NCBI RefSeq assembly: GCF_000010345.1
Contig: NC_009663.1
Span: 682,001 to 746,000, forward strand
Source: Sulfurovum sp. NBC37-1
GTDB lineage: Bacteria > Campylobacterota > Campylobacteria > Campylobacterales > Sulfurovaceae
Length of the DNA stretch: 64,000 nucleotides
Direction: 5' to 3'
The notes below the pieces were generated by a model. The model had not been told where the DNA came from and made no database searches. It saw only the letters and a list, made by a program, of their open reading frames with translations. Each line of letters opens with the position of its first letter. Position 1 is the stretch's first letter. The translations under genes and the position numbers were made by a program. Positions 1 through 64,000 of this stretch are shown one piece after another.

Positions 1-129
1 AAAACCGGCTTTTTTGAGCAGTTTTTTGTCTTTGACCGATTTGTGTTTGAGGTTTTTGTCGATGACGATGATGATCTCAAGATCGGCCTTGATATCTTTT
101 ATATTTGCATTGTTTATATTGAAATTCAT
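1..129 (-). CDS. pepA: Leucyl aminopeptidase, N-terminal fragment (cut by window edge)
   Basis: Only the first 43 codons are present; the gene runs off the left edge. The visible N-terminus (MNFNINNANIKDIKADLEI, then a hydrophobic IIIVIDKNL strand and a Lys-rich stretch) resembles the amino-terminal strand of epsilonproteobacterial M17 leucyl aminopeptidases (cytosolic, two-metal). No catalytic residues are visible. Context supports the call: from memory, the Helicobacter order is pepA-(hyp)-apt-(hyp)-rpiB-protease-lepB-folD, and the rest of that set follows here. Identification is moderate because so little is seen. Confidence 0.5.
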   Translation of the reverse strand, partial: MNFNINNANIKDIKADLEIIIVIDKNLKHKSVKDKKLLKKAGF

Positions 130-199
130 TGTTTACCTTTTGGTTATAATTTATGTTTTGGAGTATAACCAAATATAGGTAATAGATAAATGGTTTCAG

Positions 200-613
200 T
201 TATTCGATCTTATCTTTTGCAGATACGATATCGATCATGAAGCTTCCCGGTTTTTCATAGCCGATAACTGAATAGACAGTCTTCTTTGTTTTGGCATCAA
301 TGAAATATATCGAGGGTGTCAATGTAGCGTTGTGTTCTTTTGCTTCCGGAGAGTTGAAGTCTGCAACCACGATAACCATGTCGGACAGTGCCGATATTAT
401 ATTCACGTCTCTGAGTGTTCTATGGACCATCTTCTCACACCACTCACAGCTGCTTTCGATGATGATAAGCATGATGAGATCTTTCTTTTCCGCTTTTGCT
501 TTCTGGTACGCCTTTCCCATGCTGGTCTGTGCATCGAGTACCCATGCGGCATCCTCAACAGTGATAGCCATCAGGTTGCATACAAAAAGTAAAGAAAATA
601 TAAAGGCTTTCAT
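200..613 (-). CDS. Periplasmic thioredoxin-fold protein (CEWC)
   Basis: A 137-residue exported thioredoxin-like protein. Residues 1-16 form a signal peptide (MKAFIFSLLFVCNLMA). A CEWC redox motif sits at residues 56-59, preceded by a hydrophobic strand, and a likely cis-proline follows in TLTPSIYF. This resembles the thioredoxin_7/SoxW-like group rather than classical TrxA (WCGPC). It probably reduces disulfides or assists cytochrome maturation in the periplasm; the substrate cannot be read from sequence. It stands alone between pepA and trpB on the same strand. Confidence 0.7.
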   Translation of the reverse strand: MKAFIFSLLFVCNLMAITVEDAAWVLDAQTSMGKAYQKAKAEKKDLIMLIIIESSCEWCEKMVHRTLRDVNIISALSDMVIVVADFNSPEAKEHNATLTPSIYFIDAKTKKTVYSVIGYEKPGSFMIDIVSAKDKIE

Positions 614-713
614 AGTATATCCTTTTTATATAAGTATATCATATTTTATTATAGTGGACAAATAATGAAAGTATGTGTTTTGAAGTATTTTATTTTTTAT
701 TGGTAAGACATGT

Positions 714-736
714 GTTCCCACGCATAATGTGGGAAC
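714..736. repeat. REP-like palindrome just downstream of trpB
   Basis: The sequence GTTCCCACGC-ATAAT-GTGGGAAC is an inverted repeat directly after the trpB stop. It is a variant of the perfect palindromes at 8533-8553 and 8802-8830. It may also serve as a 3' hairpin for the trpB transcript. Confidence 0.6.
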
Positions 737-739
737 GAA

Positions 740-1969
740 TCAGTCCTGAAACTGCTCTTTGAGTATATCTTTTACCTGGATCATATCCTTGTCACCCCGT
801 CCGGAGAGATTTACAAGGATGATCTTTCCTTTTATCTCTTCAGGCTTCATCTTTTTCAGGTATGCGATGGCATGGGAACTCTCAAGTGCAGGGATGATCC
901 CCTCTGATTGGGAAAGCCAGACAAAAGCATCAAGAGCTTCAACGTCGGTAATGTGGCTGTAAGTGACGATACCTTTGTCTTTAAGGAAAGCATGTTCAGG
1001 CCCGATCCCCGGGTAGTCCAGTCCTGCCGAGATGGAATGTGCCTCCTGTACCTGGCCGTCCTCATCCTGCAGCAGGTAGCTGAGCTGTCCGTGCAGTACG
1101 CCGGGGCTGCCTTTTTCCAAAGAACATCCATGCTTGCATTCCAGTCCTTCTCCTCCGGCCTCTATACCGATACACTCAACATTTTCATCTTCCAAAAAGT
1201 GGCTGAAGATGCCCAATGCATTTGAACCGCCGCCGATACAGGCAATGATCTTGTCAGGCAGACATCCTTCAGCCGCCTTCAGTTGTTCTTTGGCTTCCCA
1301 TCCGATGATGGACTGAATGTCACGTACCATCATAGGGTAGGGGTGTGGCCCTGCTACGGTACCGATGAGATAGTAGGTATTACGTGCGTTGGTCACCCAG
1401 TGTCGGATGGCATCGTTCATGGCATCTTTCAGGGTTTTAGAACCGCTCTCTACCGCATGCACTTTGGCACCGAGCAGTTTCATGCGGAAAACATTGAGTT
1501 CCTGACGTGCCACATCTTTGGCGCCCATGAAGACTTCGCATTCCAGTCCGAAAAGCGCTGCCACGGTCGCTGTTGCCACACCATGCTGTCCTGCGCCGGT
1601 CTCCGCAATGATCTTTTTCTTTCCGAGACGCTTTGCTAGTACAGCCTGTGCAACACAGTGGTTGATCTTGTGTGCTCCTGTATGGTTCAGGTCCTCACGT
1701 TTAAGGTAGATCTTTGCATCGAGTTCTTTGGAAAGGTTCTCGGCATAGTAGAGTGCAGAGGGACGACCCACATAGTTTTTGTAGTAGTAGTCCACCTCTG
1801 CCCAGAAATCTTTGTCGAAACGTACCGCTTCATAGTCTTTACACAGCTGTTCAAGAGCCGGCATGAGTGTTTCAGGGACAAAACGTCCGCCGAACTTGCC
1901 GAAATGTCCGTTCTCGTCCGGGTCGAACGGACTTGGTTTGGGTATATAGACTTCTTTATGTAGATCCAT
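740..1969 (-). CDS. trpB: Tryptophan synthase beta chain
   Basis: Full-length 409-residue TrpB, the PLP enzyme that condenses indole with serine in the last step of tryptophan synthesis. The motif HTGAHKIN holds the PLP lysine (K101), AETGAGQHG follows with the catalytic Glu, and the phosphate-binding loop CIGGGSNA and C-terminal [11 protein letters not shown] are intact. No trpA or other trp gene is adjacent, so the gene is isolated from its partner subunit in this window. A TATAAT-like -10 lies at about 2000-2005 on the minus strand. A REP-like hairpin follows the stop. Confidence 0.97.
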
Positions 1970-2046
1970 GCTTTTTTCTCTTATGTAATAGTTGGAGAGA
2001 TTATAGCGTATAGGAGGTTACAAAGACCATACTTACCGTGTATGGT

Positions 2047-3294
2047 CTATTGCAGAGGAAAAGTCAATTCATAGTTGGTGAATCCCTGTTGTCCTTGTAC
2101 CCCATCCCACTTGGAAGGCATGGTGATGAGATTTTTCCCATTTTTAAACGATATTCTGACTCTGATACGCAGCGATCTGCTTTTGGATGGTACCGTTACA
2201 AGCAGGGTGATCTTCTTGGCTTTACTGTTATCTTTTAAGAGAGGCTCACCTTCGACTAAAAGATAGCTGCTTCTGACTGCTTTTCTCCTCTTCTGATTAT
2301 AGACCTTTGAACCTGCAGGGTACCGTTTGATACTCTTGAAACCTTGTGATGCAACAATCTTGACATCATTTTTCTTTTGAAGATCAGGAAAAGAGAGTGA
2401 AAGCCATCCCCGTGAGGCATAGCTCCATACCTTCTCTTCTATATCAACTTCAATATGTTCAGGGTCAATACGTTTTACAGAGATGTGCAGGGAGGCGACA
2501 TCCTCGTTGATATAGGTACTTTGTATTTTTTCAGGTATCTGTAAATATGTTTTTAACGGACCTTGAGGGTCAATAAGTGAACGAATACTACTGTAGGGAA
2601 GCATAAATTTGGTATGTCCTGCAGCATAAGGTTTGATCTCGTAAGCGTTGTAGTGAAAAAGAAGACCCCTCTCGGTGATGGCAAAATTAGTGCTCAATAT
2701 GAATTTGTTACTGAACCAGCCGTCTTTCAAAAGGGAATCATTTTGTTTGAGACCGATACTCTCTTTATAGACTTTCTGGGCGATCTGGTGCAAAGTGGCA
2801 TTATAATCTTCTTTTAAAAGATCATCCATCTCCAAATGTTTTCCTTCATGGTCATAATTTTCATACTTGACAGAAAAGTAGCCATGTGCACCACCAGTGT
2901 AACCACTCCCGCTGTTGGCTATGGTGAATGTTGTCTTTGTAACGGCAAAGAGATCCAGAGCGTTGCTGGTATTCCATGTCCCATGTGGCTGATAGCTCTC
3001 GTCACTGAGATTTTTTATGACTGTTGCTTTAAGGTCGCCTTTTGAGTAGGCTGTTACAGCCCTGGCAACAATGTTTTCTACCTGCTTGGCAACTTCTGCG
3101 TCGGGTACATCATGAAGCACAGGATAAGAGAGTTCATCTTTCTGGCAAAAGGTACCGCTCTCATCTTTTGTCGGATGACAGTAGCTGTCACTACGGGTAT
3201 AGATACCTTTTCCTTGCATCCATGCTTTATCAAGAAAAATTTCTGTTGAGGAGAGTAGGGAAGTAAGTAGCAAAAGAGTAAGTATCTGATTCAT
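2047..3294 (-). CDS. Secreted DUF3298/RsiV-like domain protein
   Basis: The chosen start gives 415 residues beginning MNQILTLLLLTSLLSS, a signal peptide, with a GGAG ribosome site 7 nt upstream; an upstream ATG lacks this and would run into the neighbouring gene. The central region (about residues 60-270) has the look of DUF4163/DUF3298 proteins related to RsiV: an F-x-SGYTGGAHGY motif, then the dDLLkedY and LLFHYNAYEI-type strand motifs. The C-terminal 130 residues look like a separate beta-rich region. The function is unknown; it is likely periplasmic. It follows the metallophosphoesterase by 44 bp on the same strand. Confidence 0.65.
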   Translation of the reverse strand: MNQILTLLLLTSLLSSTEIFLDKAWMQGKGIYTRSDSYCHPTKDESGTFCQKDELSYPVLHDVPDAEVAKQVENIVARAVTAYSKGDLKATVIKNLSDESYQPHGTWNTSNALDLFAVTKTTFTIANSGSGYTGGAHGYFSVKYENYDHEGKHLEMDDLLKEDYNATLHQIAQKVYKESIGLKQNDSLLKDGWFSNKFILSTNFAITERGLLFHYNAYEIKPYAAGHTKFMLPYSSIRSLIDPQGPLKTYLQIPEKIQSTYINEDVASLHISVKRIDPEHIEVDIEEKVWSYASRGWLSLSFPDLQKKNDVKIVASQGFKSIKRYPAGSKVYNQKRRKAVRSSYLLVEGEPLLKDNSKAKKITLLVTVPSKSRSLRIRVRISFKNGKNLITMPSKWDGVQGQQGFTNYELTFPLQ

Positions 3295-3338
3295 GGTGAA
3301 GCTCCAATATATTTGAAAGATTATAACACAAAAGAAGA

Positions 3339-4439
3339 TCAGATAATATAGGTGATCTCTGCCTGAGAATCGAGCCGCATCGGAGGTCCCCAAAAGCCGA
3401 TACCGCTGTTGACGTAGATACTTGAACCGTTGGGAAGAGTGTGCAAGCCTTTGAGAAAAGGCTGCTGCAGTCTAACAAGGTACCCGAATGGCCATATCTG
3501 TCCGCCGTGGGTATGGCCGCTGAGTATGAGTTCAGGCTTGTAGTAGCCAAGTTCTTCTATGAACTTTGGCTGGTGTGCCAGCAGTATGGTCCGGTATGTT
3601 TTGTTGGTCTTGTCGAATGCCCGGTGTATGTCAGGTTGAAGCATCCCCATGCGGTATCCCATGAGGTCGGTAACACCTATGATGTTTAGTTTGAGCACGT
3701 CGATGGTGACAGAGTCATTGAGCAGCAGTGTCAGTTTGGTCGTTTGGATGAATTTGATGATCTTCTGTGGTTCATGAAAATATTCGTGATTCCCCAGAAT
3801 GTAGTAGATTCCGTATTTTGACCTGATATTGTCAAGCTCCCTGACCGCAGGTTCTATAAATTCCAGTGATGTGTCGACAAGATCACCAGTAATACATACA
3901 ATGTCCGCTTCAAGGGCATTGATCTTCTTAACGGCATGTCGTACAAATGCACGGTCTACAAGACCGCCAATATGAAGATCGCTTATCTGCACGATGGAAA
4001 AGTCGAATGTGCCAAACTTCACCACATTGACCACCGGTTCTTTGCTTCCTTCATAGGCAGCAGCACTGACATAGGCTGTGGAAAGTGCCAAAAGCATACC
4101 ATCTCCGCTTTTTTTGATAAAGTATCTTTTTTCATGATCAACATGCTTGAGTGCTTTATGAAAAACATTGAGTACTTCATGCACAATGAGATAGAGCATC
4201 AGTACAAAGGAGATGCCCACAGACAGAGAAAACAGATAGTAGAGGCTATTGCCGATCATATCAGTGTAGCGTCCGATGACATAGAGCAGATTGAAAAGAA
4301 AGTTGATACCCAGAAAGAATGTCAGTGTCTTTTTGACCTGTTCTGAAAAAAGCAGTTTTTTAATGACCCTAGAGTAGAAGAGATAGTGCAATGCGAAAAA
4401 GAAGAGCAGAAAAATGACAAAAAACAGATAAATTCTCAT
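3339..4439 (-). CDS. Membrane-anchored metallophosphoesterase (YkuE/YaeI type)
   Basis: 366 residues. About 110 N-terminal residues form three to four membrane segments, followed by a calcineurin-like phosphoesterase domain. The metal-ligand motifs are in order: DLHIG, GDLVD, GNHEY, LLAHQP and GHTHGGQIWP. This architecture matches the YaeI/YkuE group, some members of which are phosphodiesterases acting on lipid substrates; the substrate here is unknown. It is first of a two-gene minus-strand unit with the DUF3298 protein. Confidence 0.88.
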   Translation of the reverse strand: MRIYLFFVIFLLFFFALHYLFYSRVIKKLLFSEQVKKTLTFFLGINFLFNLLYVIGRYTDMIGNSLYYLFSLSVGISFVLMLYLIVHEVLNVFHKALKHVDHEKRYFIKKSGDGMLLALSTAYVSAAAYEGSKEPVVNVVKFGTFDFSIVQISDLHIGGLVDRAFVRHAVKKINALEADIVCITGDLVDTSLEFIEPAVRELDNIRSKYGIYYILGNHEYFHEPQKIIKFIQTTKLTLLLNDSVTIDVLKLNIIGVTDLMGYRMGMLQPDIHRAFDKTNKTYRTILLAHQPKFIEELGYYKPELILSGHTHGGQIWPFGYLVRLQQPFLKGLHTLPNGSSIYVNSGIGFWGPPMRLDSQAEITYII

Positions 4440-4457
4440 AAATGCTCCTTGGTACCC

Positions 4458-4997
4458 TTACAGTGACAGATTACTTTGAAAACGTGATGTTTTCGGAATA
4501 TCTTCACCCTTTGCAGTATAATTGTACTTCTTCTTAGCCTCTTTGACAAGTGCTTTGGGCATTTCATTGTAGACAGTGTTCATATCGGTATTGATGGTAC
4601 CCAGAAAGTAGGTCTTTCCTCTGCTTATTTTTGCAATGCTCTTGCTCCCGGACCCGTAACCGGCTTTCCCCCGACTGCACCCGTAATGTCCGCTCAGAGA
4701 ATACTCTTTGAGACGTACCTCGCTGCTGGGTGTCGGTATCTTCAACTCAATGAACCCTTTTTCGGGTTTCCTGTCGTGGAAATAGAGCTCATAACCCAGC
4801 GGCTCCTCTTTTGTGACCACTTCGATATGCCTCACTGCCCTTTTCCCGTCACCGTCAACGGCAATCAGTATGGTGGCTTTTCCTTTATAGCGGTCCGGGT
4901 TGGCATTGCTCACCGGAGTCAACGTGTCTGGTGTACATCCTGTTAGGAAAAGAAGTGCCAAAAATAGTGTGCCTGATACTGTTTTTTTTATGTTCAT
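4458..4997 (-). CDS. Putative lipoprotein, unknown function
   Basis: The preferred start (MNIKKTVSG) gives 179 residues with a type II signal peptide and lipobox LTGC near residue 21. The body is basic with a Gly/Ser-rich stretch (GYGSGSKS) and no recognised domain. A longer upstream start would bury the signal peptide and is disfavoured. It lies 18 bp before the phosphoesterase on the same strand and may be cotranscribed with it. Confidence 0.6.
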   Translation of the reverse strand: MNIKKTVSGTLFLALLFLTGCTPDTLTPVSNANPDRYKGKATILIAVDGDGKRAVRHIEVVTKEEPLGYELYFHDRKPEKGFIELKIPTPSSEVRLKEYSLSGHYGCSRGKAGYGSGSKSIAKISRGKTYFLGTINTDMNTVYNEMPKALVKEAKKKYNYTAKGEDIPKTSRFQSNLSL

Positions 4998-5070
4998 AAA
5001 AGGTGCCCTTATGTAATACAATATTCTATCATACTCAGCGTGCAATTTGGGTGTAGGGAAATTTAATACC

Positions 5071-5439
5071 CTATTGCCCTGAAAGCCAGGCTTCTGCTTC
5101 TACTATTTCATCCAGATCGAAAGCTTTTATCTCCAGTCCGGGTACCAGAAAACCTTCGAATTGGGCTATTTTTTGAAGCCACGTTTTATTTGTCAGAATC
5201 GCCATGCGGTCAAACCTTTTTAAAAGTCCGAACAGTTCAGGAAGACGGGAGAGCTTTACCATAATAGCATCCATGGAAGGGAAGTCGAAATCATAGATCG
5301 TGTAGAGTATTTTGCCGTGTTCTATCTCTTTGGATAGAGTGATAAATTCATCGAGTATCTCCTGCATATCTTCCGTAGTGATCTTGCCCTGAAATTCCAG
5401 GTCAAGGCGGTTCGGCCCGCTTTTTGTGATCTTTAGCAT
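5071..5439 (-). CDS. STAS/SpoIIAA-like protein
   Basis: A small cytosolic protein of 122 residues starting MLKITKSGPNRLDLEFQGKI, with an AAGGAG ribosome site. The alternating strand-helix pattern (GKITTEDMQEIL; ILYTIYDFDFPSMDA; RMAILTNKTWLQKIAQF) matches the SpoIIAA-like/DUF3478 STAS fold, whose members usually bind partners or small hydrophobic ligands rather than catalyse. No neighbour suggests a pathway. Confidence 0.65.
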   Translation of the reverse strand: MLKITKSGPNRLDLEFQGKITTEDMQEILDEFITLSKEIEHGKILYTIYDFDFPSMDAIMVKLSRLPELFGLLKRFDRMAILTNKTWLQKIAQFEGFLVPGLEIKAFDLDEIVEAEAWLSGQ

Positions 5440-5510
5440 GGATGCTCCTTTCGTTGATGCATATCGGTATATCATACAGAGTCTAAACTGAAATGAGGCT
5501 ATAATACCTT

Positions 5511-6197
5511 ATGAAAAGAGTATTGATATATTTAGGAATTATCGCCGGTTTGCTTATACTGTTCTATATGTTCCGTATCTACAGGATAGACGGTACCAGT
5601 ATGAACTATGGAATGCTGGAGGGTGACGTGGTACTGTGCAAGCGTCAGGTCGATACCATTAAACGCGGTGACATGCTGGTGGTCAGACATCCGCTCGATC
5701 CCAAAGGCAGGCTCTATGTCAAACGCTGTGCGGCACTGCCGGGTGACAGGTTTTTTCAGGAAAAGCGCTTTTTCTATCTTCAGATCGATGGTGATTCGGA
5801 CAAAACATACCGGTTGGCACAAAAACACGACCTTAGTCTAGTATCGACAAAAGAGGGATATTTTCTTAAAAATCCCTATTTGAAATATTACGGTGTCGTG
5901 CACAACTGGAAGCTCAAAGTACCGGGTGAACTGAGCAGACTGCCCATGACGACCGTTGAAGATGATCATTATTACGTCCTTGGTGACTACAGGGACAATT
6001 CCGCTGACAGCCGTTTCTTTGGGGCCGTACCGCGAGACTGGGTCATGTCGAAAGTGATCTACGTACTTAAAAAGCCAAAGGACTGGATGACGCTGCTGGA
6101 GATCAAAGAGGCAGACAGCAGCGAGAAAGAGGTAAAGAAGAACGGTGGGCTTACCCCGTCTTCATTTAAAGGTCAGTCGATTTCCAGTACGGAGTAG
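5511..6197 (+). CDS. Signal peptidase I family protein (second, short paralogue)
   Basis: 228 residues with one N-terminal membrane anchor and a periplasmic S26 domain. The catalytic Ser is S30 in GTSM, the general-base Lys is K71 in [11 protein letters not shown], and box E is [17 protein letters not shown]. All catalytic signatures of leader peptidase are kept. It differs from the main LepB at 10025-10990 and has a Lys/Glu-rich C-terminal tail of about 35 residues. Its 3' end overlaps convergent apt by 25 bp. It may process a special subset of exported proteins. Confidence 0.88.
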
Positions 6198-6733
6198 ACC
6201 GGAGCGGAAAAGCCTTCTTTGCTGTTGAGAAAACCAAGCTCCATGATGAAACAGGCTTCTACACAGTGAGCTCCCACTTTGTCTATGAGGTTTGCAGCGG
6301 CTTTGGCTGTCCCTCCTGTAGCTATGAGGTCGTCTATGAGCAGGACTTTTGATCTTTCACCTGTACTGCAGCAGCCGTTCTCACCAAAAGCGTCTATGTG
6401 TATCTCCACTTCATCAAAACCGTACTCCAGAGAGTATTTCTCTGCTACGGTAGTGTAGGGGAGTTTACCTTTCTTACGCACAGGTACGAAACCCACGCCA
6501 AGCCTGTCAGCCAGAATGGAACCGAAGATGAAACCCCTCGCATCGATGCCGGCAATGTAGTCCAGATCATAGCCAAGATAACGTTCCGTCAGATGGTCCA
6601 TTAGCGTACTGAGTGCTTTGGGATTGTTGAGGAGGGTAGTGATGTCTTTAAAGACGATGCCGGGTTTCGGAAAGTCCGGGATGTCCCTAATGCTGTCAAG
6701 GATGATGGTTCTGTCTTCGGGGGTGAGTGTCAT
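6173..6733 (-). CDS. apt: Adenine phosphoribosyltransferase
   Basis: 186 residues. Salvages adenine with PRPP to give AMP. The PRPP-binding loop [14 protein letters not shown] and the flanking [10 protein letters not shown] and [15 protein letters not shown] motifs are all present, and length is normal. Its stop lies inside the 3' end of the convergent signal peptidase. In the ancestral gene order it would sit close to rpiB, but here a protoglobin-PsiE gene and RAYT debris separate them. Confidence 0.96.
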
Positions 6734-6906
6734 GGTGCTTCCTTTGTGATATATGGAGTTATAGAGTATTTTAGCGCAAGTTGATTAAGGGGTTTCCCTT
6801 GTTATCTATCACTGATTGGATTTTCAGTTATCTAAATAATTCAATAGTAGTCTGGCAACTGAATGCAACCGATAAATTGCTGAAGGCCCATGACTTGCTA
6901 TGCTGT

Positions 6907-7818
6907 TTAAGCTATAGTCGTTCTTTTCTTTGCACCTACAAGCCAATACGAAACAGCCAGGCCGACAATAACAGCAGCAATAATCAGCAACTCTTCTCCC
7001 TTCTCCGCCGAGAGAGAATAAATCAATACTTTTCTAATAAGTGCTGCCATAGCAAGCATAATGAATGCACCAATGGCAAATCCTTTGCCTTGTAAATGAT
7101 GGATTTCTTCATGAATTAATTCAATAGAAGCCCATAATACAAGTAAGCTACCAAGAACTGTCAATATCCCTTTTTCTATTTTCATATCCGTAAAAAAAAG
7201 TAAATAAATATCATATAAGAAAAGTCCTATGGCAAAAAATGCTACAAGTGCCAATGCCCCGGCCAAGAAGTAGTTGATGTATGAATTGAAGTTTTTCAAA
7301 CCAGATAAAATATTTTTTTCTATTTTGGAAAGAGACAAAAACTTGCCCAACTCTTCTTCCCTATAAGAACTTGTGAGTATATCAAGATTCATATCGATTA
7401 TTTTTTCAACAGCCTTAATTTCATCTATATGATGTTGTTTGTCTTTAAAATTTTTTTCTATGCTGGCAAGTATGAAGGTTCTAACATAAGTAAATGCAGA
7501 GTTGACATAGTGTGTAGGCAAACCAATTCTTACATGGATTTCGCCTATTTTGTAAAGATACATAAAGTAAGGCATATCATATTGCCCGCAAAAAAGGTTA
7601 ATAAACCACTCTTTGATTCTCTTCCTATGGTAAGCAATAATTTCTTTATTTTTTAAAAATTGAGCAGTTTTACCAAAACCCCATATATAATCATAAAACC
7701 CATCTATAAATTCATCAGCAAGCTGTTCCATACGAGGCTGCAGTTCTTTTAGTAATTTTGCTTCTTCTTCGGTAAACTGATAGTGGTCTTTTAAGTCTCT
7801 ATAATGTTGCATGTTCAA
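6907..7818 (-). CDS. Protoglobin sensor domain fused to PsiE-like membrane domain
   Basis: 303 residues. The N-terminal 155 residues resemble a protoglobin/globin-coupled sensor: an all-helical domain beginning YQFTEEEAKLLKELQPRM, with a candidate proximal His in YKIGEIHVRIGLPTHYV (near residue 95). The C-terminal 130 residues have four hydrophobic segments with a charged IHEEIHHLQGKG segment typical of PsiE (phosphate-starvation-inducible E) membrane proteins. Inference: a haem-based gas or redox sensor that signals through, or regulates, a membrane module. No kinase, cyclase or methyl-acceptor domain follows. The ends are ambiguous by a few residues only. Its low G+C contrasts with apt and rpiB. 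Confidence 0.8.
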   Translation of the reverse strand: MNMQHYRDLKDHYQFTEEEAKLLKELQPRMEQLADEFIDGFYDYIWGFGKTAQFLKNKEIIAYHRKRIKEWFINLFCGQYDMPYFMYLYKIGEIHVRIGLPTHYVNSAFTYVRTFILASIEKNFKDKQHHIDEIKAVEKIIDMNLDILTSSYREEELGKFLSLSKIEKNILSGLKNFNSYINYFLAGALALVAFFAIGLFLYDIYLLFFTDMKIEKGILTVLGSLLVLWASIELIHEEIHHLQGKGFAIGAFIMLAMAALIRKVLIYSLSAEKGEELLIIAAVIVGLAVSYWLVGAKKRTTIA

Positions 7819-7872
7819 TCCTTATTTATTAAGTAACAAAGTAACAGAGAGTAATCCCGAGTAACAGTGATC

Positions 7873-7903
7873 AGGTGACAACGACAACTCATTTCCTACT
7901 CCT
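7873..7903 (-). repeat. Copy of dispersed AGTTGT...TCACCT repeat
   Basis: Read on the minus strand this is GGAGTAGGAAATGAGTTGT, CG, TTGTCACCT. It closely matches the sequence at 42941-42970 and shares the GAGTTGT...GTCACC core with the longer repeats at 41873, 42841 and 43785, over 34 kb away. Confidence 0.55.
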
Positions 7904-8035
7904 CTTCAGCATACCATGCACAGCTTGTTGTGGTAGTCCCAATACTTTAGCAATCATATGCTGAGAATAGCCTTGTTCTATGGCTTGTAGAATTACTTTG
8001 TTCCGCTGTTTTATATCAGCGATATCTTTTCTCGT
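7889..8035 (-). pseudogene. RAYT-like transposase, C-terminal helix-turn-helix remnant
   Basis: About 48 C-terminal residues (TRKDIADIKQRNKVILQAI then EQGYSQHMIAKVLGLPQQA and VHGMLKRSRK). This looks like the C-terminal HTH found in some REP-associated tyrosine transposases and related DNA-binding proteins. There is no catalytic part: upstream the reading frame enters unrelated sequence at a degraded REP palindrome (8031-8060). It lies opposite to the other RAYT fragment at 8163. Confidence 0.45.
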
Positions 8036-8060
8036 TTGTACGCTGAGCGTGGAAATGCAT
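8031..8060. repeat. Degraded REP-like palindrome
   Basis: CTCGTTTGTACGCTGAGCGTGG followed by AAATGCAT matches the intact palindromes at 8533 and 8802 with several changes in the left arm. It separates the two RAYT fragments. Confidence 0.5.
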
Positions 8061-8162
8061 ACTCCACTAAAAAATATGACAAAGTGCCACATTTTCAACT
8101 CAATCACTACAATTTCAATATCATATCAAAAACAGATAAAGCAGTTTCTGAAGGAATCAAAC

Positions 8163-8513
8163 ATGGGAAGAAGTCGATATAAAATTGACATCGCTCAGAG
8201 CATGACAAAATTCAAGCGGTACACAGCAAGAGGAGTGCTAAAGTTACTTCAAACAAACAATGTGACAACCATTCTTGATCAGCTGGTATTTTATAAGAAA
8301 GCACACAAGTCTGATAGAGAGTACCAGGTATGGCAGGAGGGACTACAGCCTAAACTTATCCAATCAGATGCAATGATGGTTAGTAAGATCAACTACATTC
8401 ACCAAAACCCTGTAAAACGGGACTATGTGGATGAGGCATCCCATTGGCGGTATTCGAGTGCGAGGGATTATGAAGGGCAGAGTGGACTTTTGGAGATTGA
8501 GCGCTTTTGGTAG
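8163..8513 (+). pseudogene. REP-associated tyrosine transposase (RAYT), C-terminal part
   Basis: 117 residues from ATG 8163. The tail motifs KINYIHQNPVKRDYVDE and HWRYSSARDY are diagnostic of the TnpA_REP/Y1-like transposases, and VWQEGLQPKLI corresponds to the conserved WQ...Y/H block. The N-terminal HUH (His-x-His) region and the start of the catalytic domain are absent, so this is a truncated copy. It is flanked by REP-like palindromes at 8031-8060 and 8533-8553, the usual partners of this enzyme family. Presumed inactive. Confidence 0.75.
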
Positions 8514-8532
8514 ATTGGTGTGGAGGTTTGCA

Positions 8533-8553
8533 TTCCCACGCTCAGCGTGGGAA
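8533..8553. repeat. REP-like palindrome
   Basis: TTCCCACGCTCAGCGTGGGAA is a near-perfect inverted repeat 20 bp downstream of the truncated RAYT gene. It is the same family as 714-736, 8031-8060 and 8802-8830. Confidence 0.75.
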
Positions 8554-8576
8554 CGAGGAAAACGTTTAAAATGAGC

Positions 8577-8611
8577 AATCAAAAAGCTACCCGCGGATTT
8601 TTGATTGGTCT
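8577..8611. repeat. Hairpin-forming inverted repeat
   Basis: CAATCAAAAA and TTTTTGATTG arms flank a GC-rich loop (GCTACCCGCGGA). It could act as a terminator in either direction. The remainder of 8612-8800 is AT-rich and holds no gene that I can see. Confidence 0.45.
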
Positions 8612-8801
8612 CCTTTGGTTTGTTTATTATCTTCAGTAAAAAGTTTTGGGTCTGTTAAATTGTGAAATTCATTATATATGGACACCAACTAGTTAACCTT
8701 TCTGAGAATAGTGTTTTGATACTTAACTATTTATTAGGGGAACACTTTGTCCCACTATTACTTTCTTTTTCATATTAGTAGTATATCAAAAATGTCTTTT
8801 T

Positions 8802-8830
8802 CTCGTTCCCACGCTCAGCGTGGGAACGAG
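8802..8830. repeat. Perfect REP-like palindrome
   Basis: Arms CTCGTTCCCACGCT and AGCGTGGGAACGAG around a single C form a perfect inverted repeat, with flanking T-rich left and A-rich right extending pairing. It lies 54 bp downstream of the rpiB stop (transcription leftward), where it may also end the folD-lepB-rpiB transcript. Confidence 0.8.
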
Positions 8831-8883
8831 AAAAAGTTTATTTAAGAGAGATGTGTATTCCGGAATGACCGGATAGGGGATGA

Positions 8884-9345
8884 CTACCCCAGATCAGCAC
8901 CGAAGCTGCATCCGGCTTCGATTTTGCCTATTCTTGTAGCGTGACGTCCGCCTTCGAATTCCGTGGAGGCGAAAGCATCTATGATGTCTTCGATGACGCC
9001 TTTACCGACTACGCGTTCACCGAAGCAGAGTACGTTGGCGTCATTGTGCTGTCTTGTCAATTGTGCAGTGTAGTGGTCGTGGCAGAGAGCAGCTCTGATA
9101 CCTGATACTTTGTTGGCAGCTATGGACATACCGATGCCCGTACCGCAGATGAGGATACCGAAACTTCCCGGGTTTGCAATGACGGCTTCCGTACACTTCT
9201 TTGCGAAGTCTGGGTAGTCGACTCTGTCGGCTGAGTCCGGTCCAAGGTCGATGATCTCGTGGCCGAGGTTTGTGACGAGTTCTTTGACGTAGGCTTTGAC
9301 AGCATAACCTGCATGGTCTGTTGCAATGTAAAATTTCTTTGACAT
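8884..9345 (-). CDS. rpiB: Ribose-5-phosphate isomerase B
   Basis: 153 residues of the RpiB/LacAB family, interconverting ribose-5-P and ribulose-5-P in the pentose phosphate pathway. Seen: TDHAGY near the N-terminus, GILICGTGIGMSIAANK with the active-site Cys and anion hole, and ARQHNDANVL-type motif (TRQHNDANVLCFGER) with the catalytic-site His/Asn. It is last in a tight minus-strand set with folD, lepB and the M50 protease; 35 bp separate it from the protease. Confidence 0.95.
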   Translation of the reverse strand: MSKKFYIATDHAGYAVKAYVKELVTNLGHEIIDLGPDSADRVDYPDFAKKCTEAVIANPGSFGILICGTGIGMSIAANKVSGIRAALCHDHYTAQLTRQHNDANVLCFGERVVGKGVIEDIIDAFASTEFEGGRHATRIGKIEAGCSFGADLG

Positions 9346-9380
9346 CTATTTTCCTTTAATTGAATTGGTATGGATATGGT

Positions 9381-10025
9381 TCAGAGTAACCATTTTACGA
9401 TCCATGTAACGGGCTGGAACAGATAATTTGAAACGGGTGTAAAAAGCACCGCTACGAGTATCAGCATCCCATAAGGATATATTTTATCATAAAATGCCGT
9501 AAAAGATTTCCAGTGCATGCCTTCAGCGAGATAGCGGATGGCATTGGCTCCGTCCAGTGGCGGGATGGGCCAGAGGTTGAAAACACCGAGCAGCACGTTG
9601 ATGACTACACTCTGATAGAGCAGCAGGGCGATGAAAGCTTCAAATGCAGAAGTTGGATGTGCGAACATTGGGAAAAGTGCGGCGCATAAAGCAGCCATTG
9701 CAAAGTTGAATGTGATGCCTGCAAGCGAGACGGCGACCGCTGCGCCAGCACCACCATTCCTTATGACAGTATTTATGTTGATGGGAACAGGTTTTGCCCA
9801 GCCAAATATAAAGGGTGCCCCGGAGAAAAAGAGCATTCCCGGAACCAGGATACTCCCTACAGGGTCAATGTGTACGAGAGGGTTTATCTTGAGGCGTCCG
9901 AGGCTTTTGGCTGTGTTGTCGCCGTATTTGTAGGCGACCCATCCGTGCATGATCTCATGCCCTATGATGGCGATCATCAGGGCGATGATCATACTGATGA
10001 TCTTGATTATTTCTGTTTCACTCAT
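9381..10025 (-). CDS. Site-2 protease family protein (peptidase M50)
   Basis: 214-residue integral membrane zinc metalloprotease. The HEIMH zinc motif is at residues 23-27 within the first membrane helix and the second ligand motif NLWPIPPLDGAN lies near residue 155. About five to six membrane segments. It belongs to the short S2P group without PDZ or CBS domains. The start overlaps the lepB stop (TAATG), indicating translational coupling. The substrate is unknown. Confidence 0.93.
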   Translation of the reverse strand: MSETEIIKIISMIIALMIAIIGHEIMHGWVAYKYGDNTAKSLGRLKINPLVHIDPVGSILVPGMLFFSGAPFIFGWAKPVPININTVIRNGGAGAAVAVSLAGITFNFAMAALCAALFPMFAHPTSAFEAFIALLLYQSVVINVLLGVFNLWPIPPLDGANAIRYLAEGMHWKSFTAFYDKIYPYGMLILVAVLFTPVSNYLFQPVTWIVKWLL

Positions 10026-10990
10026 TATTGTATAGGCTCCTCAAGTTCAATGGAATTGATTAGTCGACCTACACGTCCCCAACGAACGGTAAAGCGCTGT
10101 TTGTCCCAGAGTTTTTCACATTCTTTGGAGTCGATGGCTATGTCTCCGCAGACTCTCCTGAGGCCTGCATGGTCTCTTCCTCCGCCATGTCCATTCAGTA
10201 CCTGGTCATAGGAACGGTGCTCAAGACTCATATAGATCAGCCAGGGCTTTCCGACGATCAGTCTGTAGGATACAGAACCCCAGAAACGACTGTCATTGGA
10301 GTTGTCACGGTTATCGCCTATCATGTAGAAATGGTCAGGCTCTACTTTTTTGTAAAGTGCGTTGATCGTGTTGCTTCCTATTTCATATACCATACTGTCA
10401 AGCCCGTCGACCATGATCGGGGTCATATCGATCTCTTTGTTGTAGGTGTAGTACTGCAGCAGAGCTTCAAAGATATTCATGCCTTCAGGCTGGTACTGTA
10501 TACCAGGGTACTTGTCCATATAGGGGTTCTCTACCCAGAGCTTTCCTCTGAGCTGTTTGATCTTCTCTTGCGGATAGTTCTTCTTGATATACGCATCTCC
10601 CTCATGGAAATGGATCAGCAGTTTTTTGTCGGCATAGATGAGCTCATCACCACCGACAGCCACACAGCGTTTAACATAGTGGATCTTTTCATTTTTCGGA
10701 TAACGGAAGATCACGATATCTTCTCTTTGGGGCTTAGGTCCCTCTATGAGGTGCCCGTTCCCGTTGAAGTCCGGCAGAAGCGGTATCTCAAGCCAGGGAA
10801 GATGCGGCGTAGGGATGCCGTAAGAGAACTTCTTGGCAAAGAGGAAGTCTCCTATGAGCAGTGTACGTTTCATCGATCCGCTGGGGATGACGAAGGACTG
10901 TGCAACAAAAAAGATGAGTAAAAGAACGATGATAACTGTTCCTGTCCATGAGCTGGAAAATCGATAGGTGGCTGAAAGGAATTTTTTCAA
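10025..10990 (-). CDS. lepB: Signal peptidase I
   Basis: 321 residues. Removes signal peptides on the outer face of the inner membrane. One N-terminal membrane segment is followed by PSGSMKRTL with the catalytic Ser (S39), then IHYVKRCVAVGGDE with the catalytic Lys, then GDNRDNSNDSRFWGSV. A long insertion between these boxes matches epsilonproteobacterial LepB. The start is TTG, with AAGGG 9 nt upstream; no suitable ATG lies before the catalytic Ser. It sits between folD (3 bp away) and the M50 protease. Confidence 0.95.
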   Translation of the reverse strand: MKKFLSATYRFSSSWTGTVIIVLLLIFFVAQSFVIPSGSMKRTLLIGDFLFAKKFSYGIPTPHLPWLEIPLLPDFNGNGHLIEGPKPQREDIVIFRYPKNEKIHYVKRCVAVGGDELIYADKKLLIHFHEGDAYIKKNYPQEKIKQLRGKLWVENPYMDKYPGIQYQPEGMNIFEALLQYYTYNKEIDMTPIMVDGLDSMVYEIGSNTINALYKKVEPDHFYMIGDNRDNSNDSRFWGSVSYRLIVGKPWLIYMSLEHRSYDQVLNGHGGGRDHAGLRRVCGDIAIDSKECEKLWDKQRFTVRWGRVGRLINSIELEEPIQ

Positions 10991-10993
10991 GGT

Positions 10994-11839
10994 TTATGCC
11001 CTTTGTTTGGCGGATTTGAGTGTGTTGGAGAGAAGCATGGCAATGGTCATTGGGCCTACACCTCCGGGAACAGGGGTGATGTAGGAGCATTTCGGTGCGA
11101 CATTCTTGAAGTCCACATCACCAACAAGTGAGCCATCCTCGATACGATTGATACCGATATCGATAACGATGGCACCCTCTTTGACCATATCTTCCTTGAT
11201 GAGTCCGGGAACGCCTACTCCGACCACGACGATGTCCGCTTGGCTAGTGTGGGCTTTAAGGTCTTTGGTGAAGATATGGGTGATGGTCACGGTGGCATTG
11301 GCATTGAGCAGGAGGCTGGCCATGGGTTTGCCCACAATGTTACTGGCACCTACGACACAGACATCTTTTCCCTCCAGGTCTATCTCGTACTCTTCGAACA
11401 TTTTCATGACGCCAAGCGGTGTACAGGCAACGAAACTGTCAAGTCCCGTCACCAGACGGCCGACGTTGTAGGCATGAAAGCCGTCCACATCCTTTTTGGG
11501 GTCGATCACTTCGAGGATCTTGTTCGTATCTATATGTTTTGGCAAAGGAAGCTGTACTAAAATACCGTCGATGCGTGGATTGGCATTCATCATCTCAATG
11601 GTAGCGATGATCTCATCCTGGGAGATAGTGTCTGGCATATTGTGCGTGATAGAATAGAAACCGACTCTTTCGCAGGCCTTGGCTTTCATATTGACATAGG
11701 CATGGCTTGCCGGGTCGTCTCCGATGAGCAGTACCGCAAGGCCTGGAACTATGTTCTTCACCTGCTTGAGTTCTTCTACCTCTTTCGCCACATTTTCCTG
11801 TACTTTATGTGCCAGGCTTTTACCATCGATAAGTTGCAT
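10994..11839 (-). CDS. folD: Methylenetetrahydrofolate dehydrogenase/cyclohydrolase
   Basis: 281 residues of the bifunctional FolD, which converts 5,10-methylene-THF to 10-formyl-THF using NADP. Signatures: YVNMKAKACERVG with the catalytic Lys, QLPLPKHID, VVGASNIVGKPMA in the nucleotide-binding region, and TPVPGGVGPMT. It is the first gene of the folD-lepB-M50-rpiB minus-strand operon. The divergent cytochrome gene at 11903 shares its promoter region. Confidence 0.96.
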   Translation of the reverse strand: MQLIDGKSLAHKVQENVAKEVEELKQVKNIVPGLAVLLIGDDPASHAYVNMKAKACERVGFYSITHNMPDTISQDEIIATIEMMNANPRIDGILVQLPLPKHIDTNKILEVIDPKKDVDGFHAYNVGRLVTGLDSFVACTPLGVMKMFEEYEIDLEGKDVCVVGASNIVGKPMASLLLNANATVTITHIFTKDLKAHTSQADIVVVGVGVPGLIKEDMVKEGAIVIDIGINRIEDGSLVGDVDFKNVAPKCSYITPVPGGVGPMTIAMLLSNTLKSAKQRA

Positions 11840-11902
11840 AGCGCGCCCTTATATTTTTTTACGGTATTATATCGAAAATAGTTTATAGAGGTACTGCACG
11901 AG

Positions 11903-12268
11903 ATGAAACGACTCCTATTTCTCCTACCGCTCCTGCTCTGTGCGGATGAAGATTTTATCTCTCATTATGAGTATGGTGAAATGCTCTATAATCAGCCCCG
12001 TGGTGTGAGCTGCGCAGAGTGTCACGGTGAGAGCGGTGAGGGGAAAGTCATTGTTGAGTTCAGGGATATTCACGGGAAAAAGGTCCTCAGAGGCCCTGAC
12101 ATCCGCAAAGAGAGCCTGACCTCTATGATCAACTCCGTTAACAGCTACCATAAGATCATGCCCCGCTATTACCTGACCGATGAAGAGGTAAAGGCGATCT
12201 ACGACTACCTTCAGAAGAAAAACAGCGAATATCTCTGCGAGAGTGAAGAGGGGAATGCAACGAAATAG
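11903..12268 (+). CDS. Small periplasmic c-type cytochrome
   Basis: 121 residues with a short signal peptide (MKRLLFLLPLLLCADED). One haem site CAECH near residue 37 and a distal Met candidate in HKIMPRYYLTDEEV, which matches the class I/c553-type pattern of a Met ligand before the final helix. Likely a soluble electron carrier. Divergent from folD; DUF4139 gene follows 51 bp later after a TATAAT-like sequence. Confidence 0.88.
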   Translation: MKRLLFLLPLLLCADEDFISHYEYGEMLYNQPRGVSCAECHGESGEGKVIVEFRDIHGKKVLRGPDIRKESLTSMINSVNSYHKIMPRYYLTDEEVKAIYDYLQKKNSEYLCESEEGNATK

Positions 12269-12319
12269 GTTATAATAATCCTTTAGGGAACCTCTAAAAA
12301 TTTATAGAAGGACTTTGAT

Positions 12320-13738
12320 ATGCATCTTCACAGAACACTCATTACACTCTCCTTGACAGCCACTATGGCTTTGGCCTCTTCTTTGGCTGTCTATCGGGAC
12401 AGTACCGTTTACGGTTATATTCCTCAAAACACCTTTATCGGTTTTGCCAAGAATGTTAAAGCCAAATGTAAAGGATATGAAACCGCACTTCTGACCAAAA
12501 TAAACTGTCCTCCGGAGGATAGACTCTGCAAAGAGCTTAAAAATATCCAAAAGACAGCACAGGAACTCAAAGCGATACAAACCAATATTGCTTTGCTTAA
12601 CACATTCGTTTCTCTGCCTCAACCCACTTCCCTCGATGCCCAGAGTTGGATAGAAGCTGCAAAACGGGTGAGTGGGGAACAGGCAAAGCTTTCCACTGAT
12701 GAAAGGCGTCTCAAAGGAGAGCTTCAGCTCCAGACGCAGGATTTCAGAAGACAGGCACCGGTACAGAATGCACTCTATCTCTCAAAAGAATGTAAAGGTG
12801 ACCTGACTGTTGAACTGCCATACGGACAGGTCGTCTTTTCCACCTACTATGAGGCACAGATCGAAGGTAACAAAGAGATAGAAGTAACGCAGTACCTTTC
12901 GGTAACGAACCACAGCGGCATAGATATAGAAGCGGAAGATGCGATGTTCTACTACAGAGCTGCACACCGTACGATATCGCCTGTACATTTCTCCCCCTGG
13001 ATCGTGAGTAAATATGTGCTGCGCCCCAAACGTATGTATGCCAAAAAAGCTGCCGGTACCATGATGCAGAATGATGCAATGCTTTCAGCAGTTGCCGAAG
13101 TGAATGCCCCGGCACCAGTGGCAGAGTACCTTTCTGCAAGAGAATACTGGGTCAAAAATTTGTCTCTGCCTTCAACGGGTGAGCCGGTAAATGTACAGGT
13201 GACTTCCTGGAAAGCACTACTGAAATGTGCACTCAGGGCTTACCCGTATCGTATGTCCACTGCTTTTCATGTCTGTTCATTCAAACCCAAAACACAAATA
13301 GAACGTAACAGCTGGAAGATCAAAAATGGAGACACCATCATCAATGACCGTGCCATGGGTGAGTACGATGAAGAGAGATATCGTCTCTATACGGAGGCGG
13401 ATCTCGATTTGAAAATTGTAAGAAAACCTCTGGTCAAAAAAGAGAGAACGACCGGTATCTTTGGAAGTACGGTGCGAAAGAAAGACGGATACACACTTAC
13501 ATTGACCAATAAATCTGATAAAAAAAAGATGTTGATCGTCACGGAACGTATACCGACCTCTACAACAAAAGAGATAAAAGTGAAACTTCTGGATATCAAG
13601 TCAAAGAAAAAAGTGGACTATAAAGTGCTGAAGGATGGTGAAGTGGAAATGAATGTGTCACTTGATCCGCATGAAACGAAGAAGATAGAAGTACTATTTG
13701 AGATATCTTATGATAAAGATTTGAAAATAAATTATTAG
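12320..13738 (+). CDS. Secreted DUF4139 domain protein
   Basis: 472 residues with signal peptide (MHLHRTLITLSLTATMALASS). A helical segment at about residues 55-135 is followed by a beta-rich DUF4139 region; the end (LTNKSDKKKMLIVTERIPTS, then KVLKDGEVEMNVSLDP) is typical of this mucoidy-inhibitor-A-like group. Periplasmic or surface associated; molecular role unknown. Four Cys residues may pair (CKGYE, INCPPEDRLC). Ends 40 bp before a hairpin shared with convergent csp. Confidence 0.75.
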   Translation: MHLHRTLITLSLTATMALASSLAVYRDSTVYGYIPQNTFIGFAKNVKAKCKGYETALLTKINCPPEDRLCKELKNIQKTAQELKAIQTNIALLNTFVSLPQPTSLDAQSWIEAAKRVSGEQAKLSTDERRLKGELQLQTQDFRRQAPVQNALYLSKECKGDLTVELPYGQVVFSTYYEAQIEGNKEIEVTQYLSVTNHSGIDIEAEDAMFYYRAAHRTISPVHFSPWIVSKYVLRPKRMYAKKAAGTMMQNDAMLSAVAEVNAPAPVAEYLSAREYWVKNLSLPSTGEPVNVQVTSWKALLKCALRAYPYRMSTAFHVCSFKPKTQIERNSWKIKNGDTIINDRAMGEYDEERYRLYTEADLDLKIVRKPLVKKERTTGIFGSTVRKKDGYTLTLTNKSDKKKMLIVTERIPTSTTKEIKVKLLDIKSKKKVDYKVLKDGEVEMNVSLDPHETKKIEVLFEISYDKDLKINY

Positions 13739-13751
13739 GGGAGTTTGAAAG

Positions 13752-13770
13752 TGCAGGCGGGATGCCTGCA
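13752..13770. terminator. Bidirectional hairpin between DUF4139 gene and csp
   Basis: TGCAGGC-GGGAT-GCCTGCA sits between two convergent genes and can fold on both strands. There is no strong T-tract on either side. Confidence 0.5.
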
Positions 13771-13778
13771 TATAAGTC

Positions 13779-13997
13779 TTAGAGTGGTGTTACGTTCTCA
13801 GCCTGTGGGCCTTTTTGACCTTCACCGATTTCAAATGTTACTGCCTGACCTTCTGCAAGAGTTACACGACCGCCATTGTCATTGTTTACTTGACGGAAAT
13901 GTACGAATACATCGCTTCCACCATTCTCTTGTTGAATAAATCCGTAACCTTTTTCATCGTTGAACCATTTTACTGTTCCGTTTACTAATTCTGCCAT
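13779..13997 (-). CDS. Cold-shock protein (CspA family)
   Basis: 72-residue OB-fold single-strand nucleic-acid binder. RNP1 KGYGFI and RNP2 VFVHF are intact, preceded by GTVKWFNDE. These act as RNA chaperones. The 200 bp upstream (13998-14197) hold no gene; long 5' leaders are common for csp genes, so temperature-responsive RNA control is plausible but not demonstrated from sequence. Confidence 0.95.
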
Positions 13998-14197
13998 TGT
14001 TATACCTTTGGTAATTTAAATTTGTGAAAACATTTAAATAGAGAGTCTTTCGGGGGTCTTGCAGGGCCTTAACACTAACATAACACTCAAAAGATGAACT
14101 CGATCCTCATCTTTCATCGGATATATTGTAGCTTCTTTTCTTAGAGTTAAGCTGATTTTATCAAAAAATTTTATGATTTTTGATATTTTTATTATAT

Positions 14198-15148
14198 TTA
14201 TGGTAAAAGCCAGAAAAAAACTTTGTCTTCATCGCCCGATGAGATCATGGCTTTTTCATTGATAAAGAGGATCTTGGTGGGTGTGGCATAGTGGCCTACA
14301 AGACGATCACCCTTACTTTTTGTCGCCGGATTGAAAAGCTGCAAATGATGTTCTATACCACTGGAGTAGACACCTGTAGTTGCCTTGGGGCTTAATCCCA
14401 CACAATAGACAAGGAAATCGCTCTTGAGATGGTAGGAGTTGTCACTGTCTGTAAAATAAACCCCGACACGTCTGTCCTGACCTGCCGTAAGAATGACCCC
14501 ATTGGCGTAAGCTACTTTATAGATGTTATCCACGTGTTCTTTGTCGTACACCTGGTCGATCTTTGAGGTATTGACATCGATAATCCTCACGGCACCGCTC
14601 TCATCGGAAATGACCATTTTGCTCTTATCATCGCTGAGTACCATGCCGCCCATGGTACTTTCCGAGATATGTTGTTCATATATGCGATAGTTCTCAAGAT
14701 TGTCATAGAGGATGACATCCGACCCGAAGGTACCGAAGATGATCTTCCCCTCTTTGTTGAAAAAGGCGTTCTTTGGCATGATATGCTGATCCGAACCGAT
14801 GATCTTCCTGAGATGCCCATTCTGTTCGATCCATACTTCCCTATAGGCATTGGAAGCAGAGGAGACCAATAGGGTTTTGTTTTGGTATCTGTCGATGGCA
14901 TGTATGCGTGAAGGAACTTTGCCATTCTGTACTGTTTCAAGAGGAGGCAGGATGATCTGCCTGACGATCTTCCTGCTGCTCAGGTCGATCACATCCACCA
15001 TGCCTGCATCGGTAGCGACATAGAGATAGCCATTATCTTCCACGAAATCACTTACGAGACCGGAAACTTCTATGGTCGCTACAGGGTGAATATCTTTTGC
15101 AGACAGAATGGACCATAGCAGAAAGGTCAGGAGTAAGAGTCTATGCAT
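14198..15148 (-). CDS. Periplasmic WD40-like beta-propeller (NapL-like)
   Basis: 316 residues with a signal peptide (MHRLLLLTFLLWSILSAKD). Repeated propeller blades are visible: VYVATDAGMVDVIDLSS-type, SDESGAVRIIDVNTSK, and the final ISSGDEDKVFFWLLP, giving about six to seven blades. Size, export and repeat pattern recall NapL, a WD-repeat protein of epsilonproteobacterial nitrate reductase clusters. No nap genes are adjacent, so that assignment is tentative. The cytochrome upstream is separated by a hairpin. Confidence 0.55.
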   Translation of the reverse strand: MHRLLLLTFLLWSILSAKDIHPVATIEVSGLVSDFVEDNGYLYVATDAGMVDVIDLSSRKIVRQIILPPLETVQNGKVPSRIHAIDRYQNKTLLVSSASNAYREVWIEQNGHLRKIIGSDQHIMPKNAFFNKEGKIIFGTFGSDVILYDNLENYRIYEQHISESTMGGMVLSDDKSKMVISDESGAVRIIDVNTSKIDQVYDKEHVDNIYKVAYANGVILTAGQDRRVGVYFTDSDNSYHLKSDFLVYCVGLSPKATTGVYSSGIEHHLQLFNPATKSKGDRLVGHYATPTKILFINEKAMISSGDEDKVFFWLLP

Positions 15149-15175
15149 GAGGGAATTATAACATTTGGGTACCTA

Positions 15176-15207
15176 TAATAACCCTAGATGCTCATAATGG
15201 GTTATTA
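15176..15207. terminator. Hairpin between cytochrome and propeller genes
   Basis: TAATAACCC and GGGTTATTA arms form a nine-base-pair stem. It lies between the cytochrome stop (15220) and the propeller start (15148), both minus strand. It suggests that the two genes are not simply one operon. Confidence 0.45.
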
Positions 15208-15219
15208 GAGGTGACCATT

Positions 15220-15720
15220 TTATTTACTGAGTAGGGACTTGAGGAACTCTTCTCTTTTCTCTATGCCGAGCAGCGGTTTTTGGGTCAGGTCAGGATAGCT
15301 GCCGTCAAGCCCTTTCCCGTCATCGCCATGGCATCCTCCGCAGACACTGGTGTAGAACATGGCAGCATCTTTGGGGTAGGGTTCTTTACATTTCTGCCCC
15401 GAGAGTGACAGAACATAGCAGGCGATCTTGGGTGCATCTTTATGGGAAACAAATCCAGCTTCCATCTCGCCACCCGGAAAGTCAAACTGTTTTGATCCAT
15501 GGTTGATGACGCTGGTAATATACGCTTTGGTATACCCAACTGTATGTATTTTTGCCAGTTCTTCTTCGGTATGCAGTGTGGTGTGTTTTTGTATGTGTTT
15601 CCTGTAGCTATCGGTCATTTCCTCTGCTTCACTCGTCTGTCCATCTTTCCGAAATGAAGCATTGTAGAAGGCATATACGATCACAAGCAGTATGGCCAGA
15701 TAGGGGATCAGGTTTTTCAT
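15220..15720 (-). CDS. Membrane-anchored c-type cytochrome
   Basis: 166 residues. One N-terminal membrane segment, then a periplasmic domain with a single haem motif CGGCH near residue 119. A further Cys pair (IACYVLSLSGQKC) lies before it. The tail (GLDGSYPDLTQKPLLG) is that of class I cytochrome c. Probably an electron carrier on the outer face of the inner membrane; partner unknown. Confidence 0.8.
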   Translation of the reverse strand: MKNLIPYLAILLVIVYAFYNASFRKDGQTSEAEEMTDSYRKHIQKHTTLHTEEELAKIHTVGYTKAYITSVINHGSKQFDFPGGEMEAGFVSHKDAPKIACYVLSLSGQKCKEPYPKDAAMFYTSVCGGCHGDDGKGLDGSYPDLTQKPLLGIEKREEFLKSLLSK

Positions 15721-15744
15721 CGCACAATGATTATCTGGGAACTG

Positions 15745-16350
15745 TCAATATATTGTTGAGGTCTGGTAGGGAACCACCAAAGGTACAAAGTCTATTTTCC
15801 GCTCAGTCCATCTACTCCGTATCGCATTAAAAGTATTGCGAAGCTGTAGCACATCTCTGTAAGGCTTGTACAGGACTTTTGCCTGAAGTGTCTTCAGAAT
15901 ATGGTCAAGCTGTTTGGCGCTCATGCCATACATATATTTGATCTCCTGGCTCTGACTTTGCTGTGCAAGAACATTGAGTATTTTTCCATTGGGCAATTGC
16001 AGTTGAAAGATCTGCATTTTGGGTGACGAGTACAGAAGGCGGATCCTGCCTGCATCAAAAACAACCCGAGTAATGTATATGAGTGAGAACTGAAATTCAT
16101 AATTGATGTCAGTCTGGGCATCTTCATACACGATGAAATTGCCTTCTTTGGTCTGCAGTACTTTTTGTGAGAGGAAAAGTGTACGGAAGTTCAAATTCTT
16201 TTTCGCCATCAGCCTGCCGTCCATCTGCAGGGTAGTATTGTTCACCTGCATGACAAGCTGTTGACCATTGTAGTCGATATTGGCAGTATTGCATCCGTTC
16301 AGCAACCATATCGCTACGCCGGACAAGAGCAGTGTTTTGAAAGTAGTCAT
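15745..16350 (-). CDS. Putative lipoprotein, unknown function
   Basis: 201 residues with a type II signal and lipobox LNGC (Cys near residue 20). The mature part is beta-strand rich with no family I can name. The start overlaps the stop of the coiled-coil gene upstream (ATGA), so the two are translationally coupled and may act together at the envelope. Confidence 0.6.
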   Translation of the reverse strand: MTTFKTLLLSGVAIWLLNGCNTANIDYNGQQLVMQVNNTTLQMDGRLMAKKNLNFRTLFLSQKVLQTKEGNFIVYEDAQTDINYEFQFSLIYITRVVFDAGRIRLLYSSPKMQIFQLQLPNGKILNVLAQQSQSQEIKYMYGMSAKQLDHILKTLQAKVLYKPYRDVLQLRNTFNAIRSRWTERKIDFVPLVVPYQTSTIY

Positions 16351-16811
16351 ACGATTTGTGACAGCTTCAACATAATATCATTGATCTCCTGGCCGGCTTT
16401 TTTCGCCAGTTTGTCTGCCTCTACTTTTGACTCGCCGTAAAGGTGGTAGAACTCTTTCTCTGCCTCTTCCCATTTGTCTTCAATATCCATTTTGGCCAGG
16501 TGTGCCTTGATCTCTGCAAGGTCGAACTCCTGTGCCGTATTTCTGGATACAGTATAAAGAAAACCTTCAGCACTGTCGCGGACATGCTCAAGTGCATCCC
16601 GGGCTTCCATCATGCCCAACTCACTTTTGAGCTCTGCTTCCTGTTCCGCTTCCTGCAGTTTTATCTTGATTTTCTCAAAGTATGATTTAAGATCTTTCCA
16701 CACCAATTTGGCATCCTCGGAAAAATCCTCGTTCATATCTTCTATTTTCTCCTCAAGTACATCGATACTTTTCTTAGCTGTTTCAATGAATTCCTCATAT
16801 TCTTTTTTCAT
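16347..16811 (-). CDS. Helical coiled-coil protein, unknown function
   Basis: 154 residues, almost wholly charged amphipathic helix (for example MKKEYEEFIETAKKSIDVL and EAEQEAELKSELGMMEARDA). No signal peptide or catalytic motif. Start supported by GGAG just upstream. Coupled by ATGA to the lipoprotein gene. Could be a cytosolic partner or a structural protein. Confidence 0.6.
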   Translation of the reverse strand: MKKEYEEFIETAKKSIDVLEEKIEDMNEDFSEDAKLVWKDLKSYFEKIKIKLQEAEQEAELKSELGMMEARDALEHVRDSAEGFLYTVSRNTAQEFDLAEIKAHLAKMDIEDKWEEAEKEFYHLYGESKVEADKLAKKAGQEINDIMLKLSQIV

Positions 16812-16895
16812 GGTTTCTCCTAATAATTGAAATATTCCTTATTATAACATGCTATTGTTAACTGTTACCTCAAATCCAGAAATAGAAATTTGGGG

Positions 16896-17540
16896 TTACA
16901 CAACATAAAGTAAAATAGCAAAAAAATGCAAGATAGACCCCAGCATTACAAAGAGATGCCAGATGGTATGGAAATGGGTAATACTGTCCTTAATATAAAA
17001 GTAAACACCGCTACTGTATGCCAAACCACCTGCAACGATAAGCCAAAACCCTATGGGATCGATATGTGCTTTAAAGGTAGAAAAGTCAAGAACGATCAGC
17101 CAGCCCATGACAAGATAGGCGATCAGGGAGAGCAGTTCAAAACGGCCAACATAGATGAATTTCAGTGCGATGCCTATAACAGCGATACCCCATTCAAGTC
17201 CGAAGAGCACCCATCCTGTCGTACCACCGATGGTAAGAAGTGCAATAGGTGTATAGGAACCTGCGATCAGTATGTAGATAGAGGCATGGTCAAAAATCTG
17301 AAAAAGATGTTTGGCTTTGTTATGGGTGAGGGCATGATAGAGGGTTGAACTGCCGTATAGTACCATGAGTGACGAACCGTAGATCGCTGCGGAAGTTATA
17401 TGCAGGGCACCGTGTCCGTGCATTACCACAAACGTGACAAGTAGTACCAGGGCAGCGATGCTCAAGGTAAAACCGATACCGTGTGTTACGGCATGCCATA
17501 TCTCTTCGATGAGAGCAAAATTATTGACTTCATTGCTCAT
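16896..17540 (-). CDS. trhA: TrhA/hemolysin III family membrane protein
   Basis: 214 residues with seven predicted membrane segments. PAQR/hemolysin III hallmarks: HAVTHGIGFTLS, the YGSSTLYHALTH motif, DHASIYILIAGSYTP and C-terminal HTIWHLFVMLGSILHF. The His/Asp/Ser set suggests a metal-dependent hydrolase-like site. Family members influence membrane fluidity; toxin activity should not be assumed. It ends a run with nadE (13 bp). Confidence 0.9.
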   Translation of the reverse strand: MSNEVNNFALIEEIWHAVTHGIGFTLSIAALVLLVTFVVMHGHGALHITSAAIYGSSLMVLYGSSTLYHALTHNKAKHLFQIFDHASIYILIAGSYTPIALLTIGGTTGWVLFGLEWGIAVIGIALKFIYVGRFELLSLIAYLVMGWLIVLDFSTFKAHIDPIGFWLIVAGGLAYSSGVYFYIKDSITHFHTIWHLFVMLGSILHFFAILLYVV

Positions 17541-17553
17541 AATTTCATTCTAC

Positions 17554-19449
17554 CTATTCCAGCATACGAAGCCAGATTTCCACATCGGCATCACTCGGCA
17601 TCTTCCAGTCAGCTCTCGGGCTGAGGGAGATCGTCCCGACTTTAGGGCCGTCAGGCATGCATGAACGTTTGAATTGCTGAGTGAAGAAACGTTGCAGAAA
17701 GACTTTGAGCCACTTTGTCACTGTTTCTTCATCGTATTCAATATCAAACGCTTTCATCGCAAGAAATCGGATCTTGTCAGGCTTTGCACCATACTTGATG
17801 AAGTGGTACAAAAAGAAGTCATGCAGTTCATAGGGACCGACGATCTCTTCTGTCTCCTGAACGATCACATCATCACTGTGCGGCAGAAGTTCCGGACTGA
17901 TGGGCGTATCGAGAATGTCATCGATGATATCTGCGATGGCTTTATTCGATTTATAGTATTCGATCACATATCTGATAAGTGTTTTCGGGATGCCGGAATT
18001 CAGTGCATACATACTCATATGGTCGCCGTTGTAGGTGCTCCAGCCAAGGGCGATCTCGCTCAGGTCACCGGTACCGATGACAAGTCCGCCTTCCTGGTTC
18101 GCCATGTTCATCAGTATGGAAGTACGTGCTCTTGCCTGTACATTTTCGTAAGTAACACTCAATTCTTCAGGGTTGTGCTCTATGGCGTCAAACTCTTTGA
18201 GGGAAATGTCTGTAATATCTACCTCTTTGAGTGTCACTCCCAATGCTTCACAAAGCTTGACTGCATTGGACTTGGTTCTGCTTGTCGTACCGAAGCCGGG
18301 CATGGTCACGGCAATGATGTTCCTGCTGTCCCATCCCATTATTTCGAAAGCCCTGTATGTCGAGAGCAGGGCAAGGGTCGAGTCAAGTCCGCCCGAGATG
18401 CCCATGAGTGCCTTTTTGATGTGGGCATGCGTCATACGCTTGATCAGGCCGTGTGCCTGGATATGGATGATCTCGTCACATCGGAGCTTTTTGTCTGTAT
18501 ATCGGGAAGGAACGAACGGCGCAGGTGTGATGTCCCGTTGCAGCTCAGACATCATTGGCAAAGATTTTAGTTTGATGAGACGCGTTTTTTTACGTCTGCC
18601 GTCACTGTAGCTTGATTCATTGATACGCAGCCATCGCATACGTTCTAGGTCGATGTCGGCGGTTATCAGTGAACTTTCAAGGCTGAAGCGTTCATTCTGT
18701 GCAAGGGTAGTCCCGTACTCGGAGATGATGGCATGTCCTCCATAGACGGTATCGGTGGTCGACTCACCCACACCTGCAGAGCTGTAAACATAAGCAGCCA
18801 TACATCTTGCACTCTGTGTACGGACCAGCTCTTCACGGTATTCGTGCTTGCCTATGAGTTCATTGCTGGCACTCAGGTTGAAGAGCAGGTTGGCTCCATT
18901 GCTTGCCATATGGTTGCTTGGCGGGGTCACTGCCCAGAGGTCTTCACATATCTCTACGCCGAAAGTCATATTCCGACCGTCGGTAAAGAGCAGGTCTACA
19001 CCGAATGGTACCTCTTTTCCGAGGAGTTCAGTGGCGGTCCGTACAATATCCCGGCCACTGACAAACTGCCGCTTCTCATAGAACTCTTTCTTGTTCGGCA
19101 AGTAGGATTTCGGGATAATGCCCAGTATCTCCCCTCCCTGCAGGACAGCAGCACAGTTGTAGAGCCTGTCTGCCTCAAGCAAAGCGATACCGAGGATCAC
19201 AATGGTATCGAGTTCTTCAATATTATTTAATATATATTGAAGAGATTCATTCTGTGAAGCAAGCAGCGTCTGGTTGAGAAAAAGATCACTGGCAGTGTAT
19301 CCGGTAAGGGTAAGTTCCGGGAATACAACGACACTAACCTCTTTGTCGGCTGCTTCTTTAATGAGTGTGAGTATTTCTTCAGCATTTTTCTGAGGGTTGG
19401 CAACCGTGGTTTTGTTGACTGCTGAGGCAACTCTGTAAAATCCAAACAT
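17554..19449 (-). CDS. nadE: Glutamine-dependent NAD+ synthetase
   Basis: 631 residues. The N-terminal nitrilase-type glutaminase has the Glu-Lys-Cys triad regions VVFPELTLTGY, IPKSYLPNKKEFYE and FGVEICEDLWA. The C-terminal synthetase has the P-loop GISGGLDSTLAL and the GTGDLSEIALGW motif. It makes NAD from nicotinate adenine dinucleotide using ammonia channelled from glutamine. Followed by trhA on the same strand. Confidence 0.96.
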   Translation of the reverse strand: MFGFYRVASAVNKTTVANPQKNAEEILTLIKEAADKEVSVVVFPELTLTGYTASDLFLNQTLLASQNESLQYILNNIEELDTIVILGIALLEADRLYNCAAVLQGGEILGIIPKSYLPNKKEFYEKRQFVSGRDIVRTATELLGKEVPFGVDLLFTDGRNMTFGVEICEDLWAVTPPSNHMASNGANLLFNLSASNELIGKHEYREELVRTQSARCMAAYVYSSAGVGESTTDTVYGGHAIISEYGTTLAQNERFSLESSLITADIDLERMRWLRINESSYSDGRRKKTRLIKLKSLPMMSELQRDITPAPFVPSRYTDKKLRCDEIIHIQAHGLIKRMTHAHIKKALMGISGGLDSTLALLSTYRAFEIMGWDSRNIIAVTMPGFGTTSRTKSNAVKLCEALGVTLKEVDITDISLKEFDAIEHNPEELSVTYENVQARARTSILMNMANQEGGLVIGTGDLSEIALGWSTYNGDHMSMYALNSGIPKTLIRYVIEYYKSNKAIADIIDDILDTPISPELLPHSDDVIVQETEEIVGPYELHDFFLYHFIKYGAKPDKIRFLAMKAFDIEYDEETVTKWLKVFLQRFFTQQFKRSCMPDGPKVGTISLSPRADWKMPSDADVEIWLRMLE

Positions 19450-19461
19450 GCTCTTCCTTGG

Positions 19462-19485
19462 GCGTAGGGTGCGTAATCACGCACC
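19462..19485. repeat. REP-like palindrome, second family
   Basis: GCGTAGGGTGCGT-AATC-ACGCACC forms a short hairpin between the cyclophilin and nadE genes. It matches 51316-51339 at 23 of 24 positions, so it is a dispersed repeat. Confidence 0.65.
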
Positions 19486-19494
19486 TTACAGATA

Positions 19495-20022
19495 TTAATT
19501 TTTCTCTTTATGAATTTCGATTCCTAGAATATCGTCATTCTGTTCGATCTTGTCAAGTACCATGAAACTCTCTGTATCGTCTTCGTCTATTGCACCGAAT
19601 ACCGTATGAACACCGTTCAGGTGGGGGCATGGAGCAAAGCAGAGGAAGAACTGGCTTCCGCCCGTATTGGGACCGGCATGTGCCATGGAAAGAGAACCTC
19701 TTCTGTGCGGGTGGTTGCTGGTATCCGTCTCGCAGTCTATCTGCCAGTCCGGTCCGCCTGTTCCGGCCATTGCGGGGTTACCGGTGGGACCAGAGTGAGG
19801 ACATCCGCCCTGAGCCATGAAACCGGGGATCACTCTGTGGAACTTCAGGTTGTCATAGAATCCTTCATTCGCCAAGTGCGCGAAGTTCGCAACCGTATTG
19901 GGAGCATCGTCCGGGAAAAGTTTGACCCAGATATCTCCTTTGCTTGTCTTGATCTTTGCATATTGGTATGTTTCCATTACATCCTGTGGGATGTCATATC
20001 TTTTTGATTGTTTTCCAAACAT
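19495..20022 (-). CDS. Peptidyl-prolyl cis-trans isomerase, cyclophilin type
   Basis: 175 residues. The cyclophilin core is clear: [15 protein letters not shown] with the catalytic Arg, [11 protein letters not shown] and [12 protein letters not shown]. No signal peptide, so cytoplasmic. The first 16 residues before [10 protein letters not shown] may be an extension; the Met at residue 16 is a possible alternative start. Divergent from pyrF. Confidence 0.93.
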
Positions 20023-20089
20023 GTTGTTTAGTCCTTAATTAGTTATTTTAGGCTATTATTATACCAATATAATATTAGGGGTCATTACC

Positions 20090-20782
20090 ATGGAACTGTG
20101 TGTAGCACTCGATCTGCCTTCAGCCAAAGAGAATCTTGCACTGGCGGAATCACTCAAAGCGTATAACGTATGGATGAAAGTGGGTTTCAGGGCCTACATA
20201 CGTGACGGTAAACCGTTCATCGAAGCGCTCAAAGCCATCAATCCGGACTTCAGGATATTCCTTGATCTCAAACTCTATGACATACCCAATACCATGGCCG
20301 ATGCGGCTGAAGAGATAGCCAAACTCGGCGTGGATATGTTCAACATCCATGCCAGTGCCGGAGCAGTTGCCATGAAGACGGTGATGGAAAGACTCTCTTC
20401 GTATGAAAAGCGCCCATTGGTCCTTGCGGTGACCGCCCTGACATCGTTCAATGAAGAGAATTTCCGAATGATCTATGAAAAAGGCATCGATGAGAAGGCG
20501 GAACAGTTCGCCAGAATGAGTTTTGAGAACGGTCTGGACGGTGTGGTCTGTTCGACCTTTGAGAGCAGGGCGATTAAAAATGCCACCAGTGACGACTTTT
20601 TAACGCTCTGTCCGGGTATCAGACCTTTTGGAGAAGATGCGGGGGACCAGCAGCGTGTCGCGACACTGGAACTCGCAAATGAAGAAAGGGTGGATTTCCC
20701 TGTCGTGGGAAGGCCCATCTACAAAGACAGCGACCCCAAAGGAAAAGTGGAAGAGATACTGAAGCTGATCTCTACTTTTTAG
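20090..20782 (+). CDS. pyrF: Orotidine 5'-phosphate decarboxylase
   Basis: 230 residues. Last step of UMP synthesis. [10 protein letters not shown], the catalytic [10 protein letters not shown] (Asp-Lys-x-x-Asp) and the closing [14 protein letters not shown] phosphate-binding segment are present. Its 3' end overlaps a small convergent membrane-protein gene by 11 bp. Confidence 0.96.
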
Positions 20783-20915
20783 TTTCGCTGCTTTGCTTCT
20801 TTTTAACCTTTGAGGGGTCTGCCATCTCTGTGGCGTTTTTCATTCCCTGAACCATAAAGTATGCCCCAATGGCAAACATGGCCAGAACGATAAGCGGTGC
20901 TATTTTTTGGAACAT
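20772..20915 (-). CDS. 47-residue single-pass membrane protein
   Basis: Reads [20 protein letters not shown], then MVQGMKN and a polar Lys-rich tail. One membrane helix (about residues 5-24) followed by a cytosolic-type basic end. An AGGA ribosome site precedes the ATG by 7 nt (CAGGATGTCAAATG). Overlaps pyrF convergently. No family is recognised, but the helix, tail and ribosome site favour a real gene. Confidence 0.55.
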
Positions 20916-21017
20916 TTGACATCCTGAATTAATTTTTAAAATCATACTATAAAATAGCCGTTTTTAAGCTTGAGTTTAAGGCAAGTAGATTATAATCCCA
21001 TCACAAAAACTACTACT

Positions 21018-21108
21018 GGACAGTTGGGTGAGTTGGCTGAAACCACATCCCTGCTAAGGATGCGTACTCGTAAGGGTACCGAGGGTTCGAATCCCTCACT
21101 GTCCGCCA
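21018..21108 (+). tRNA. tRNA-Ser (anticodon GCU)
   Basis: The acceptor stem pairs GGACAGT (21018-21024) with ACTGTCC (21098-21104), followed by discriminator G and an encoded CCA. The anticodon loop CTGCTAA gives GCU. A long variable arm (CGTACTCGTAAGGGTACC region) and T-loop GGTTCGAATCC are present, as expected of class II tRNA-Ser. Confidence 0.97.
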
Positions 21109-21258
21109 TCAAAACACAAACCCCACAAACATCGATAATACAGGGCTTACGGCTACTGAAAACCAACTATCTGGACACAGCTATGATACTTTTGTTAAAA
21201 AGTATGATATACCTACTTTCTACATTTCTCCGATTATACAAAGTAAATAAAACTTATT
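21109..21258. other. tRNA-to-IS intergenic region, no gene seen
   Basis: Between tRNA-Ser and the IS5-type element. Fragmentary reading such as SYDTFVKKYDIPTFYISP can be made but has no start or ribosome site. tRNA-Ser 3' ends are common integration sites, but I see no integrase or direct repeat of the tRNA end here. Confidence 0.5.
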
Positions 21259-22530
21259 GAACCCTCTGAAAAACCCAAAGAATTCCTTCAATTTCAAATA
21301 TTATAGTACTTAAAAAATAAGGTCTCTTATTTTTAGCTAGTTTTCTTTGAAATATCCTCTTCTTTTTGATTTATTTTGGCTTTTTATGCCTATTTTTGAC
21401 ACTTTTTGCACCATTTTCCATACTTATCCATAGGCTTCCATCAGTTTGGGTACTCTACGTAGGTTTGTACACGCGGCAATAAGATGAAAATGTTCCTGGT
21501 TTTTCTCCAAGCCTAAATACCTACAGGCTTTGAAATTCATATGGTGTTTCATAAATGCAAAGGACAATTCTACCAAACCTCTTAGTTTTGCAAAACGTTT
21601 ATTGTTTCTTTGTTGTTTGGCTCTAAGTTTGGATTGTCCTCGCACTCTTCTTTCTACAATACCGTTAAAGATACCTTGTTGTCTAAGTTTTCTTTTGTGC
21701 TCTTGCGACATATAGCCACTGCACCCCAAGGGCACTTCTTTCAGGACGTCTGCAAATACCGCTTTGGTTTCATTTTCAGTCAGTGTATCAAACTGTGTAC
21801 GGTCATGGGTTGAAGCAGTGGTAGCTATGACTTTTTTGATCACACCGTTTGTATCTGTTGCGATATGCATTTTGTGTCCATGATGCTTCTGTCCTCTTTT
21901 GGAAGTATAGGTTGCTTCTTTACCGCAAGCAACATTTGACACTACGTTGCCCTGATCATCTTTTTTTCTTTTTGGTTCCGGACTATGGATCAGGGTAGCG
22001 TCCACCAGTGTGCCTTCATTCACTATGAGATTCTTCTGTATCATCATCTCTTTGACTTCATCAAAAATACGTGAAAGCAGCTTTTTCTCTATCAGTTTCC
22101 GTTTAAATTTGCAGATGATTGTCTCATCAAGTATCGTGTCTTCTTCTGTGATATCGAGGAACTTTCTAAAAGAGATCCTGTCGTGTATCAGTTCTTCTGT
22201 CATCGGATCACTGAGACTGTACCAGCTCTGCAGGAACAGTGCTCCCAGAAGTATTTTTGCCGATGTCTGCGGTCTTCCGCCTTTTTTACCTATCTCTGGC
22301 CTATAGACACCCTCTTCGATGAGAATGGATACAAGCGTGTCAAACGGAATGATTTCTTTCATCTCACCTAGAAATTTCATACTCTTTTTACCGCCCTGAT
22401 ACTGCATCTCATGGTCGAAGAAGCTTAGTTGCATAGAACATTCCTTCGATTGACATTTGTTTCTCTTGATAGGTCTATTTTAGCTAAATTTCGATGTTAG
22501 GTGGATTATCTGAGGTTAATCAGAGGGTTC
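21259..22530 (-). mobile_element. IS5-family insertion sequence
   Basis: 1272 bp bounded by inverted repeats: GAACCCTCTGA at 21259-21269 and TCAGAGGGTTC at 22520-22530, with partial pairing for about seven more bases. TATT occurs directly outside both ends (21255-21258 and 22531-22534), a likely 4-bp target duplication as expected for the IS5 group. One transposase gene fills most of it. Its right end abuts the remnant of a CAP-domain gene. Confidence 0.9.
21424..22434 (-). CDS. IS5-family transposase
   Basis: 336 residues of a DDE transposase. DUF772-type N-terminus (LLGALFLQSWYSLSDPMTEE), then GTLVDATLIHSPEP with the first Asp, GHKMHIATDTNG, and the C-terminal RGLVELSFAFMKHHMNFKAC with the Glu. 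The second-Asp region reads FAD followed by VLKEVPLGC and then SGYMSQEHK; the nine residues between FAD and SGY look like an insertion relative to the usual FAD-x-GY, which could impair activity. Otherwise complete. Confidence 0.92.
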   Translation of the reverse strand: MQLSFFDHEMQYQGGKKSMKFLGEMKEIIPFDTLVSILIEEGVYRPEIGKKGGRPQTSAKILLGALFLQSWYSLSDPMTEELIHDRISFRKFLDITEEDTILDETIICKFKRKLIEKKLLSRIFDEVKEMMIQKNLIVNEGTLVDATLIHSPEPKRKKDDQGNVVSNVACGKEATYTSKRGQKHHGHKMHIATDTNGVIKKVIATTASTHDRTQFDTLTENETKAVFADVLKEVPLGCSGYMSQEHKRKLRQQGIFNGIVERRVRGQSKLRAKQQRNNKRFAKLRGLVELSFAFMKHHMNFKACRYLGLEKNQEHFHLIAACTNLRRVPKLMEAYG

Positions 22531-22554
22531 TATTTATTTGATCGTGTACCGGAG

Positions 22555-22883
22555 TAGGACGGATATGAATACTGGGTAGAAGAAATTGAAAATGGCAGAG
22601 TGGATGGGGGTATGGGGAGAACCTGTTTAGCTCTTCAAATACAGCTACCTATGTTGATGCAATCAATGCCTGGTACTCGGAAAAACATGATTATAATTAT
22701 GAAAACAACAGTTGTTGCACTCCAGGTGCACAATGTGGTCATTACATACAGTTGATTTGGAAAGATACACAGGAATTTGAATGTGGAAAAGCAATTTATC
22801 AGACAGGGAAATATACAGGGTGGACTGTGATCGTTTGTCAATATGACCCTCCTGGAAACTATATAGGACAGAAGCCCCATTAA
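22555..22883 (+). pseudogene. CAP (SCP/PR1-like) domain protein, C-terminal remnant
   Basis: Reading from about 22616: GENLFSSSNTATYVDAINAW, then CGHYIQLIWKDT and VCQYDPPGNYIGQKPH before the stop at 22881. GHYxQxxW and the CxYxPPGN motif define the CAP fold. Upstream, YWVEEIENGRVDGG is in another frame, so a frameshift lies near 22610. The N-terminal half is missing. The IS5 element abuts the upstream side, but I cannot recover the missing half on its far side. Confidence 0.7.
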
Positions 22884-22941
22884 AAGACTTTGTCATCTGT
22901 TTATGATTTTATTGGAATACAAAATTTTAGAGTAATAAAAA

Positions 22942-23469
22942 TTATGTTACCTTATCGCTGAATTTCTCTATCAGTTTTACGATCTTCGGCGGGATGACCG
23001 CATTGCAGTAACCCTGCATGGGGTTCTGTCTATAGTAGTCCTGGTGGTAGTCTTCTGCGGGGTAATAGTTCCTTAATGGTTCAAGGGTGGTGACGATGGG
23101 GTCGTTGTAATCAGCCTGGGCACGTTCTATCGCACGTTTTGCCGCTTTGAGCGTTCCCTCATCTTCATAACAAATGCAGGAACGGTACTGGGTTCCCTCA
23201 TCGGCACCCTGACGGTTGAGTGTGGTCGGGTTGTGTGTTGCAAAGAAGACATCGAAGAGGGTGTCGAGGTCGATGATCTCATCATCGTAGGTGATCCTGA
23301 TGACTTCCGCATAGCCTGTGTCGCCTCCGCATATCATGCGGTAGTCCGGATTGGGCACGTCACCGTTGGCATAGCCGCTCTCCACATCACTGACCCCTCT
23401 GAGCAGTTCAAATACCGCTTCGGTACACCAGAAACATCCGCCGCCTACTATGAGTTCTTTTTGTGCCAT
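22942..23469 (-). CDS. msrA: Peptide methionine sulfoxide reductase A
   Basis: 175 residues from MAQKELIVGG. The catalytic motif GGGCFWCTEA, then GYANGDVPNPDYRMICGGDTGYAEVI and the C-terminal YHQDYYRQNPMQGYC with a resolving Cys. Repairs methionine-S-sulfoxide in proteins. An earlier Met eight codons upstream is possible but has a poorer ribosome site. No signal peptide. A long palindrome lies 28 bp upstream of the start. Confidence 0.95.
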   Translation of the reverse strand: MAQKELIVGGGCFWCTEAVFELLRGVSDVESGYANGDVPNPDYRMICGGDTGYAEVIRITYDDEIIDLDTLFDVFFATHNPTTLNRQGADEGTQYRSCICYEDEGTLKAAKRAIERAQADYNDPIVTTLEPLRNYYPAEDYHQDYYRQNPMQGYCNAVIPPKIVKLIEKFSDKVT

Positions 23470-23497
23470 AATTGATTCCTTTAGTTGTTGCAAAATC

Positions 23498-23572
23498 CGG
23501 AAGTGGAGACTTCTGTCCCACGTATACTATTGTGTATACGAACCAAAGGTGGGACTGAAGTCTCCACTTCCG
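23498..23572. repeat. 75-bp long inverted repeat upstream of msrA
   Basis: Two 24-base arms (23498-23521 and 23549-23572) match as inverted repeats with one mismatch; they begin CGGAAGTGGAGACTTC and end CCACTTCCG. A second small palindrome (GTATACTATTGTGTATAC) fills the loop. It looks like a REP/BIME-type mobile palindrome and could form a strong cruciform between msrA and trxC. Confidence 0.7.
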
Positions 23573-23676
23573 TGTATAAATATAGAAAATGCAACTTTTG
23601 ATTCATTGTTTGGTTCTCTTGTATGTTATAATATCCAACAAAATAAAAACTATCATAAATTACTGGAGGTTTTACA

Positions 23677-24105
23677 ATGAATATAAATGTAGTATGTCCA
23701 CATTGTCTCAAAGTAAACAGAATACCCAAGAAAGATCACTATACCAAAGCTAACTGCGGATCGTGTAAAAAATCGCTGCTGGACAGCAAGCCGGTTCCGG
23801 TCGATGCAAACAAACTGGGGATCTTCCTTGCCAATTCCGATATTCCTGTAGTAGTTGATTTCTGGGCACCGTGGTGTGGACCCTGTAGGCAGATGGCTCC
23901 GGCGTTTGAAGAAGCTGCACTGGCTATGCCGCTGCAGGCGCAGTTCCTGAAAGTCAACACAGAAGAGCAGCAGGCTCTGGGTGCACAGTACGGTATACGA
24001 AGCATTCCGACGCTGATCGTATTTAAGAATGGTACACAGGTTGATCAGGTCAGCGGTGCACTGAGTGCGGGAAGACTGCAAAGCTGGGTGAAACAGTTTG
24101 TCTAA
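23677..24105 (+). CDS. trxC: Thioredoxin 2
   Basis: 142 residues. An N-terminal zinc-ribbon CPHC...CGSC (TrxC type) precedes a thioredoxin domain with WAPWCGPCRQM and cis-Pro in RSIPTLIVFKNG. Cytosolic, zinc-bound, linked to oxidative stress in known members. The stop overlaps the TTG start of the response-regulator gene, so redox and signalling genes are cotranscribed. Confidence 0.95.
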   Translation: MNINVVCPHCLKVNRIPKKDHYTKANCGSCKKSLLDSKPVPVDANKLGIFLANSDIPVVVDFWAPWCGPCRQMAPAFEEAALAMPLQAQFLKVNTEEQQALGAQYGIRSIPTLIVFKNGTQVDQVSGALSAGRLQSWVKQFV

Positions 24106-24769
24106 GATCCTGCTCCTTGAAGATGACGCGAATCTCAACGAGACTGTCACTGAGTTCCTGGAAGAGGAGGGGCATGAAGTCGTCTCTGTCTATGACGGAT
24201 ATGAAGCACAGGAAAAGCTCTATGAGAGCAAGTACGATCTTCTGCTTTTTGATATCAATGTTCCGGGTATCGATGGCCTGGAACTGCTCAAAGAGAGCAG
24301 GAAAGAGGGAGTGGTAGCACCGGCTATTTTTATCACTTCCATGGATTCGGTTGATGATCTGGAAAGAGGGTTTAAAAGCGGGTGTGATGACTACATCCGT
24401 AAACCCTTTGCACTCAAGGAATTGAAGATCCGTGTCGAGACCCTGCTCAAACGCAGCTTCTTCCATGAATCCAAAGAGCTGATAGCCATCGATGAGAATA
24501 TCTCATACGACAGTAAGAATGGAGAGCTGATCATCGACGGGGAGAGTGTCTCTTTGGGTAACAAGGAGTCCCGTCTTCTCAAGCTCTTTGTCAAAAAAGA
24601 GGGAGAAGTCCTGGCGCATGAACGTATTTATGAACATCTCTGGGATTATGATGAAGAGCCAAGCGATACGGCACTTCGTACCTATATAAAGAATCTTCGC
24701 AAGATCATCGGCAAGGACAGAATTGTTAGTATCAAGAAACAGGGATACAAATTCACTGCTAAAAAGTGA
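24098..24769 (+). CDS. OmpR-family response regulator
   Basis: 223 residues. Receiver domain with acidic pocket LLLEDD, phosphoacceptor D52 in LLLFDINVPGIDG, and YIRKPFA Lys; C-terminal winged-helix DNA-binding domain (NKESRLLKLFVKKEG; SDTALRTYIKNLRKIIG). Start is TTG overlapping trxC by 8 nt. Partner kinase follows directly. Confidence 0.93.
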   Translation: MSKILLLEDDANLNETVTEFLEEEGHEVVSVYDGYEAQEKLYESKYDLLLFDINVPGIDGLELLKESRKEGVVAPAIFITSMDSVDDLERGFKSGCDDYIRKPFALKELKIRVETLLKRSFFHESKELIAIDENISYDSKNGELIIDGESVSLGNKESRLLKLFVKKEGEVLAHERIYEHLWDYDEEPSDTALRTYIKNLRKIIGKDRIVSIKKQGYKFTAKK

Positions 24770-25910
24770 GAAGAAATCCCTTTTAAGATTTTTGGCGCTC
24801 TATACGGCCCTGGTGATCCTGCTGATCACTCTGCTGTCTATCTTTTATTACCAAAGCCAGGAGAAGCTGATGTTCTCCAATCAAAGGGCTGAACTTTCGA
24901 AGTATGCCTACATACAAACCAGACGTCTCAAAGTCCTGCACTACTTTTTCCCTGAACGTACCACATACCCCAGAGACCCTCGCTTCAAATCGGCCATCTA
25001 TGACATCGAATATAAAAAGATATTTTCCCTGCTTGAGGATGAAAATATCCATTTTGATGAAGAGATTTATGTCACTAACAAATATATCCATTTTGTCAAA
25101 CTTCTCGATATCTATTATCTTGGGACCAAATACCTTATCATCGAAGTACCTGAAGATACACTATGGAAACATGAGGCTTGGAAACAGATCGCCATGGGCG
25201 GGGTATTGGCCTTCATACTTTTTATGATCTTCGGGCTTATTTTGGCAAGACTCTTTTTGAAACCGATGCGTGATTCTATCATGCTTCTGGATCGTTTCAT
25301 CAAAGATACAACCCATGAACTCAATACACCGCTCTCGACCATTCTGACCAATGTAGAAATGATGGATACTGATGTGATGGTGGAGAAGAACAAAAAAAAG
25401 CTTAACCGTATCAATATTGCAGCCAAGACCGTTTCACAACTCTATAAAGACCTGACCTACCTGACTCTTAAACAGGAACAGAAGGATCATAGAGAAGAGA
25501 TAGAACTTCAGGGGCTGATACATGACCGGATAGAATATTTTACGGCATTGGCGAACACCAAGCAGTTGCATTTTGAACTCGATATGGAAAATGTGATCAT
25601 TCATGCTGACAAACAGAAGATCACCCGTGTGATCGACAACCTCTTATCCAATGCGATCAAATACAATAAAAGAGGTGGCAGCATCGGTATTAAACTGCGT
25701 ATAGGCATGATAGAGATCAGTGATACCGGAGTCGGTATAGATGAAGAGAAAATCCCCTTCATCTTCGACCGCTATATGCGTTTTAACCAGAGTGAAGGTG
25801 GATTTGGTGTCGGGTTGAGTATTGTCAAAAAGATATTGGATGAGTATAATATAAAAATAGAGGTCTATTCCAAACTGAACAAAGGAACAAGAATGGTATT
25901 AAAGTGGTGA
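24723..25910 (+). CDS. Membrane sensor histidine kinase
   Basis: Up to 395 residues. Two membrane helices (about residues 20-42 and 155-180) frame a periplasmic sensor of about 110 residues. The H-box is FIKDTTHELNTPLSTI, the N-box DNLLSNAIKYNK, with G boxes ISDTGVGID and GFGVGLSIV. The start is uncertain: TTG 24723 overlaps the regulator gene by 47 nt and there is no ATG before the first membrane helix. Signal unknown; the trxC and MsrA neighbourhood hints at redox. Confidence 0.9.
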   Translation: MLVSRNRDTNSLLKSEKKSLLRFLALYTALVILLITLLSIFYYQSQEKLMFSNQRAELSKYAYIQTRRLKVLHYFFPERTTYPRDPRFKSAIYDIEYKKIFSLLEDENIHFDEEIYVTNKYIHFVKLLDIYYLGTKYLIIEVPEDTLWKHEAWKQIAMGGVLAFILFMIFGLILARLFLKPMRDSIMLLDRFIKDTTHELNTPLSTILTNVEMMDTDVMVEKNKKKLNRINIAAKTVSQLYKDLTYLTLKQEQKDHREEIELQGLIHDRIEYFTALANTKQLHFELDMENVIIHADKQKITRVIDNLLSNAIKYNKRGGSIGIKLRIGMIEISDTGVGIDEEKIPFIFDRYMRFNQSEGGFGVGLSIVKKILDEYNIKIEVYSKLNKGTRMVLKW

Positions 25911-25920
25911 GAACCGTAAG

Positions 25921-26038
25921 AAAATGTGAACTGCTTCACATTTTCAGGTTCGAAACTGTGAAAGCCGTTAAATGAACGAGAAGAGTTTCTCGTTCATAGG
26001 CTTGGAACCGAAGGCGTTGTCTTACAAAGACCGCCGTA
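25921..26038 (+). ncRNA. Candidate structured leader RNA upstream of cytochrome gene
   Basis: Three predicted helices in about 120 nt. First, AAAATGTGAA/TTCACATTTT with loop CTGC (25921-25944). Second, a long arm: GGTTC/GAACC, AAGCC/GGCTT and ATGAACGAGAA/TTCTCGTTCAT nested from 25948 to 26008. Third, GGCG/CGCC with inner GTCTT/AAGAC at 26013-26035. It lies between the kinase stop and the ATG at 26072. May be a cis-regulatory leader, small RNA or a mobile palindromic element. Confidence 0.4.
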
Positions 26039-26071
26039 GGAAAGTCAAAGTAAAACAAAATAAATAGGAGA

Positions 26072-26413
26072 ATGAGATTGATACAAAAATTACTGTTTAT
26101 TGTCGTGCTGTTTACAGCCATACTCTCAGCCCAGAACGTCTATGAACGCAACTGTATCCCATGCCATAAAGACCTGCCGACCTCATTGCAGCAGATGTTC
26201 AAGGAGTACCTGTTGGTCTACAGTGGAGAGCAGAATGTCAAAGCGGGCATCAAGCATTACCTGAAATACCCCAACAAAAGTATCTCTGTGATGTCGGAAC
26301 TCTTTATAGATAATTTCGGTATTAAAAAGAAAACGACGCTTTCACCCGAAGAGCTGGATGAAGCTATCAATATCTACTGGGAAAAATTTAAGGTTTTTAA
26401 TAAGTTGAAGTAG
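26072..26413 (+). CDS. Small c-type cytochrome-like protein
   Basis: 113 residues; signal peptide MRLIQKLLFIVVLFTAILSA, then one haem-binding motif CIPCH near residue 28. The rest is helical, ending KFKVFNKLK, without an obvious Met ligand outside MSELF. Strong ribosome site AGGAG 4 nt before ATG. First of a run of four small exported proteins to 27693. Confidence 0.8.
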   Translation: MRLIQKLLFIVVLFTAILSAQNVYERNCIPCHKDLPTSLQQMFKEYLLVYSGEQNVKAGIKHYLKYPNKSISVMSELFIDNFGIKKKTTLSPEELDEAINIYWEKFKVFNKLK

Positions 26414-26463
26414 ATACAATATTTTTATATTATATTAATTTATATGAGAATAAGGAGTATAAA

Positions 26464-26790
26464 ATGAAAAAACTTATGGGAATGGTAGCGTTTGCGCTGC
26501 TCGTAACTATGACTGTGCCGACAGTTTCCATGGCAGGTGCCAGTGCCAAAAAAGGCCAAAAGATCTTTAAAAAGAAATTTCGTAAAGCCTGTGGCTTTTC
26601 GGGTGTGAGGTTTTCAAGGAACCATACATCGGCAGAGTGGGAAGAGATCTACGAAAAAGGAAAATTCAAGGATGAAGCCAAAAAGATCTGTCCGAGACTC
26701 AAACTCAAAAAGATCAAAAAATCATGGTGGCCAAGTGTATATGAGTTCTCACACAAATATGCAAGTGACGGTGTCGTTCCTAAATGCTAA
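26464..26790 (+). CDS. Exported CGFSG protein (cytochrome-like without CXXCH), copy 1
   Basis: 108 residues; signal peptide cleaved near SMAGASA. The mature part begins KKGQKIFKKKFRKACGFSG and has a later His (SRNHTSAEW) and ICPRLKLKK. The layout (GxxIF...C...H..., then an hydrophobic C-terminal helix) is that of a small cytochrome c, but CXXCH is replaced by a single Cys. Paralogue of the next gene. A strong terminator follows. Confidence 0.75.
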   Translation: MKKLMGMVAFALLVTMTVPTVSMAGASAKKGQKIFKKKFRKACGFSGVRFSRNHTSAEWEEIYEKGKFKDEAKKICPRLKLKKIKKSWWPSVYEFSHKYASDGVVPKC

Positions 26791-26848
26791 ACTGGTTTAA
26801 CTTATATAAATTGTTTGCTTAATCAAACTTAATATATGTAACTTTCAG

Positions 26849-26879
26849 AAGCAGTTTTTACAAAAAACTGCTTTTTTTC
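26849..26879 (+). terminator. Rho-independent terminator
   Basis: AGCAGTTTTT/AAAAACTGCT with an ACA loop followed by seven Ts. Ends the transcript of the first CGFSG gene. Confidence 0.85.
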
Positions 26880-26953
26880 TTTACAACCTTCACAATCTTT
26901 TCACAATTCCATGGTATCATTCTTCTGTCTTAAAACTAATAAAAGGATGAACA

Positions 26954-27268
26954 ATGACAAAAATGACTAAATTGGCAGTAGCCGCACTTTTAGGTTTGGC
27001 TGTAGTTTCTACTACTGCTTCTGCTGATGTAAACAAAGGTAAAAAGATCTACATGAAGAAAATGAAAGCTGCATGTGGTTTCTCTGGTGCAAAATTTGCT
27101 ACAAAACACACTCAGGGTGAGTGGGAAAAGATTAATGGTGCCGGTAAATTTGCAGAAGAAGCTGCAAAAATTTGCCCAGGTCTTAAATTGAAAGCCAAAT
27201 ATGTTCCGGATGTCTATGACTTTGCTCATGAGTATGCATCTGATTCAGGTAACGTACCAAGTTGCTAA
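26954..27268 (+). CDS. Exported CGFSG protein, copy 2
   Basis: 104 residues; signal peptide to about STTASA. Mature N-terminus VNKGKKIYMKKMKAACGFSG, then KFATKHTQGEWEKI and KICPGLKLKAKYVPDVYDFA, closing with a Cys (NVPSC). About half identical to copy 1, with the Cys-x(10-11)-His spacing, ICP and terminal Cys all kept. Presumably periplasmic; haem attachment would need an atypical single-Cys site, which is unproven. Has its own promoter region after the terminator. Confidence 0.75.
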   Translation: MTKMTKLAVAALLGLAVVSTTASADVNKGKKIYMKKMKAACGFSGAKFATKHTQGEWEKINGAGKFAEEAAKICPGLKLKAKYVPDVYDFAHEYASDSGNVPSC

Positions 27269-27335
27269 ACATAGGTTATAATTAATATAATTTTAAGCTA
27301 TAGAGGTATATTATATGCTTCAAATAAATGTGAAT

Positions 27336-27357
27336 GGGAGGATGATATTGTCCTCCC
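27336..27357 (+). promoter_or_regulatory. Hairpin in leader of cytochrome c553 gene
   Basis: GGGAGGA/TCCTCCC with loop TGATATTG, 40 nt before the ATG at 27397. Could end the previous transcript or shape the leader of the next. Confidence 0.4.
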
Positions 27358-27396
27358 TGGATCATTTAAAATCAATCTTATCTAAAGGAAGAAACA

Positions 27397-27693
27397 ATGA
27401 AAAAAATCGTAATTGCAACATTATTTGCTGGATCAACTCTACTTATGGCAGACGGTGCCGCACTTTTTGCTAAATGTGCAGGGTGTCACGGACAAAACGG
27501 TGAAAAAGCTGCTCTTGGTAAATCAGCAATCATCAAAGGTCAAGATGCTGCTAAAACAGTAGAGCAACTTAAAGGTTACAAAGCAGGTACACTTAACCAA
27601 CACGGTATGGGTGCACTTATGAAAGGTCAGGTTGGTTCTATGAGCGACGCTGATATTCAAGCTGTAGCTGATCATATTGCAGGTCTTAAGTAA
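27397..27693 (+). CDS. Cytochrome c-553
   Basis: 98 residues; signal peptide MKKIVIATLFAGSTLLMA. Haem motif CAGCH in KCAGCHGQNGEKAALG, and the axial Met in HGMGALMKGQVGSMSD. A standard class I monohaem cytochrome of Campylobacterota, soluble electron donor to terminal oxidases or peroxidases. Strong AAGGAAG ribosome site. Followed by a hairpin terminator. Confidence 0.95.
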   Translation: MKKIVIATLFAGSTLLMADGAALFAKCAGCHGQNGEKAALGKSAIIKGQDAAKTVEQLKGYKAGTLNQHGMGALMKGQVGSMSDADIQAVADHIAGLK

Positions 27694-27701
27694 GACTTCT
27701 T

Positions 27702-27725
27702 TTCAAAAGCCTTCGGGCTTTTGAA
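27702..27725. terminator. Hairpin between cytochrome c553 and lipoprotein genes
   Basis: TTCAAAAGCC-TTCG-GGCTTTTGAA is a perfect ten-pair stem with a UUCG tetraloop. It lies between convergent genes and may serve both. Confidence 0.8.
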
Positions 27726-27777
27726 CCCTCTCTTGACAATTCAGGCAATAAATCATAAAATTCCTAATTCCTAATTC

Positions 27778-28224
27778 CTAATTCCCGCTGCTGCATTTCC
27801 CCGATTCACATTTCATACTGCCGTTACTCTCTTTCACGGGTACTTTTTTCTCTTTCTTTTCAAGAGTGATCTTATTCTCAAAAGATTCAGTTTTATTATT
27901 TTCCCGGATGGTTAACCTGCCTGTTTCAGGGTCCCGTACACAGTTGTAAAGCGCTTTGGTCGTCTTAGCCTTCAGTACACAGTCGCGCCGTTTGTCCTCT
28001 TTCTTCATTTGGTCAAGAATGTTCATCTTTTTTTTGACCAGTACGGCAGAACCGTCCACCATACTCGACCCGCATTTTCCTGCACCGCATTTCATGCCGC
28101 CTTCGGTAAGGGATTTGTTTTTTTCCTTGTCGGAACAACCTGTTAGCAGCAGTATGGCTGCTGATAGAATGAGGAGTGTCGGCATGTTTTTCTTTTGAAA
28201 AGCTTTTGTTTCAAATGTCTGCAT
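27778..28224 (-). CDS. Cys-rich lipoprotein at end of the cus-type operon
   Basis: 148 residues from MQTFETKAF, chosen because AAGGA lies 7 nt before it. Signal peptide with lipobox LTGC. Two metal-like motifs, MKCGAGKCGSS and the terminal MKCESGKCSSGN, flank a basic helical core. The same MKCESGKC motif opens the mature CusB-like adaptor upstream. Inference: a periplasmic metal-binding (copper or silver) accessory. Separated from cusA by REP-like palindromes. Confidence 0.7.
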   Translation of the reverse strand: MQTFETKAFQKKNMPTLLILSAAILLLTGCSDKEKNKSLTEGGMKCGAGKCGSSMVDGSAVLVKKKMNILDQMKKEDKRRDCVLKAKTTKALYNCVRDPETGRLTIRENNKTESFENKITLEKKEKKVPVKESNGSMKCESGKCSSGN

Positions 28225-28237
28225 TGTCTTTCCTTGT

Positions 28238-28310
28238 GTAGGGTACTGTGTCCCCACAGCACCATTTATATGATGTTGGTTTTTGGTGCCGTCAGGGGAC
28301 AGCACCCTAC
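28238..28310. repeat. REP-like inverted repeat pair
   Basis: GTAGGGTACTGTGTCCCC (28238-28255) and GGGGACAGCACCCTAC (28295-28310) are inverted relative to each other with two differences. They sit between the efflux pump and the lipoprotein gene. Confidence 0.55.
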
Positions 28311-28323
28311 GTGGTGTGTTGCT

Positions 28324-31300
28324 TTATTGTTTTTTCAGCTTATGCTTTTCATACATCTCATAAAAGATCGGTATCAGAAGCAAGCTTAACACAGCGGAGC
28401 TTACAACCCCGCCAATCATCGGTGCGGCGATACGCTGCATGACTTCTGAGCCCACACCGTGTGTGTACATGATGGGCAGAAGACCGGCCAGAATCGCGAA
28501 GACGGTCATTAGTTTGGGTCTGACCCTCTGTACAGCCCCTTCATAGATGGCATTGTTCAAATGCTTCAGATCGAATTTATCACCCAGTCTCGCCTCTGTT
28601 TCCTCAACGGCTTCCTGCAGATAGACGATCATTACGATGGCCGTTTCAGCCGCGACCCCGAGGAGGGCAAGGAAACCGACGATAATTGCGATACTCATGT
28701 TGAAACCGAGTATATCCACATAGAAGAATCCTCCCAGCAGAGCGAAGGGCAGTGTGAAGAATACGATCAGTGTAGGTACCATTTCACCGAGTGCGAAATA
28801 GATGAGTACCAGAATGACCAGCAGTACGGTCGGGATGATCCACTTGATCTTCTTCATCGCCGATGCAAGGTATTCCGACTGTCCTGCCCACTCTATGTAG
28901 TAGCCTGCAGGCAGTTTGAGATCCTTTAACGCTTTCATTGCTTCTTCTTTGTAGGTCACGACGCTCATTCCGAGTTGAGGTGTAATGTAAATGAATGTCA
29001 CCGGTGTTGCCATTTCACTCTTGATGACCGAAGCACTCTGTCTGTACTCCACTTCGGCAAAGGTCGAAAGCGGAACAAAGCCCAGCGGTGTCTTGACCTG
29101 GATGTTACGTATCTCGTCGAGATTGCGGCGTTCCTCCTCTTCGAAGCGCAGCGCGATGGGGTAACGCTCCAGACCCTTGTACATGGTGGTGATCTTTTTA
29201 CCGCCGATGGCTGCAGAAGTGTACTCGAGGATGACGGACTTGCTTATGTCGTAACGCTTGAGCGCTTCAGTGTCTATATTGATGTCGATGAAGAAACCGG
29301 CACTTGCCTGGTCTGAGATGACCGACTGCGTACTTTTAAGGTTACGTAGGGTACTTTCGATCTTCAGTGCGACCTCCTGCAGTCCTTTGGCATCCTTTCC
29401 GTAGAGTTTTATCCCCAGCGGTGTCCTGATACCCGAGAGCAGCATGTCGATACGTCCGCGGATAGGGTAGGTCCATGAATTGACAAGACCCGGGACCTGC
29501 AGGGCTTTGTCCATTTCCGCCATCAGCTTCTCTGTAGTCATTCCCGGACGCCATTGATCCTTGGGTTTGAAGGTGATGATGGTCTCTATCATCCCCAGCG
29601 GTGCAGGATCTGTCGCGGAATTCGCACGTCCGCCTTTACCGAATACCGTCGCCACTTCAGGAAAGCTTTTGATGATCTTGTCCGTTTTCTGCGTCAGTGC
29701 CTTGCTCTGGTCTATGGAAATCCCGTAAGGCGTGACAGGCATATACATGACCGTCTGCTCATCGAGCATCGGCATGAATTCCCAGTTGAGCTTCTGGTAA
29801 AGCGGTACGGCCAAAAGAAGCAGTCCCGCAGCGATCGCGATGACCAGGTATTTGAATTTCAGTCCGTATATCAGGATCGGGTGGTAGAGCCAAATGAAAA
29901 AACGGTTCAGGGGGTTCTTTGACTCGGGGATGATCTTTCCCTTGACGAAATAGATCATCAATACAGGAACCAGTGTGACGGCGAGGAGTGCTCCTGCTGT
30001 CATGGCAAAGGTCTTCGTAAAGGCCAGCGGCGTGAAGAGCAGCCCTTCCTGTCCGGAAAGGGCAAAGATAGGCAGGAACGAGACCACGACCAGTGCCAGC
30101 GCAAAGAAGATCGGACGGCCGACGACCTGTGAGGCCTTGACGATCGCCTCGATACGTTCTTTGTTTGTCAGGTCGCGTTCCCGTCTTTTCTCTTCCTTGT
30201 GTATGGCCTTGTGTGCATTCTCTATCATGACGATGGAGGCATCGACCATGGCACCGATGGCAATGGCGATACCTCCCAGACTCATGATGTTCGATCCGAT
30301 ACCGAAAAGTTTCATAAGAAGGAAGGTCAAGCCTATGGTAAGTGGCAGGACGATAAGGACAATGAGAGAGGAGCGCAGGTGCATCAGGAAAAGCCCGATG
30401 ATGATGACCACGATAATACTCTCTTCGATCAGTGTGCTTTTAAGGGTATTGACCGCTTTGCCGATGAGTTCGGAACGGTCGTAGGTAGTGACCACATCAA
30501 CCCCTTCCACTTTCAGCTCTTTCATTTTGGTTTTGATACGCTGCAGGGCAGAGTAGACATCTTCGCCGTAACGCAGCATCACGATACCGCCGACCACTTC
30601 ACCTTCACCGTTCAAGTCCGCCATACCGCGTCTTGCGGCCGGTACTTTTTCCACACGACCGATGTCTCCCAGTGTCAGGGGTACACCGTCTTTGGTGGTG
30701 ATAACGAGATTTCGCATCTCGTCAAGATCTTTGATGTATCCCTTCGCCTGTACCATCCACTCATAGCCGTTCTGTATAATGATCCGTCCGCCGGTGTCGT
30801 TGTTGTTCTCTTTGAGCGTGCGCGCCACATCTTTAATGGAGAGATTGTGCTGTACCAGGGCATCGTTGTTAACCGTCACCTGATAGGTAGGGATGAATCC
30901 GCCGATCGTTGCTACTTCTGAGACACCGTCCACACCCATGAGGGCATATTTGTAGTAATAATCCTGCAGGGTATGCAGCTCTTCAAGGTTTTTGGTCTTG
31001 GAGGTCAAGGCATATTCATAGGCCCAGCCCACACCGGAGGCATCGGGCCCCAGTGCCACTTCCATGTCATCGGGAAGCTGGCTCTGAATGGAGGCAAGCT
31101 GTTCGAGTACGCGTGACCGTGCCCAGTAGAGGTCCGTTCCCTCTTTGAAAATAATGTAAATGAGCGCATTCTCATAGGTAGAGAATCCACGCACTGTCTC
31201 GATGTTCGACACGGCAAGAAACTGGGAGACCAGAGGGTAGGTCCCCTGATCTTCAATGGTCTCCGGGCTTTGTCCTTTCCATGTGACCTGGACGATCACC

Positions 31301-31437
31301 TGCGGAGGAGAAAGATCGGGCAGAGCATCGAGAGGGGTGTTCCTCATGGACCAGATGGATCCCATTACGATGAAGAGGGCCGCCATCAGGACCAGAAAAC
31401 GGTTCTTGACACTGAAGGAGATTAATTTTTCAATCAT
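28324..31437 (-). CDS. Heavy-metal RND efflux pump, inner-membrane subunit (CusA/CzcA)
   Basis: 1037 residues. Twelve membrane segments with two large periplasmic loops, starting MIEKLISFSVKNRFLVLMAA and TPLDALPDLSPPQVIVQV, as in HME-RND pumps. TM4 region GIAIAIGAMVDASIVMIENAHK carries the proton-relay acidic residues. Motif GGRANSATDPAPLGM and LSGIRTPLGIKLYG match the CusA group more than CzcA. Exports copper/silver or similar cations together with the adaptor and TolC-like protein upstream; specificity is not proven. Eight bases after the adaptor stop. Confidence 0.93.
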   Translation of the reverse strand: MIEKLISFSVKNRFLVLMAALFIVMGSIWSMRNTPLDALPDLSPPQVIVQVTWKGQSPETIEDQGTYPLVSQFLAVSNIETVRGFSTYENALIYIIFKEGTDLYWARSRVLEQLASIQSQLPDDMEVALGPDASGVGWAYEYALTSKTKNLEELHTLQDYYYKYALMGVDGVSEVATIGGFIPTYQVTVNNDALVQHNLSIKDVARTLKENNNDTGGRIIIQNGYEWMVQAKGYIKDLDEMRNLVITTKDGVPLTLGDIGRVEKVPAARRGMADLNGEGEVVGGIVMLRYGEDVYSALQRIKTKMKELKVEGVDVVTTYDRSELIGKAVNTLKSTLIEESIIVVIIIGLFLMHLRSSLIVLIVLPLTIGLTFLLMKLFGIGSNIMSLGGIAIAIGAMVDASIVMIENAHKAIHKEEKRRERDLTNKERIEAIVKASQVVGRPIFFALALVVVSFLPIFALSGQEGLLFTPLAFTKTFAMTAGALLAVTLVPVLMIYFVKGKIIPESKNPLNRFFIWLYHPILIYGLKFKYLVIAIAAGLLLLAVPLYQKLNWEFMPMLDEQTVMYMPVTPYGISIDQSKALTQKTDKIIKSFPEVATVFGKGGRANSATDPAPLGMIETIITFKPKDQWRPGMTTEKLMAEMDKALQVPGLVNSWTYPIRGRIDMLLSGIRTPLGIKLYGKDAKGLQEVALKIESTLRNLKSTQSVISDQASAGFFIDINIDTEALKRYDISKSVILEYTSAAIGGKKITTMYKGLERYPIALRFEEEERRNLDEIRNIQVKTPLGFVPLSTFAEVEYRQSASVIKSEMATPVTFIYITPQLGMSVVTYKEEAMKALKDLKLPAGYYIEWAGQSEYLASAMKKIKWIIPTVLLVILVLIYFALGEMVPTLIVFFTLPFALLGGFFYVDILGFNMSIAIIVGFLALLGVAAETAIVMIVYLQEAVEETEARLGDKFDLKHLNNAIYEGAVQRVRPKLMTVFAILAGLLPIMYTHGVGSEVMQRIAAPMIGGVVSSAVLSLLLIPIFYEMYEKHKLKKQ

Positions 31438-31445
31438 ACTGTGTC

Positions 31446-32648
31446 CTAATAGATACTGTTGATCTGGGCATCGGAGTCCATCATGAAGAGTGCATTATTT
31501 ACAACGGATTCTCCTTCAGACAAGCCTTTTTTGACGACGAAGTACTGGTTGTCGAGCGGTTCGAGTTCTATCTTGATCGGTTCATACTCTCCTTTGAATT
31601 CCGTGGCGATAAAGGCATACCACCTGCCGTCTTTTCTCAGTGCAGCAGTACGCGGGATCACCAGGTCGGTCTGTTTCTTGCCGGAAGCATGTACCTTGGC
31701 ATACATGCCGGGTTTAAGCTCTTCGTTTGGGTTGTCGACAACAAGGCGCAGTGTCGCTGTCGCCTCTTTGGGGTTGAGTCTCGGGTAGAGCAGGGTTTTT
31801 CTGGCTTTGAATACTGTTGGGATGCCTTCTACCTTTACAGTAAAGTGCTGCAGTGTGTTGAGCTTGGTGAGTTCTTTTTGAAAGAGTTTCGCTTCGAGCC
31901 AGACCTGTTCAAGATTGACGATCTCAAAAAGCATCGCCTGCTTCTTAAAACTTGATCCTTCATTGATCTTCTTGGAAAAGATCCAGCCTGACATCGGTGC
32001 GTAGATAGTCGTATAGAGATCGATCTTCCGTGTCGATCTGATTTGCTCGATCTCTTTATCACTTATGTTGAGCAGTCTGAGTTTCTCCCTGGCCCCTCTA
32101 AGCATACCTGGCGATGAGCGCTGTGCATTGAACTTGAGTGAATTCAGGTAGTCCTGCTTGGCTTTATAGACTTCCGGAGAGTAGACTTTTGCAAGTGCAT
32201 CTCCTTCTTTGATTTTTTGGTAGAGCGTATCGGCATACAGCGCTTCGACATACCCTTCATACCAGGCCACGACATCGACCCTGCGTGAATCCTCCACGAC
32301 GATATAGCCGTAGTTAACTTGCTCCTTTGCCGCTTTTAGACGTTTGACTTTCACGGTTTTGACATTGAAAAGCTGTTCGATGATACGTCGGTTCTTCTTC
32401 TCCTGTGCCTTTTTGGGGTCGGGCTTCTTTGCCTGTGTTGCTTCTTTTTTCAGCATGGCGGTATGCTCTTCAGTTGTCATACCGGGCATCGCTTCCGATT
32501 TGGCCGGTTCAGGTTTTTTGGGAATAGCTTTTTGGGTTGCCTCTTTGCCTGTACTGCATTTTCCGGATTCACATTTCATCTCTGCCTGTGCCGAGATGGT
32601 GAAAAGTACAAGAGTAAGTATAAAGGTTTTGAATATTTTGTTTTCCAT
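31446..32648 (-). CDS. RND efflux periplasmic adaptor (CusB-like) with N-terminal metal motif
   Basis: 400 residues. Signal peptide (MENKIFKTFILTLVLFTISAQA) followed at once by EMKCESGKCSTGKE, a Cys-x5-Cys motif absent from most adaptors and shared with the operon's lipoprotein. A Lys/Pro/Glu linker leads to the membrane-fusion domains (VVAWYEGYVEALYADTLYQ; IYAPMSGWIFSKKINEGSS). Links CusA-like pump and TolC-like channel. Start overlaps the TolC stop (TAATG). Confidence 0.9.
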   Translation of the reverse strand: MENKIFKTFILTLVLFTISAQAEMKCESGKCSTGKEATQKAIPKKPEPAKSEAMPGMTTEEHTAMLKKEATQAKKPDPKKAQEKKNRRIIEQLFNVKTVKVKRLKAAKEQVNYGYIVVEDSRRVDVVAWYEGYVEALYADTLYQKIKEGDALAKVYSPEVYKAKQDYLNSLKFNAQRSSPGMLRGAREKLRLLNISDKEIEQIRSTRKIDLYTTIYAPMSGWIFSKKINEGSSFKKQAMLFEIVNLEQVWLEAKLFQKELTKLNTLQHFTVKVEGIPTVFKARKTLLYPRLNPKEATATLRLVVDNPNEELKPGMYAKVHASGKKQTDLVIPRTAALRKDGRWYAFIATEFKGEYEPIKIELEPLDNQYFVVKKGLSEGESVVNNALFMMDSDAQINSIY

Positions 32649-33847
32649 TATTTTATGTTTCCTATCAGTGATTTGAGCTTGGCTACGCTTCTGAGATATT
32701 GCGCCTTGGCAACGATCCTTTCTTCATCGAGGTCGAGTTTCTGTTCCAGCAGATTGGTATAGGTAAAGAGGTCTTCACCGCTTTCGATGGAAGCTTCATT
32801 GAGTTCAAACATATGTTTAAGCTTGGGCATACTGTCGTTCTGAATGATCCGGTAGATGTGGTATGCCTCTTTCATCTGCGCATAGTTCACGCGGATTTCG
32901 CTTTCAAGTGCCGCATGGTAATCCAGTGCCGCGCTCTTTGCTGCCAGTACTTCTTTGCGTGCCGCTTCGGTCTCGAGTTTTTCAGAACCGAGGATAGGCA
33001 GGGCGAACCCTACGGCGACGCTGGCATAGTCCTCATACTCCTGACGGTTGAAATAGCCTACCTGAACGAAAGGGTCCGGGTTGCTTTCGAGCTCTTTTAT
33101 TCTTCGGTTGGCATTTGCCACCTTTGTCTGTGAGACGGTTCTGTGATAGGCTGGGTTGTGTTCAAGACGGGTGAGATAATACTGCAATGATTTTGGTTTT
33201 CTCATGTGCAGGCTGTCGGAGACAAACGGGTTCTTTTTCTGGACAAGGTAGGCAAGTTTGGCTTCCTGGCTTTTAAGTACCGATCTGTAGCGTTCGTTTC
33301 TGATCTGCAGCCTTGAGAGCATCAGTTCGGCCGACATACTGTTCGAGTGGCTTTTGCTGTCCGTTGCCGTGTAGGCATCGTAGAGTGCGATATTCTGTTT
33401 CGTAAGCCGTTCATACTCTCCGATGATACGAAGCCGTTCTTTGATCTCAAGAATGGTATAGGAGGTCGTTCGTATCTCTTCTGCCAGTTTGATCCTGGCA
33501 ATGTCATAAGAATCGAGGATGACATTTTTCTGTGCACGGGTAAAGTGCTCTCTCGCATCGATCTTCCCGAACCATGGGAAACGCTGTTTGACATTGATCG
33601 CCTGATACTGCATCGGTTCGATGCCTCTGTTGGTTGGGTCATCGAACTGGATATCGTTCATGTTGAGTATCATCTCCGGATTGGACCAGTTCCTGCTCTT
33701 GGCTATGCGGTCATCCATAGCCGAAAGCCTGTGCTGTATGGTCTGAAGAGAAGTGTGCTTTTTCAATGAGTAATCGATAAGCTGATTGATGCTTTGTGCC
33801 TGCAGCAGTGTAACTGCTATTGCAAGAATGAAGAGGAAAAGTCGCAT
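32648..33847 (-). CDS. TolC-family outer-membrane efflux protein
   Basis: 399 residues. Signal peptide MRLFLFILAIAVTLLQA, then two repeats of long amphipathic helices (QSINQLIDYSLKKHTSLQTI near the start; EIRVNYAQMKEAYHIYRI in the second half). Forms the outer-membrane/periplasmic channel of the metal pump. First gene of the operon, translationally coupled to the adaptor. Confidence 0.9.
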   Translation of the reverse strand: MRLFLFILAIAVTLLQAQSINQLIDYSLKKHTSLQTIQHRLSAMDDRIAKSRNWSNPEMILNMNDIQFDDPTNRGIEPMQYQAINVKQRFPWFGKIDAREHFTRAQKNVILDSYDIARIKLAEEIRTTSYTILEIKERLRIIGEYERLTKQNIALYDAYTATDSKSHSNSMSAELMLSRLQIRNERYRSVLKSQEAKLAYLVQKKNPFVSDSLHMRKPKSLQYYLTRLEHNPAYHRTVSQTKVANANRRIKELESNPDPFVQVGYFNRQEYEDYASVAVGFALPILGSEKLETEAARKEVLAAKSAALDYHAALESEIRVNYAQMKEAYHIYRIIQNDSMPKLKHMFELNEASIESGEDLFTYTNLLEQKLDLDEERIVAKAQYLRSVAKLKSLIGNIK

Positions 33848-34023
33848 GGTTCGTCCCTAAAGTGTAGATAAACATATTTTACATAAATTATGTGCAAGAA
33901 GTGTGTATAAGGTGAACGTGTTTGATATTCTGCTTTCCGAATTGAAAAGCTATCAGCAAAAAGCCAACCATACACTTAATTACTCCATATAGGAAAATGG
34001 GATGACAGACGGCGAATATCGGG
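33848..34023. other. Upstream region of efflux operon, no gene seen
   Basis: Holds the presumed promoter of the TolC-like gene and an unsupported short reading frame (MFDILLSELKSYQQKANH-type). No palindrome or operator was obvious. Confidence 0.4.
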
Positions 34024-34191
34024 GATAACAGAACACTTGCCCTTCATATGGCCAGTACGATCTACAGCGACTTTGATGCAGAAACTCGAAAGTTCCTTGG
34101 TGTACACGAAGGACTTATTCGTGTCTCCATCGGTCTGGAAGACCCTGAAGTGATCGCGGAAGACTTTCTTCAGGCAGCTTTCAAACTATAG
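34024..34191 (+). pseudogene. C-terminal remnant of a Cys/Met-metabolism PLP enzyme (MetY-like)
   Basis: Reads DNRTLALHMASTIYSDFD, then EGLIRVSIGLEDPEVIAEDF before a stop. This is the typical tail of O-acetylhomoserine sulfhydrylase/cystathionine gamma-synthase enzymes. The catalytic Lys region and everything before it are missing. A relic of a gene replaced or deleted next to the efflux operon. Confidence 0.7.
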
Positions 34192-34206
34192 GTATATCTA
34201 TACTGT

Positions 34207-35094
34207 TTAGGGTTTCCCACCTTCCGCTATCACTTTTTCTAGTCTTCTGATCTCTTTGCCGCCATCATAAAGAATGCTCTGATCGGGTGTCAGGTCTATC
34301 TCGGATGATTTTCCCTCATACTCGAAAGAGGAAAGAATGTGTTTGATCACGTTGATTCGGGCGTTTTTCTTAATGTCAGAATTGATAATCGCCCAGGGGG
34401 CATGTTCAGTATGTGATGCCAGCAGCATAGAGTATTTTGCGATGGTATATTTGTCCCACAACTCCTGTGCTTTGATGTCTATGGGGGATATCTTGTAATT
34501 TTTGAGAGGATTAACCTGTCTCTCATGAAAGCGTTTTGCCTGTTCCTCTTTTGAAATAGTAAGATAGAACTTGATCAGGTGTGTACCGGAACCTACCTGC
34601 ATTTCCTCATAAAAGGGCACTTCATGCAGAAATCGGGCATGCTCTTCTTCCGTACAGAATCCCATCACCGGTTCGACACCGGCACGGTTGTACCAGCTTC
34701 GGTCAAAAAGGGTGATCTCCCCGCCGCTTGGAAGATGTTGCGTGTATCGCTGGAAATACCATTGTGTTTTTTCAACATCGGAAGGAATGCCCAGAGCAAC
34801 GACCCTGGCACCACGGGGATTGAGATGCTCCATGATCCTTTTTATGGTTCCGCCTTTTCCTGCCGCATCACGCCCTTCGAAAATGATGAGTACTTTTAGG
34901 CCTTTCTCTTTGATATGGTTCTGAAGTTTTAGCAGCTCCATCTGCAGCAGTTTTAACTCTTTTTCATAGGTGAGTGTGGATTTTTTTTTCCAGACAGGTA
35001 GACGGGGTTCCTTGCCCTCTTCAACTCTTGCTTCTTCTTTTTTGCACTTGCCGATACATTGTTTAACAAGTTTTTTTTGTTTCTTTTTTTCCAT
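34207..35094 (-). CDS. ppk2: Polyphosphate kinase 2 family protein
   Basis: 295 residues from MEKKKQKKL, with a GGAGGAAGGA ribosome site. Walker A in EGRDAAGKGGTIKR, then the FDRSWYNRAGVEPVMGFC lid/Walker B segment. Transfers phosphate between polyphosphate and nucleoside phosphates (ADP or GDP side cannot be told apart). The first 45 residues are strongly basic with Cys (CIGKCKKEEA). Confidence 0.92.
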   Translation of the reverse strand: MEKKKQKKLVKQCIGKCKKEEARVEEGKEPRLPVWKKKSTLTYEKELKLLQMELLKLQNHIKEKGLKVLIIFEGRDAAGKGGTIKRIMEHLNPRGARVVALGIPSDVEKTQWYFQRYTQHLPSGGEITLFDRSWYNRAGVEPVMGFCTEEEHARFLHEVPFYEEMQVGSGTHLIKFYLTISKEEQAKRFHERQVNPLKNYKISPIDIKAQELWDKYTIAKYSMLLASHTEHAPWAIINSDIKKNARINVIKHILSSFEYEGKSSEIDLTPDQSILYDGGKEIRRLEKVIAEGGKP

Positions 35095-35348
35095 TACTAA
35101 TCCTTCCTCCAAAATTTTATAGGCAAAGAGATGGTGAAATTTTCCATATAACAATTCATATTCTAAAAAGGATTTTTATCCTTATTATTGAGAGCAGTTT
35201 CTAAGAATACTTATCAAAAACATTTTTTTGCATCAATTTAATGCATGTTGGCTCTTGATTCCTTATTTCTCTCTTACTATAACATCAGATTATAGCATTG
35301 TTTATTCTAAGATAAAAACTATTTTTTTAAAATCATAATGAAAAACTA

Positions 35349-35473
35349 AAATTCCGAAATAGAAATTTACCACTCTTCACAATCACCGCACCTACGGGTA
35401 CGCCTTGAACACGAAACAAATTCCATAAACACGAGCATTACAAAGGTTGAAAGAATTCTATTTCGGGATTTGG
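35349..35473. mobile_element. MITE-like 125-bp element with inverted ends
   Basis: CCGAAATAGAA (35354-35364) and TTCTATTTCGG (35456-35466) are perfect inverted repeats, with imperfect pairing extending several bases. The interior has no coding potential. A solo related end (CCAGAAATAGAAATTT) occurs near 16874-16890. No target duplication could be read with confidence. The rest of 35095-35561 is AT-rich with no gene seen. Confidence 0.4.
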
Positions 35474-35561
35474 AAAAAAAACCTAGGTATCAAGACTTAT
35501 AGAACCCAATTTTACACATATTTATATATTTGTGCGGTGATCTAATAAATTCCAATGAAGT

Positions 35562-36095
35562 TTAAATTCCAGCTTCGATCTCCTTGATCGCTTTGCCCAC
35601 ATCCCCCAGGCAGCATCCGCCGCTTGGGTTGAGTATCTCACAGGAGCATCCTGGGTCTTCCATCTTGGCTTTGATGTCCTCAAGGGCATCCGTTTTCCCC
35701 GTCTCTTCAAGCTCTTTTTCTATCTTCTCTTTTGTCCAGTCAAAACAGTAGCATACCGTGACCGGTGAGGCACCTTCCTTGAGGCCTACGATCACAGAGA
35801 CGTCATGCTGTGTCAGTATCTCTTCTCCTCTGAAGTAGATCACTTTGCAGGTGGGTGTCTTGCAGTAGTAAAAACCGTCCAGACAGCTCAGGCCTGCCTT
35901 GGCTTCGTTGGCAAGGAGATGTTCCAGGGTCTTGCCGAGAACCCCTTTTGCTTTTTCTCCGCAGGATGGACAGGCTGCCTTGCCTTTAGGCTGAGGTGTA
36001 CAGCAGCTATGGGATTCCGTATCACAGGATTCTTCCTTCTGGGTACTGCAGCAGCTCTCTTGTTTTTTCTCTTTTGTCGGTTTAAAAGTGAACAT
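35562..36095 (-). CDS. CopZ-like iron-sulfur metallochaperone
   Basis: 177 residues, 15 or more Cys. N-terminal Cys-rich tail (ESCCSTQKEESCDTESHSCC), then CPSCGEKAKGVLGKTLEHLL zinc-ribbon-like part, CKTPTCKVIYF, and a BFD-type [2Fe-2S] end (VCYCFDWTKEKI; CSCEILNPSGGCC). This order matches the putative Fe-S cluster-binding metallochaperone family related to Archaeoglobus CopZ. The classical HMA domain is absent. A copper-handling role would fit the efflux operon 2 kb away. Confidence 0.8.
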   Translation of the reverse strand: MFTFKPTKEKKQESCCSTQKEESCDTESHSCCTPQPKGKAACPSCGEKAKGVLGKTLEHLLANEAKAGLSCLDGFYYCKTPTCKVIYFRGEEILTQHDVSVIVGLKEGASPVTVCYCFDWTKEKIEKELEETGKTDALEDIKAKMEDPGCSCEILNPSGGCCLGDVGKAIKEIEAGI

Positions 36096-36149
36096 CTGAT
36101 ATCCTTGTTCGAATTTTACCGATTATACAGGGTTTTGTATGAAATATCT

Positions 36150-36281
36150 ATGCAGTTATCGATACACATCAACGGATATGCCGCCTATCTGGTTAAAAAA
36201 CTCATAGAACGCCTCTACAAATGGCCGCTCTGGTGGCGGGCCCGTCAGGGCTTCAGGAAGATGGACCGTTGTGAGATCTGA
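36150..36281 (+). CDS. Possible 43-residue basic protein
   Basis: Reads MQLSIHINGYAAYLVKKLI, then ERLYKWPLWWRARQGFRKM to a stop. Amphipathic and Trp/Arg rich. There is no clear ribosome site and the gene is short, so it may be chance. Its orientation matches the genes after it. Confidence 0.3.
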   Translation: MQLSIHINGYAAYLVKKLIERLYKWPLWWRARQGFRKMDRCEI

Positions 36282-36346
36282 TCTGGGATAATATCTCTTA
36301 AGCTCTCTTTTCATATAATGAATCAATATGTATGAAAAGGCAAAAA

Positions 36347-36727
36347 ATGAAATATTTGATAATAATAATGGCATTGGGGACAGCATTGATCGCCGGTGAA
36401 CTTCCCTTTGAACATGACTTCCATACAGCATTGCAGAAAGCCAAAAGCCAGAACAAAGAAGTGATGATGATGTATTCTGCAACATGGTGTCCGGAGTGTA
36501 ACTATATGAAAGAGGTTGTGTTCAAAAACAAAGAAGTTGCCGAGTATATTCAAAAGCATTTTATTGTTCTGAGTCTTGATATTCAGAAAGATACTTTGCC
36601 GGAGGGGTTCAAGTATATCGGCATTCCTACCTTTTTCTTTATTGATGAAAATGCAACAGAGAAAGACAGGATCGTCGGTGGAGACAAGGCCGATAAATTC
36701 CTTAAGAACCTGAAAGAGATCAAATGA
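36347..36727 (+). CDS. Exported thioredoxin-like protein (CPEC)
   Basis: 126 residues from MKYLIIIMALGTALIAG, a signal peptide; preferred over an ATG five codons upstream because AAGG precedes it. Redox motif WCPECNYM and cis-Pro in GIPTFFFIDE. Related in style to the protein at 200-613 (thioredoxin_7/SoxW type). Start of the next gene overlaps its stop (ATGA). Confidence 0.82.
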   Translation: MKYLIIIMALGTALIAGELPFEHDFHTALQKAKSQNKEVMMMYSATWCPECNYMKEVVFKNKEVAEYIQKHFIVLSLDIQKDTLPEGFKYIGIPTFFFIDENATEKDRIVGGDKADKFLKNLKEIK

Positions 36728-37209
36728 GAAAAATACTGTTAGCTATCATTATCTGTATCAACCTGCTTCCGGCTTTCGATGTCAATGACCTGAAGTTGCT
36801 CAAAGAGGAGGGGGATTGCGTCGGATGTGACTTGAGTCATGCGGACTTGAAGGATATGGATCTGACTATGTCGGATCTGCATGATGCCAATTTAAGTCAT
36901 GCCGACTTGACAAATACACTTGCGCACAAGGTAGATTTTACGCATGCCGATCTCAGTGATGCAGCATTTGTAAAAGCAAATCTAAAAGGGGCCAGTTTTG
37001 TGAATGCTCTCCTGAAGCATGTCGATTTTTTTGAAGCAAGGATCTGGAAAGGGGATTTTAGCAATGCAAAGATAGACCAATGCAATTTTGATGAAGCGGC
37101 ACTCGGTTCAGCCGTATTCGACAACAACGATCTGTCCAATTCAACCTTTAAAGGCGCCATCCTCTATAAAACGGTTTTTCATAAAAATGTTGCAGGCATC
37201 CCCAGATAA
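36724..37209 (+). CDS. Exported pentapeptide-repeat protein
   Basis: 161 residues; signal peptide MRKILLAIIICINLLPAF. From residue 35 an A(D/N)LxX right-handed beta-helix: CDLSHADLKDMDLTMSDLHD and onward for about 22 repeats. A CVGCDL Cys pair begins the repeat. Coupled to the CPEC thioredoxin, which could act on that pair. Function unknown. Confidence 0.88.
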   Translation: MRKILLAIIICINLLPAFDVNDLKLLKEEGDCVGCDLSHADLKDMDLTMSDLHDANLSHADLTNTLAHKVDFTHADLSDAAFVKANLKGASFVNALLKHVDFFEARIWKGDFSNAKIDQCNFDEAALGSAVFDNNDLSNSTFKGAILYKTVFHKNVAGIPR

Positions 37210-37377
37210 CCCAATACAAAGTAATACACGAAAAATCCCGCATGAATTTACTGATTGTGTCGTTTTAATCAAACAATAAGTTAATAAATCATACGATAAA
37301 ACATGTAATTTAAAGGGTTATCGTTGGACAAAACAGAAATATTGAACGATTGGAACTATTGGAACAGATGTCCAGCT

Positions 37378-38091
37378 TCAACCCTTCAGGTCGATGATCC
37401 ATGCATCCGGAACTGAACGTGTAACGACTTCACGTGCCAGGTTGCACCACTGTGCCGTGTGGTCGAGTATGGCTGAGTCACAGCTGACGACAATACGCTT
37501 GCTCTCTGCCAGCAGTGCATCGGTGCGGTCTGTTGTTTCGGTGGTGAAGGGCCAGTTGTGTGCATCTCCCAGTTGCTGGACCATTCCGGCGAGCCTGCCG
37601 CTGTTAGAGACGGGCCTGTCAAAAAGCCAGTGGACCTGCTTTGGGTGACAGTCGGCCAGCAAATTGCCGATGAGCTCAATGGCGGGGAGTGTCTCTTCGA
37701 CCGGCCTGTAGCTGCCGTAAACGGACGAGAGGTCACGGTAGCAGCCGTCCAGACAGTCGAAGACAGCACCATCACCAAGGGCGGTCTCAATGGTGATGAT
37801 GAGGTTGAAACCGTCAATGAGGATCTCCCGTCCCTTCAGCGTCTCCAGGCTGATGCATTTTGCCTGCCGTGCAGCGATCTTGCCGTCGGCACAGGCTATG
37901 CGGCCGACAGCAAGCCTCTGTCGTGTAGCAAGCTGGTGATGGTCACCAACGAGTGTCAAGGCGGCTTTCATGCTGTAACCCCGGCCAAGCAGCCACGACA
38001 GCTCTTTGACAGCGGTTGCAAGTTTAGGCAGCTGGTCTTTGGCAAAATATTCTGCATCTTTGGGATGGACACCGCGATGGCGCAAGGGCAT
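37378..38091 (-). CDS. DUF434 domain protein
   Basis: 237 residues from MPLRHRGVHPKD, with AAGGA six bases before it; an ATG two codons earlier is possible. Conserved features: N-terminal RGVHPKDAEYF, GDHHQLATRQRLAVGRIACAD, and ILIDGFNLIITIETALGDGAVF followed by VHWLFDRPVSNSGRLA. This matches the DUF434/DUF5616 pair, sometimes seen as nuclease-like. G+C looks higher than its neighbours, suggesting transfer. Function unknown. Confidence 0.75.
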   Translation of the reverse strand: MPLRHRGVHPKDAEYFAKDQLPKLATAVKELSWLLGRGYSMKAALTLVGDHHQLATRQRLAVGRIACADGKIAARQAKCISLETLKGREILIDGFNLIITIETALGDGAVFDCLDGCYRDLSSVYGSYRPVEETLPAIELIGNLLADCHPKQVHWLFDRPVSNSGRLAGMVQQLGDAHNWPFTTETTDRTDALLAESKRIVVSCDSAILDHTAQWCNLAREVVTRSVPDAWIIDLKG

Positions 38092-38253
38092 GGACATTCC
38101 TTTTTTATTTAGGGTTATTAGAGATGCTCCTATTATATACTGCATCAATTAATAATCGATAAAAATCCATTATCAGCTTAGGATAATTTTGATATGATTT
38201 TCAATAAGCAAATTGCACTTCAGGGTTAAATCCTGGATGCGAAAGGATCTAAA

Positions 38254-38706
38254 ATGTTTGTACGAAGTCCCGCTTTTGAAAACGGCGATCAGATACCTTT
38301 TGAGTATGGCTGTCACGGGAGTGATGTTTCCATCCCCCTGATCTTTGAAAATGTGCCGGAGGGTACGCGTTCCCTGGCTTTGATCATGGATGATCCGGAT
38401 GCTCCCTCTGGCATCTTTGTGCATTGGGTAGCATACAACATACCTTCCGATCTACAGGGGTTGCCGGAAAATGTTCCCGATGCACCGCTGCTGGCTGACG
38501 GCATCAGACAGGGTATCAACGATTTTGGCAAAACAGGATATGGCGGCCCGTGCCCTCCTGACAGGCCTCACAGATATTTCATCAAACTTTACGCGCTGGA
38601 TGTTCCTCTTGAATTAGATCCGGGTCTCAGCAAAGAGCAGCTACTTGGGGTAATGAGAGGACATGTGATAGAGGAGGCCGAACTGATGGGGATCTATGCC
38701 CGCTAA
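38254..38706 (+). CDS. YbhB/YbcL-family PEBP-like protein
   Basis: 150 residues. Ligand-binding signature SLALIMDDPDAPSG and FVHWVAYNIP, then GYGGPCPPDRPHRYF. Bacterial phosphatidylethanolamine-binding-like proteins have unclear roles. Its end overlaps the DUF72 reading frame (ATG 38696). Confidence 0.92.
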   Translation: MFVRSPAFENGDQIPFEYGCHGSDVSIPLIFENVPEGTRSLALIMDDPDAPSGIFVHWVAYNIPSDLQGLPENVPDAPLLADGIRQGINDFGKTGYGGPCPPDRPHRYFIKLYALDVPLELDPGLSKEQLLGVMRGHVIEEAELMGIYAR

Positions 38707-39425
38707 GGCATATATCGGCACTTCAGGTTTTTACTATCCCCACTGGATCGGTGCATTCTATGCCAGAGGGATTGGCAAAAGCACACTGGCTTGAATATTT
38801 TGTGCAGCATTTTGAAACAGTGGAGATGAACAGTACCTTTTACCATCTTCCAAAAGCCAAAACCATAGAACACTGGGCCCAAAGATCACCGGATGATTTT
38901 CTTTTTTCTTTCAAGGCCTGGCGTGTCATTACCCATTACAAAAAGTTAAAAGATGTAAAAAACGATCTTTACCTCTTTTTGCACCTCATCAAGCCGATCC
39001 GTCAAAAGACAGCCGCCATTCTTTTTCAATTGCCGCCTTCTTTACACAAAGATACTGCGCTGCTGGAGAGCTTTCTTCAGCTTTTGCTGCCAGGATATAG
39101 ATTTGCGATAGAGTTTCGCCATGACGGCTGGTACGATGACGAGATCATTGAGATGCTTCGTCGCTACAGAGTGGCATTGTGCCTGCATGATTTTGGACAG
39201 AAAAAGCCTCTTTTGGTAGCAACCGGTGATTTTGTATATATCAGGCTGCATGGTCCTTCAGGCCATTATCAGGGAAGTTACAGCGACGAAGTTCTGCAGT
39301 AGTGGGCAGAACATATAAAAGACTTTACAAAGAACGGCAAAGAGACTTATATCTATTTCAATAACGATATGCAAGGTTACGCCGTGGCAGATGCCAAACG
39401 GTTAAAGGTTTTTTTGGCATCCTGA
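38696..39425 (+). pseudogene. DUF72 family protein, broken by frameshift and stop
   Basis: Frame A begins MPAKAYIGTSGFYYPHWIG; a one-base insertion near 38760 moves to frame B (EGLAKAHWLEYFVQHFETVE and onward: FAIEFRHDGWYDDE). An in-frame TAG at 39299 interrupts the last 40 residues (WAEHIKDFTKNGKETYIYFN). Intact DUF72 proteins have this whole length. Both lesions need confirmation; a sequencing error could explain the frameshift but not easily both. Confidence 0.8.
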
Positions 39426-39447
39426 ATGACTTTTAGAGACAAGAAGG

Positions 39448-39681
39448 CTTAATGAACAGGTTAAAAGAAATTTAGACAGATTTCCGGATGATTTCATGTT
39501 TCAACTGACAGAAAAAGAACTGAAAGATTGGAAGTCGCAATTTGCGACATCAAGTTCAAAACATGGTGGTACACGAAAATTGCCTTATGCGTTTACAGAA
39601 GAGGGTATTTATATGTTGGCAACTGTTTTGCGTAGTCCTGTTGCAACACAAACAACAAACAAAATTGGTTTCATAAAGTGA
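39448..39681 (+). pseudogene. ORF6N-domain gene remnant A
   Basis: LNEQVKRNLDRFPDDFMFQL then PYAFTEEGIYMLATVLRSPV, the ORF6N core, joined directly to a C-terminal end NKIGFIK. Both the N-terminus and the middle (about 50 residues present in copies B and C) are deleted. It abuts the end of the DUF72 pseudogene and marks the left edge of the accessory island. Confidence 0.7.
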
Positions 39682-39838
39682 ATATGAATTTGAGTTAGCG
39701 GCAATAAAATCCCATTGTGGCTGTTCGTGTTTTTGAATCCGGGAATATTTTCTATGACAATTTGTCATACAATCAATACGCTCTTCTTTTTACTGGCATA
39801 CTTACACAATCTCAGGTAAAAAAGCAAGGAGAAGAGCT

Positions 39839-40141
39839 ATGGATGCGTCGTCAAAATCGTATATTGAAACTGTCAGCAAGCATTGCTACTCTCAGCTGAC
39901 CTACTACCAGTTCAATACCTCTACGCTCAAAGTCAGCGAGCAGTATCGGGCAGGTCGTCTCAGTGCTTTGAAGTATGTGAGTGAACTGACCTTCAAATAT
40001 CTTCAGGAGGAAAAGCGGCTCAGAGAAGAATTCAGGCAGAAGCTCATTGAACAGATGAAGCTGCACACTGCCCTGCAGGACGGTGAATACAAGAATGGTC
40101 TGTATGACGGTCTCAATGAGATGCTGAATGTGAAAGCATAA
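39839..40141 (+). CDS. Small helical protein, unknown
   Basis: 100 residues with an AAGGAGA ribosome site 7 nt before ATG. Strongly helical and charged (LTFKYLQEEKRLREEFRQKL). No recognised family, no signal peptide. Upstream 39682-39838 has no gene that I can support. Orphan in the accessory island. Confidence 0.55.
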   Translation: MDASSKSYIETVSKHCYSQLTYYQFNTSTLKVSEQYRAGRLSALKYVSELTFKYLQEEKRLREEFRQKLIEQMKLHTALQDGEYKNGLYDGLNEMLNVKA

Positions 40142-40263
40142 AGCGAACTCTTCAGAAGAGGTAAGAAACGTCTATGACTTACTCAGTGCTGTTTTTACTA
40201 TTCTTAATCCATATATAATATAAGTATATATATAATGTTATAAAATATATAGAAAGGTTTGTT

Positions 40264-40521
40264 ATGATTTTAGGTATATCGGAACTACAGAAAAAAATCA
40301 GTATTTTTAGAAATCTCACTGAGACTGTAGAAATTGTTGATAAAAAGACCAAAGAAGTTCTGGCTATTGTCTTGCCGAAAAAAGAGTTTAAAACTGCCAA
40401 TTTAACAGATGAACTTGGCGGCATTCTGAAAAGTTCTCTCAGTATTGAAGACCCGATGGATCTTGAAACAAAGATAACAAGTGCCTACGATCAGGAGATG
40501 AGAGAAAAATATGGCAAATAG
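40264..40521 (+). CDS. Antitoxin of PIN toxin module
   Basis: 85 residues, MILGISELQKKISIFRNLTE then EIVDKKTKEVLAIVLPKKE, in the style of Phd/RelB antitoxins with an N-terminal strand-helix DNA-binding part and a disordered C-terminus. AAAGG precedes ATG. Overlaps the toxin start by 11 bp. The AT-rich upstream (40200-40260) holds TATAAT-like boxes. Confidence 0.75.
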   Translation: MILGISELQKKISIFRNLTETVEIVDKKTKEVLAIVLPKKEFKTANLTDELGGILKSSLSIEDPMDLETKITSAYDQEMREKYGK

Positions 40522-40894
40522 GATATTGATCGATACGAATGTAGTGGTCCGTTTTCTGACAAGAGACAATGAAAAGTACTTTTTAAAAAGCGTAGCAATA
40601 TTTCAAGATATAGAAGATGGAAAAATGGAAGCGATGCTGATGGATTTCATCGTAGCCGAAATCGTATCTGTATTACACCGGATCTACAAGCATAGTAAAA
40701 AAGAGATAGCAACAACGCTTAAAAAACTTTTGCTTTATGATCATCTGTATACTGAAAATAAACTCATTACTTTTGAGGCACTGGAAATCTATGCAGAAAA
40801 AAATATCGATTTTGCCGATGCGGTGCTTTATGCAAAACAGAGGCTTGAAGGGTTTGAGATCATTAGCTTTGATAAAGATATAGAAAAGTGTTGA
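40511..40894 (+). CDS. PIN-domain toxin (VapC-like)
   Basis: 127 residues. PIN nuclease residues D8 (ILIDTNV), E50 (FIVAEIVSVL), and the acidic pair in NIDFADAVLYA with IISFDKD. A metal-dependent RNase by family. Follows its antitoxin with an 11-bp overlap; immediately upstream of a Sel1/TPR-like gene. Confidence 0.88.
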   Translation: MANRILIDTNVVVRFLTRDNEKYFLKSVAIFQDIEDGKMEAMLMDFIVAEIVSVLHRIYKHSKKEIATTLKKLLLYDHLYTENKLITFEALEIYAEKNIDFADAVLYAKQRLEGFEIISFDKDIEKC

Positions 40895-40917
40895 CATGAC
40901 CGCAATAGGAGTTTAGT

Positions 40918-41805
40918 ATGAAGTTTCTTATGGTTCTTATCATTGTGTTGACCTCTCTTTTTGCAAATATGTTTGACGATCAGGCTTATGAAGCGTATAA
41001 AAACGGACGCTACAAAAAAGCTTTCAAGCTCTATGGTGAATCATATTCTGCAAAGGCAGATTACAATTTGGCCCGGTTTTACGAGCGAGGCATAGGTACT
41101 GAAAAAAATCAAACAAAAGCACTGTGGCACTACAACAAAGTGTACGAGAGTATGGATTTTCAGAATTATAAAACCTGCGAAGATGAAATGCTTCCCTACT
41201 ATTATGTGACACTCAAAAAACTTCATAAAGATGCGCAGAGTAAAGCGTTGAAGCGTTTTTGTAAAAGTGCCAAAAATCCTTTTATCGTCAAGTGTCCTGC
41301 CGCAAGAGTGATCCCGAAAACCGACCGTGCAACACTAAGTGAGTTCGACTGTTCTTTGTATAAAAGATTTCCAAAGAGCATGAAAAGAATTTTACACATT
41401 CATGCAAAAATGAAAGACAACGATTCCGTTTATGAAGAGCTTCTTATCAAACAATACAAATCCAAAATGATAACTGCTATCCGACCGATCATCAGCTACT
41501 ACATTCAAAAAGAAACAAAGTGCATACGCAGTGCACAGACAAATAGTGATGTAGAGCGCTGCCTGAATGATTATGAGGATTTTTTGCATAAGGCTTTGTT
41601 GTCTCAGCAGGTAACTGTCGGCATACGTCCGTCTGAAGAGATGCTCGAAAAAGATCCCAAGCTGAAGAAAGAGATGGAAGATGAAAGAAAAATGTATGAA
41701 GAGAGAAGGATTTTTTTACAACAGAAAGCGACAAGAAAAGATAAAGAAGAAGCGGTAAGGAAATTAAAGAAACTGCATAATAATGTAGGTATTTACTATC
41801 AATGA
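40918..41805 (+). CDS. Exported Sel1-like repeat protein
   Basis: 295 residues; signal peptide MKFLMVLIIVLTSLFA. AYKNGRYKKAFKLYGESYSA and KADYNLARFYERGIGTEKNQ are Sel1/TPR-type repeats. The C-terminal 75 residues are a charged coil (KKEMEDERKMYEERRIFLQQ). The last about 235 bp is duplicated at 42580-42814, so this gene has been partly copied. Ribosome site AGGAG. Function unknown. Confidence 0.75.
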   Translation: MKFLMVLIIVLTSLFANMFDDQAYEAYKNGRYKKAFKLYGESYSAKADYNLARFYERGIGTEKNQTKALWHYNKVYESMDFQNYKTCEDEMLPYYYVTLKKLHKDAQSKALKRFCKSAKNPFIVKCPAARVIPKTDRATLSEFDCSLYKRFPKSMKRILHIHAKMKDNDSVYEELLIKQYKSKMITAIRPIISYYIQKETKCIRSAQTNSDVERCLNDYEDFLHKALLSQQVTVGIRPSEEMLEKDPKLKKEMEDERKMYEERRIFLQQKATRKDKEEAVRKLKKLHNNVGIYYQ

Positions 41806-41826
41806 TCTATGCCTGGAGTTAAGTGT

Positions 41827-41927
41827 CCAGGTGATATTTTTGAATCAAGTAATACTGAGAGGTAAAACACTATTGCAATCACCCCAAACTGTTGTATTGA
41901 TGGGTTGAGTTGTTATTGGTCACCTGG
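41827..41927. repeat. Dispersed repeat R1 with hairpin ends
   Basis: Core 41873-41927 (TTGCAATCACCCCAAACTGT, then TTGAGTTGTTATT and TCACCTGG) matches 43785-43838 at about 50 of 54 positions. CCAGGTGA at 41827 and TCACCTGG at 41920 are inverted ends. It follows the Sel1-like gene. Confidence 0.65.
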
Positions 41928-41951
41928 TATTTTTTTTAAAAGAATGACAAT

Positions 41952-42167
41952 CTATGCAGCGACAGGCTTAAGTATATATACCTTTCCATACTTTTTAGCT
42001 TCTGTTATATTTTCTTCGCGTAAGAGTTCACGCACGGTATCAAGTTTCAGTGTATCGTCCAAACTGATATAGGGAGACCACGCATTTTCACTGTCAATAA
42101 TCTCAATCTTGACCTCTGCAACATATTTACCCTCATGCAGTAATTTTGTATGTTTTCTATTTGGCAT
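41952..42167 (-). CDS. Antitoxin-like partner of DUF4258 toxin
   Basis: 71 residues: [20 protein letters not shown] then [20 protein letters not shown]. Small, strand-helix, like known partners of DUF4258/RelE-type toxins. It overlaps the downstream-read toxin by 11 bp in the same direction. The toxin is frameshifted, leaving this gene apparently alone. Confidence 0.6.
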
Positions 42168-42493
42168 CTTTTCTCCTTTTGAAATCTTCTGACCATCTAT
42201 CTAAACTAGGTCTGTATGCTGTAATGAGTACAGCAGGCCTTTGTGTCCCTATGGATATACCCCATACTGCATGTATAGGAGCATTATTTGTATCTCTCTG
42301 CAAGACTAAACAACATGGTCCTTTTCTAAAATCTGGATAATCTTCCAAGACAATGGCACTATCTATAACTCGAAATAATCTTTTTCACCAATATACCATC
42401 TTCTGCCAATTCATCATATCCATGACTTAAAATTAGTACATCAGACTTTTCAATAAGGTTTTTAACTCTTGTAAAAGTATCACTTGTGAGCAC
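42157..42493 (-). pseudogene. DUF4258 (RelE-like) toxin, frameshifted
   Basis: GTG start at 42493 with AAAGG upstream. Frame 1: VLTSDTFTRVKNLIEKSDVL, then [15 protein letters not shown] one-base insertion near 42370 moves to frame 2: [20 protein letters not shown] and [23 protein letters not shown]4258 hallmarks (edYPD, LITAYRP) remain. The break could be real inactivation or a read error. Confidence 0.7.
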
Positions 42494-42579
42494 GGTAAAG
42501 ACCTTTCTTAAAATCTTGTACTATTATAACATAAGGTCATATTTTCATAGATTAGCCAGCCTCATCCAACCCATCATGC

Positions 42580-42814
42580 TTATGAGGGTTTTTTACATAA
42601 AGCTTTGCTGTCTGAGCAGGTAACTGCCGGTATACGTCCGTCTGCAGAGATGCTCAAAAAAGACCCCAAACTGAAGAAAGAGATGGAAGATGAAAGAAAA
42701 ATGTATGAAAAGAGAAGGATTTTTTTACAACGGAGAGCGACAAAAAAAGATAAAGAAGAAGCGGTAAGAAAATTAAAGAAATTATACAACAATGTAGGTG
42801 TTTACTATCAATGA
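42580..42814 (+). pseudogene. Duplicated 3' fragment of the Sel1-like gene
   Basis: Encodes EQVTAGIRPSAEMLKKDPKL and EMEDERKMYEKRRIFLQRRA, nearly the same as residues 220-295 of the protein at 40918-41805. No start or N-terminal repeats. It ends at the same sequence and is followed at 42841 by another copy of the dispersed repeat, so the gene tail and the repeat were copied together. Confidence 0.75.
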
Positions 42815-42840
42815 TCTAGGCCTGCATGCAAACCTAAAAA

Positions 42841-42900
42841 AATCACCAACTGCCACCTCCAACTGTTGGATAGATGGATTGAGTTGTCATTATTACCCAG
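42841..42900. repeat. Dispersed repeat R2
   Basis: AATCACC, a short insertion, then CCAACTGTTGGATAGATGGA and TTGAGTTGTCATTATTACCC. A diverged copy of R1/R3 located just after the duplicated gene tail. Confidence 0.55.
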
Positions 42901-42940
42901 TACCTTTTTTTTCAATAGGTAGTGAATGGGATAATTAAGA

Positions 42941-42970
42941 GGAATAGGAAATGAGTTGTTGTCACCACCT
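42941..42970. repeat. Short dispersed repeat copy R4
   Basis: GGAATAGGAAATGAGTTGTT and GTCACCACCT. Best match is the minus-strand copy at 7873-7903. The region 42971-43100 holds no gene. Confidence 0.5.
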
Positions 42971-43105
42971 AACCCCATCCCTTAATAACGATATACAGGG
43001 TTCAGTCAACAATATTAAAAGTATGACAATTTGGCATCTTTTTAAGCATTATTTCTCTTCTTCTCTATACTTATAAAAATGACGTGCAAGGTGACATAAT
43101 GAAAC

Positions 43106-43135
43106 TTGACATACTATACCCAATATGGGTACAAT
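43106..43135 (+). promoter_or_regulatory. Promoter/operator of HigBA-like module
   Basis: TTGACA (43106-43111), an 18-base spacer and TACAAT (43130-43135). A palindrome TACCC-AATA-TGGGTA lies in the spacer, a likely autorepressor site. The -10 ends 2 nt before the ATG at 43138, so a start from this promoter would be leaderless or inside the gene; another upstream promoter may apply. Confidence 0.5.
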
Positions 43136-43137
43136 AA

Positions 43138-43458
43138 ATGATATTTATAGAATCAAAGTTATTTGAGAAGTTACGTGAAAAGTATCTGGAAGATGAGAAC
43201 TATCGTCAATTGCAGAACTTTTTACTAGAACAGCCTTTGGCTGGTGATGTTATACAAGGTACCGGTGGACTACGAAAAGTCCGTTGGTCTGCCAATGATA
43301 AAGGTAAGAGAGGTGGTATTCGCACTATTTATCTTTACATCACAGACAAAAGCCATATTCACTTTTTGACTTTGTATGCCAAAAATGAAGTAAGTGATCT
43401 GACTACACAGGAAAAGAAGATACTCAAAAGTATCGTAGAGGAGTTAAAAAATGGCTAA
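43138..43458 (+). CDS. HigB/RelE-type toxin
   Basis: 106 residues. MIFIESKLFEKLREKYLEDE, GDVIQGTGGLRKVRWS and GGIRTIYLYI, then the closing LTLYAKNEVSDLTTQE, are the RelE/HigB2 pattern of a ribosome-dependent mRNase. Its end overlaps the antitoxin by 8 bp, toxin first as in hig modules. Confidence 0.87.
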   Translation: MIFIESKLFEKLREKYLEDENYRQLQNFLLEQPLAGDVIQGTGGLRKVRWSANDKGKRGGIRTIYLYITDKSHIHFLTLYAKNEVSDLTTQEKKILKSIVEELKNG

Positions 43459-43765
43459 AAGAGATTTATTTGAAGAGTTAAAAACTGGGCTTGAAGATGC
43501 CAAAGCCTTTGAACAAGACAAACTGACACTTAAAACCATATCTATTACACCTAAAGAACGCAAAGTATTATCTGCAGATGAGATACGCTCCATTAGAGAA
43601 AAGTACAACATGAGCCGTGCACTTTTCGCAAACTTTCTGCACATCTCACCACGCACGCTGGAAAAATGGGAACTAGGCACAAGCCGACCAAATGAACAGG
43701 CTTCCACCCTACTTGCTTTGACAGACAAGTATCCCGATATGATAGAAAGGTTAGGGACGATTTAA
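43451..43765 (+). CDS. HigA/NadS-type antitoxin
   Basis: 104 residues. C-terminal Xre-type HTH: SADEIRSIREKYNMSRALFA and SPRTLEKWELGTSRPNEQA. N-terminal part wraps the toxin by family analogy. Pairs with the gene before; likely binds the palindrome at 43115-43130. Confidence 0.87.
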   Translation: MAKRDLFEELKTGLEDAKAFEQDKLTLKTISITPKERKVLSADEIRSIREKYNMSRALFANFLHISPRTLEKWELGTSRPNEQASTLLALTDKYPDMIERLGTI

Positions 43766-43784
43766 ATGTAGCCTGTCCCCTTTT

Positions 43785-43838
43785 TTGCAATCATCCCAAA
43801 CTGTTGTATTGATGGATTGAGTTGTTGTTGTCACCTGG
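43785..43838. repeat. Dispersed repeat R3
   Basis: Matches R1 (41873-41927) with only four substitutions and one base less. It sits right between the HigA-like gene and a headless toxin fragment whose reading begins about 17 bp later. Confidence 0.65.
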
Positions 43839-43854
43839 AACCTGAATTTTGTTT

Positions 43855-44039
43855 ATCGTGAAGATGAGAGAGCAGTTATGGTTTATGGTTTTATGAAAAA
43901 GGAGCAGGAGAACTTATCGGCTGAAGAGTTGAAAAGTTTTAAAACATTGTCAAAAGATATATTGGGTTTGAGTGATGAAGAGCTTAGTAAAGCCATAGAA
44001 AAAAATGTATTTACAGAAATAGGAGAAAAAGATGCGTGA
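43855..44039 (+). pseudogene. C-terminal fragment of a HigB/RelE-like toxin
   Basis: Reads NFVYREDERAVMVYGFMKKE, then LKSFKTLSKDILGLSDEEL and FTEIGEKDA to TGA. The N-terminal half is missing and the frame starts at the edge of repeat R3, suggesting loss by recombination at the repeat. The antitoxin start overlaps its end by 8 bp. Confidence 0.7.
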
Positions 44040-44361
44040 TAGTATGAATGAAGCGATATCTTCAACCGTAAAAGATATGATAGAGGCTGACCTGGAAGTT
44101 TCCTTTACAAAAAAAGAATTGAAGAGAATGGGGGTTGAAATAGCACCTGTGACCATTACTGCAGGTGAGATCAAAATAATACGTAAGAGCTTAAAATTAA
44201 GTCAGTCAGTTTTTGCCAAACTTTTAAATGTCAGCCTCTCTTCTGTAAGACAATGGGAGCAGGGTATACGTACCCCCAGTGGATCGACAATGGTATTACT
44301 GGAACTTCTACAGCGTGAACCCGAACTTTTGAATTATCGTCTTGATCTTAGTGTGGCATAA
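44032..44361 (+). CDS. Orphan HTH antitoxin
   Basis: 109 residues. Xre-type HTH in IIRKSLKLSQSVFAKLLNVS and SSVRQWEQGIRTPSGS; C-terminus ELLNYRL. Same family as HigA partners that follow toxin genes. Its cognate toxin is reduced to the fragment above, so it may now act only as a DNA-binding regulator. Confidence 0.85.
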   Translation: MRDSMNEAISSTVKDMIEADLEVSFTKKELKRMGVEIAPVTITAGEIKIIRKSLKLSQSVFAKLLNVSLSSVRQWEQGIRTPSGSTMVLLELLQREPELLNYRLDLSVA

Positions 44362-44389
44362 CTAAAAATATGCGTCTTGTGATCTGTGG

Positions 44390-44857
44390 ACGAAAGATAC
44401 GACCGCAAAAGAGAGTTGAACCGGATTGTATAAAGTAGAGACAAAAGTATTGAATCCGGCAGTCAAAAGAAATATTAAAAGATTTCCAGATGATTTTATG
44501 TTTCAACTCAATGAAAAAGAGGTTGAATCTATGGTGTCGCAAAATGCGATACCTTCAAAACAGCATCTTGGTGGAGCAATGCCTTACGCTTTTACGGAGC
44601 AGGGTGTTTATATGTTGGCAACTGTTTTGAAATCAGATGTTGCTATAGAAGTTAATATTTCTATCATGCGTACATTTGCAAAACTACGAGAATTTTCTAA
44701 ACATTACAATGCATTAGCCAAGAAGATCATGGAAGTTGAACGAAAAAATGATAAGCAGTACAGAGAACTTAAAAAAGCACTGGAAGATTTAATAAATAGT
44801 TCTAATGAGGTGGAACGTAAGACCATAGGGTTCATTAAGACTGAAGAATCTGAATGA
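44390..44857 (+). pseudogene. ORF6N-domain gene remnant B
   Basis: Upstream IRPQKRVEPD (from about 44396) looks like a decayed IRGQKVMLDSD start in another frame; the main frame runs LYKVETKVLNPAVKRNIKRF, DFMFQLNEKEVESMVSQ, PYAFTEQGVYMLATVLKSDV, and the helical tail KKIMEVERKNDKQYREL. N-terminus truncated and shifted; the 143-codon remainder is open. ORF6N proteins are phage-type DNA-binding proteins. Parent of the same family as A and C. Confidence 0.7.
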
Positions 44858-44955
44858 TGACAGAAGAAATATACCGTCTCCTGGAAGTTCGTTTTAATAA
44901 TGACAGATTCGATGAGGTCGAGGTTGTTTCTGCCTGTGAGTATTTGAAAAATTAG
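44854..44955 (+). CDS. Possible 33-residue peptide
   Basis: MMTEEIYRLLEVRFNNDRFD then EVEVVSACEYLKN. Starts inside the ORF6N stop. GAATCTGAATGATGACA at this junction recurs at 46161 and, slightly changed, at 47147. Could be the 5' end of a lost gene. Confidence 0.3.
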   Translation: MMTEEIYRLLEVRFNNDRFDEVEVVSACEYLKN

Positions 44956-45069
44956 AAAACATTACAATTTGCCATATTTTTCACCTACAGTCAAAATATA
45001 TGTTACGGTTTCTTATACAGCAAATTGGGAAACGATGTGAGACTTAATAATAAATTAAAAGAACTAATG

Positions 45070-45086
45070 TTATCATCTAATGATAA
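45070..45086. promoter_or_regulatory. Operator-like palindrome before TumE
   Basis: TTATCAT-CTA-ATGATAA lies 13 bp before the GTG start of the TumE-like toxin. It is a good candidate for the binding site of the HTH antitoxin. Confidence 0.5.
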
Positions 45087-45098
45087 TAGGGAAAAAGA

Positions 45099-45434
45099 GT
45101 GAGTGATCTAGAGAACTTACTTAACCTTGATGGTGAAACATTTCCTATGGATAATGGCTATTGGGTCAAGTTTGAGGCTTGGAGGATTGAGGTAAGTAAA
45201 AACGTACCTCATGGCATCAGATATTCTTTGACCTTACATGATAAATACAACCAAAGAGTTATTGGTTATGACAATGCACATAGTTTTAGAAGTGGAAAGA
45301 AGTATGGAGCAAAAAAAGAGACGTATGACCATATCCATAAGCAGATGGATATCGTACCTTATGAATTTGAATCTGCTTCACAACTTCTTGAAGACTTTTG
45401 GAAGAGTGTAGAGTATTATATGGAGAACAATTGA
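45099..45434 (+). CDS. TumE-like toxin (DUF6516 family)
   Basis: 111 residues from GTG with AGGG upstream. GYWVKFEAWRIEVSKNVPHG and YSLTLHDKYNQRVIGYDNAH are characteristic of DUF6516/TumE toxins. Stop TGA overlaps the antitoxin ATG. Presumed ribosome- or RNA-targeting by family; not proven. Confidence 0.78.
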   Translation: MSDLENLLNLDGETFPMDNGYWVKFEAWRIEVSKNVPHGIRYSLTLHDKYNQRVIGYDNAHSFRSGKKYGAKKETYDHIHKQMDIVPYEFESASQLLEDFWKSVEYYMENN

Positions 45435-45796
45435 TGAAAACGGTCCGAGTAGGCATTATGTCAAAAGAAGCGTACAAACAAAGAACCATAGACATTGCAA
45501 AGGGACTATATGTACCCAAAGCAGATGAACCTAAAATTTGGTTTGAGTCTATGAAGTCTATGGCACAGATACTCAGCAATGAAAATCAGGCATTACTGAA
45601 AACCATACTGGACCATGAACCGAAGTCACTAAAAGAGCTTGAGGCGCTGACAGGAAGAGCAAAGTCAAACTTATCCCGGACACTCAAAACACTTGAACGT
45701 TATGGTATTGTAGAATTACATAAGTCCAATAATGCCTTGATAGCAAAAGTAAAAGCTACACATTTCAAAGTAGAATTTGGATTTGAAGCTGCGTAG
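45434..45796 (+). CDS. TumA-like antitoxin (winged-helix, HVO_A0114-like)
   Basis: 120 residues. The winged-helix part reads HEPKSLKELEALTGRAKSNL and LKTLERYGIVELHKSNNALI. Such proteins pair with DUF6516 toxins. The ATG shares its first base with the toxin stop, so the two are coupled. The C-terminus (FKVEFGFEAA) is strand-like. Confidence 0.78.
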   Translation: MKTVRVGIMSKEAYKQRTIDIAKGLYVPKADEPKIWFESMKSMAQILSNENQALLKTILDHEPKSLKELEALTGRAKSNLSRTLKTLERYGIVELHKSNNALIAKVKATHFKVEFGFEAA

Positions 45797-45799
45797 AAA

Positions 45800-46172
45800 T
45801 ACATAGATTGCAAACAACAATAAAGAGGCAAACCCTTCAACCACTGGTCGCAAAATGCGACCGCTTCAATAGTATGAAATACTCTACTGTAAATCCTTAT
45901 GCTTTTACAGAACAAGGTGTGTACATGTTGTCTTCTGTGTTAAAGAGTAAAAAAGGCAATTGAAGTGAATATTGCCATTATTAGGACTTTTAAAAAACTT
46001 CAGGAATTTTCTAAACATTATAATGTACTAGCCAAGAAGATCATGGAAGTGGAACGAAAAAAATGACAGGCAGTACAGAGAACTTAAAAAAGCACTGGAA
46101 GAGCTGGTTGATGCTTCCAATGAGGTAGAGCGCAAGACGATAGGATTTATTAAGCCGGAAGAATCTGAATGA
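45800..46172 (+). pseudogene. ORF6N-domain gene remnant C
   Basis: PYAFTEQGVYMLSSVLKS, then after an extra A near 45952 AIEVNIAIIRTFKKLQEFSK, then after a second extra A near 46062 RQYRELKKALEELVDASNEV to ESE. Both frameshifts are one-base expansions of A-runs. The N-terminal half is lost. Very close to copy B in its last 60 residues. Confidence 0.75.
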
Positions 46173-46209
46173 TGACAATCCTGATTTTAAATATGGTGAA
46201 TATGCATAT

Positions 46210-46238
46210 TTGACAAAATAGGTTTTATAACCTATAAT
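46210..46238 (+). promoter_or_regulatory. Consensus promoter with overlapping operator
   Basis: TTGACA (46210-46215), 17 bases, TATAAT (46233-46238): a perfect sigma-70 match. ATAGGTT-TTAT-AACCTAT (46218-46235) is an inverted repeat inside the spacer and into the -10, with more ATAGGTA half-sites following. Expected to be bound by the winged-helix product of the next gene. Confidence 0.8.
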
Positions 46239-46273
46239 ATAGGTATTAAAAACTAATTAATAGGTAGTAAAAT

Positions 46274-46603
46274 ATGTTAGAAACAATTTTTGGTTCTAAA
46301 AACCGTGAACGTGTATTACAGTTTATTCTTGCAAATAATGAGGGCTATGCCAAAGAGATAGCCGATTTTTATGCTACGAGTTTAGACCCCATTCAGAAGC
46401 AATTGGAAAAACTTGAGTTGGGTGGCGTGCTTGTTAGCAAAAATGTAGGACGTACACGACTTTTCTTTTTCAACCCTCGCTATGCTTTTTTGAATGAATT
46501 AAAAGCACTTTTAGAGAAAGCCAGAAGTTATTACAGTCCTGAAGAAATAGAAAGATTGACAATGAGACGTAAGAGACCAAGGCGGGCAGGAAAACCATTA
46601 TGA
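46274..46603 (+). CDS. Winged-helix regulator/antitoxin paired with nucleotidyltransferase
   Basis: 109 residues: FGSKNRERVLQFILANNEGY, AKEIADFYATSLDPIQKQLE, and GGVLVSKNVGRTRLFFFNPR form a winged helix as in ArsR-like/AbiEi-type partners. A basic tail (RRKRPRRAGK) follows. Overlaps the next gene (ATGA) and is the likely autorepressor at 46218. Confidence 0.85.
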   Translation: MLETIFGSKNRERVLQFILANNEGYAKEIADFYATSLDPIQKQLEKLELGGVLVSKNVGRTRLFFFNPRYAFLNELKALLEKARSYYSPEEIERLTMRRKRPRRAGKPL

Positions 46604-47127
46604 AGTCCATTGCTGAAATGTGTATGGAAGAGTTGGCTGCCTATGTGTGCAGCAAATTGGATGAAAAGGGTATAGATACTGTACTTTCAGGCGGTTCCTG
46701 TGTTCAGATCTATTCCCATGGTAAATATACCTCTGACGACATTGACTTGATTGATCGTTTTAATGGTGGACATAGTTTGATCAAAAAAATGATGTTTGAT
46801 ATGGGCTTTAGAGAGCATAATCGCTATTTTGTTCACGAGGACACCTCTTTGTTTATTGAATTTCCAAGAGGTCCGCTGGGTGTTGGAGATGCACCTGTTA
46901 ATAATATTGCAACATTGGAAGAAGAGACTGGCATACTTAAATTATTGACGCCCACAGATTGTATAAAAGATAGATTGGCAGCCTATTATCACTGGGATGA
47001 TCCTCAAGGTTTGGAGCAGGCTGTTTGGGTAGCTGAACAAAATGATTTTGATTTGAAGTTAATTGAAGCATGGTCTAAAAATGAAAATGAATTGGGAAAA
47101 TTTAAGATTTTTAGGAGTAGGGTGTAA
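46600..47127 (+). CDS. Nucleotidyltransferase (AbiEii/MNT-like), putative toxin
   Basis: 175 residues. NTase core GGSCVQIYS (residues 31-39) and DDIDLID with the metal-binding Asp pair (D47, D49), then CIKDRLAAYYHWDDPQGLEQ. In type IV or AbiE-like modules such enzymes modify tRNA or other targets. The motif and context are firm; the target is not known. Confidence 0.85.
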   Translation: MKSIAEMCMEELAAYVCSKLDEKGIDTVLSGGSCVQIYSHGKYTSDDIDLIDRFNGGHSLIKKMMFDMGFREHNRYFVHEDTSLFIEFPRGPLGVGDAPVNNIATLEEETGILKLLTPTDCIKDRLAAYYHWDDPQGLEQAVWVAEQNDFDLKLIEAWSKNENELGKFKIFRSRV

Positions 47128-47243
47128 AAGTAGAATCATTAGAACAAGAAATCTGAATGATGACACCAAAAAAAGAAATTTTCAGTCTTATTTGAATCTA
47201 AGTTATCTATAGTATAGTTACAAAAAAATTCAAGGAATTTACT

Positions 47244-47423
47244 ATGGATGTAAATAAGATCAGAAAAGTATGCAGACCGATCAGAATAGTACTTGGGCTT
47301 ATACTGATAGGTGTAGGTGTTTATACAGGGAATAAGTGGTTCTATCTTGGTGTGATCCCTTTGATCGCGGGATTATCAAACTTCTGTCCTCTCTGTATCA
47401 TTACCAAAAAGTGTGATGTATAA
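47244..47423 (+). CDS. 59-residue DUF2892-like membrane protein
   Basis: Reads MDVNKIRKVCRPIRIVLGLI, LIGVGVYTGNKWFYLGVIPL, then NFCPLCIITKKCDV. Two membrane helices and a CPLC end match the YgaP-tail/DUF2892 group. Ribosome site AAGGA. Marks the return to ordinary chromosome after the island. Confidence 0.7.
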   Translation: MDVNKIRKVCRPIRIVLGLILIGVGVYTGNKWFYLGVIPLIAGLSNFCPLCIITKKCDV

Positions 47424-47446
47424 ACAGTGTACACTGCTATAAAAGC

Positions 47447-47462
47447 GGAGGCATGGGCCTCC
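47447..47462 (+). terminator. Hairpin after DUF2892 gene
   Basis: GGAGGC/GCCTCC with loop ATGG, followed by CTTTCTTT. A modest rho-independent terminator before mgtE. Confidence 0.5.
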
Positions 47463-47545
47463 CTTTCTTTGTTCTCCTTTTTTTTCAACCGTTTTGTCAG
47501 TAAATAAAGTATAATTCCAGCAATAAAAATGCCAAGGGGTATCGT

Positions 47546-48874
47546 ATGGATAAATTGACACAGTATCTTAAGACACATCCTGCAGATAAATTGCACCCTT
47601 CCGAGATCGCCTCGCTTCTCAAAGATCTGAATGAGAAGAATTTTGATGAAGCAGTCAAGCATATCCCCAAAGAACTTATTGCCGATGTGGCACTTGAACT
47701 GCCTGACAGGTATTTTGATGATGTCGTTGACTCGTTCACTTCAGAAGAACTGGCACAGTCGGTTGCCGAACTTGAATCCGATGACCAGACGGACTTCATT
47801 CAGGAGCTTGAAGAGATCGATGACAGCAAGGCCAAGGAAGTATTTAAGAAGCTGCATAAAGATGACCAGGCGGACATTCTTCAGCTCAAGCAGTATGATG
47901 ATGATGAAGCCGGTGCCTACATGCAGGTGGAGGTCTATGCCGCCAGACTTGACCATAAAGTAGAAGATATCATCAAGGAGTTCGCCGAGCTGAAACGCAA
48001 GGGCGAACTTGAGACTGTAAACTATCTCTTTGTTACCGATGAAGACAATCATCTGCGCTACGGTGTAGGGCTCGATGATCTTCTGGTCTTTGATTTCAAA
48101 AAGACGCTCAGAGAGAATATCGGTGAGAATCCCGAAAAGTACAAGCCGATCATAGGACATGACCATGACGATATCAAAGAGATCGTCAAAAAATTCCAGG
48201 AGTACGACCTGAACTCCATGCCGATTGTGGATGACCACGGCTATCTTCTGGGCAGGATCACTTCGGATGATATTTACGATCTTATCTCCGAACATGCGAC
48301 TGACCAGATGTATAACCTTGCCGGTGTCAATGACGATGCGGAAGAGGATGATGACCTGATCAAGGCTGGAAAGGCAAGGGCGGTCTGGCTGGGTATCAAC
48401 CTGATCACAGCCATTGCCGCCTCTCTTGTGATCGGTATGTTCGAGGGAACGATTCAGTCCTATGTGGCACTGGCCGTTCTGATGCCGATAGTGGCTTCTA
48501 TGGGAGGCAATGCGGGGACACAGAGCCTGACAGTCGTTGTCCGTCAGCTGGCACTGGGAGACATTGCAAAGAACGATGCCTACCGTACCATTAAGAAAGA
48601 AGTGATACTCTCTCTTGCCAATGGTCTGCTTTTCGCTATAATCATAGGTGTTATTGCTGCCATATGGTTCGATAAGGGTATGCTGGGTGTGGTGATCGCG
48701 CTTTCGATGGTCATCAACCTTCTCAGTGCAGGGTTTTTTGGCTCGATGATCCCGTTGATGCTCAAAAAGCTCAATATAGACCCGGCCATCGGCAGTACGG
48801 TCATACTTACGACCATTACGGATGTGGTAGGCTTTTTCAGTTTTCTGGGGCTTGCAAGCCTCATTTTATTATAA
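47546..48874 (+). CDS. mgtE: Magnesium transporter MgtE
   Basis: 442 residues. N-terminal helical MgtE_N domain (about 1-125), two CBS domains (about 125-255; NSMPIVDDHGYLLGRITSDD), then five membrane helices with PIVASMGGNAGTQSL forming the ion pore signature. Channel-like Mg2+ uptake gated by cytosolic Mg2+. Ribosome site AAGGGG. Confidence 0.96.
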   Translation: MDKLTQYLKTHPADKLHPSEIASLLKDLNEKNFDEAVKHIPKELIADVALELPDRYFDDVVDSFTSEELAQSVAELESDDQTDFIQELEEIDDSKAKEVFKKLHKDDQADILQLKQYDDDEAGAYMQVEVYAARLDHKVEDIIKEFAELKRKGELETVNYLFVTDEDNHLRYGVGLDDLLVFDFKKTLRENIGENPEKYKPIIGHDHDDIKEIVKKFQEYDLNSMPIVDDHGYLLGRITSDDIYDLISEHATDQMYNLAGVNDDAEEDDDLIKAGKARAVWLGINLITAIAASLVIGMFEGTIQSYVALAVLMPIVASMGGNAGTQSLTVVVRQLALGDIAKNDAYRTIKKEVILSLANGLLFAIIIGVIAAIWFDKGMLGVVIALSMVINLLSAGFFGSMIPLMLKKLNIDPAIGSTVILTTITDVVGFFSFLGLASLILL

Positions 48875-48901
48875 TACAAAATAAAGGATAATTTTAGTTC
48901 A

Positions 48902-49954
48902 ATGGACTTACTCGTTTTATATTTTTTAGCGGCAGTGATCGTCTCGTTCATCTGCTCGGTACTTGAATCGGTACTGCTTTCAGTCAATATGCCGTATATC
49001 TCGGTTTTGGAAAAAGAACGTCCCAAAGTGGGAGAACTTCTTAAATCACACAAGGTGCATATTAACAAATCCATCGCGTCCATACTCATTTTGAATACGA
49101 TTGCCAATACACTGGGTGCAGCTGCGGTAGGTGCACAGGCTGAGCATGTATTCGGATCGGGAGCGGTTTTCTATGTTTCGATCGTACTGACCTTCGCCAT
49201 TCTCTTCTTTGCCGAGATTATACCAAAGACTATCGGGGCGACCTACTGGAAGGTGCTTGCACCGGTTGCGGCTTATGTCATACGTTTGTTTATCTGGATC
49301 ACCTATCCGATCATTCTGATGACACTTTTCGTGACCAACCGTATCAAAAAAGGTGATGAAGGGCACAGTCTGTCCAAAGAAGAGCTTCTTGAAAGTGCAC
49401 TGCTGAGTGAAGACGAAGGTGTACTGGATGAGCAGGAATCCGATATTATAGAGAATATCCTGAAGCTGGATGATATCAAGGTTCAGGATATTCTGACACC
49501 AAGAAGTGTTGTCTTTGCTTTGGACGGGAACAGAATGATCAAAGATATCATCAAGAATGAACCGGATATCTTCAAATATTCTCGGATTCCTATTTATGAT
49601 GAGAGCATAGAGAATGTCACCGGACTGGTACTGATCAAGCAGCTTTTTTCTCAAGCTCTCAACGATGACAGTGTTCTGCTGAAAGATATACAACAGGATA
49701 TCTACCGTATCAATGAGCAGGTACCTGTTTCCTGGGCACTGGACCTCTTTATAGAAAAGAAGGCGCACATGTTCCTTGTCCTGGACAAATACGATCAGGT
49801 AGAAGGTATCGTAACGCTTGAAGACTGTGTCGAGACCATTCTGGGTGTCGAGATCGTGGATGAGAGTGATGCGCATGTAGACATGCGTGAACTCGCCAAA
49901 CTTAAAATGCGTCTGCAGCGAAGACGGCAGAATAAAGATCTGAATTTAGACTGA
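48902..49954 (+). CDS. CNNM/CorC-like membrane protein (hemolysin-C family)
   Basis: 350 residues. DUF21 membrane domain (about 1-145) followed by two CBS repeats (VQDILTPRSVVFALDG; EGIVTLEDCVETILGVEIVD). No large CorC_HlyC C-terminal domain, only a short basic tail. Family proteins take part in Mg2+/Co2+ export or Na+ exchange. Neighbour mgtE supports divalent-cation handling. Stop overlaps the next start. Confidence 0.9.
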   Translation: MDLLVLYFLAAVIVSFICSVLESVLLSVNMPYISVLEKERPKVGELLKSHKVHINKSIASILILNTIANTLGAAAVGAQAEHVFGSGAVFYVSIVLTFAILFFAEIIPKTIGATYWKVLAPVAAYVIRLFIWITYPIILMTLFVTNRIKKGDEGHSLSKEELLESALLSEDEGVLDEQESDIIENILKLDDIKVQDILTPRSVVFALDGNRMIKDIIKNEPDIFKYSRIPIYDESIENVTGLVLIKQLFSQALNDDSVLLKDIQQDIYRINEQVPVSWALDLFIEKKAHMFLVLDKYDQVEGIVTLEDCVETILGVEIVDESDAHVDMRELAKLKMRLQRRRQNKDLNLD

Positions 49955-51297
49955 TGTCCTTTGCCTCTCTCAAACTTTCAACTGCACTGACCGAACTTCT
50001 TGAAGGGGAGGGGTATGCGCGTCCCACGCCTATTCAGCAAAAGCTGATCCCTGCACTGCTCGACGGGCAGAATGCCATTGCGTCCGCGCAGACAGGAAGC
50101 GGAAAGACTCTGGCCTACCTGCTGCCTGCACTCCAGCAGATCAACCCCGAGGCTGAAAAGGTCACGCATCACTATCCACGACTCTTCATCCTTTCGCCTA
50201 CCAAAGAGCTAGCACAGCAGATCTATGAGGTTTCCAGACCTTTTGTCAATGCATTGGATTTGAATGTAGTGCTGCTTCAGGGAGGGGGAAGAAGGACAGT
50301 GGAGACCGAGCGCCTGAAAAAAGGGGTGGATGTCATCATCGCTACACCGCAGCGGGCGCTGGAGCACATAGAGGCACAGCATATCGACATCAAAGCGATA
50401 CGTCACTTGGTGGTAGATGAAGCCGATATGATGTTCGATATGGGTTTTGTCGGCTACTTGGAGAAGATCTTCACCATGATGACCGAACGCTCGCAAAAGA
50501 TCATCGTTTCCGCTACCATCACGCCAAGGGTGATCAAACTTGCCAAGACATATATCAAGCCGCTCAAACGTATTGAACTTGACCCTCCCGGAAAGATCGC
50601 TGATACGATTACGCAGATGCTTTATCCTGTACTTCGCAGCAAAAAGGAAGCGCTGCTCGCCTGGCTCATCTCATCGGGTAATTATGAGAAAGTCCTGCTC
50701 TTCGTGAGAAAGAAAGAGTTGGCCGACGGTGTGGCAGAGAGTCTGCGTTCATGGGACTACAAGGTGGGTATCCTGCACGGAGAGCGTACCCATCAGGAGC
50801 GCAAGAAGTCGCTCAATGCTTTCAGGGAAGGACGCTACCGGATACTGGTGGCAACGGATATCGCAGCACGAGGACTTGATATCAGCGATCTCGATGTTGT
50901 GATCAATTATGATATCCCCCATGTCAAGCATGATTTCATTCACCGTGTGGGACGTACGGGAAGGGCGGGCAGGGAAGGCATTGCCATTACGCTTGTCAGC
51001 CCTGATGAGATCGAACAGCTGCATGATCTGCAGAAAGTACTTGGTGGGAAAATCAAAGAGGTGATCCTTCCCGAGTATGCACCCAAAGAGGTAAAGGCCC
51101 GGGGCTTTTTACTGCATGGGCCCCAGCGTAGAAAAAAGAGCACTTCAGTCAAACGGGAATCGGCTTCACGACCCGGCGTCAAAAAAGGAAAGAAACGCAA
51201 AACGACCAAACGTGACGGTTTCAAAGCCTTTGATGCTGCCAAAAAGACCAAAGAAGCAAAAACACCTAACAAAAAACGCGGTAGAGGCAAAAAATAG
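49954..51297 (+). CDS. DEAD-box RNA helicase (RhlE-like)
   Basis: 447 residues. Motifs in order: Q motif PTPIQQKLIPALL, I AQTGSGKT, Ia PTKELA, II VDEADMMFD, III VSATI (SAT), IV LLFVRKKELAD, V ATDIAARGLDI, VI HRVGRTGR. A Lys/Arg-rich tail of about 70 residues likely binds RNA. Functions in RNA unwinding during ribosome assembly or decay. Coupled (ATGA) to the CNNM gene. Confidence 0.95.
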   Translation: MSFASLKLSTALTELLEGEGYARPTPIQQKLIPALLDGQNAIASAQTGSGKTLAYLLPALQQINPEAEKVTHHYPRLFILSPTKELAQQIYEVSRPFVNALDLNVVLLQGGGRRTVETERLKKGVDVIIATPQRALEHIEAQHIDIKAIRHLVVDEADMMFDMGFVGYLEKIFTMMTERSQKIIVSATITPRVIKLAKTYIKPLKRIELDPPGKIADTITQMLYPVLRSKKEALLAWLISSGNYEKVLLFVRKKELADGVAESLRSWDYKVGILHGERTHQERKKSLNAFREGRYRILVATDIAARGLDISDLDVVINYDIPHVKHDFIHRVGRTGRAGREGIAITLVSPDEIEQLHDLQKVLGGKIKEVILPEYAPKEVKARGFLLHGPQRRKKSTSVKRESASRPGVKKGKKRKTTKRDGFKAFDAAKKTKEAKTPNKKRGRGKK

Positions 51298-51315
51298 CAG
51301 CAACGCTCTATTTCC

Positions 51316-51339
51316 GCGTAGGGTGCGTAACCACGCACC
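51316..51339. repeat. REP-like palindrome, second family (copy 2)
   Basis: GCGTAGGGTGCGT-AACC-ACGCACC; 23 of 24 bases match 19462-19485. Lies between the convergent helicase and endonuclease-like genes. Confidence 0.65.
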
Positions 51340-51351
51340 GATCAGATTGAA

Positions 51352-52101
51352 TTACCTCATTGTACGGAAGCTGACAAGCAGCGGATGGTGATCGGAAATA
51401 TCATGATCCGAGATCACCTCTTTGGCTGTACATTCCATGCCCCGGTAGAGTACGAAATCCAGCGGATATCCCATAAATGATTTGACATTGTCTTCTTTCG
51501 TGAATGTTACTCGTTCCAACGAGAGCTCATTCTGGAGTTTTTGCAGTGCTTCCATGCGCTTCTTGTTCCAGGCATTGAAGTCACCGGCAACGATCATCGG
51601 TCCCTCGTGTGTCCTTACTTTCTCGGCAAAAATTTCAAGTTCCCTTTCATAACTGCTGTTTTCCCTGAAATTGATAGCATGAACATTGAGAATCAGCAGG
51701 GTAATGTTCTCTCTGAGTGGGTAGGTACTCAAAAGTAGACTTTTATGCGGCCCCACGAGACTCTCTTGACTGTTCGATAGGTAGGCTTTTGCTGAGTTTG
51801 ATTCAGTTCTGCAGGCTGTGAGTACACCATAGAAGGTATCTTTGACCTGCAGGTTCGCCGCCGCATCGTAGGCACAATCATCAATAGTAAACGTATCTCC
51901 TCTGAATTCCGCTTCCTGGAACATACAGAGGTAGAGATCTTTTTTCTTGAGCAACTTTTTCAAAAAAGTACTGAAGGCAGGGTCTGTTTGGTTCTTCTTA
52001 TGTACATTCCAGCAGAGCAGAGTAAAGGTTTCCGGGAAATAGGAATTGCACTGTTTCCCACAGGCTTTATGATGGAGAACGGAGGGTAAAAAGCGTATCA
52101 T
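51352..52101 (-). CDS. Endonuclease/exonuclease/phosphatase family protein
   Basis: 249 residues. LLCWNVHKKNQ, the Glu in MFQEAEF, LNVHAINF, the VAGDFNAWNK catalytic Asp/Asn, and the closing SDHDISDHHPLLVSF are the EEP motifs. No signal peptide. Metal-dependent phosphodiesterase; substrate (DNA, RNA or lipid) not determined. Confidence 0.88.
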   Translation of the reverse strand: MIRFLPSVLHHKACGKQCNSYFPETFTLLCWNVHKKNQTDPAFSTFLKKLLKKKDLYLCMFQEAEFRGDTFTIDDCAYDAAANLQVKDTFYGVLTACRTESNSAKAYLSNSQESLVGPHKSLLLSTYPLRENITLLILNVHAINFRENSSYERELEIFAEKVRTHEGPMIVAGDFNAWNKKRMEALQKLQNELSLERVTFTKEDNVKSFMGYPLDFVLYRGMECTAKEVISDHDISDHHPLLVSFRTMR

Positions 52102-52228
52102 GATAGAGGTGCAGCTATTGCAATCATAGTTTTAGTCCTTTTTGTATCAAATTATACTGATTCTAACACGAATATTTACTTTAACTATGTATAATTCATC
52201 CAAATTTTAATTATAATAAGGATGATAA

Positions 52229-52414
52229 ATGGCACAAGTCCCTGAAGATGTAGGATGCAGTAACGAAGAGTGTGTGGAAGCCCCGAATTGCCAAAGAACG
52301 GTGATCTATGAGAACGGTACGGCAAGAGAAGTCAGAAGTTTTGGGGGAACACCTCAAAAAGGGTGTGGAAAATTTCTTCCCAAGAAAGAGAACGATAAAA
52401 AAAGAGAACGATAA
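52229..52414 (+). CDS. Small Cys-rich protein, unknown
   Basis: 61 residues with five Cys (GCSNEECVEAPNC; QKGCGKFLP). The spacing resembles a small metal-binding knot. AAGGAT ribosome site. Basic C-terminus. A hairpin terminator follows. No family recognised. Confidence 0.6.
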   Translation: MAQVPEDVGCSNEECVEAPNCQRTVIYENGTAREVRSFGGTPQKGCGKFLPKKENDKKRER

Positions 52415-52427
52415 TTAAAAAAGAGAT

Positions 52428-52450
52428 CAGGTCAAGTGGTTCTTGACCTG
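52428..52450. terminator. Bidirectional hairpin terminator
   Basis: CAGGTCAAG-TGGTT-CTTGACCTG, with an A-rich left side (T-rich for the minus strand). Between convergent genes. Confidence 0.7.
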
Positions 52451-52465
52451 AGTAAAAAGCAAAGT

Positions 52466-52861
52466 CTATTTTCTTTGCTCAAATCCATTGGCGACAAATT
52501 CAAACTCATATTGGTGATTGGGGTATTTACTGACACCTTCCGCTATGAACTGCTGTTTGCTGATCTGTCCATCCCAGAGTTTGTACATGAGGTCTTTGAA
52601 CCAGGCTTTACGCTCGGGAGTATCCAGAGCCATTCTGTGGTAGTTTGGATCACTCTTTGTGCTCTTTGCTACAGCGATCATATCTTCATGGAAACGGTCC
52701 TGTTTTTCAGGAGACGCATGCGCGTAGTCCGTCCTCTGTACTACTGGTGCTTTGGGTGCCGGAGCAGGTGCAGACGGGGAGAAGGAAGGAACCATCGAGT
52801 TGTTCGTACAGCCGGAGAGGGCCAATGCAGCTATCCCTGCTGCCAATAGTCTTAATTTCAT
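52466..52861 (-). CDS. Putative lipoprotein, unknown
   Basis: 131 residues from MKLRLLAAGIAALALSGC with lipobox LSGC and GAGG before the ATG. Pro/Ala-rich linker (SPSAPAPAPKAP), then a helical domain of about 85 residues (WFKDLMYKLWDGQISKQQF). No known family. Upstream of it is the short asparaginase on the same strand. Confidence 0.6.
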   Translation of the reverse strand: MKLRLLAAGIAALALSGCTNNSMVPSFSPSAPAPAPKAPVVQRTDYAHASPEKQDRFHEDMIAVAKSTKSDPNYHRMALDTPERKAWFKDLMYKLWDGQISKQQFIAEGVSKYPNHQYEFEFVANGFEQRK

Positions 52862-52918
52862 GTCATTTTCCTCTATGATTTTATTGTCGCTATTATATCC
52901 AATCATCATAAATGTACT

Positions 52919-53413
52919 CTACTTTTTACGTACAAATTTACCTTTTGATTTATCTTTCACGATCTTGTCATAGGAAGCAAAAAGGCCGTTCATTACGGTA
53001 TAGACACCATCTTCTTCAAGAAGCTGCATATAACCCAGTGCAGAAGTAAGGTTGGCTGTTGCTTCGACGGGATCGATACTGTAGGGTACCATCGCTCCTG
53101 TCAGGATAATCTTTTTCTCTATCTCTACCTCTGCAAGGTATTCGGCTGTGACATGCATAGTATCGGTACCGTGGATGATGATGATCTTTTCATGTTCTGT
53201 CTGGGTAGCAACTGAAAGAAGTTCCAGTCTGTCCTGGTTCGTCATGGCAAGACTATCCTTCCCTATGATACTGAGTACTTCGAATCTGCTCAACCACTTT
53301 GATGCGATCTCTTTTACTGCTTTGGAACTTTTCTCGACAATAAGATCTCCCACGATCGGATCGTAGATCTTGTTGAATGTACCGCCTGTGCTTATTATCA
53401 GTATTTTCTGCAT
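52919..53413 (-). CDS. Single-domain asparaginase-like protein
   Basis: 164 residues, equal to only the N-terminal domain of a type I/II asparaginase. STGGTFNK (first Thr) and IIHGTDTMHVTAEYL (second Thr, Asp) are intact, followed by VILTGAMVPYS. The C-terminal domain is absent: the gene stops after NGLFASYDKIVKDKS. It is open and clean, so it looks like a genuine short family, not a truncation. Activity uncertain. Confidence 0.8.
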   Translation of the reverse strand: MQKILIISTGGTFNKIYDPIVGDLIVEKSSKAVKEIASKWLSRFEVLSIIGKDSLAMTNQDRLELLSVATQTEHEKIIIIHGTDTMHVTAEYLAEVEIEKKIILTGAMVPYSIDPVEATANLTSALGYMQLLEEDGVYTVMNGLFASYDKIVKDKSKGKFVRKK

Positions 53414-53492
53414 TTTTTACCCTAATCTTCTATACTCGTTCTACATTTTACCTCAATGATGATAAAATACTCCAATTTCCAAAGGAGTATGA

Positions 53493-54323
<831 letters not shown>

Positions 54324-54335
54324 GCAATTGCTATT

Positions 54336-54770
54336 TTGAAGTGTTGAGAATTTAGCGTTTAGCGTTAAGAAGGGAGATTTGTTTGCGTTGTGAGAGACTG
54401 GATGTATGGAAACGAAGTTGCCGTTTGAGTGTAGAGGTCTATAAAAATTTCGCACAATGTAAAGATTTTGGTTTTAAAGATCAAATAACACGAAGCTCCC
54501 TTTCCATTGCAAGCAATATCGCTGAAGGCTTGGAAAAAGAATCCGATAAAGAAAAAGTACGTTTCATTGAAATTGCCCGTGGATCAAATGCAGAACTGAT
54601 TACGCAAACTTACATCGGTATCGAGATAGGTTATATTAATAAAGAGACAGGGTTGGCTTGGATAAAAGAGCTTAATGAAATTTCACGTATGCTTATCGGC
54701 CTAAAGAAGAACTATGCCTAAACGCTCAACGCTTAACACTCAACGCTTTCATCAGGACTCGGATGAATAT
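54336..54770 (+). mobile_element. S23/IVP-type insertion flanked by imperfect repeats
   Basis: On the left, GTTGAGAATTTAGCGTTTAG then CGTTAAG; on the right, CGCTCAACGCTTAACACTCA then ACGC. The right flank inverted (GCGTTGAGTGTTAAGCGTTG) resembles the left flank. The repeats bracket the four-helix gene. This suggests a mobile unit placed between fabI and the methyltransferase gene. Confidence 0.45.
54383..54721 (+). CDS. Four helix bundle protein (S23/IVP family)
   Basis: 112 residues from TTG with AGGGAG upstream. LDVWKRSCRLSVEVYKNFAQ, ITRSSLSIASNIAEGLEKES, and FIEIARGSNAELITQTYIGI are the S23 signature (rRNA intervening-sequence protein, also related to Avd). Members bind nucleic acid; role outside rRNA genes is unclear. 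Overlaps the next gene by 8 bp. Confidence 0.88.
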   Translation: MRCERLDVWKRSCRLSVEVYKNFAQCKDFGFKDQITRSSLSIASNIAEGLEKESDKEKVRFIEIARGSNAELITQTYIGIEIGYINKETGLAWIKELNEISRMLIGLKKNYA

Positions 54771-55505
54771 TTAAAGAAGAAGGCTTTCTTTGACAAGGTC
54801 TTGACTATTTACGGGCGCAATGCTGTATTGGAAGCATTGGAGGACCCGGACATTACCATCCATAAACTCCACCTTTCAAAGTCCAATAAAGATGCTCCGG
54901 TATTGGAGCAGATGAAAAAGATCGCTTCCAAACGTGGTATAGAAGTACAGTACCATGACAAAGCCTCTCTCTCACGTATCTCCAAAAATGCAAAACAGGA
55001 CCAGGGGGTGGCACTTGACATTGTTCTGGAGCATTTCGGAGATGAGAAAGATTTCATATCGAAAAACATAAACTACCGTATCATCGCACTTGACGGGGTG
55101 ACGAACCCCCAGAACCTGGGGATGATCATTCGTTCCTGTGCCGCAGGGAATATCGATGCGATCCTTCTGCCGACCAAAGGTGCAGCGCAGATCTCTCCAC
55201 TGGTTATCAAAGCGTCTGTCGGTACACTTTTCAAGATGTCCATCATCAAAACCTCAAACTTGAAAGAGACTTTGAAACATTTCAGGAAAGAGGGTGCTTC
55301 ACTCTATACACTCTCATCGCATGCAGACAAAAGTTACAAAGAGCAGATTTACAGCGAGAAAACTATTTTTGTACTCGGCAATGAAAGTGAAGGAGTCAGC
55401 CCGGCTGTTGAAAAACTTTGCAATGCTTCCATTGCCATACCCATGCAGCGCGGAGTAGAGTCACTCAATGTTGCAGTCACGGCTTCACTGCTGGCTTTTT
55501 TGTAG
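54714..55505 (+). CDS. rlmB: TrmH-family RNA methyltransferase (RlmB-like)
   Basis: 263 residues. IYGRNAVLEAL-type substrate-binding domain, then SpoU/TrmH knot: ALDGVTNPQNLGMIIRSCAA, VLGNESEGVSPAVEKLC, and IPMQRGVESLNVAVTASLLA. Probable 2'-O-ribose methylation of 23S rRNA. The first 16 residues (PKRSTLNTQRFHQDSD) are encoded by the inserted repeat rather than by conserved sequence, so the native start may have been further right or replaced. Confidence 0.88.
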   Translation: MPKRSTLNTQRFHQDSDEYLKKKAFFDKVLTIYGRNAVLEALEDPDITIHKLHLSKSNKDAPVLEQMKKIASKRGIEVQYHDKASLSRISKNAKQDQGVALDIVLEHFGDEKDFISKNINYRIIALDGVTNPQNLGMIIRSCAAGNIDAILLPTKGAAQISPLVIKASVGTLFKMSIIKTSNLKETLKHFRKEGASLYTLSSHADKSYKEQIYSEKTIFVLGNESEGVSPAVEKLCNASIAIPMQRGVESLNVAVTASLLAFL

Positions 55506-55521
55506 GGAAGAGAGGAAAGCG

Positions 55522-56796
55522 ATGCGTCTTATAGCGGTTCTGTTGGCACTTCTGGCAGCATCCTATCTTTTTTGGGAAAGTCTGCAGAACGATCTTGCTG
55601 CCTCTGCTTCCGAGGTCGTCATCAAACAGACACGCCCTATGGATATGGCCTACGAGAAGAGTGAAGCACGTGCCTATGTGAACGAGATACGCCAGTCCAT
55701 GGGAATGTCAACACTCTCGGAAAATGAAAAACTCGACCGTGCGGCGCAGGCACATGCGGATTATCTTATAGCCAATGACGAATCAGCCCATGCAGAGATT
55801 CCCGGACATAGAGGTTTTACGGGAGCTACACCAATGCAGAGGGCACTGAAGGCAGGCTACGACTCTTCGTTTGTAAGTGAAAACCTCTCAACCAAGAACA
55901 ACAGCGGCAAAAGCTCCATCGACGGTCTCTTTTCAGCTATTTACCACCGTTTCGGCTTTCTCGACCCTGCTATCGACCAGATTGGTGTTGGTGCTACACA
56001 AAAGCCCTCAGACAGTACAAAAAGTGCTTTTGTCTATCTGATGGGAAACAGCGAGCTTGAAATGCTCTGCAACACACCAGGCTTCAAAGGGAGCGGCAGA
56101 TATGTCTATAAAGTCTGCCGTGACCCCCAACACCGTATTGCCGAAAAGAAATTCAAAAGGGCACAGAACTACAACAAGCAGCATAATCCAAAGATTATTC
56201 TCTACCCGTATGACGGGCAGGAAGAGGTGCCGCCAGCCTTTTACAGTGAAGTCCCTGACCCACTGCCTGACTATGAAGTAAGTGGTTTTCCTGTCTCTGT
56301 GGTCTTCAACGACTACTACTTCAAAAAAGTTGACCTTGTGTCGTTCAAACTCTTTACCCAGGATGGGAAAGAACTCCAAAATGTACGTTTCATGGACAAA
56401 CGAAGCGATCCTCATCAACGGTTCACAGCAAACCAGTTTGCACTTTTCCCTCTTGAACGTCTGGAGTACGGTACACGGTACCGTGCGGAGATAGTTTACT
56501 GTACTCCCAAAGGCCAAAAGCATCTATCTTGGTCATTTGAGACACAGAAGCCAACGGAAAAAATGCATATCATCACAAAAAGGGAAGAGACGATTCGCCT
56601 TGACCCGACTCGGGCCCATCTGCTTTATTTTCGACCCCTCGGCCCGCATGATATCATCAACGATATCCGTTTTCCTCTCGATGTTGATATTACTTTTGTG
56701 GACAACCATACCCTAAAGATTTCAGCCATGCCGGAAGGTACGCAGGATTTCGATATCACGAGCGCTTCACGAACGGTGCACGTGAAGGTACAGTAA
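55522..56796 (+). CDS. Exported CAP (SCP-like) domain protein
   Basis: 424 residues from MRLIAVLLALLAASYLFWE, a signal/anchor, with GAGAGGAAA upstream. CAP domain about residues 45-200: YVNEIRQSMGMSTLSENEKL, AQAHADYLIANDESAHAEIP. The C-terminal 200 residues look like beta-sandwich repeats (SGFPVSVVFNDYYF; FALFPLERLEYGTRYRAEI). Secreted, role unknown. It is a second CAP-domain locus besides the remnant at 22555. Confidence 0.75.
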   Translation: MRLIAVLLALLAASYLFWESLQNDLAASASEVVIKQTRPMDMAYEKSEARAYVNEIRQSMGMSTLSENEKLDRAAQAHADYLIANDESAHAEIPGHRGFTGATPMQRALKAGYDSSFVSENLSTKNNSGKSSIDGLFSAIYHRFGFLDPAIDQIGVGATQKPSDSTKSAFVYLMGNSELEMLCNTPGFKGSGRYVYKVCRDPQHRIAEKKFKRAQNYNKQHNPKIILYPYDGQEEVPPAFYSEVPDPLPDYEVSGFPVSVVFNDYYFKKVDLVSFKLFTQDGKELQNVRFMDKRSDPHQRFTANQFALFPLERLEYGTRYRAEIVYCTPKGQKHLSWSFETQKPTEKMHIITKREETIRLDPTRAHLLYFRPLGPHDIINDIRFPLDVDITFVDNHTLKISAMPEGTQDFDITSASRTVHVKVQ

Positions 56797-56845
56797 CAGA
56801 TCTGCCTGCCTTGTGATATAATAGTCCTAAAAAAGGATACGCTCT

Positions 56846-57184
56846 ATGCCTAAAGAAAAAGAAGAACTGTTTAAAAAGATCGGCGTGGATGTCAGTGAGG
56901 ACAATATAAATATCGATATAAGAAAAACCAAAGACTTCTTCCTCATCCTGCAGGATAAACTGCAACAAAAAGCCCAAAAGATGGAAAATGACATCTCGGA
57001 AGGCAAGATAGACCTCGATGACAGTGTCGGTATCAAAGTCGATAATGAACATATCGATATCGATCTGAAGAAGACCAAAAATTTCATAGCCGAACTGGGT
57101 GAAAAGATCGAGCATTTTCTTGGGGAAATAGACCACGTGGCTAAGAAACTGGAAAAGTCTGTTGAGGATATAGATAAAAAATAG
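56846..57184 (+). CDS. Small protein with internal duplication, unknown
   Basis: 112 residues. NINIDIRKTKDFFLILQDKL is repeated as HIDIDLKKTKNFIAELGEKI, each a strand followed by an amphipathic helix. No signal peptide. Ribosome site AAGG. No family recognised. Between the CAP gene and tex. Confidence 0.6.
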   Translation: MPKEKEELFKKIGVDVSEDNINIDIRKTKDFFLILQDKLQQKAQKMENDISEGKIDLDDSVGIKVDNEHIDIDLKKTKNFIAELGEKIEHFLGEIDHVAKKLEKSVEDIDKK

Positions 57185-57214
57185 CTATAATCCGGGTTAC
57201 ATCAAGGGATGATC

Positions 57215-59311
57215 ATGCAAAATCTCACAGTACTTTTAGTGAAAAAAACCACCCTCAACCAAAATCAGATCAAAAATATTCTAATGCTTTTGGACAAAGG
57301 TGATACCATCCCTTTTATTGCACGTTACCGTAAAGAGCTTACTGGTGGAGCTGATGATGATCAGTTGCGGGTATTTCATGATGTGTATTTGTCTGCTAAG
57401 CGTTTGTTGGAGCGCAAAGAGGGGATACTCCATATTCTTAAAGAGCGTGAACAATTAGGAAGTACGTTAAAGAACAGTATAGAAAATGCAGAGACGATGA
57501 CTGCCTTGGAAGACATCTACAGACCCTACAAAGAAAAAAAGAACACTCGTGCCGCCACAGCCATGAAACAAGGGCTGGAGCCATTAGCCAATATCCTACA
57601 GTCTGCCAAGCTAAGTAAAGAAGCCTTCATGTCTGAAGCCAAACGTTTTGTACGTGGTGAAGTGAAAGATGTAGCCCATGCTATCAAAGGGGCACAGGAT
57701 ATCGTGGCGGAGCGTTATGCCGAACAGCCCAAAGAGAGGGAAGTGCTTCGCCAAATGGTACAGCGCCATGGAAACATAGAAGTTAAAGCCACCAAGCACT
57801 TTACAGAAAATGGAAGTTTTAAAAACTACAAGGCTCATACGGAGAAGATAGCCTATATCCCTTCACACCGTTACCTTGCCATCAAGCGTGGAGAGAAAGA
57901 GAAAGAACTCTCTGTCAAACTTAGCATAGATACAGAACGTTATCTGGAGACACTCAAACGCTATAAACTTCGTGATTATATGGGAAGCTCAAAGACGCTA
58001 CTGTTAGAGGCGTACAAAGATGGTTTTAAACGACTGCTGTACCCCTCCATAGAACGTGAAGTCTTTGCCCTGCTTAAAGAAAAATCCGATGCGGCTGCCA
58101 TAGGGGTCTTTGGTAAGAACATGGCACAGCTTTTTATGACCCCTCCCGTGACGGGTAAAGTACTTATGGGTGTGGATCCGGCATACCGTACAGGGTGCAA
58201 ACTGGCAGTCATCGATGAAAACGGTAAATACCTTGACCATGCAGTCATCTACCCTGTACCCCCACGAGATGAATATGACAAATCTCGTGATGTGGTAGTC
58301 AAGCTGGTAAAAAAGTACAATATCCAAGGTGCAGCCATAGGTAACGGTACTGCCTCGAATGAAACCCAGGCATTTTTTGCCAAGCTTAACAGTGATGGTG
58401 TGACCATACCATACACCGTAGTATCCGAAGCAGGGGCATCCGTCTACTCTGCTTCAGCCATAGCAGCCAGGGAGTATCCAGACCTGGATGTCACCATACG
58501 TGGTGCCATCTCCATTGCCGGTAGGGTGCGTGACCCCATGGCAACACTGGTCAAGATAGACCCCAAGTCTTTGGGTATAGGGCAATACCAACACGATGTC
58601 GACCAAAAGCTCCTGGAGCGTAAACTCCATGAAGGGGTAGAGAGTCTGGTCAATGCTGTAGGAGTAGACGTGAATTCTGCTTCTGCTTCGCTGTTGTCTT
58701 ATGTGGCAGGGCTAGGGATGAAAGTGGCAGAAAATATCGTCAAACATCGTGAGAGCGAAGGGACATTTGACTCTAAAAAGGCAGTACTCAAAGTCAAGGG
58801 CCTTGGCGCAAAAGCCTATGAGCAGGCAGCAGGGTTTTTGCGTATACGTGAAGGCAAGAGTATCTTCGATAACTCAGGCATACACCCAGAGAGTTATGCC
58901 GTGGCAAAAGCTTTAGAAAAATATGATGACCTGAGCGATACAAGGCAAATCGCTGAGGAGCTAAAGGTTGGTGAACCCACTCTGCTGGACATTATTAAAG
59001 AGTTAGCCAAGCCAGGTTTCGACCCCAGAGAAGAGCTACCCAGCATTCCTTTTAAGCAAGGACTTACAGACATCAATGCACTACGTGAAGGAAGTATCGT
59101 TTCAGGTGTGGTACGAAATATCGCCGACTTTGGCGCTTTTGTAGACATAGGACTAAAAAATGACGGGATGATACATATCTCCCAGATGAGTCAAAAACGC
59201 ATCAAACATCCTTTGGAAGTATTGAGTGTGAATCAATACTTGCCTCGTGTTGAGGTGATAAGTATAGATTTGGAGAAGAACAAGGTGGGGTTGAGTTTGA
59301 AGGACGTGTAA
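57215..59311 (+). CDS. tex: Tex RNA-binding transcription accessory protein
   Basis: 698 residues from the ATG placed after AAGGG (the ATG two codons earlier sits on the ribosome site). Tex order: helical N-part with PFIARYRKELTGGADDDQLR, YqgF-like RNase H fold (GVDPAYRTGCKLAVIDENG), HhH part (VDVNSASASLLSYVAGLGM), and C-terminal S1 domain (GSIVSGVVRNIADFGAFVDI). Nucleic-acid binding, transcription-linked. Its last 20 codons also occur at 60116-60179, after the BrnTA-like module. Confidence 0.95.
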   Translation: MQNLTVLLVKKTTLNQNQIKNILMLLDKGDTIPFIARYRKELTGGADDDQLRVFHDVYLSAKRLLERKEGILHILKEREQLGSTLKNSIENAETMTALEDIYRPYKEKKNTRAATAMKQGLEPLANILQSAKLSKEAFMSEAKRFVRGEVKDVAHAIKGAQDIVAERYAEQPKEREVLRQMVQRHGNIEVKATKHFTENGSFKNYKAHTEKIAYIPSHRYLAIKRGEKEKELSVKLSIDTERYLETLKRYKLRDYMGSSKTLLLEAYKDGFKRLLYPSIEREVFALLKEKSDAAAIGVFGKNMAQLFMTPPVTGKVLMGVDPAYRTGCKLAVIDENGKYLDHAVIYPVPPRDEYDKSRDVVVKLVKKYNIQGAAIGNGTASNETQAFFAKLNSDGVTIPYTVVSEAGASVYSASAIAAREYPDLDVTIRGAISIAGRVRDPMATLVKIDPKSLGIGQYQHDVDQKLLERKLHEGVESLVNAVGVDVNSASASLLSYVAGLGMKVAENIVKHRESEGTFDSKKAVLKVKGLGAKAYEQAAGFLRIREGKSIFDNSGIHPESYAVAKALEKYDDLSDTRQIAEELKVGEPTLLDIIKELAKPGFDPREELPSIPFKQGLTDINALREGSIVSGVVRNIADFGAFVDIGLKNDGMIHISQMSQKRIKHPLEVLSVNQYLPRVEVISIDLEKNKVGLSLKDV

Positions 59312-59384
59312 AATATGTCAAATTGCCATAGGTACCGATATTGACATCGATAAAATCTTTTTAAAGATGAAGAACTAATTAGGT

Positions 59385-59413
59385 TTGACAAATAAATATA
59401 TATATAATATAAT
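59385..59413 (+). promoter_or_regulatory. Consensus promoter of BrnT/BrnA-like module
   Basis: TTGACA (59385-59390), 17 bp, TATAAT (59408-59413), perfect match. The spacer and flanks are alternating AT, possibly an operator (ATGATCAT follows). Confidence 0.8.
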
Positions 59414-59439
59414 GATCATATAACTAAATAAGGTTATTT

Positions 59440-59709
59440 ATGTATAAATGGAACGAAGATAAAAACAGCACTTTAAAATCTCAAAGAGGTTTTTCTTTTG
59501 ATGATGTGTTATCTGAAATGAAAGAAAATGGTGTGTTAGATAACTATAAACACCCCAATGTAGATAAATATCCAAATCAATATATCTACGTTATTGAACT
59601 TGGAGGGTATGTGCATTATGTACCTTATGTGTTTGATGGAGATGATATTTTTTTGAAAAACATTATACCAAGTAGAAAATTACACAAAAAATATGCAAAG
59701 GAGAAGTAA
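59440..59709 (+). CDS. BrnT-like toxin
   Basis: 89 residues. MYKWNEDKNSTLKSQRGFSF at the start and IFLKNIIPSRKLHKKYAKEK at the end are the BrnT (RelE-fold RNase) pattern. AAGG ribosome site. TAATG overlap with the antitoxin. AT-rich, unlike tex. Confidence 0.8.
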   Translation: MYKWNEDKNSTLKSQRGFSFDDVLSEMKENGVLDNYKHPNVDKYPNQYIYVIELGGYVHYVPYVFDGDDIFLKNIIPSRKLHKKYAKEK

Positions 59710-59978
59710 TGAAGTATACAGATGAAGAGTTAGAGCTACTGGATGGACTGGAACAAAATGAACCAGAAACTGTAGATTTTGATAATGAAGCCATAAAAAC
59801 AATGGCAGGTGATACACTAGAGTATCTTAATGAAAAAAAACAAATCAGTATAAATTTAAAACGTTCAGACCTTGACTTCATAAAACAAAGAGCAAAAGAT
59901 ATTGGTATCTCGTATCAGAGTATTATTCAGTCATTGGTGCATAACTATAGTACTAATAAGTTGGAATTAAAGTTATAA
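59709..59978 (+). CDS. BrnA-like antitoxin
   Basis: 89 residues. C-terminal ribbon-helix-helix style: QISINLKRSDLDFIKQRAKD and GISYQSIIQSLVHNYS. Coupled to the toxin. Acidic N-terminus presumably wraps the toxin. Confidence 0.8.
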   Translation: MKYTDEELELLDGLEQNEPETVDFDNEAIKTMAGDTLEYLNEKKQISINLKRSDLDFIKQRAKDIGISYQSIIQSLVHNYSTNKLELKL

Positions 59979-60115
59979 CAAGTGACATTGCGAAGCTAAA
60001 GTCAAAAGAACTTGAAGAAGGTATACCTTAAGTATATTACTGGAAATTGGTGGAGAAATCTAGGATTGGATAGTGGTCAATATGATGACATTAGCATCAC
60101 CTCATATTCTTTAGG
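59979..60115. other. Spacer between antitoxin and second tex end
   Basis: No gene. A fragment (YITGNWWRNLGLDSGQYDD) is open but has no start; likely debris. Confidence 0.4.
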
Positions 60116-60179
60116 GTTGAGGTCATCAGTATTGATTTGGAGAAGAACAAGGTAGGGTTGAGTTTGAAAGAGGTGTGAA
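60116..60179 (+). repeat. Second copy of the tex 3' end
   Basis: GTTGAGGTCATCAGTATTGA and TTTGGAGAAGAACAAGGTAG encode VEVISIDLEKNKVGLSLKEV plus TGA. The live tex end (59252-59311) encodes the same with a final D for E. Differences fall mostly at third codon positions, so both copies evolved as coding sequence before being placed together. Confidence 0.85.
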
Positions 60180-60232
60180 ATACTTAATATGACTTTTCCT
60201 ATAGAATATATAAAAACAATTGGACTTGAATA

Positions 60233-61354
60233 TTGAAGATCATACACTTTTCAGATACGCATCTTGGTTTCAGTGATCTGGATATTACCAACGAAGAGGG
60301 TATCAACCAGCGTGAAGCGGACTTTTATAAAGCATTTGAAGATGTTATAAATGCCATCATTGACAGCAGACCCGACTATGCCATTCACACGGGAGACCTT
60401 TTTCACCGTGCTTCTCCTTCCAATCGTGCCATTACCTTTGCCCTGACACAGCTCAAACGTCTTGAAAAAGAGGATATTCCTCTTGTGGTAATTGCTGGTA
60501 ACCACTCCACTCCGCGTACTTCTACCTCTTCACCTATCCTTGAAGCCCTGGAAACACTTGATAACGTGCATGCTGTTTTTCAACAGCATTATGAGCCGGT
60601 GGTCTTTGACGATATTGTTTTTCATGCTTTGCCGCATATCAACGATGAGCGGATCATCGAAGGGGAACTGGACAAGATCGAGGCTGGTATTGACAGTGCA
60701 AAGAAGAACATATTGATGATGCACTGTTCGGTCGGCGCGCATTACCTCATGCATGAGTTCGGGGAGTGGGTCTATCCCAAAGCGCGTGAAGATATTTTTG
60801 AGAAGATGGACTATGTGGCTTTAGGGCATTGGCACGGGTTTGGTGCTGTGGGCAAACACCCCAATGTCTACTATGCCGGCTCCACAGAACGGACAAGCAG
60901 CAGTGACAAGCGGGAGGACAAAGGGTATGTCCTGCTGGACTTTTCCAAAGGTCTGGAGATATCGCATCACACGATACCCCTGAGGAGATCTTTGAGCTTC
61001 AGCATCGATGCTGAACGTTATGAAGAAGAGACAGCCGCACTTGACCTGACAGAGATAGAAGATGCGCTTGTGGAGGTCAGGCTATTCAACCTGAGTGTTT
61101 CAAGCTCCATAGACATTACGAACAAAGCGTTAAACGAACTTTTTGACAAGGCGCTTCATGTGAAGGTCAAGCGTGAGTTTAAAGCAGTGGAGGGGGAGAA
61201 ACTCGAAGGTGATATCGAGTCTGTTTCTTTGGAAGCGTACTTTATCTCGCACATTAAGAAGAGCGTGGAGGATGAGGCAGAACAGGAGAGGCTGACCGCC
61301 AAAGCCAAAGCACTCTTTGCACACTATGAGGAGTTGGATGATGATACTCACTAG
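60233..61354 (+). CDS. sbcD: SbcD/Mre11-type DNA exonuclease
   Basis: 373 residues from TTG (GGA 8 nt before). FSDTHLGFSD, HTGDLFHRASP, VVIAGNHSTP, MMHCSVGAHYL and LGHWHGFG are the five phosphodiesterase motifs. Nuclease subunit of the SbcCD double-strand break and hairpin-processing complex. Ends inside sbcC by 14 bp. Confidence 0.93.
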   Translation: MKIIHFSDTHLGFSDLDITNEEGINQREADFYKAFEDVINAIIDSRPDYAIHTGDLFHRASPSNRAITFALTQLKRLEKEDIPLVVIAGNHSTPRTSTSSPILEALETLDNVHAVFQQHYEPVVFDDIVFHALPHINDERIIEGELDKIEAGIDSAKKNILMMHCSVGAHYLMHEFGEWVYPKAREDIFEKMDYVALGHWHGFGAVGKHPNVYYAGSTERTSSSDKREDKGYVLLDFSKGLEISHHTIPLRRSLSFSIDAERYEEETAALDLTEIEDALVEVRLFNLSVSSSIDITNKALNELFDKALHVKVKREFKAVEGEKLEGDIESVSLEAYFISHIKKSVEDEAEQERLTAKAKALFAHYEELDDDTH

Positions 61355-63707
61355 CCTCCATATGCAAAATTACAAAAAATACCGGGACTTCTCTCTGGAC
61401 TTTGCCGAAGGGCTCACGGGGATCATCGGGCGTAATGGTTCGGGCAAATCGACCATCTTCGATGCGATCACTTTCGCGCTCTACGGAGATGTACGCGGAG
61501 AGAAAGAGACCATTCGTTATGCCAAGGCAGATGTCAAAGAACCGGTCAAGGTGACGCTTGAGTTTGAGATAGATGGCGAGAGCTACAAGGTTGTGCGTGA
61601 GATGCGTGGAAAAGCCCTGGTGGCCAAAGCCTATTTGTACGATGGGGATGATGTGTTGTTGGCAGAGAGTGCCAAAGGGGTGACGGGAGAGATCATCAGG
61701 CTCATCGGCATGACCAAAGAGGCGTTCATGCATACGGTCTTCGCGTCACAAAAGGAGCTCACCGCCCTCAGCGGTCTGAAGAACGAAGATCGCAAAAAGA
61801 TCATCCGAAAGCTTCTAGGACTCGAGAAGATAGACAAGATAGAAACCGATATCAAGATGAAACTCAGAGTCCTGAAAAATGAGATAGAGGCTGTCAGTGG
61901 GGTGTTGCTTTCGGGTGAAGAGGTAAGGAGGCTTGAAGAGGAAAAAGAGCGCCTCACTAAAGCATTGGGAGCACTGCAAAAAGAGGTAGCCGAGATAGAG
62001 AAAAAGTTTCAAGCCAAGAGCCGTGAGCTCGATGCACTCGATAAGACGCTCAAAGCATTGCAAAAACTCAAGGAGGACTTTGCCAAACTGAACTCCGATC
62101 TTGCCCTGCTTCAAAAAGGCTTGGAAGATCAAAAATCCAATCTGCAAAAGGGGCAAAAAGGGCTGAAAGAGCTGCAGACCAAAGCATCTCAGTACGAAAA
62201 AGAGAAACATCTTATCGATGAGTACAAAGCACTTGCAGGAACGATCGCTAAACTGCAGAAGCAAAAAGAGCTGTTACTGAAAAAAGAGGGCTTGGAGAAA
62301 GAGCAGGTTGCACTGCGTGAGCAGTATGAGAATGCCAAAAAAGAGATACAGGCCCTCAGGAAAAAGCTCGAAGCCAAGCCGGAACTTCTCAAAGAACAGG
62401 CTGAAAAGAACCGACTGCTCCAAGCATCTGCGCAAAAGCTCAAAGAGATAGAAGCCGCAGAGAGCAGACTCAGAGAGGAGATCGCCAAATACAACGGCCT
62501 GATCGAAAATACCAACAAACAGGTAGCCAGGATCGAATCCATCGGCAAGGGTTCGGACTGCCCCACCTGCACCCGCCCCCTGCTCGATGAGTATGACAAT
62601 GTGATTGCTACACTCAAAGAGACAATAGAGAAGCTCCACAACGAGGAGATCGCCAAAAGAGAGCATGAGCTCAAAGCAGTCGTAGATGCAAAGGCAAAAG
62701 AACAGGAGACAAAGACCAAACTTGAACAGAGTTTACAAAAACTAAGCGGTGATCTTCGTGTGCTGGAAGCCGATGAAAAGACACTCGCTGACAAAGAAGA
62801 AGAGTTCAAAAAGATTACGGCAAAAGGACTAAGTAACAAACAGGCACTTGAAGCGCTTAAAGACGTGAAGTACGACGAAGAGGCGCATAAAGAAGCGTTG
62901 GCAAAAAAGGAAAAACTGGAGTCCAAGTACAAAGAGCTCATCGGACTCTCCACGCTCATTGCCCAGATACCGGCACTTGAAAATGAGTTAAAGGCCATAG
63001 CGTCAGGCATCACTCAGAGTGAGGAGAAGATCAAAAAGCAGGAAAAAGCCATAGCAGCGCACAGCTACGATGCCAAAGAGCATGAAAAACAGTCAGAACT
63101 CTATGCCAAGGTGAGCAAAGAGAAAGACGATCTTGCCAAAGCGCTTTCAGATGAGAGGGTCAAGCTCAAAGGAATTGAAGGCGAGATAAAGACACTCCAA
63201 AGCAAACTTGCCAGAAACGAAGAGCAAAAAAAGCAGCTCCAGGTCAAGCTCGATGACAAAAGCGATTATGACAAGCTCAAAGCTTTCATGGGTGAGTTCA
63301 AAAACAAGATCAACTCCCAAATCTCCCCACGCATCAGCCAGCTGGCTTCCGAGATGTACGCGACAATCACCCGAGGGAAATATCAGCACATCGAAGTAAG
63401 CGATGAGTTTGACTTTTTCATCTACGATGACGGTGTCAAGTACCCCATAGAGCGTTTCAGCGGTGGGGAGGTGGATTTGGCAAACCTCGTGCTGCGCATT
63501 GCGATCTCCAAGACGCTGAGTGAGCTTAGCGGCAGCGGTGGGGTTGGTTTCCTGGCGTTTGATGAGGTGTTCGGCTCACAGGATGAAGAGCGGCGTTTTG
63601 AGATCATGGAGGCATTCCATACCATCAAAGAGCAGTACCGGCAGATATTTCTAATTTCTCATGAGAGTGAGATTAAGGAGATGTTTGAGAGGGTGGTGGA
63701 GTTGTGA
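61341..63707 (+). CDS. sbcC: SbcC/Rad50-type ATPase
   Basis: 788 residues from the ATG at 61341 with AGGAG upstream. Walker A GRNGSGKSTIFDAI, long coiled coils either side of the zinc hook DCPTCTRP (about residue 407), signature FSGGEVDLANLVLRIAIS and Walker B FLAFDEVFGSQDEERR. Partner of SbcD. Cuts palindromic DNA structures, which is notable in a window rich in long palindromes. Confidence 0.95.
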   Translation: MILTSLHMQNYKKYRDFSLDFAEGLTGIIGRNGSGKSTIFDAITFALYGDVRGEKETIRYAKADVKEPVKVTLEFEIDGESYKVVREMRGKALVAKAYLYDGDDVLLAESAKGVTGEIIRLIGMTKEAFMHTVFASQKELTALSGLKNEDRKKIIRKLLGLEKIDKIETDIKMKLRVLKNEIEAVSGVLLSGEEVRRLEEEKERLTKALGALQKEVAEIEKKFQAKSRELDALDKTLKALQKLKEDFAKLNSDLALLQKGLEDQKSNLQKGQKGLKELQTKASQYEKEKHLIDEYKALAGTIAKLQKQKELLLKKEGLEKEQVALREQYENAKKEIQALRKKLEAKPELLKEQAEKNRLLQASAQKLKEIEAAESRLREEIAKYNGLIENTNKQVARIESIGKGSDCPTCTRPLLDEYDNVIATLKETIEKLHNEEIAKREHELKAVVDAKAKEQETKTKLEQSLQKLSGDLRVLEADEKTLADKEEEFKKITAKGLSNKQALEALKDVKYDEEAHKEALAKKEKLESKYKELIGLSTLIAQIPALENELKAIASGITQSEEKIKKQEKAIAAHSYDAKEHEKQSELYAKVSKEKDDLAKALSDERVKLKGIEGEIKTLQSKLARNEEQKKQLQVKLDDKSDYDKLKAFMGEFKNKINSQISPRISQLASEMYATITRGKYQHIEVSDEFDFFIYDDGVKYPIERFSGGEVDLANLVLRIAISKTLSELSGSGGVGFLAFDEVFGSQDEERRFEIMEAFHTIKEQYRQIFLISHESEIKEMFERVVEL

Positions 63708-64000
63708 TGGAAATAAAATTTTTAAAAGCTTATAATGGTGATGCAATATATATTTCATATCATGGAAAAAATATTATAATTGATACTGGTACGGGTGCAA
63801 CATATAGTTCCAAAAGACCCAGAAGACCTAAGCAGTATGGAGAATTAAAAGATATCATTGATTATATTAAATCCAAAGATGAGAAGATAGATTTGTTAAT
63901 AATTACACATTTAGATGACGATCATATTGGTGGTGTTTTGAAATGGTTTGATAATGATATAGCAAATGCTAAAAATTTAGTTCAATCTGTATGGTTTAAT
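63707..64000 (+). CDS. MBL-fold hydrolase, N-terminal part (cut by window edge)
   Basis: 98 codons visible. MEIKFLKAYNGDAIYISYHG then NIIIDTGTGATYSS and LLIITHLDDDHIGGVLKW contain the metallo-beta-lactamase HxxDDxHxGG-type metal site. This matches the ComEC-like MBL hydrolases. The ATG shares its first base with the sbcC stop. Composition is far richer in A+T than sbcC, suggesting foreign origin. Gene continues beyond the window. Confidence 0.8.
   Translation, partial: MEIKFLKAYNGDAIYISYHGKNIIIDTGTGATYSSKRPRRPKQYGELKDIIDYIKSKDEKIDLLIITHLDDDHIGGVLKWFDNDIANAKNLVQSVWFN

Follow-up and report, generated by a model that had tools for sequence, protein, structure and literature searches.

The known outputs of globin-coupled sensors are kinases, cyclases, phosphodiesterases and chemoreceptors (MCP). 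In HemAT, AfGcHK, DosC/YddV and BpeGReg, just as in the protein described here, an N-terminal protoglobin with a proximal His and TyrB10 precedes a C-terminal output, which is an MCP, a histidine kinase or a GGDEF domain and in none of these proteins PsiE. The full-length Geobacter GsGCS, whose globin (2w31) reportedly comes from the work of Pesce et al. 2009, is described as ending in a C-terminal transmembrane region; if this region is of the PsiE type, the architecture considered below would be wider, older and in part already described. PsiE proteins themselves are common, and we know of no activity described for them; the E. coli psiE gene is induced by phosphate starvation. Our literature search revealed no relevant paper pairing PsiE with a globin.

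Here we analyse a gene that joins the two domains. It lies in a 64,000-nucleotide stretch (the window) of the Sulfurovum sp. NBC37-1 genome, which is a single 2.56-Mb contig. The first-pass annotation had described an open reading frame at 6907-7818 on the minus strand encoding a protoglobin fused to PsiE. The frame does exist, while its proposed start, TTG 7818, is probably wrong and should be replaced by ATG 7812. The TTG was ruled out both by the spacing of the ribosome-binding site and by the starts of relatives: the Met encoded by ATG 7812 is the start in nearly all of them, and purine-rich sites equivalent to AAGGA precede most of their starts. The position of AAGGA before ATG 7812, together with the start Met of the relatives, thus indicates a protein of 301 aa (Table 1). 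Its two-domain nature was clearly confirmed by Pfam, where both families matched far above their cut-offs: Protoglobin with 105.5 bits (E 3.5e-30; cut-off 25) and PsiE with 76.2 bits (E 3.1e-21; cut-off 23.9). Both motifs quoted earlier for the two halves, GEIHVRIGLP and IHEEIHHLQGKG, were found in the protein.

Table 1. Features of the protoglobin-PsiE gene (positions in the window; residue numbers are those of the 301-aa protein)
Feature	Position	Strand	Description	Basis
Protoglobin-PsiE fusion CDS	6907..7812	(-)	301 aa, start ATG 7812	ORF, ribosome site, relatives
AAGGA ribosome-binding site	7819..7823	(-)	6 nt 5′ of ATG 7812	sequence
Protoglobin domain PF11563	7351..7806	(-)	residues 3-154	Pfam, 2w31 match
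Tyr40 codon	7693..7695	(-)	distal Tyr B10, invariant	alignment to AfGcHK
His62 codon	7627..7629	(-)	distal position E7; four residues before position 66	invariant 62/62 + 28/28
His93 codon	7534..7536	(-)	putative proximal haem ligand F8	invariant 62/62 + 28/28; 2w31 alignment
Linker / continuous helix, globin helix H into TM1	7279..7350	(-)	residues 155-178	helix prediction, conservation
PsiE domain PF06146	6928..7278	(-)	residues 179-295, four predicted TM helices	Pfam, prediction
E231-LIH-E235-E-IH-H239 motif	7096..7122	(-)	presumed cytoplasmic end of TM2	conservation
R260-K261	7030..7035	(-)	in TM3, presumed partner of E231	both invariant

The globin half closely resembles that of GsGCS. 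In the PDB sequence search, 2w31 was the closest solved structure (E 1.2e-41), the other matches being 5ohe, 8h17 and 1or4; the alignment with 2w31 ran without gaps from residue 5 to residue 159 and covered the SYREEE linker as well. The AlphaFold model led to the same protein, with 2w31 as the best fold match (E 2.9e-7) and other globins of globin-coupled sensors also matched. The His proposed in the first-pass annotation as the proximal haem ligand (in GEIHVRIGLP) is H93 at position F8. It pairs gap-free with His93 of the 2w31 chain and showed no variation in two partly overlapping sets of relatives, one comprising 62 proteins from a pattern search and the other 28 from an HMM search (the window protein and those of 27 loci). 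H62 at E7 and Y40 are likewise invariant; the Tyr of AfGcHK that aligns with Y40 is presumably at B10.

The distal side of the candidate pocket differs from that of GsGCS. While HisE11 (His66) serves as the sixth haem ligand in GsGCS (PMC4476040), position 66 (E11) is Ile in our protein and Ile, Leu or Val among its relatives, and the invariant His is found at E7, where both GsGCS and AfGcHK have Leu in the alignment. A GsGCS-like bis-His coordination via E11 was ruled out, residue 66 being aliphatic. HisE7 also occurs in four proteins from other Campylobacterota in which a globin is joined to EAL (L111, L113, L114 and L115; Pfam verified the EAL domain of L113 and that of L115), which share with the fusion both this subtype and the conserved segment after the proximal His. 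Their output is a soluble EAL domain, whereas the output side of the fusion is a membrane bundle. Since the HisE7 subtype is fused to EAL domains as well, it is used as an exchangeable regulatory module for sensing, to which different outputs have become attached.

The C-terminal half was expected from the first-pass annotation to be a four-helix membrane domain, and four long helices were indeed predicted. The first of them carries on from globin helix H with little or no break: the predicted helices span residues 125-160 and 163-207, and the SYREEE..FLSLS segment at the linker is strongly conserved. The AlphaFold model of the full-length protein is of moderate confidence (pLDDT 71, pTM 0.46). 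E231, E235 and H239 are invariant in both sets of relatives. E231 is also conserved in standalone PsiE proteins, which have no globin domain, and R260 matches their conserved Arg, albeit shifted by one position when E. coli PsiE (b4030) was aligned automatically; in the alignment with another relative (L070), both the Glu and the Arg were matched. E. coli PsiE thus has in common with the fusion its family and this Glu and Arg in TM2 and TM3. In contrast, E. coli PsiE lacks E235 and H239, which, like K261, do not vary within the fusion family. Within the bundle, H239 is the only invariant His, H234 being nearly invariant. Neither sequence profiles nor fold comparison gave a PDB relative of the PsiE half; the best match, ORAI (E 0.37), was not significant. 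Taken together, a Protoglobin domain above its cut-off with invariant HisF8 and TyrB10, and a PsiE domain above its cut-off with four helices, a Glu in TM2 and an Arg in TM3, suggest that the fusion belongs both to the globin-coupled sensors and to the PsiE family.

The two halves are not equally constrained. In the pattern-based set, the PsiE half had a mean pairwise identity of 85% and the globin half one of 73%; the corresponding values for the HMM-based set were 85% and 75%. The median synonymous differences were saturated (0.78-0.81), while dN was only 0.10 in the PsiE half vs. 0.19 in the globin half. Saturated synonymous sites combined with low dN point to purifying selection, strongest on the membrane half; recent transfer alone was ruled out as the source of the high identity by the same saturation. 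The greater conservation of the PsiE half suggests that it is an active module, so that the role of a passive membrane anchor is unlikely for this more constrained part of the protein.

The fusion gene is patchily distributed. A pattern search revealed 66 loci in Campylobacterota that encode relatives, most of them full-length. The survey of fused homologues proposed in the first-pass annotation found the intact fusion in 13 of 298 Campylobacterota genomes, representing 7 genera; all the strong PsiE matches in these 298 genomes were fusions except for one standalone protein (in G057). In the genus of the window, a full-length match was present in 17 of 61 genomes, one of these matches bearing an in-frame stop, and other genomes of the genus carry partial or broken copies. 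Copies broken by a frameshift or in-frame stops were seen at L065, L042, L059 and on contig C29 of G372, apparently showing repeated loss of the gene. In a genome without an intact fusion gene (G204), locus L192 retains at 4711-4830 a C-terminal remnant of 39-40 residues, 90% identical and located about 1.4 kb from apt.

The cross-family identity of the fusion (75-89%) exceeds that of RpiB (61-68%) and Apt (64-76%), and the most similar cross-family copy, at 89%, is closer than the copy from a different genus of the window's own family, at 77%. In the fusion gene tree, Sulfurovaceae and Sulfurimonadaceae labels are interspersed, those of the metagenome-assembled genomes being uncertain. DNA similarity to the nearest relatives ends at the gene borders (about 6895-7812). 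The gene is patchy and moves as a single unit; in our search, no fusions were found on plasmids or viral contigs.

Its location in the window was also correctly recognised from the outset as an insertion into an otherwise conserved apt-rpiB interval. In several genomes of this family, about 20-80 bp separate rpiB from apt, and the two genes are nearly contiguous across several of its genera. The closest relative (L143), whose RpiB is 97% identical, has an unrelated RelE-like toxin-antitoxin-like pair between the two genes, and its globin-PsiE gene is located elsewhere. We conclude that the rpiB-apt interval (6734-8883 in the window) probably behaves as an insertion-prone site. An outer-membrane-like ORF occupies the interval at L146. 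Between the fusion gene and rpiB in the window (7889-8513), there are fragments resembling a decayed IS200/REP-type transposase, namely an HTH piece at 7889-8107 on the minus strand and a C-terminal-like piece at 7980-8513 on the plus strand; Pfam gave only weak HTH matches for them.

The neighbourhoods of the fusion genes repeatedly contain genes of NO metabolism. Neither this recurrence nor the His at E7 nor the start at ATG 7812 figured in the first-pass annotation. At three loci (L020, L025 and L026), the fusion is the last gene of a norB-norD-norQ-norE-norF cluster, 14-54 bp after norF (the contig of L025 starts within norD), and the same norBDQEF order is found at L065, where the fusion gene is broken. 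NorB was verified against P. aeruginosa cNOR (3o0r, E 4e-194), and the other Nor subunits by Pfam. At L045, norB lies within 5 kb of the fusion along with Crp-type regulators and cytochrome c; at L060, norB within the same distance is accompanied by norD, norQ, a single-domain globin and an Rrf2 regulator; and L137 has a cd1 nitrite reductase and a norB-like COX1 gene within 5 kb of the fusion as well as a di-haem peroxidase close by. A single-domain globin is beside or near the fusion at four loci (L028, L051, L059 and L060), and a hemerythrin at six (L024, L027, L031, L033, L036 and L050). At least one such marker was found within 5 kb at 19 of the 66 pattern-found loci vs. three marker clusters, one of them norB/nirS, in a matched 400-kb control from the same genomes, a comparison in which the marker genes were picked after the neighbourhoods had been seen and related loci are not independent. 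Close cNorB homologues, present in 5 of the 298 genomes overall, occur in 2 of 13 fusion carriers vs. 3 of 285 non-carriers (Fisher p 0.016). Most fusion loci are not next to NO genes; this includes the one in the window, which has no NO gene adjoining it and belongs to a genome that lacks a close cNorB. Upstream of the fusion genes, we found no enrichment of canonical FNR, DNR, NssR or NsrR operators. As a separate observation, at L048 (322-2246), L049, L061 and L063 the fusion stands beside a conserved cassette encoding a DUF2249-like protein, a 414-aa membrane protein and a DUF59 iron-sulphur assembly protein. Neither Pfam nor the PDB gave a match for the 414-aa protein, which may be a so far undescribed component of NO or respiratory metabolism.

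To our mind, there is an even chance that the fusion is a membrane-anchored globin-coupled sensor, most likely for NO and possibly for O2, that acts through its PsiE bundle; we infer haem binding, the ligand, dimerisation, the direction of signalling and the output. The cytoplasmic protoglobin would bind haem via HisF8 (H93), with a distal pocket formed by TyrB10 and HisE7. A diatomic gas would then bind to the haem, most likely NO because of the nor/nir/globin neighbourhood, O2 being possible. Ligand binding would move the dimer-forming G and H helices, just as globin helices rearrange in other globin-coupled sensors (PMC8846402), and with helix H continuing into TM1 the change would pass to the four-helix PsiE bundle, where the charged cluster E231, E235, H239, R260 and K261 may represent the working site. 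The PsiE half itself would be the output, in place of a soluble enzyme domain. As the PDB holds nothing related to this half by structure or by sequence, its activity is a guess; most likely, it would seem, it gates the movement of ions or protons or controls a membrane partner involved in NO or respiratory metabolism. The stronger version, a gas-gated device in which NO or O2 binding to the globin directly switches the PsiE bundle (through ion/proton conduction or control of a respiratory complex), is put forward only tentatively.

The main rival to the sensor reading is a membrane NO-detoxifying globin, whose haem domain would serve as an NO dioxygenase, NO reductase or peroxidase, with PsiE anchoring it and supplying electrons, e.g., from quinol. 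The invariant TyrB10/HisE7 pocket resembles that of detoxifying globins such as C. jejuni Cgb, and the position directly after norBDQEF, as well as the adjoining single-domain globin and hemerythrin genes, would suit such an enzyme. However, the PsiE half lacks the His pair typical of a b-type cytochrome; moreover, there is no reductase domain and no consistently adjacent reductase gene, and the HisE7 subtype drives EAL domains elsewhere, although neither of the latter two points is decisive. We regard this enzyme as possible but on the whole somewhat unlikely.

The signal, too, may be another one. Characterised protoglobin sensors respond mostly to O2 (PMC8846402), and a hemerythrin or peroxidase gene nearby is as consistent with O2 as with NO, so that the protein could report O2 at oxic/anoxic interfaces, the NO-gene neighbourhood reflecting shared redox niches. 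Yet the tightest linkage is to NO reductase, and this in otherwise nor-poor genomes (close cNorB as counted above), which makes a sensor of O2 instead of NO quite improbable. Still less credible, and in our view very hard to defend, is a haem-less globin serving as a protein-interaction or stress-input domain like that of B. subtilis RsbR, in which case PsiE alone would be functional: the globin half does evolve faster than the PsiE half, but HisF8, HisE7 and TyrB10 are strictly invariant, unlike in RsbR, where the HisF8 position is occupied by Ala (PMC4476040). The original proposal of a haem-gas sensor acting directly via a membrane module is the one we favour as an inference, given the invariant pocket residues, the coupling of the same globin subtype to EAL in sister genomes and the very strong constraint on the PsiE half.

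The combination of a haem-sensor fusion with a recurring NO-gene neighbourhood hints at which signal the PsiE module likely answers. If true, the gas-gated device would give the PsiE family its first functional interpretation, and a membrane-embedded output would join the kinases, cyclases, phosphodiesterases and chemoreceptors on the list of globin-coupled-sensor outputs. The fusion is a putative membrane gas sensor of an unusual and testable kind in a sulphur-oxidising bacterium of the Campylobacterota.
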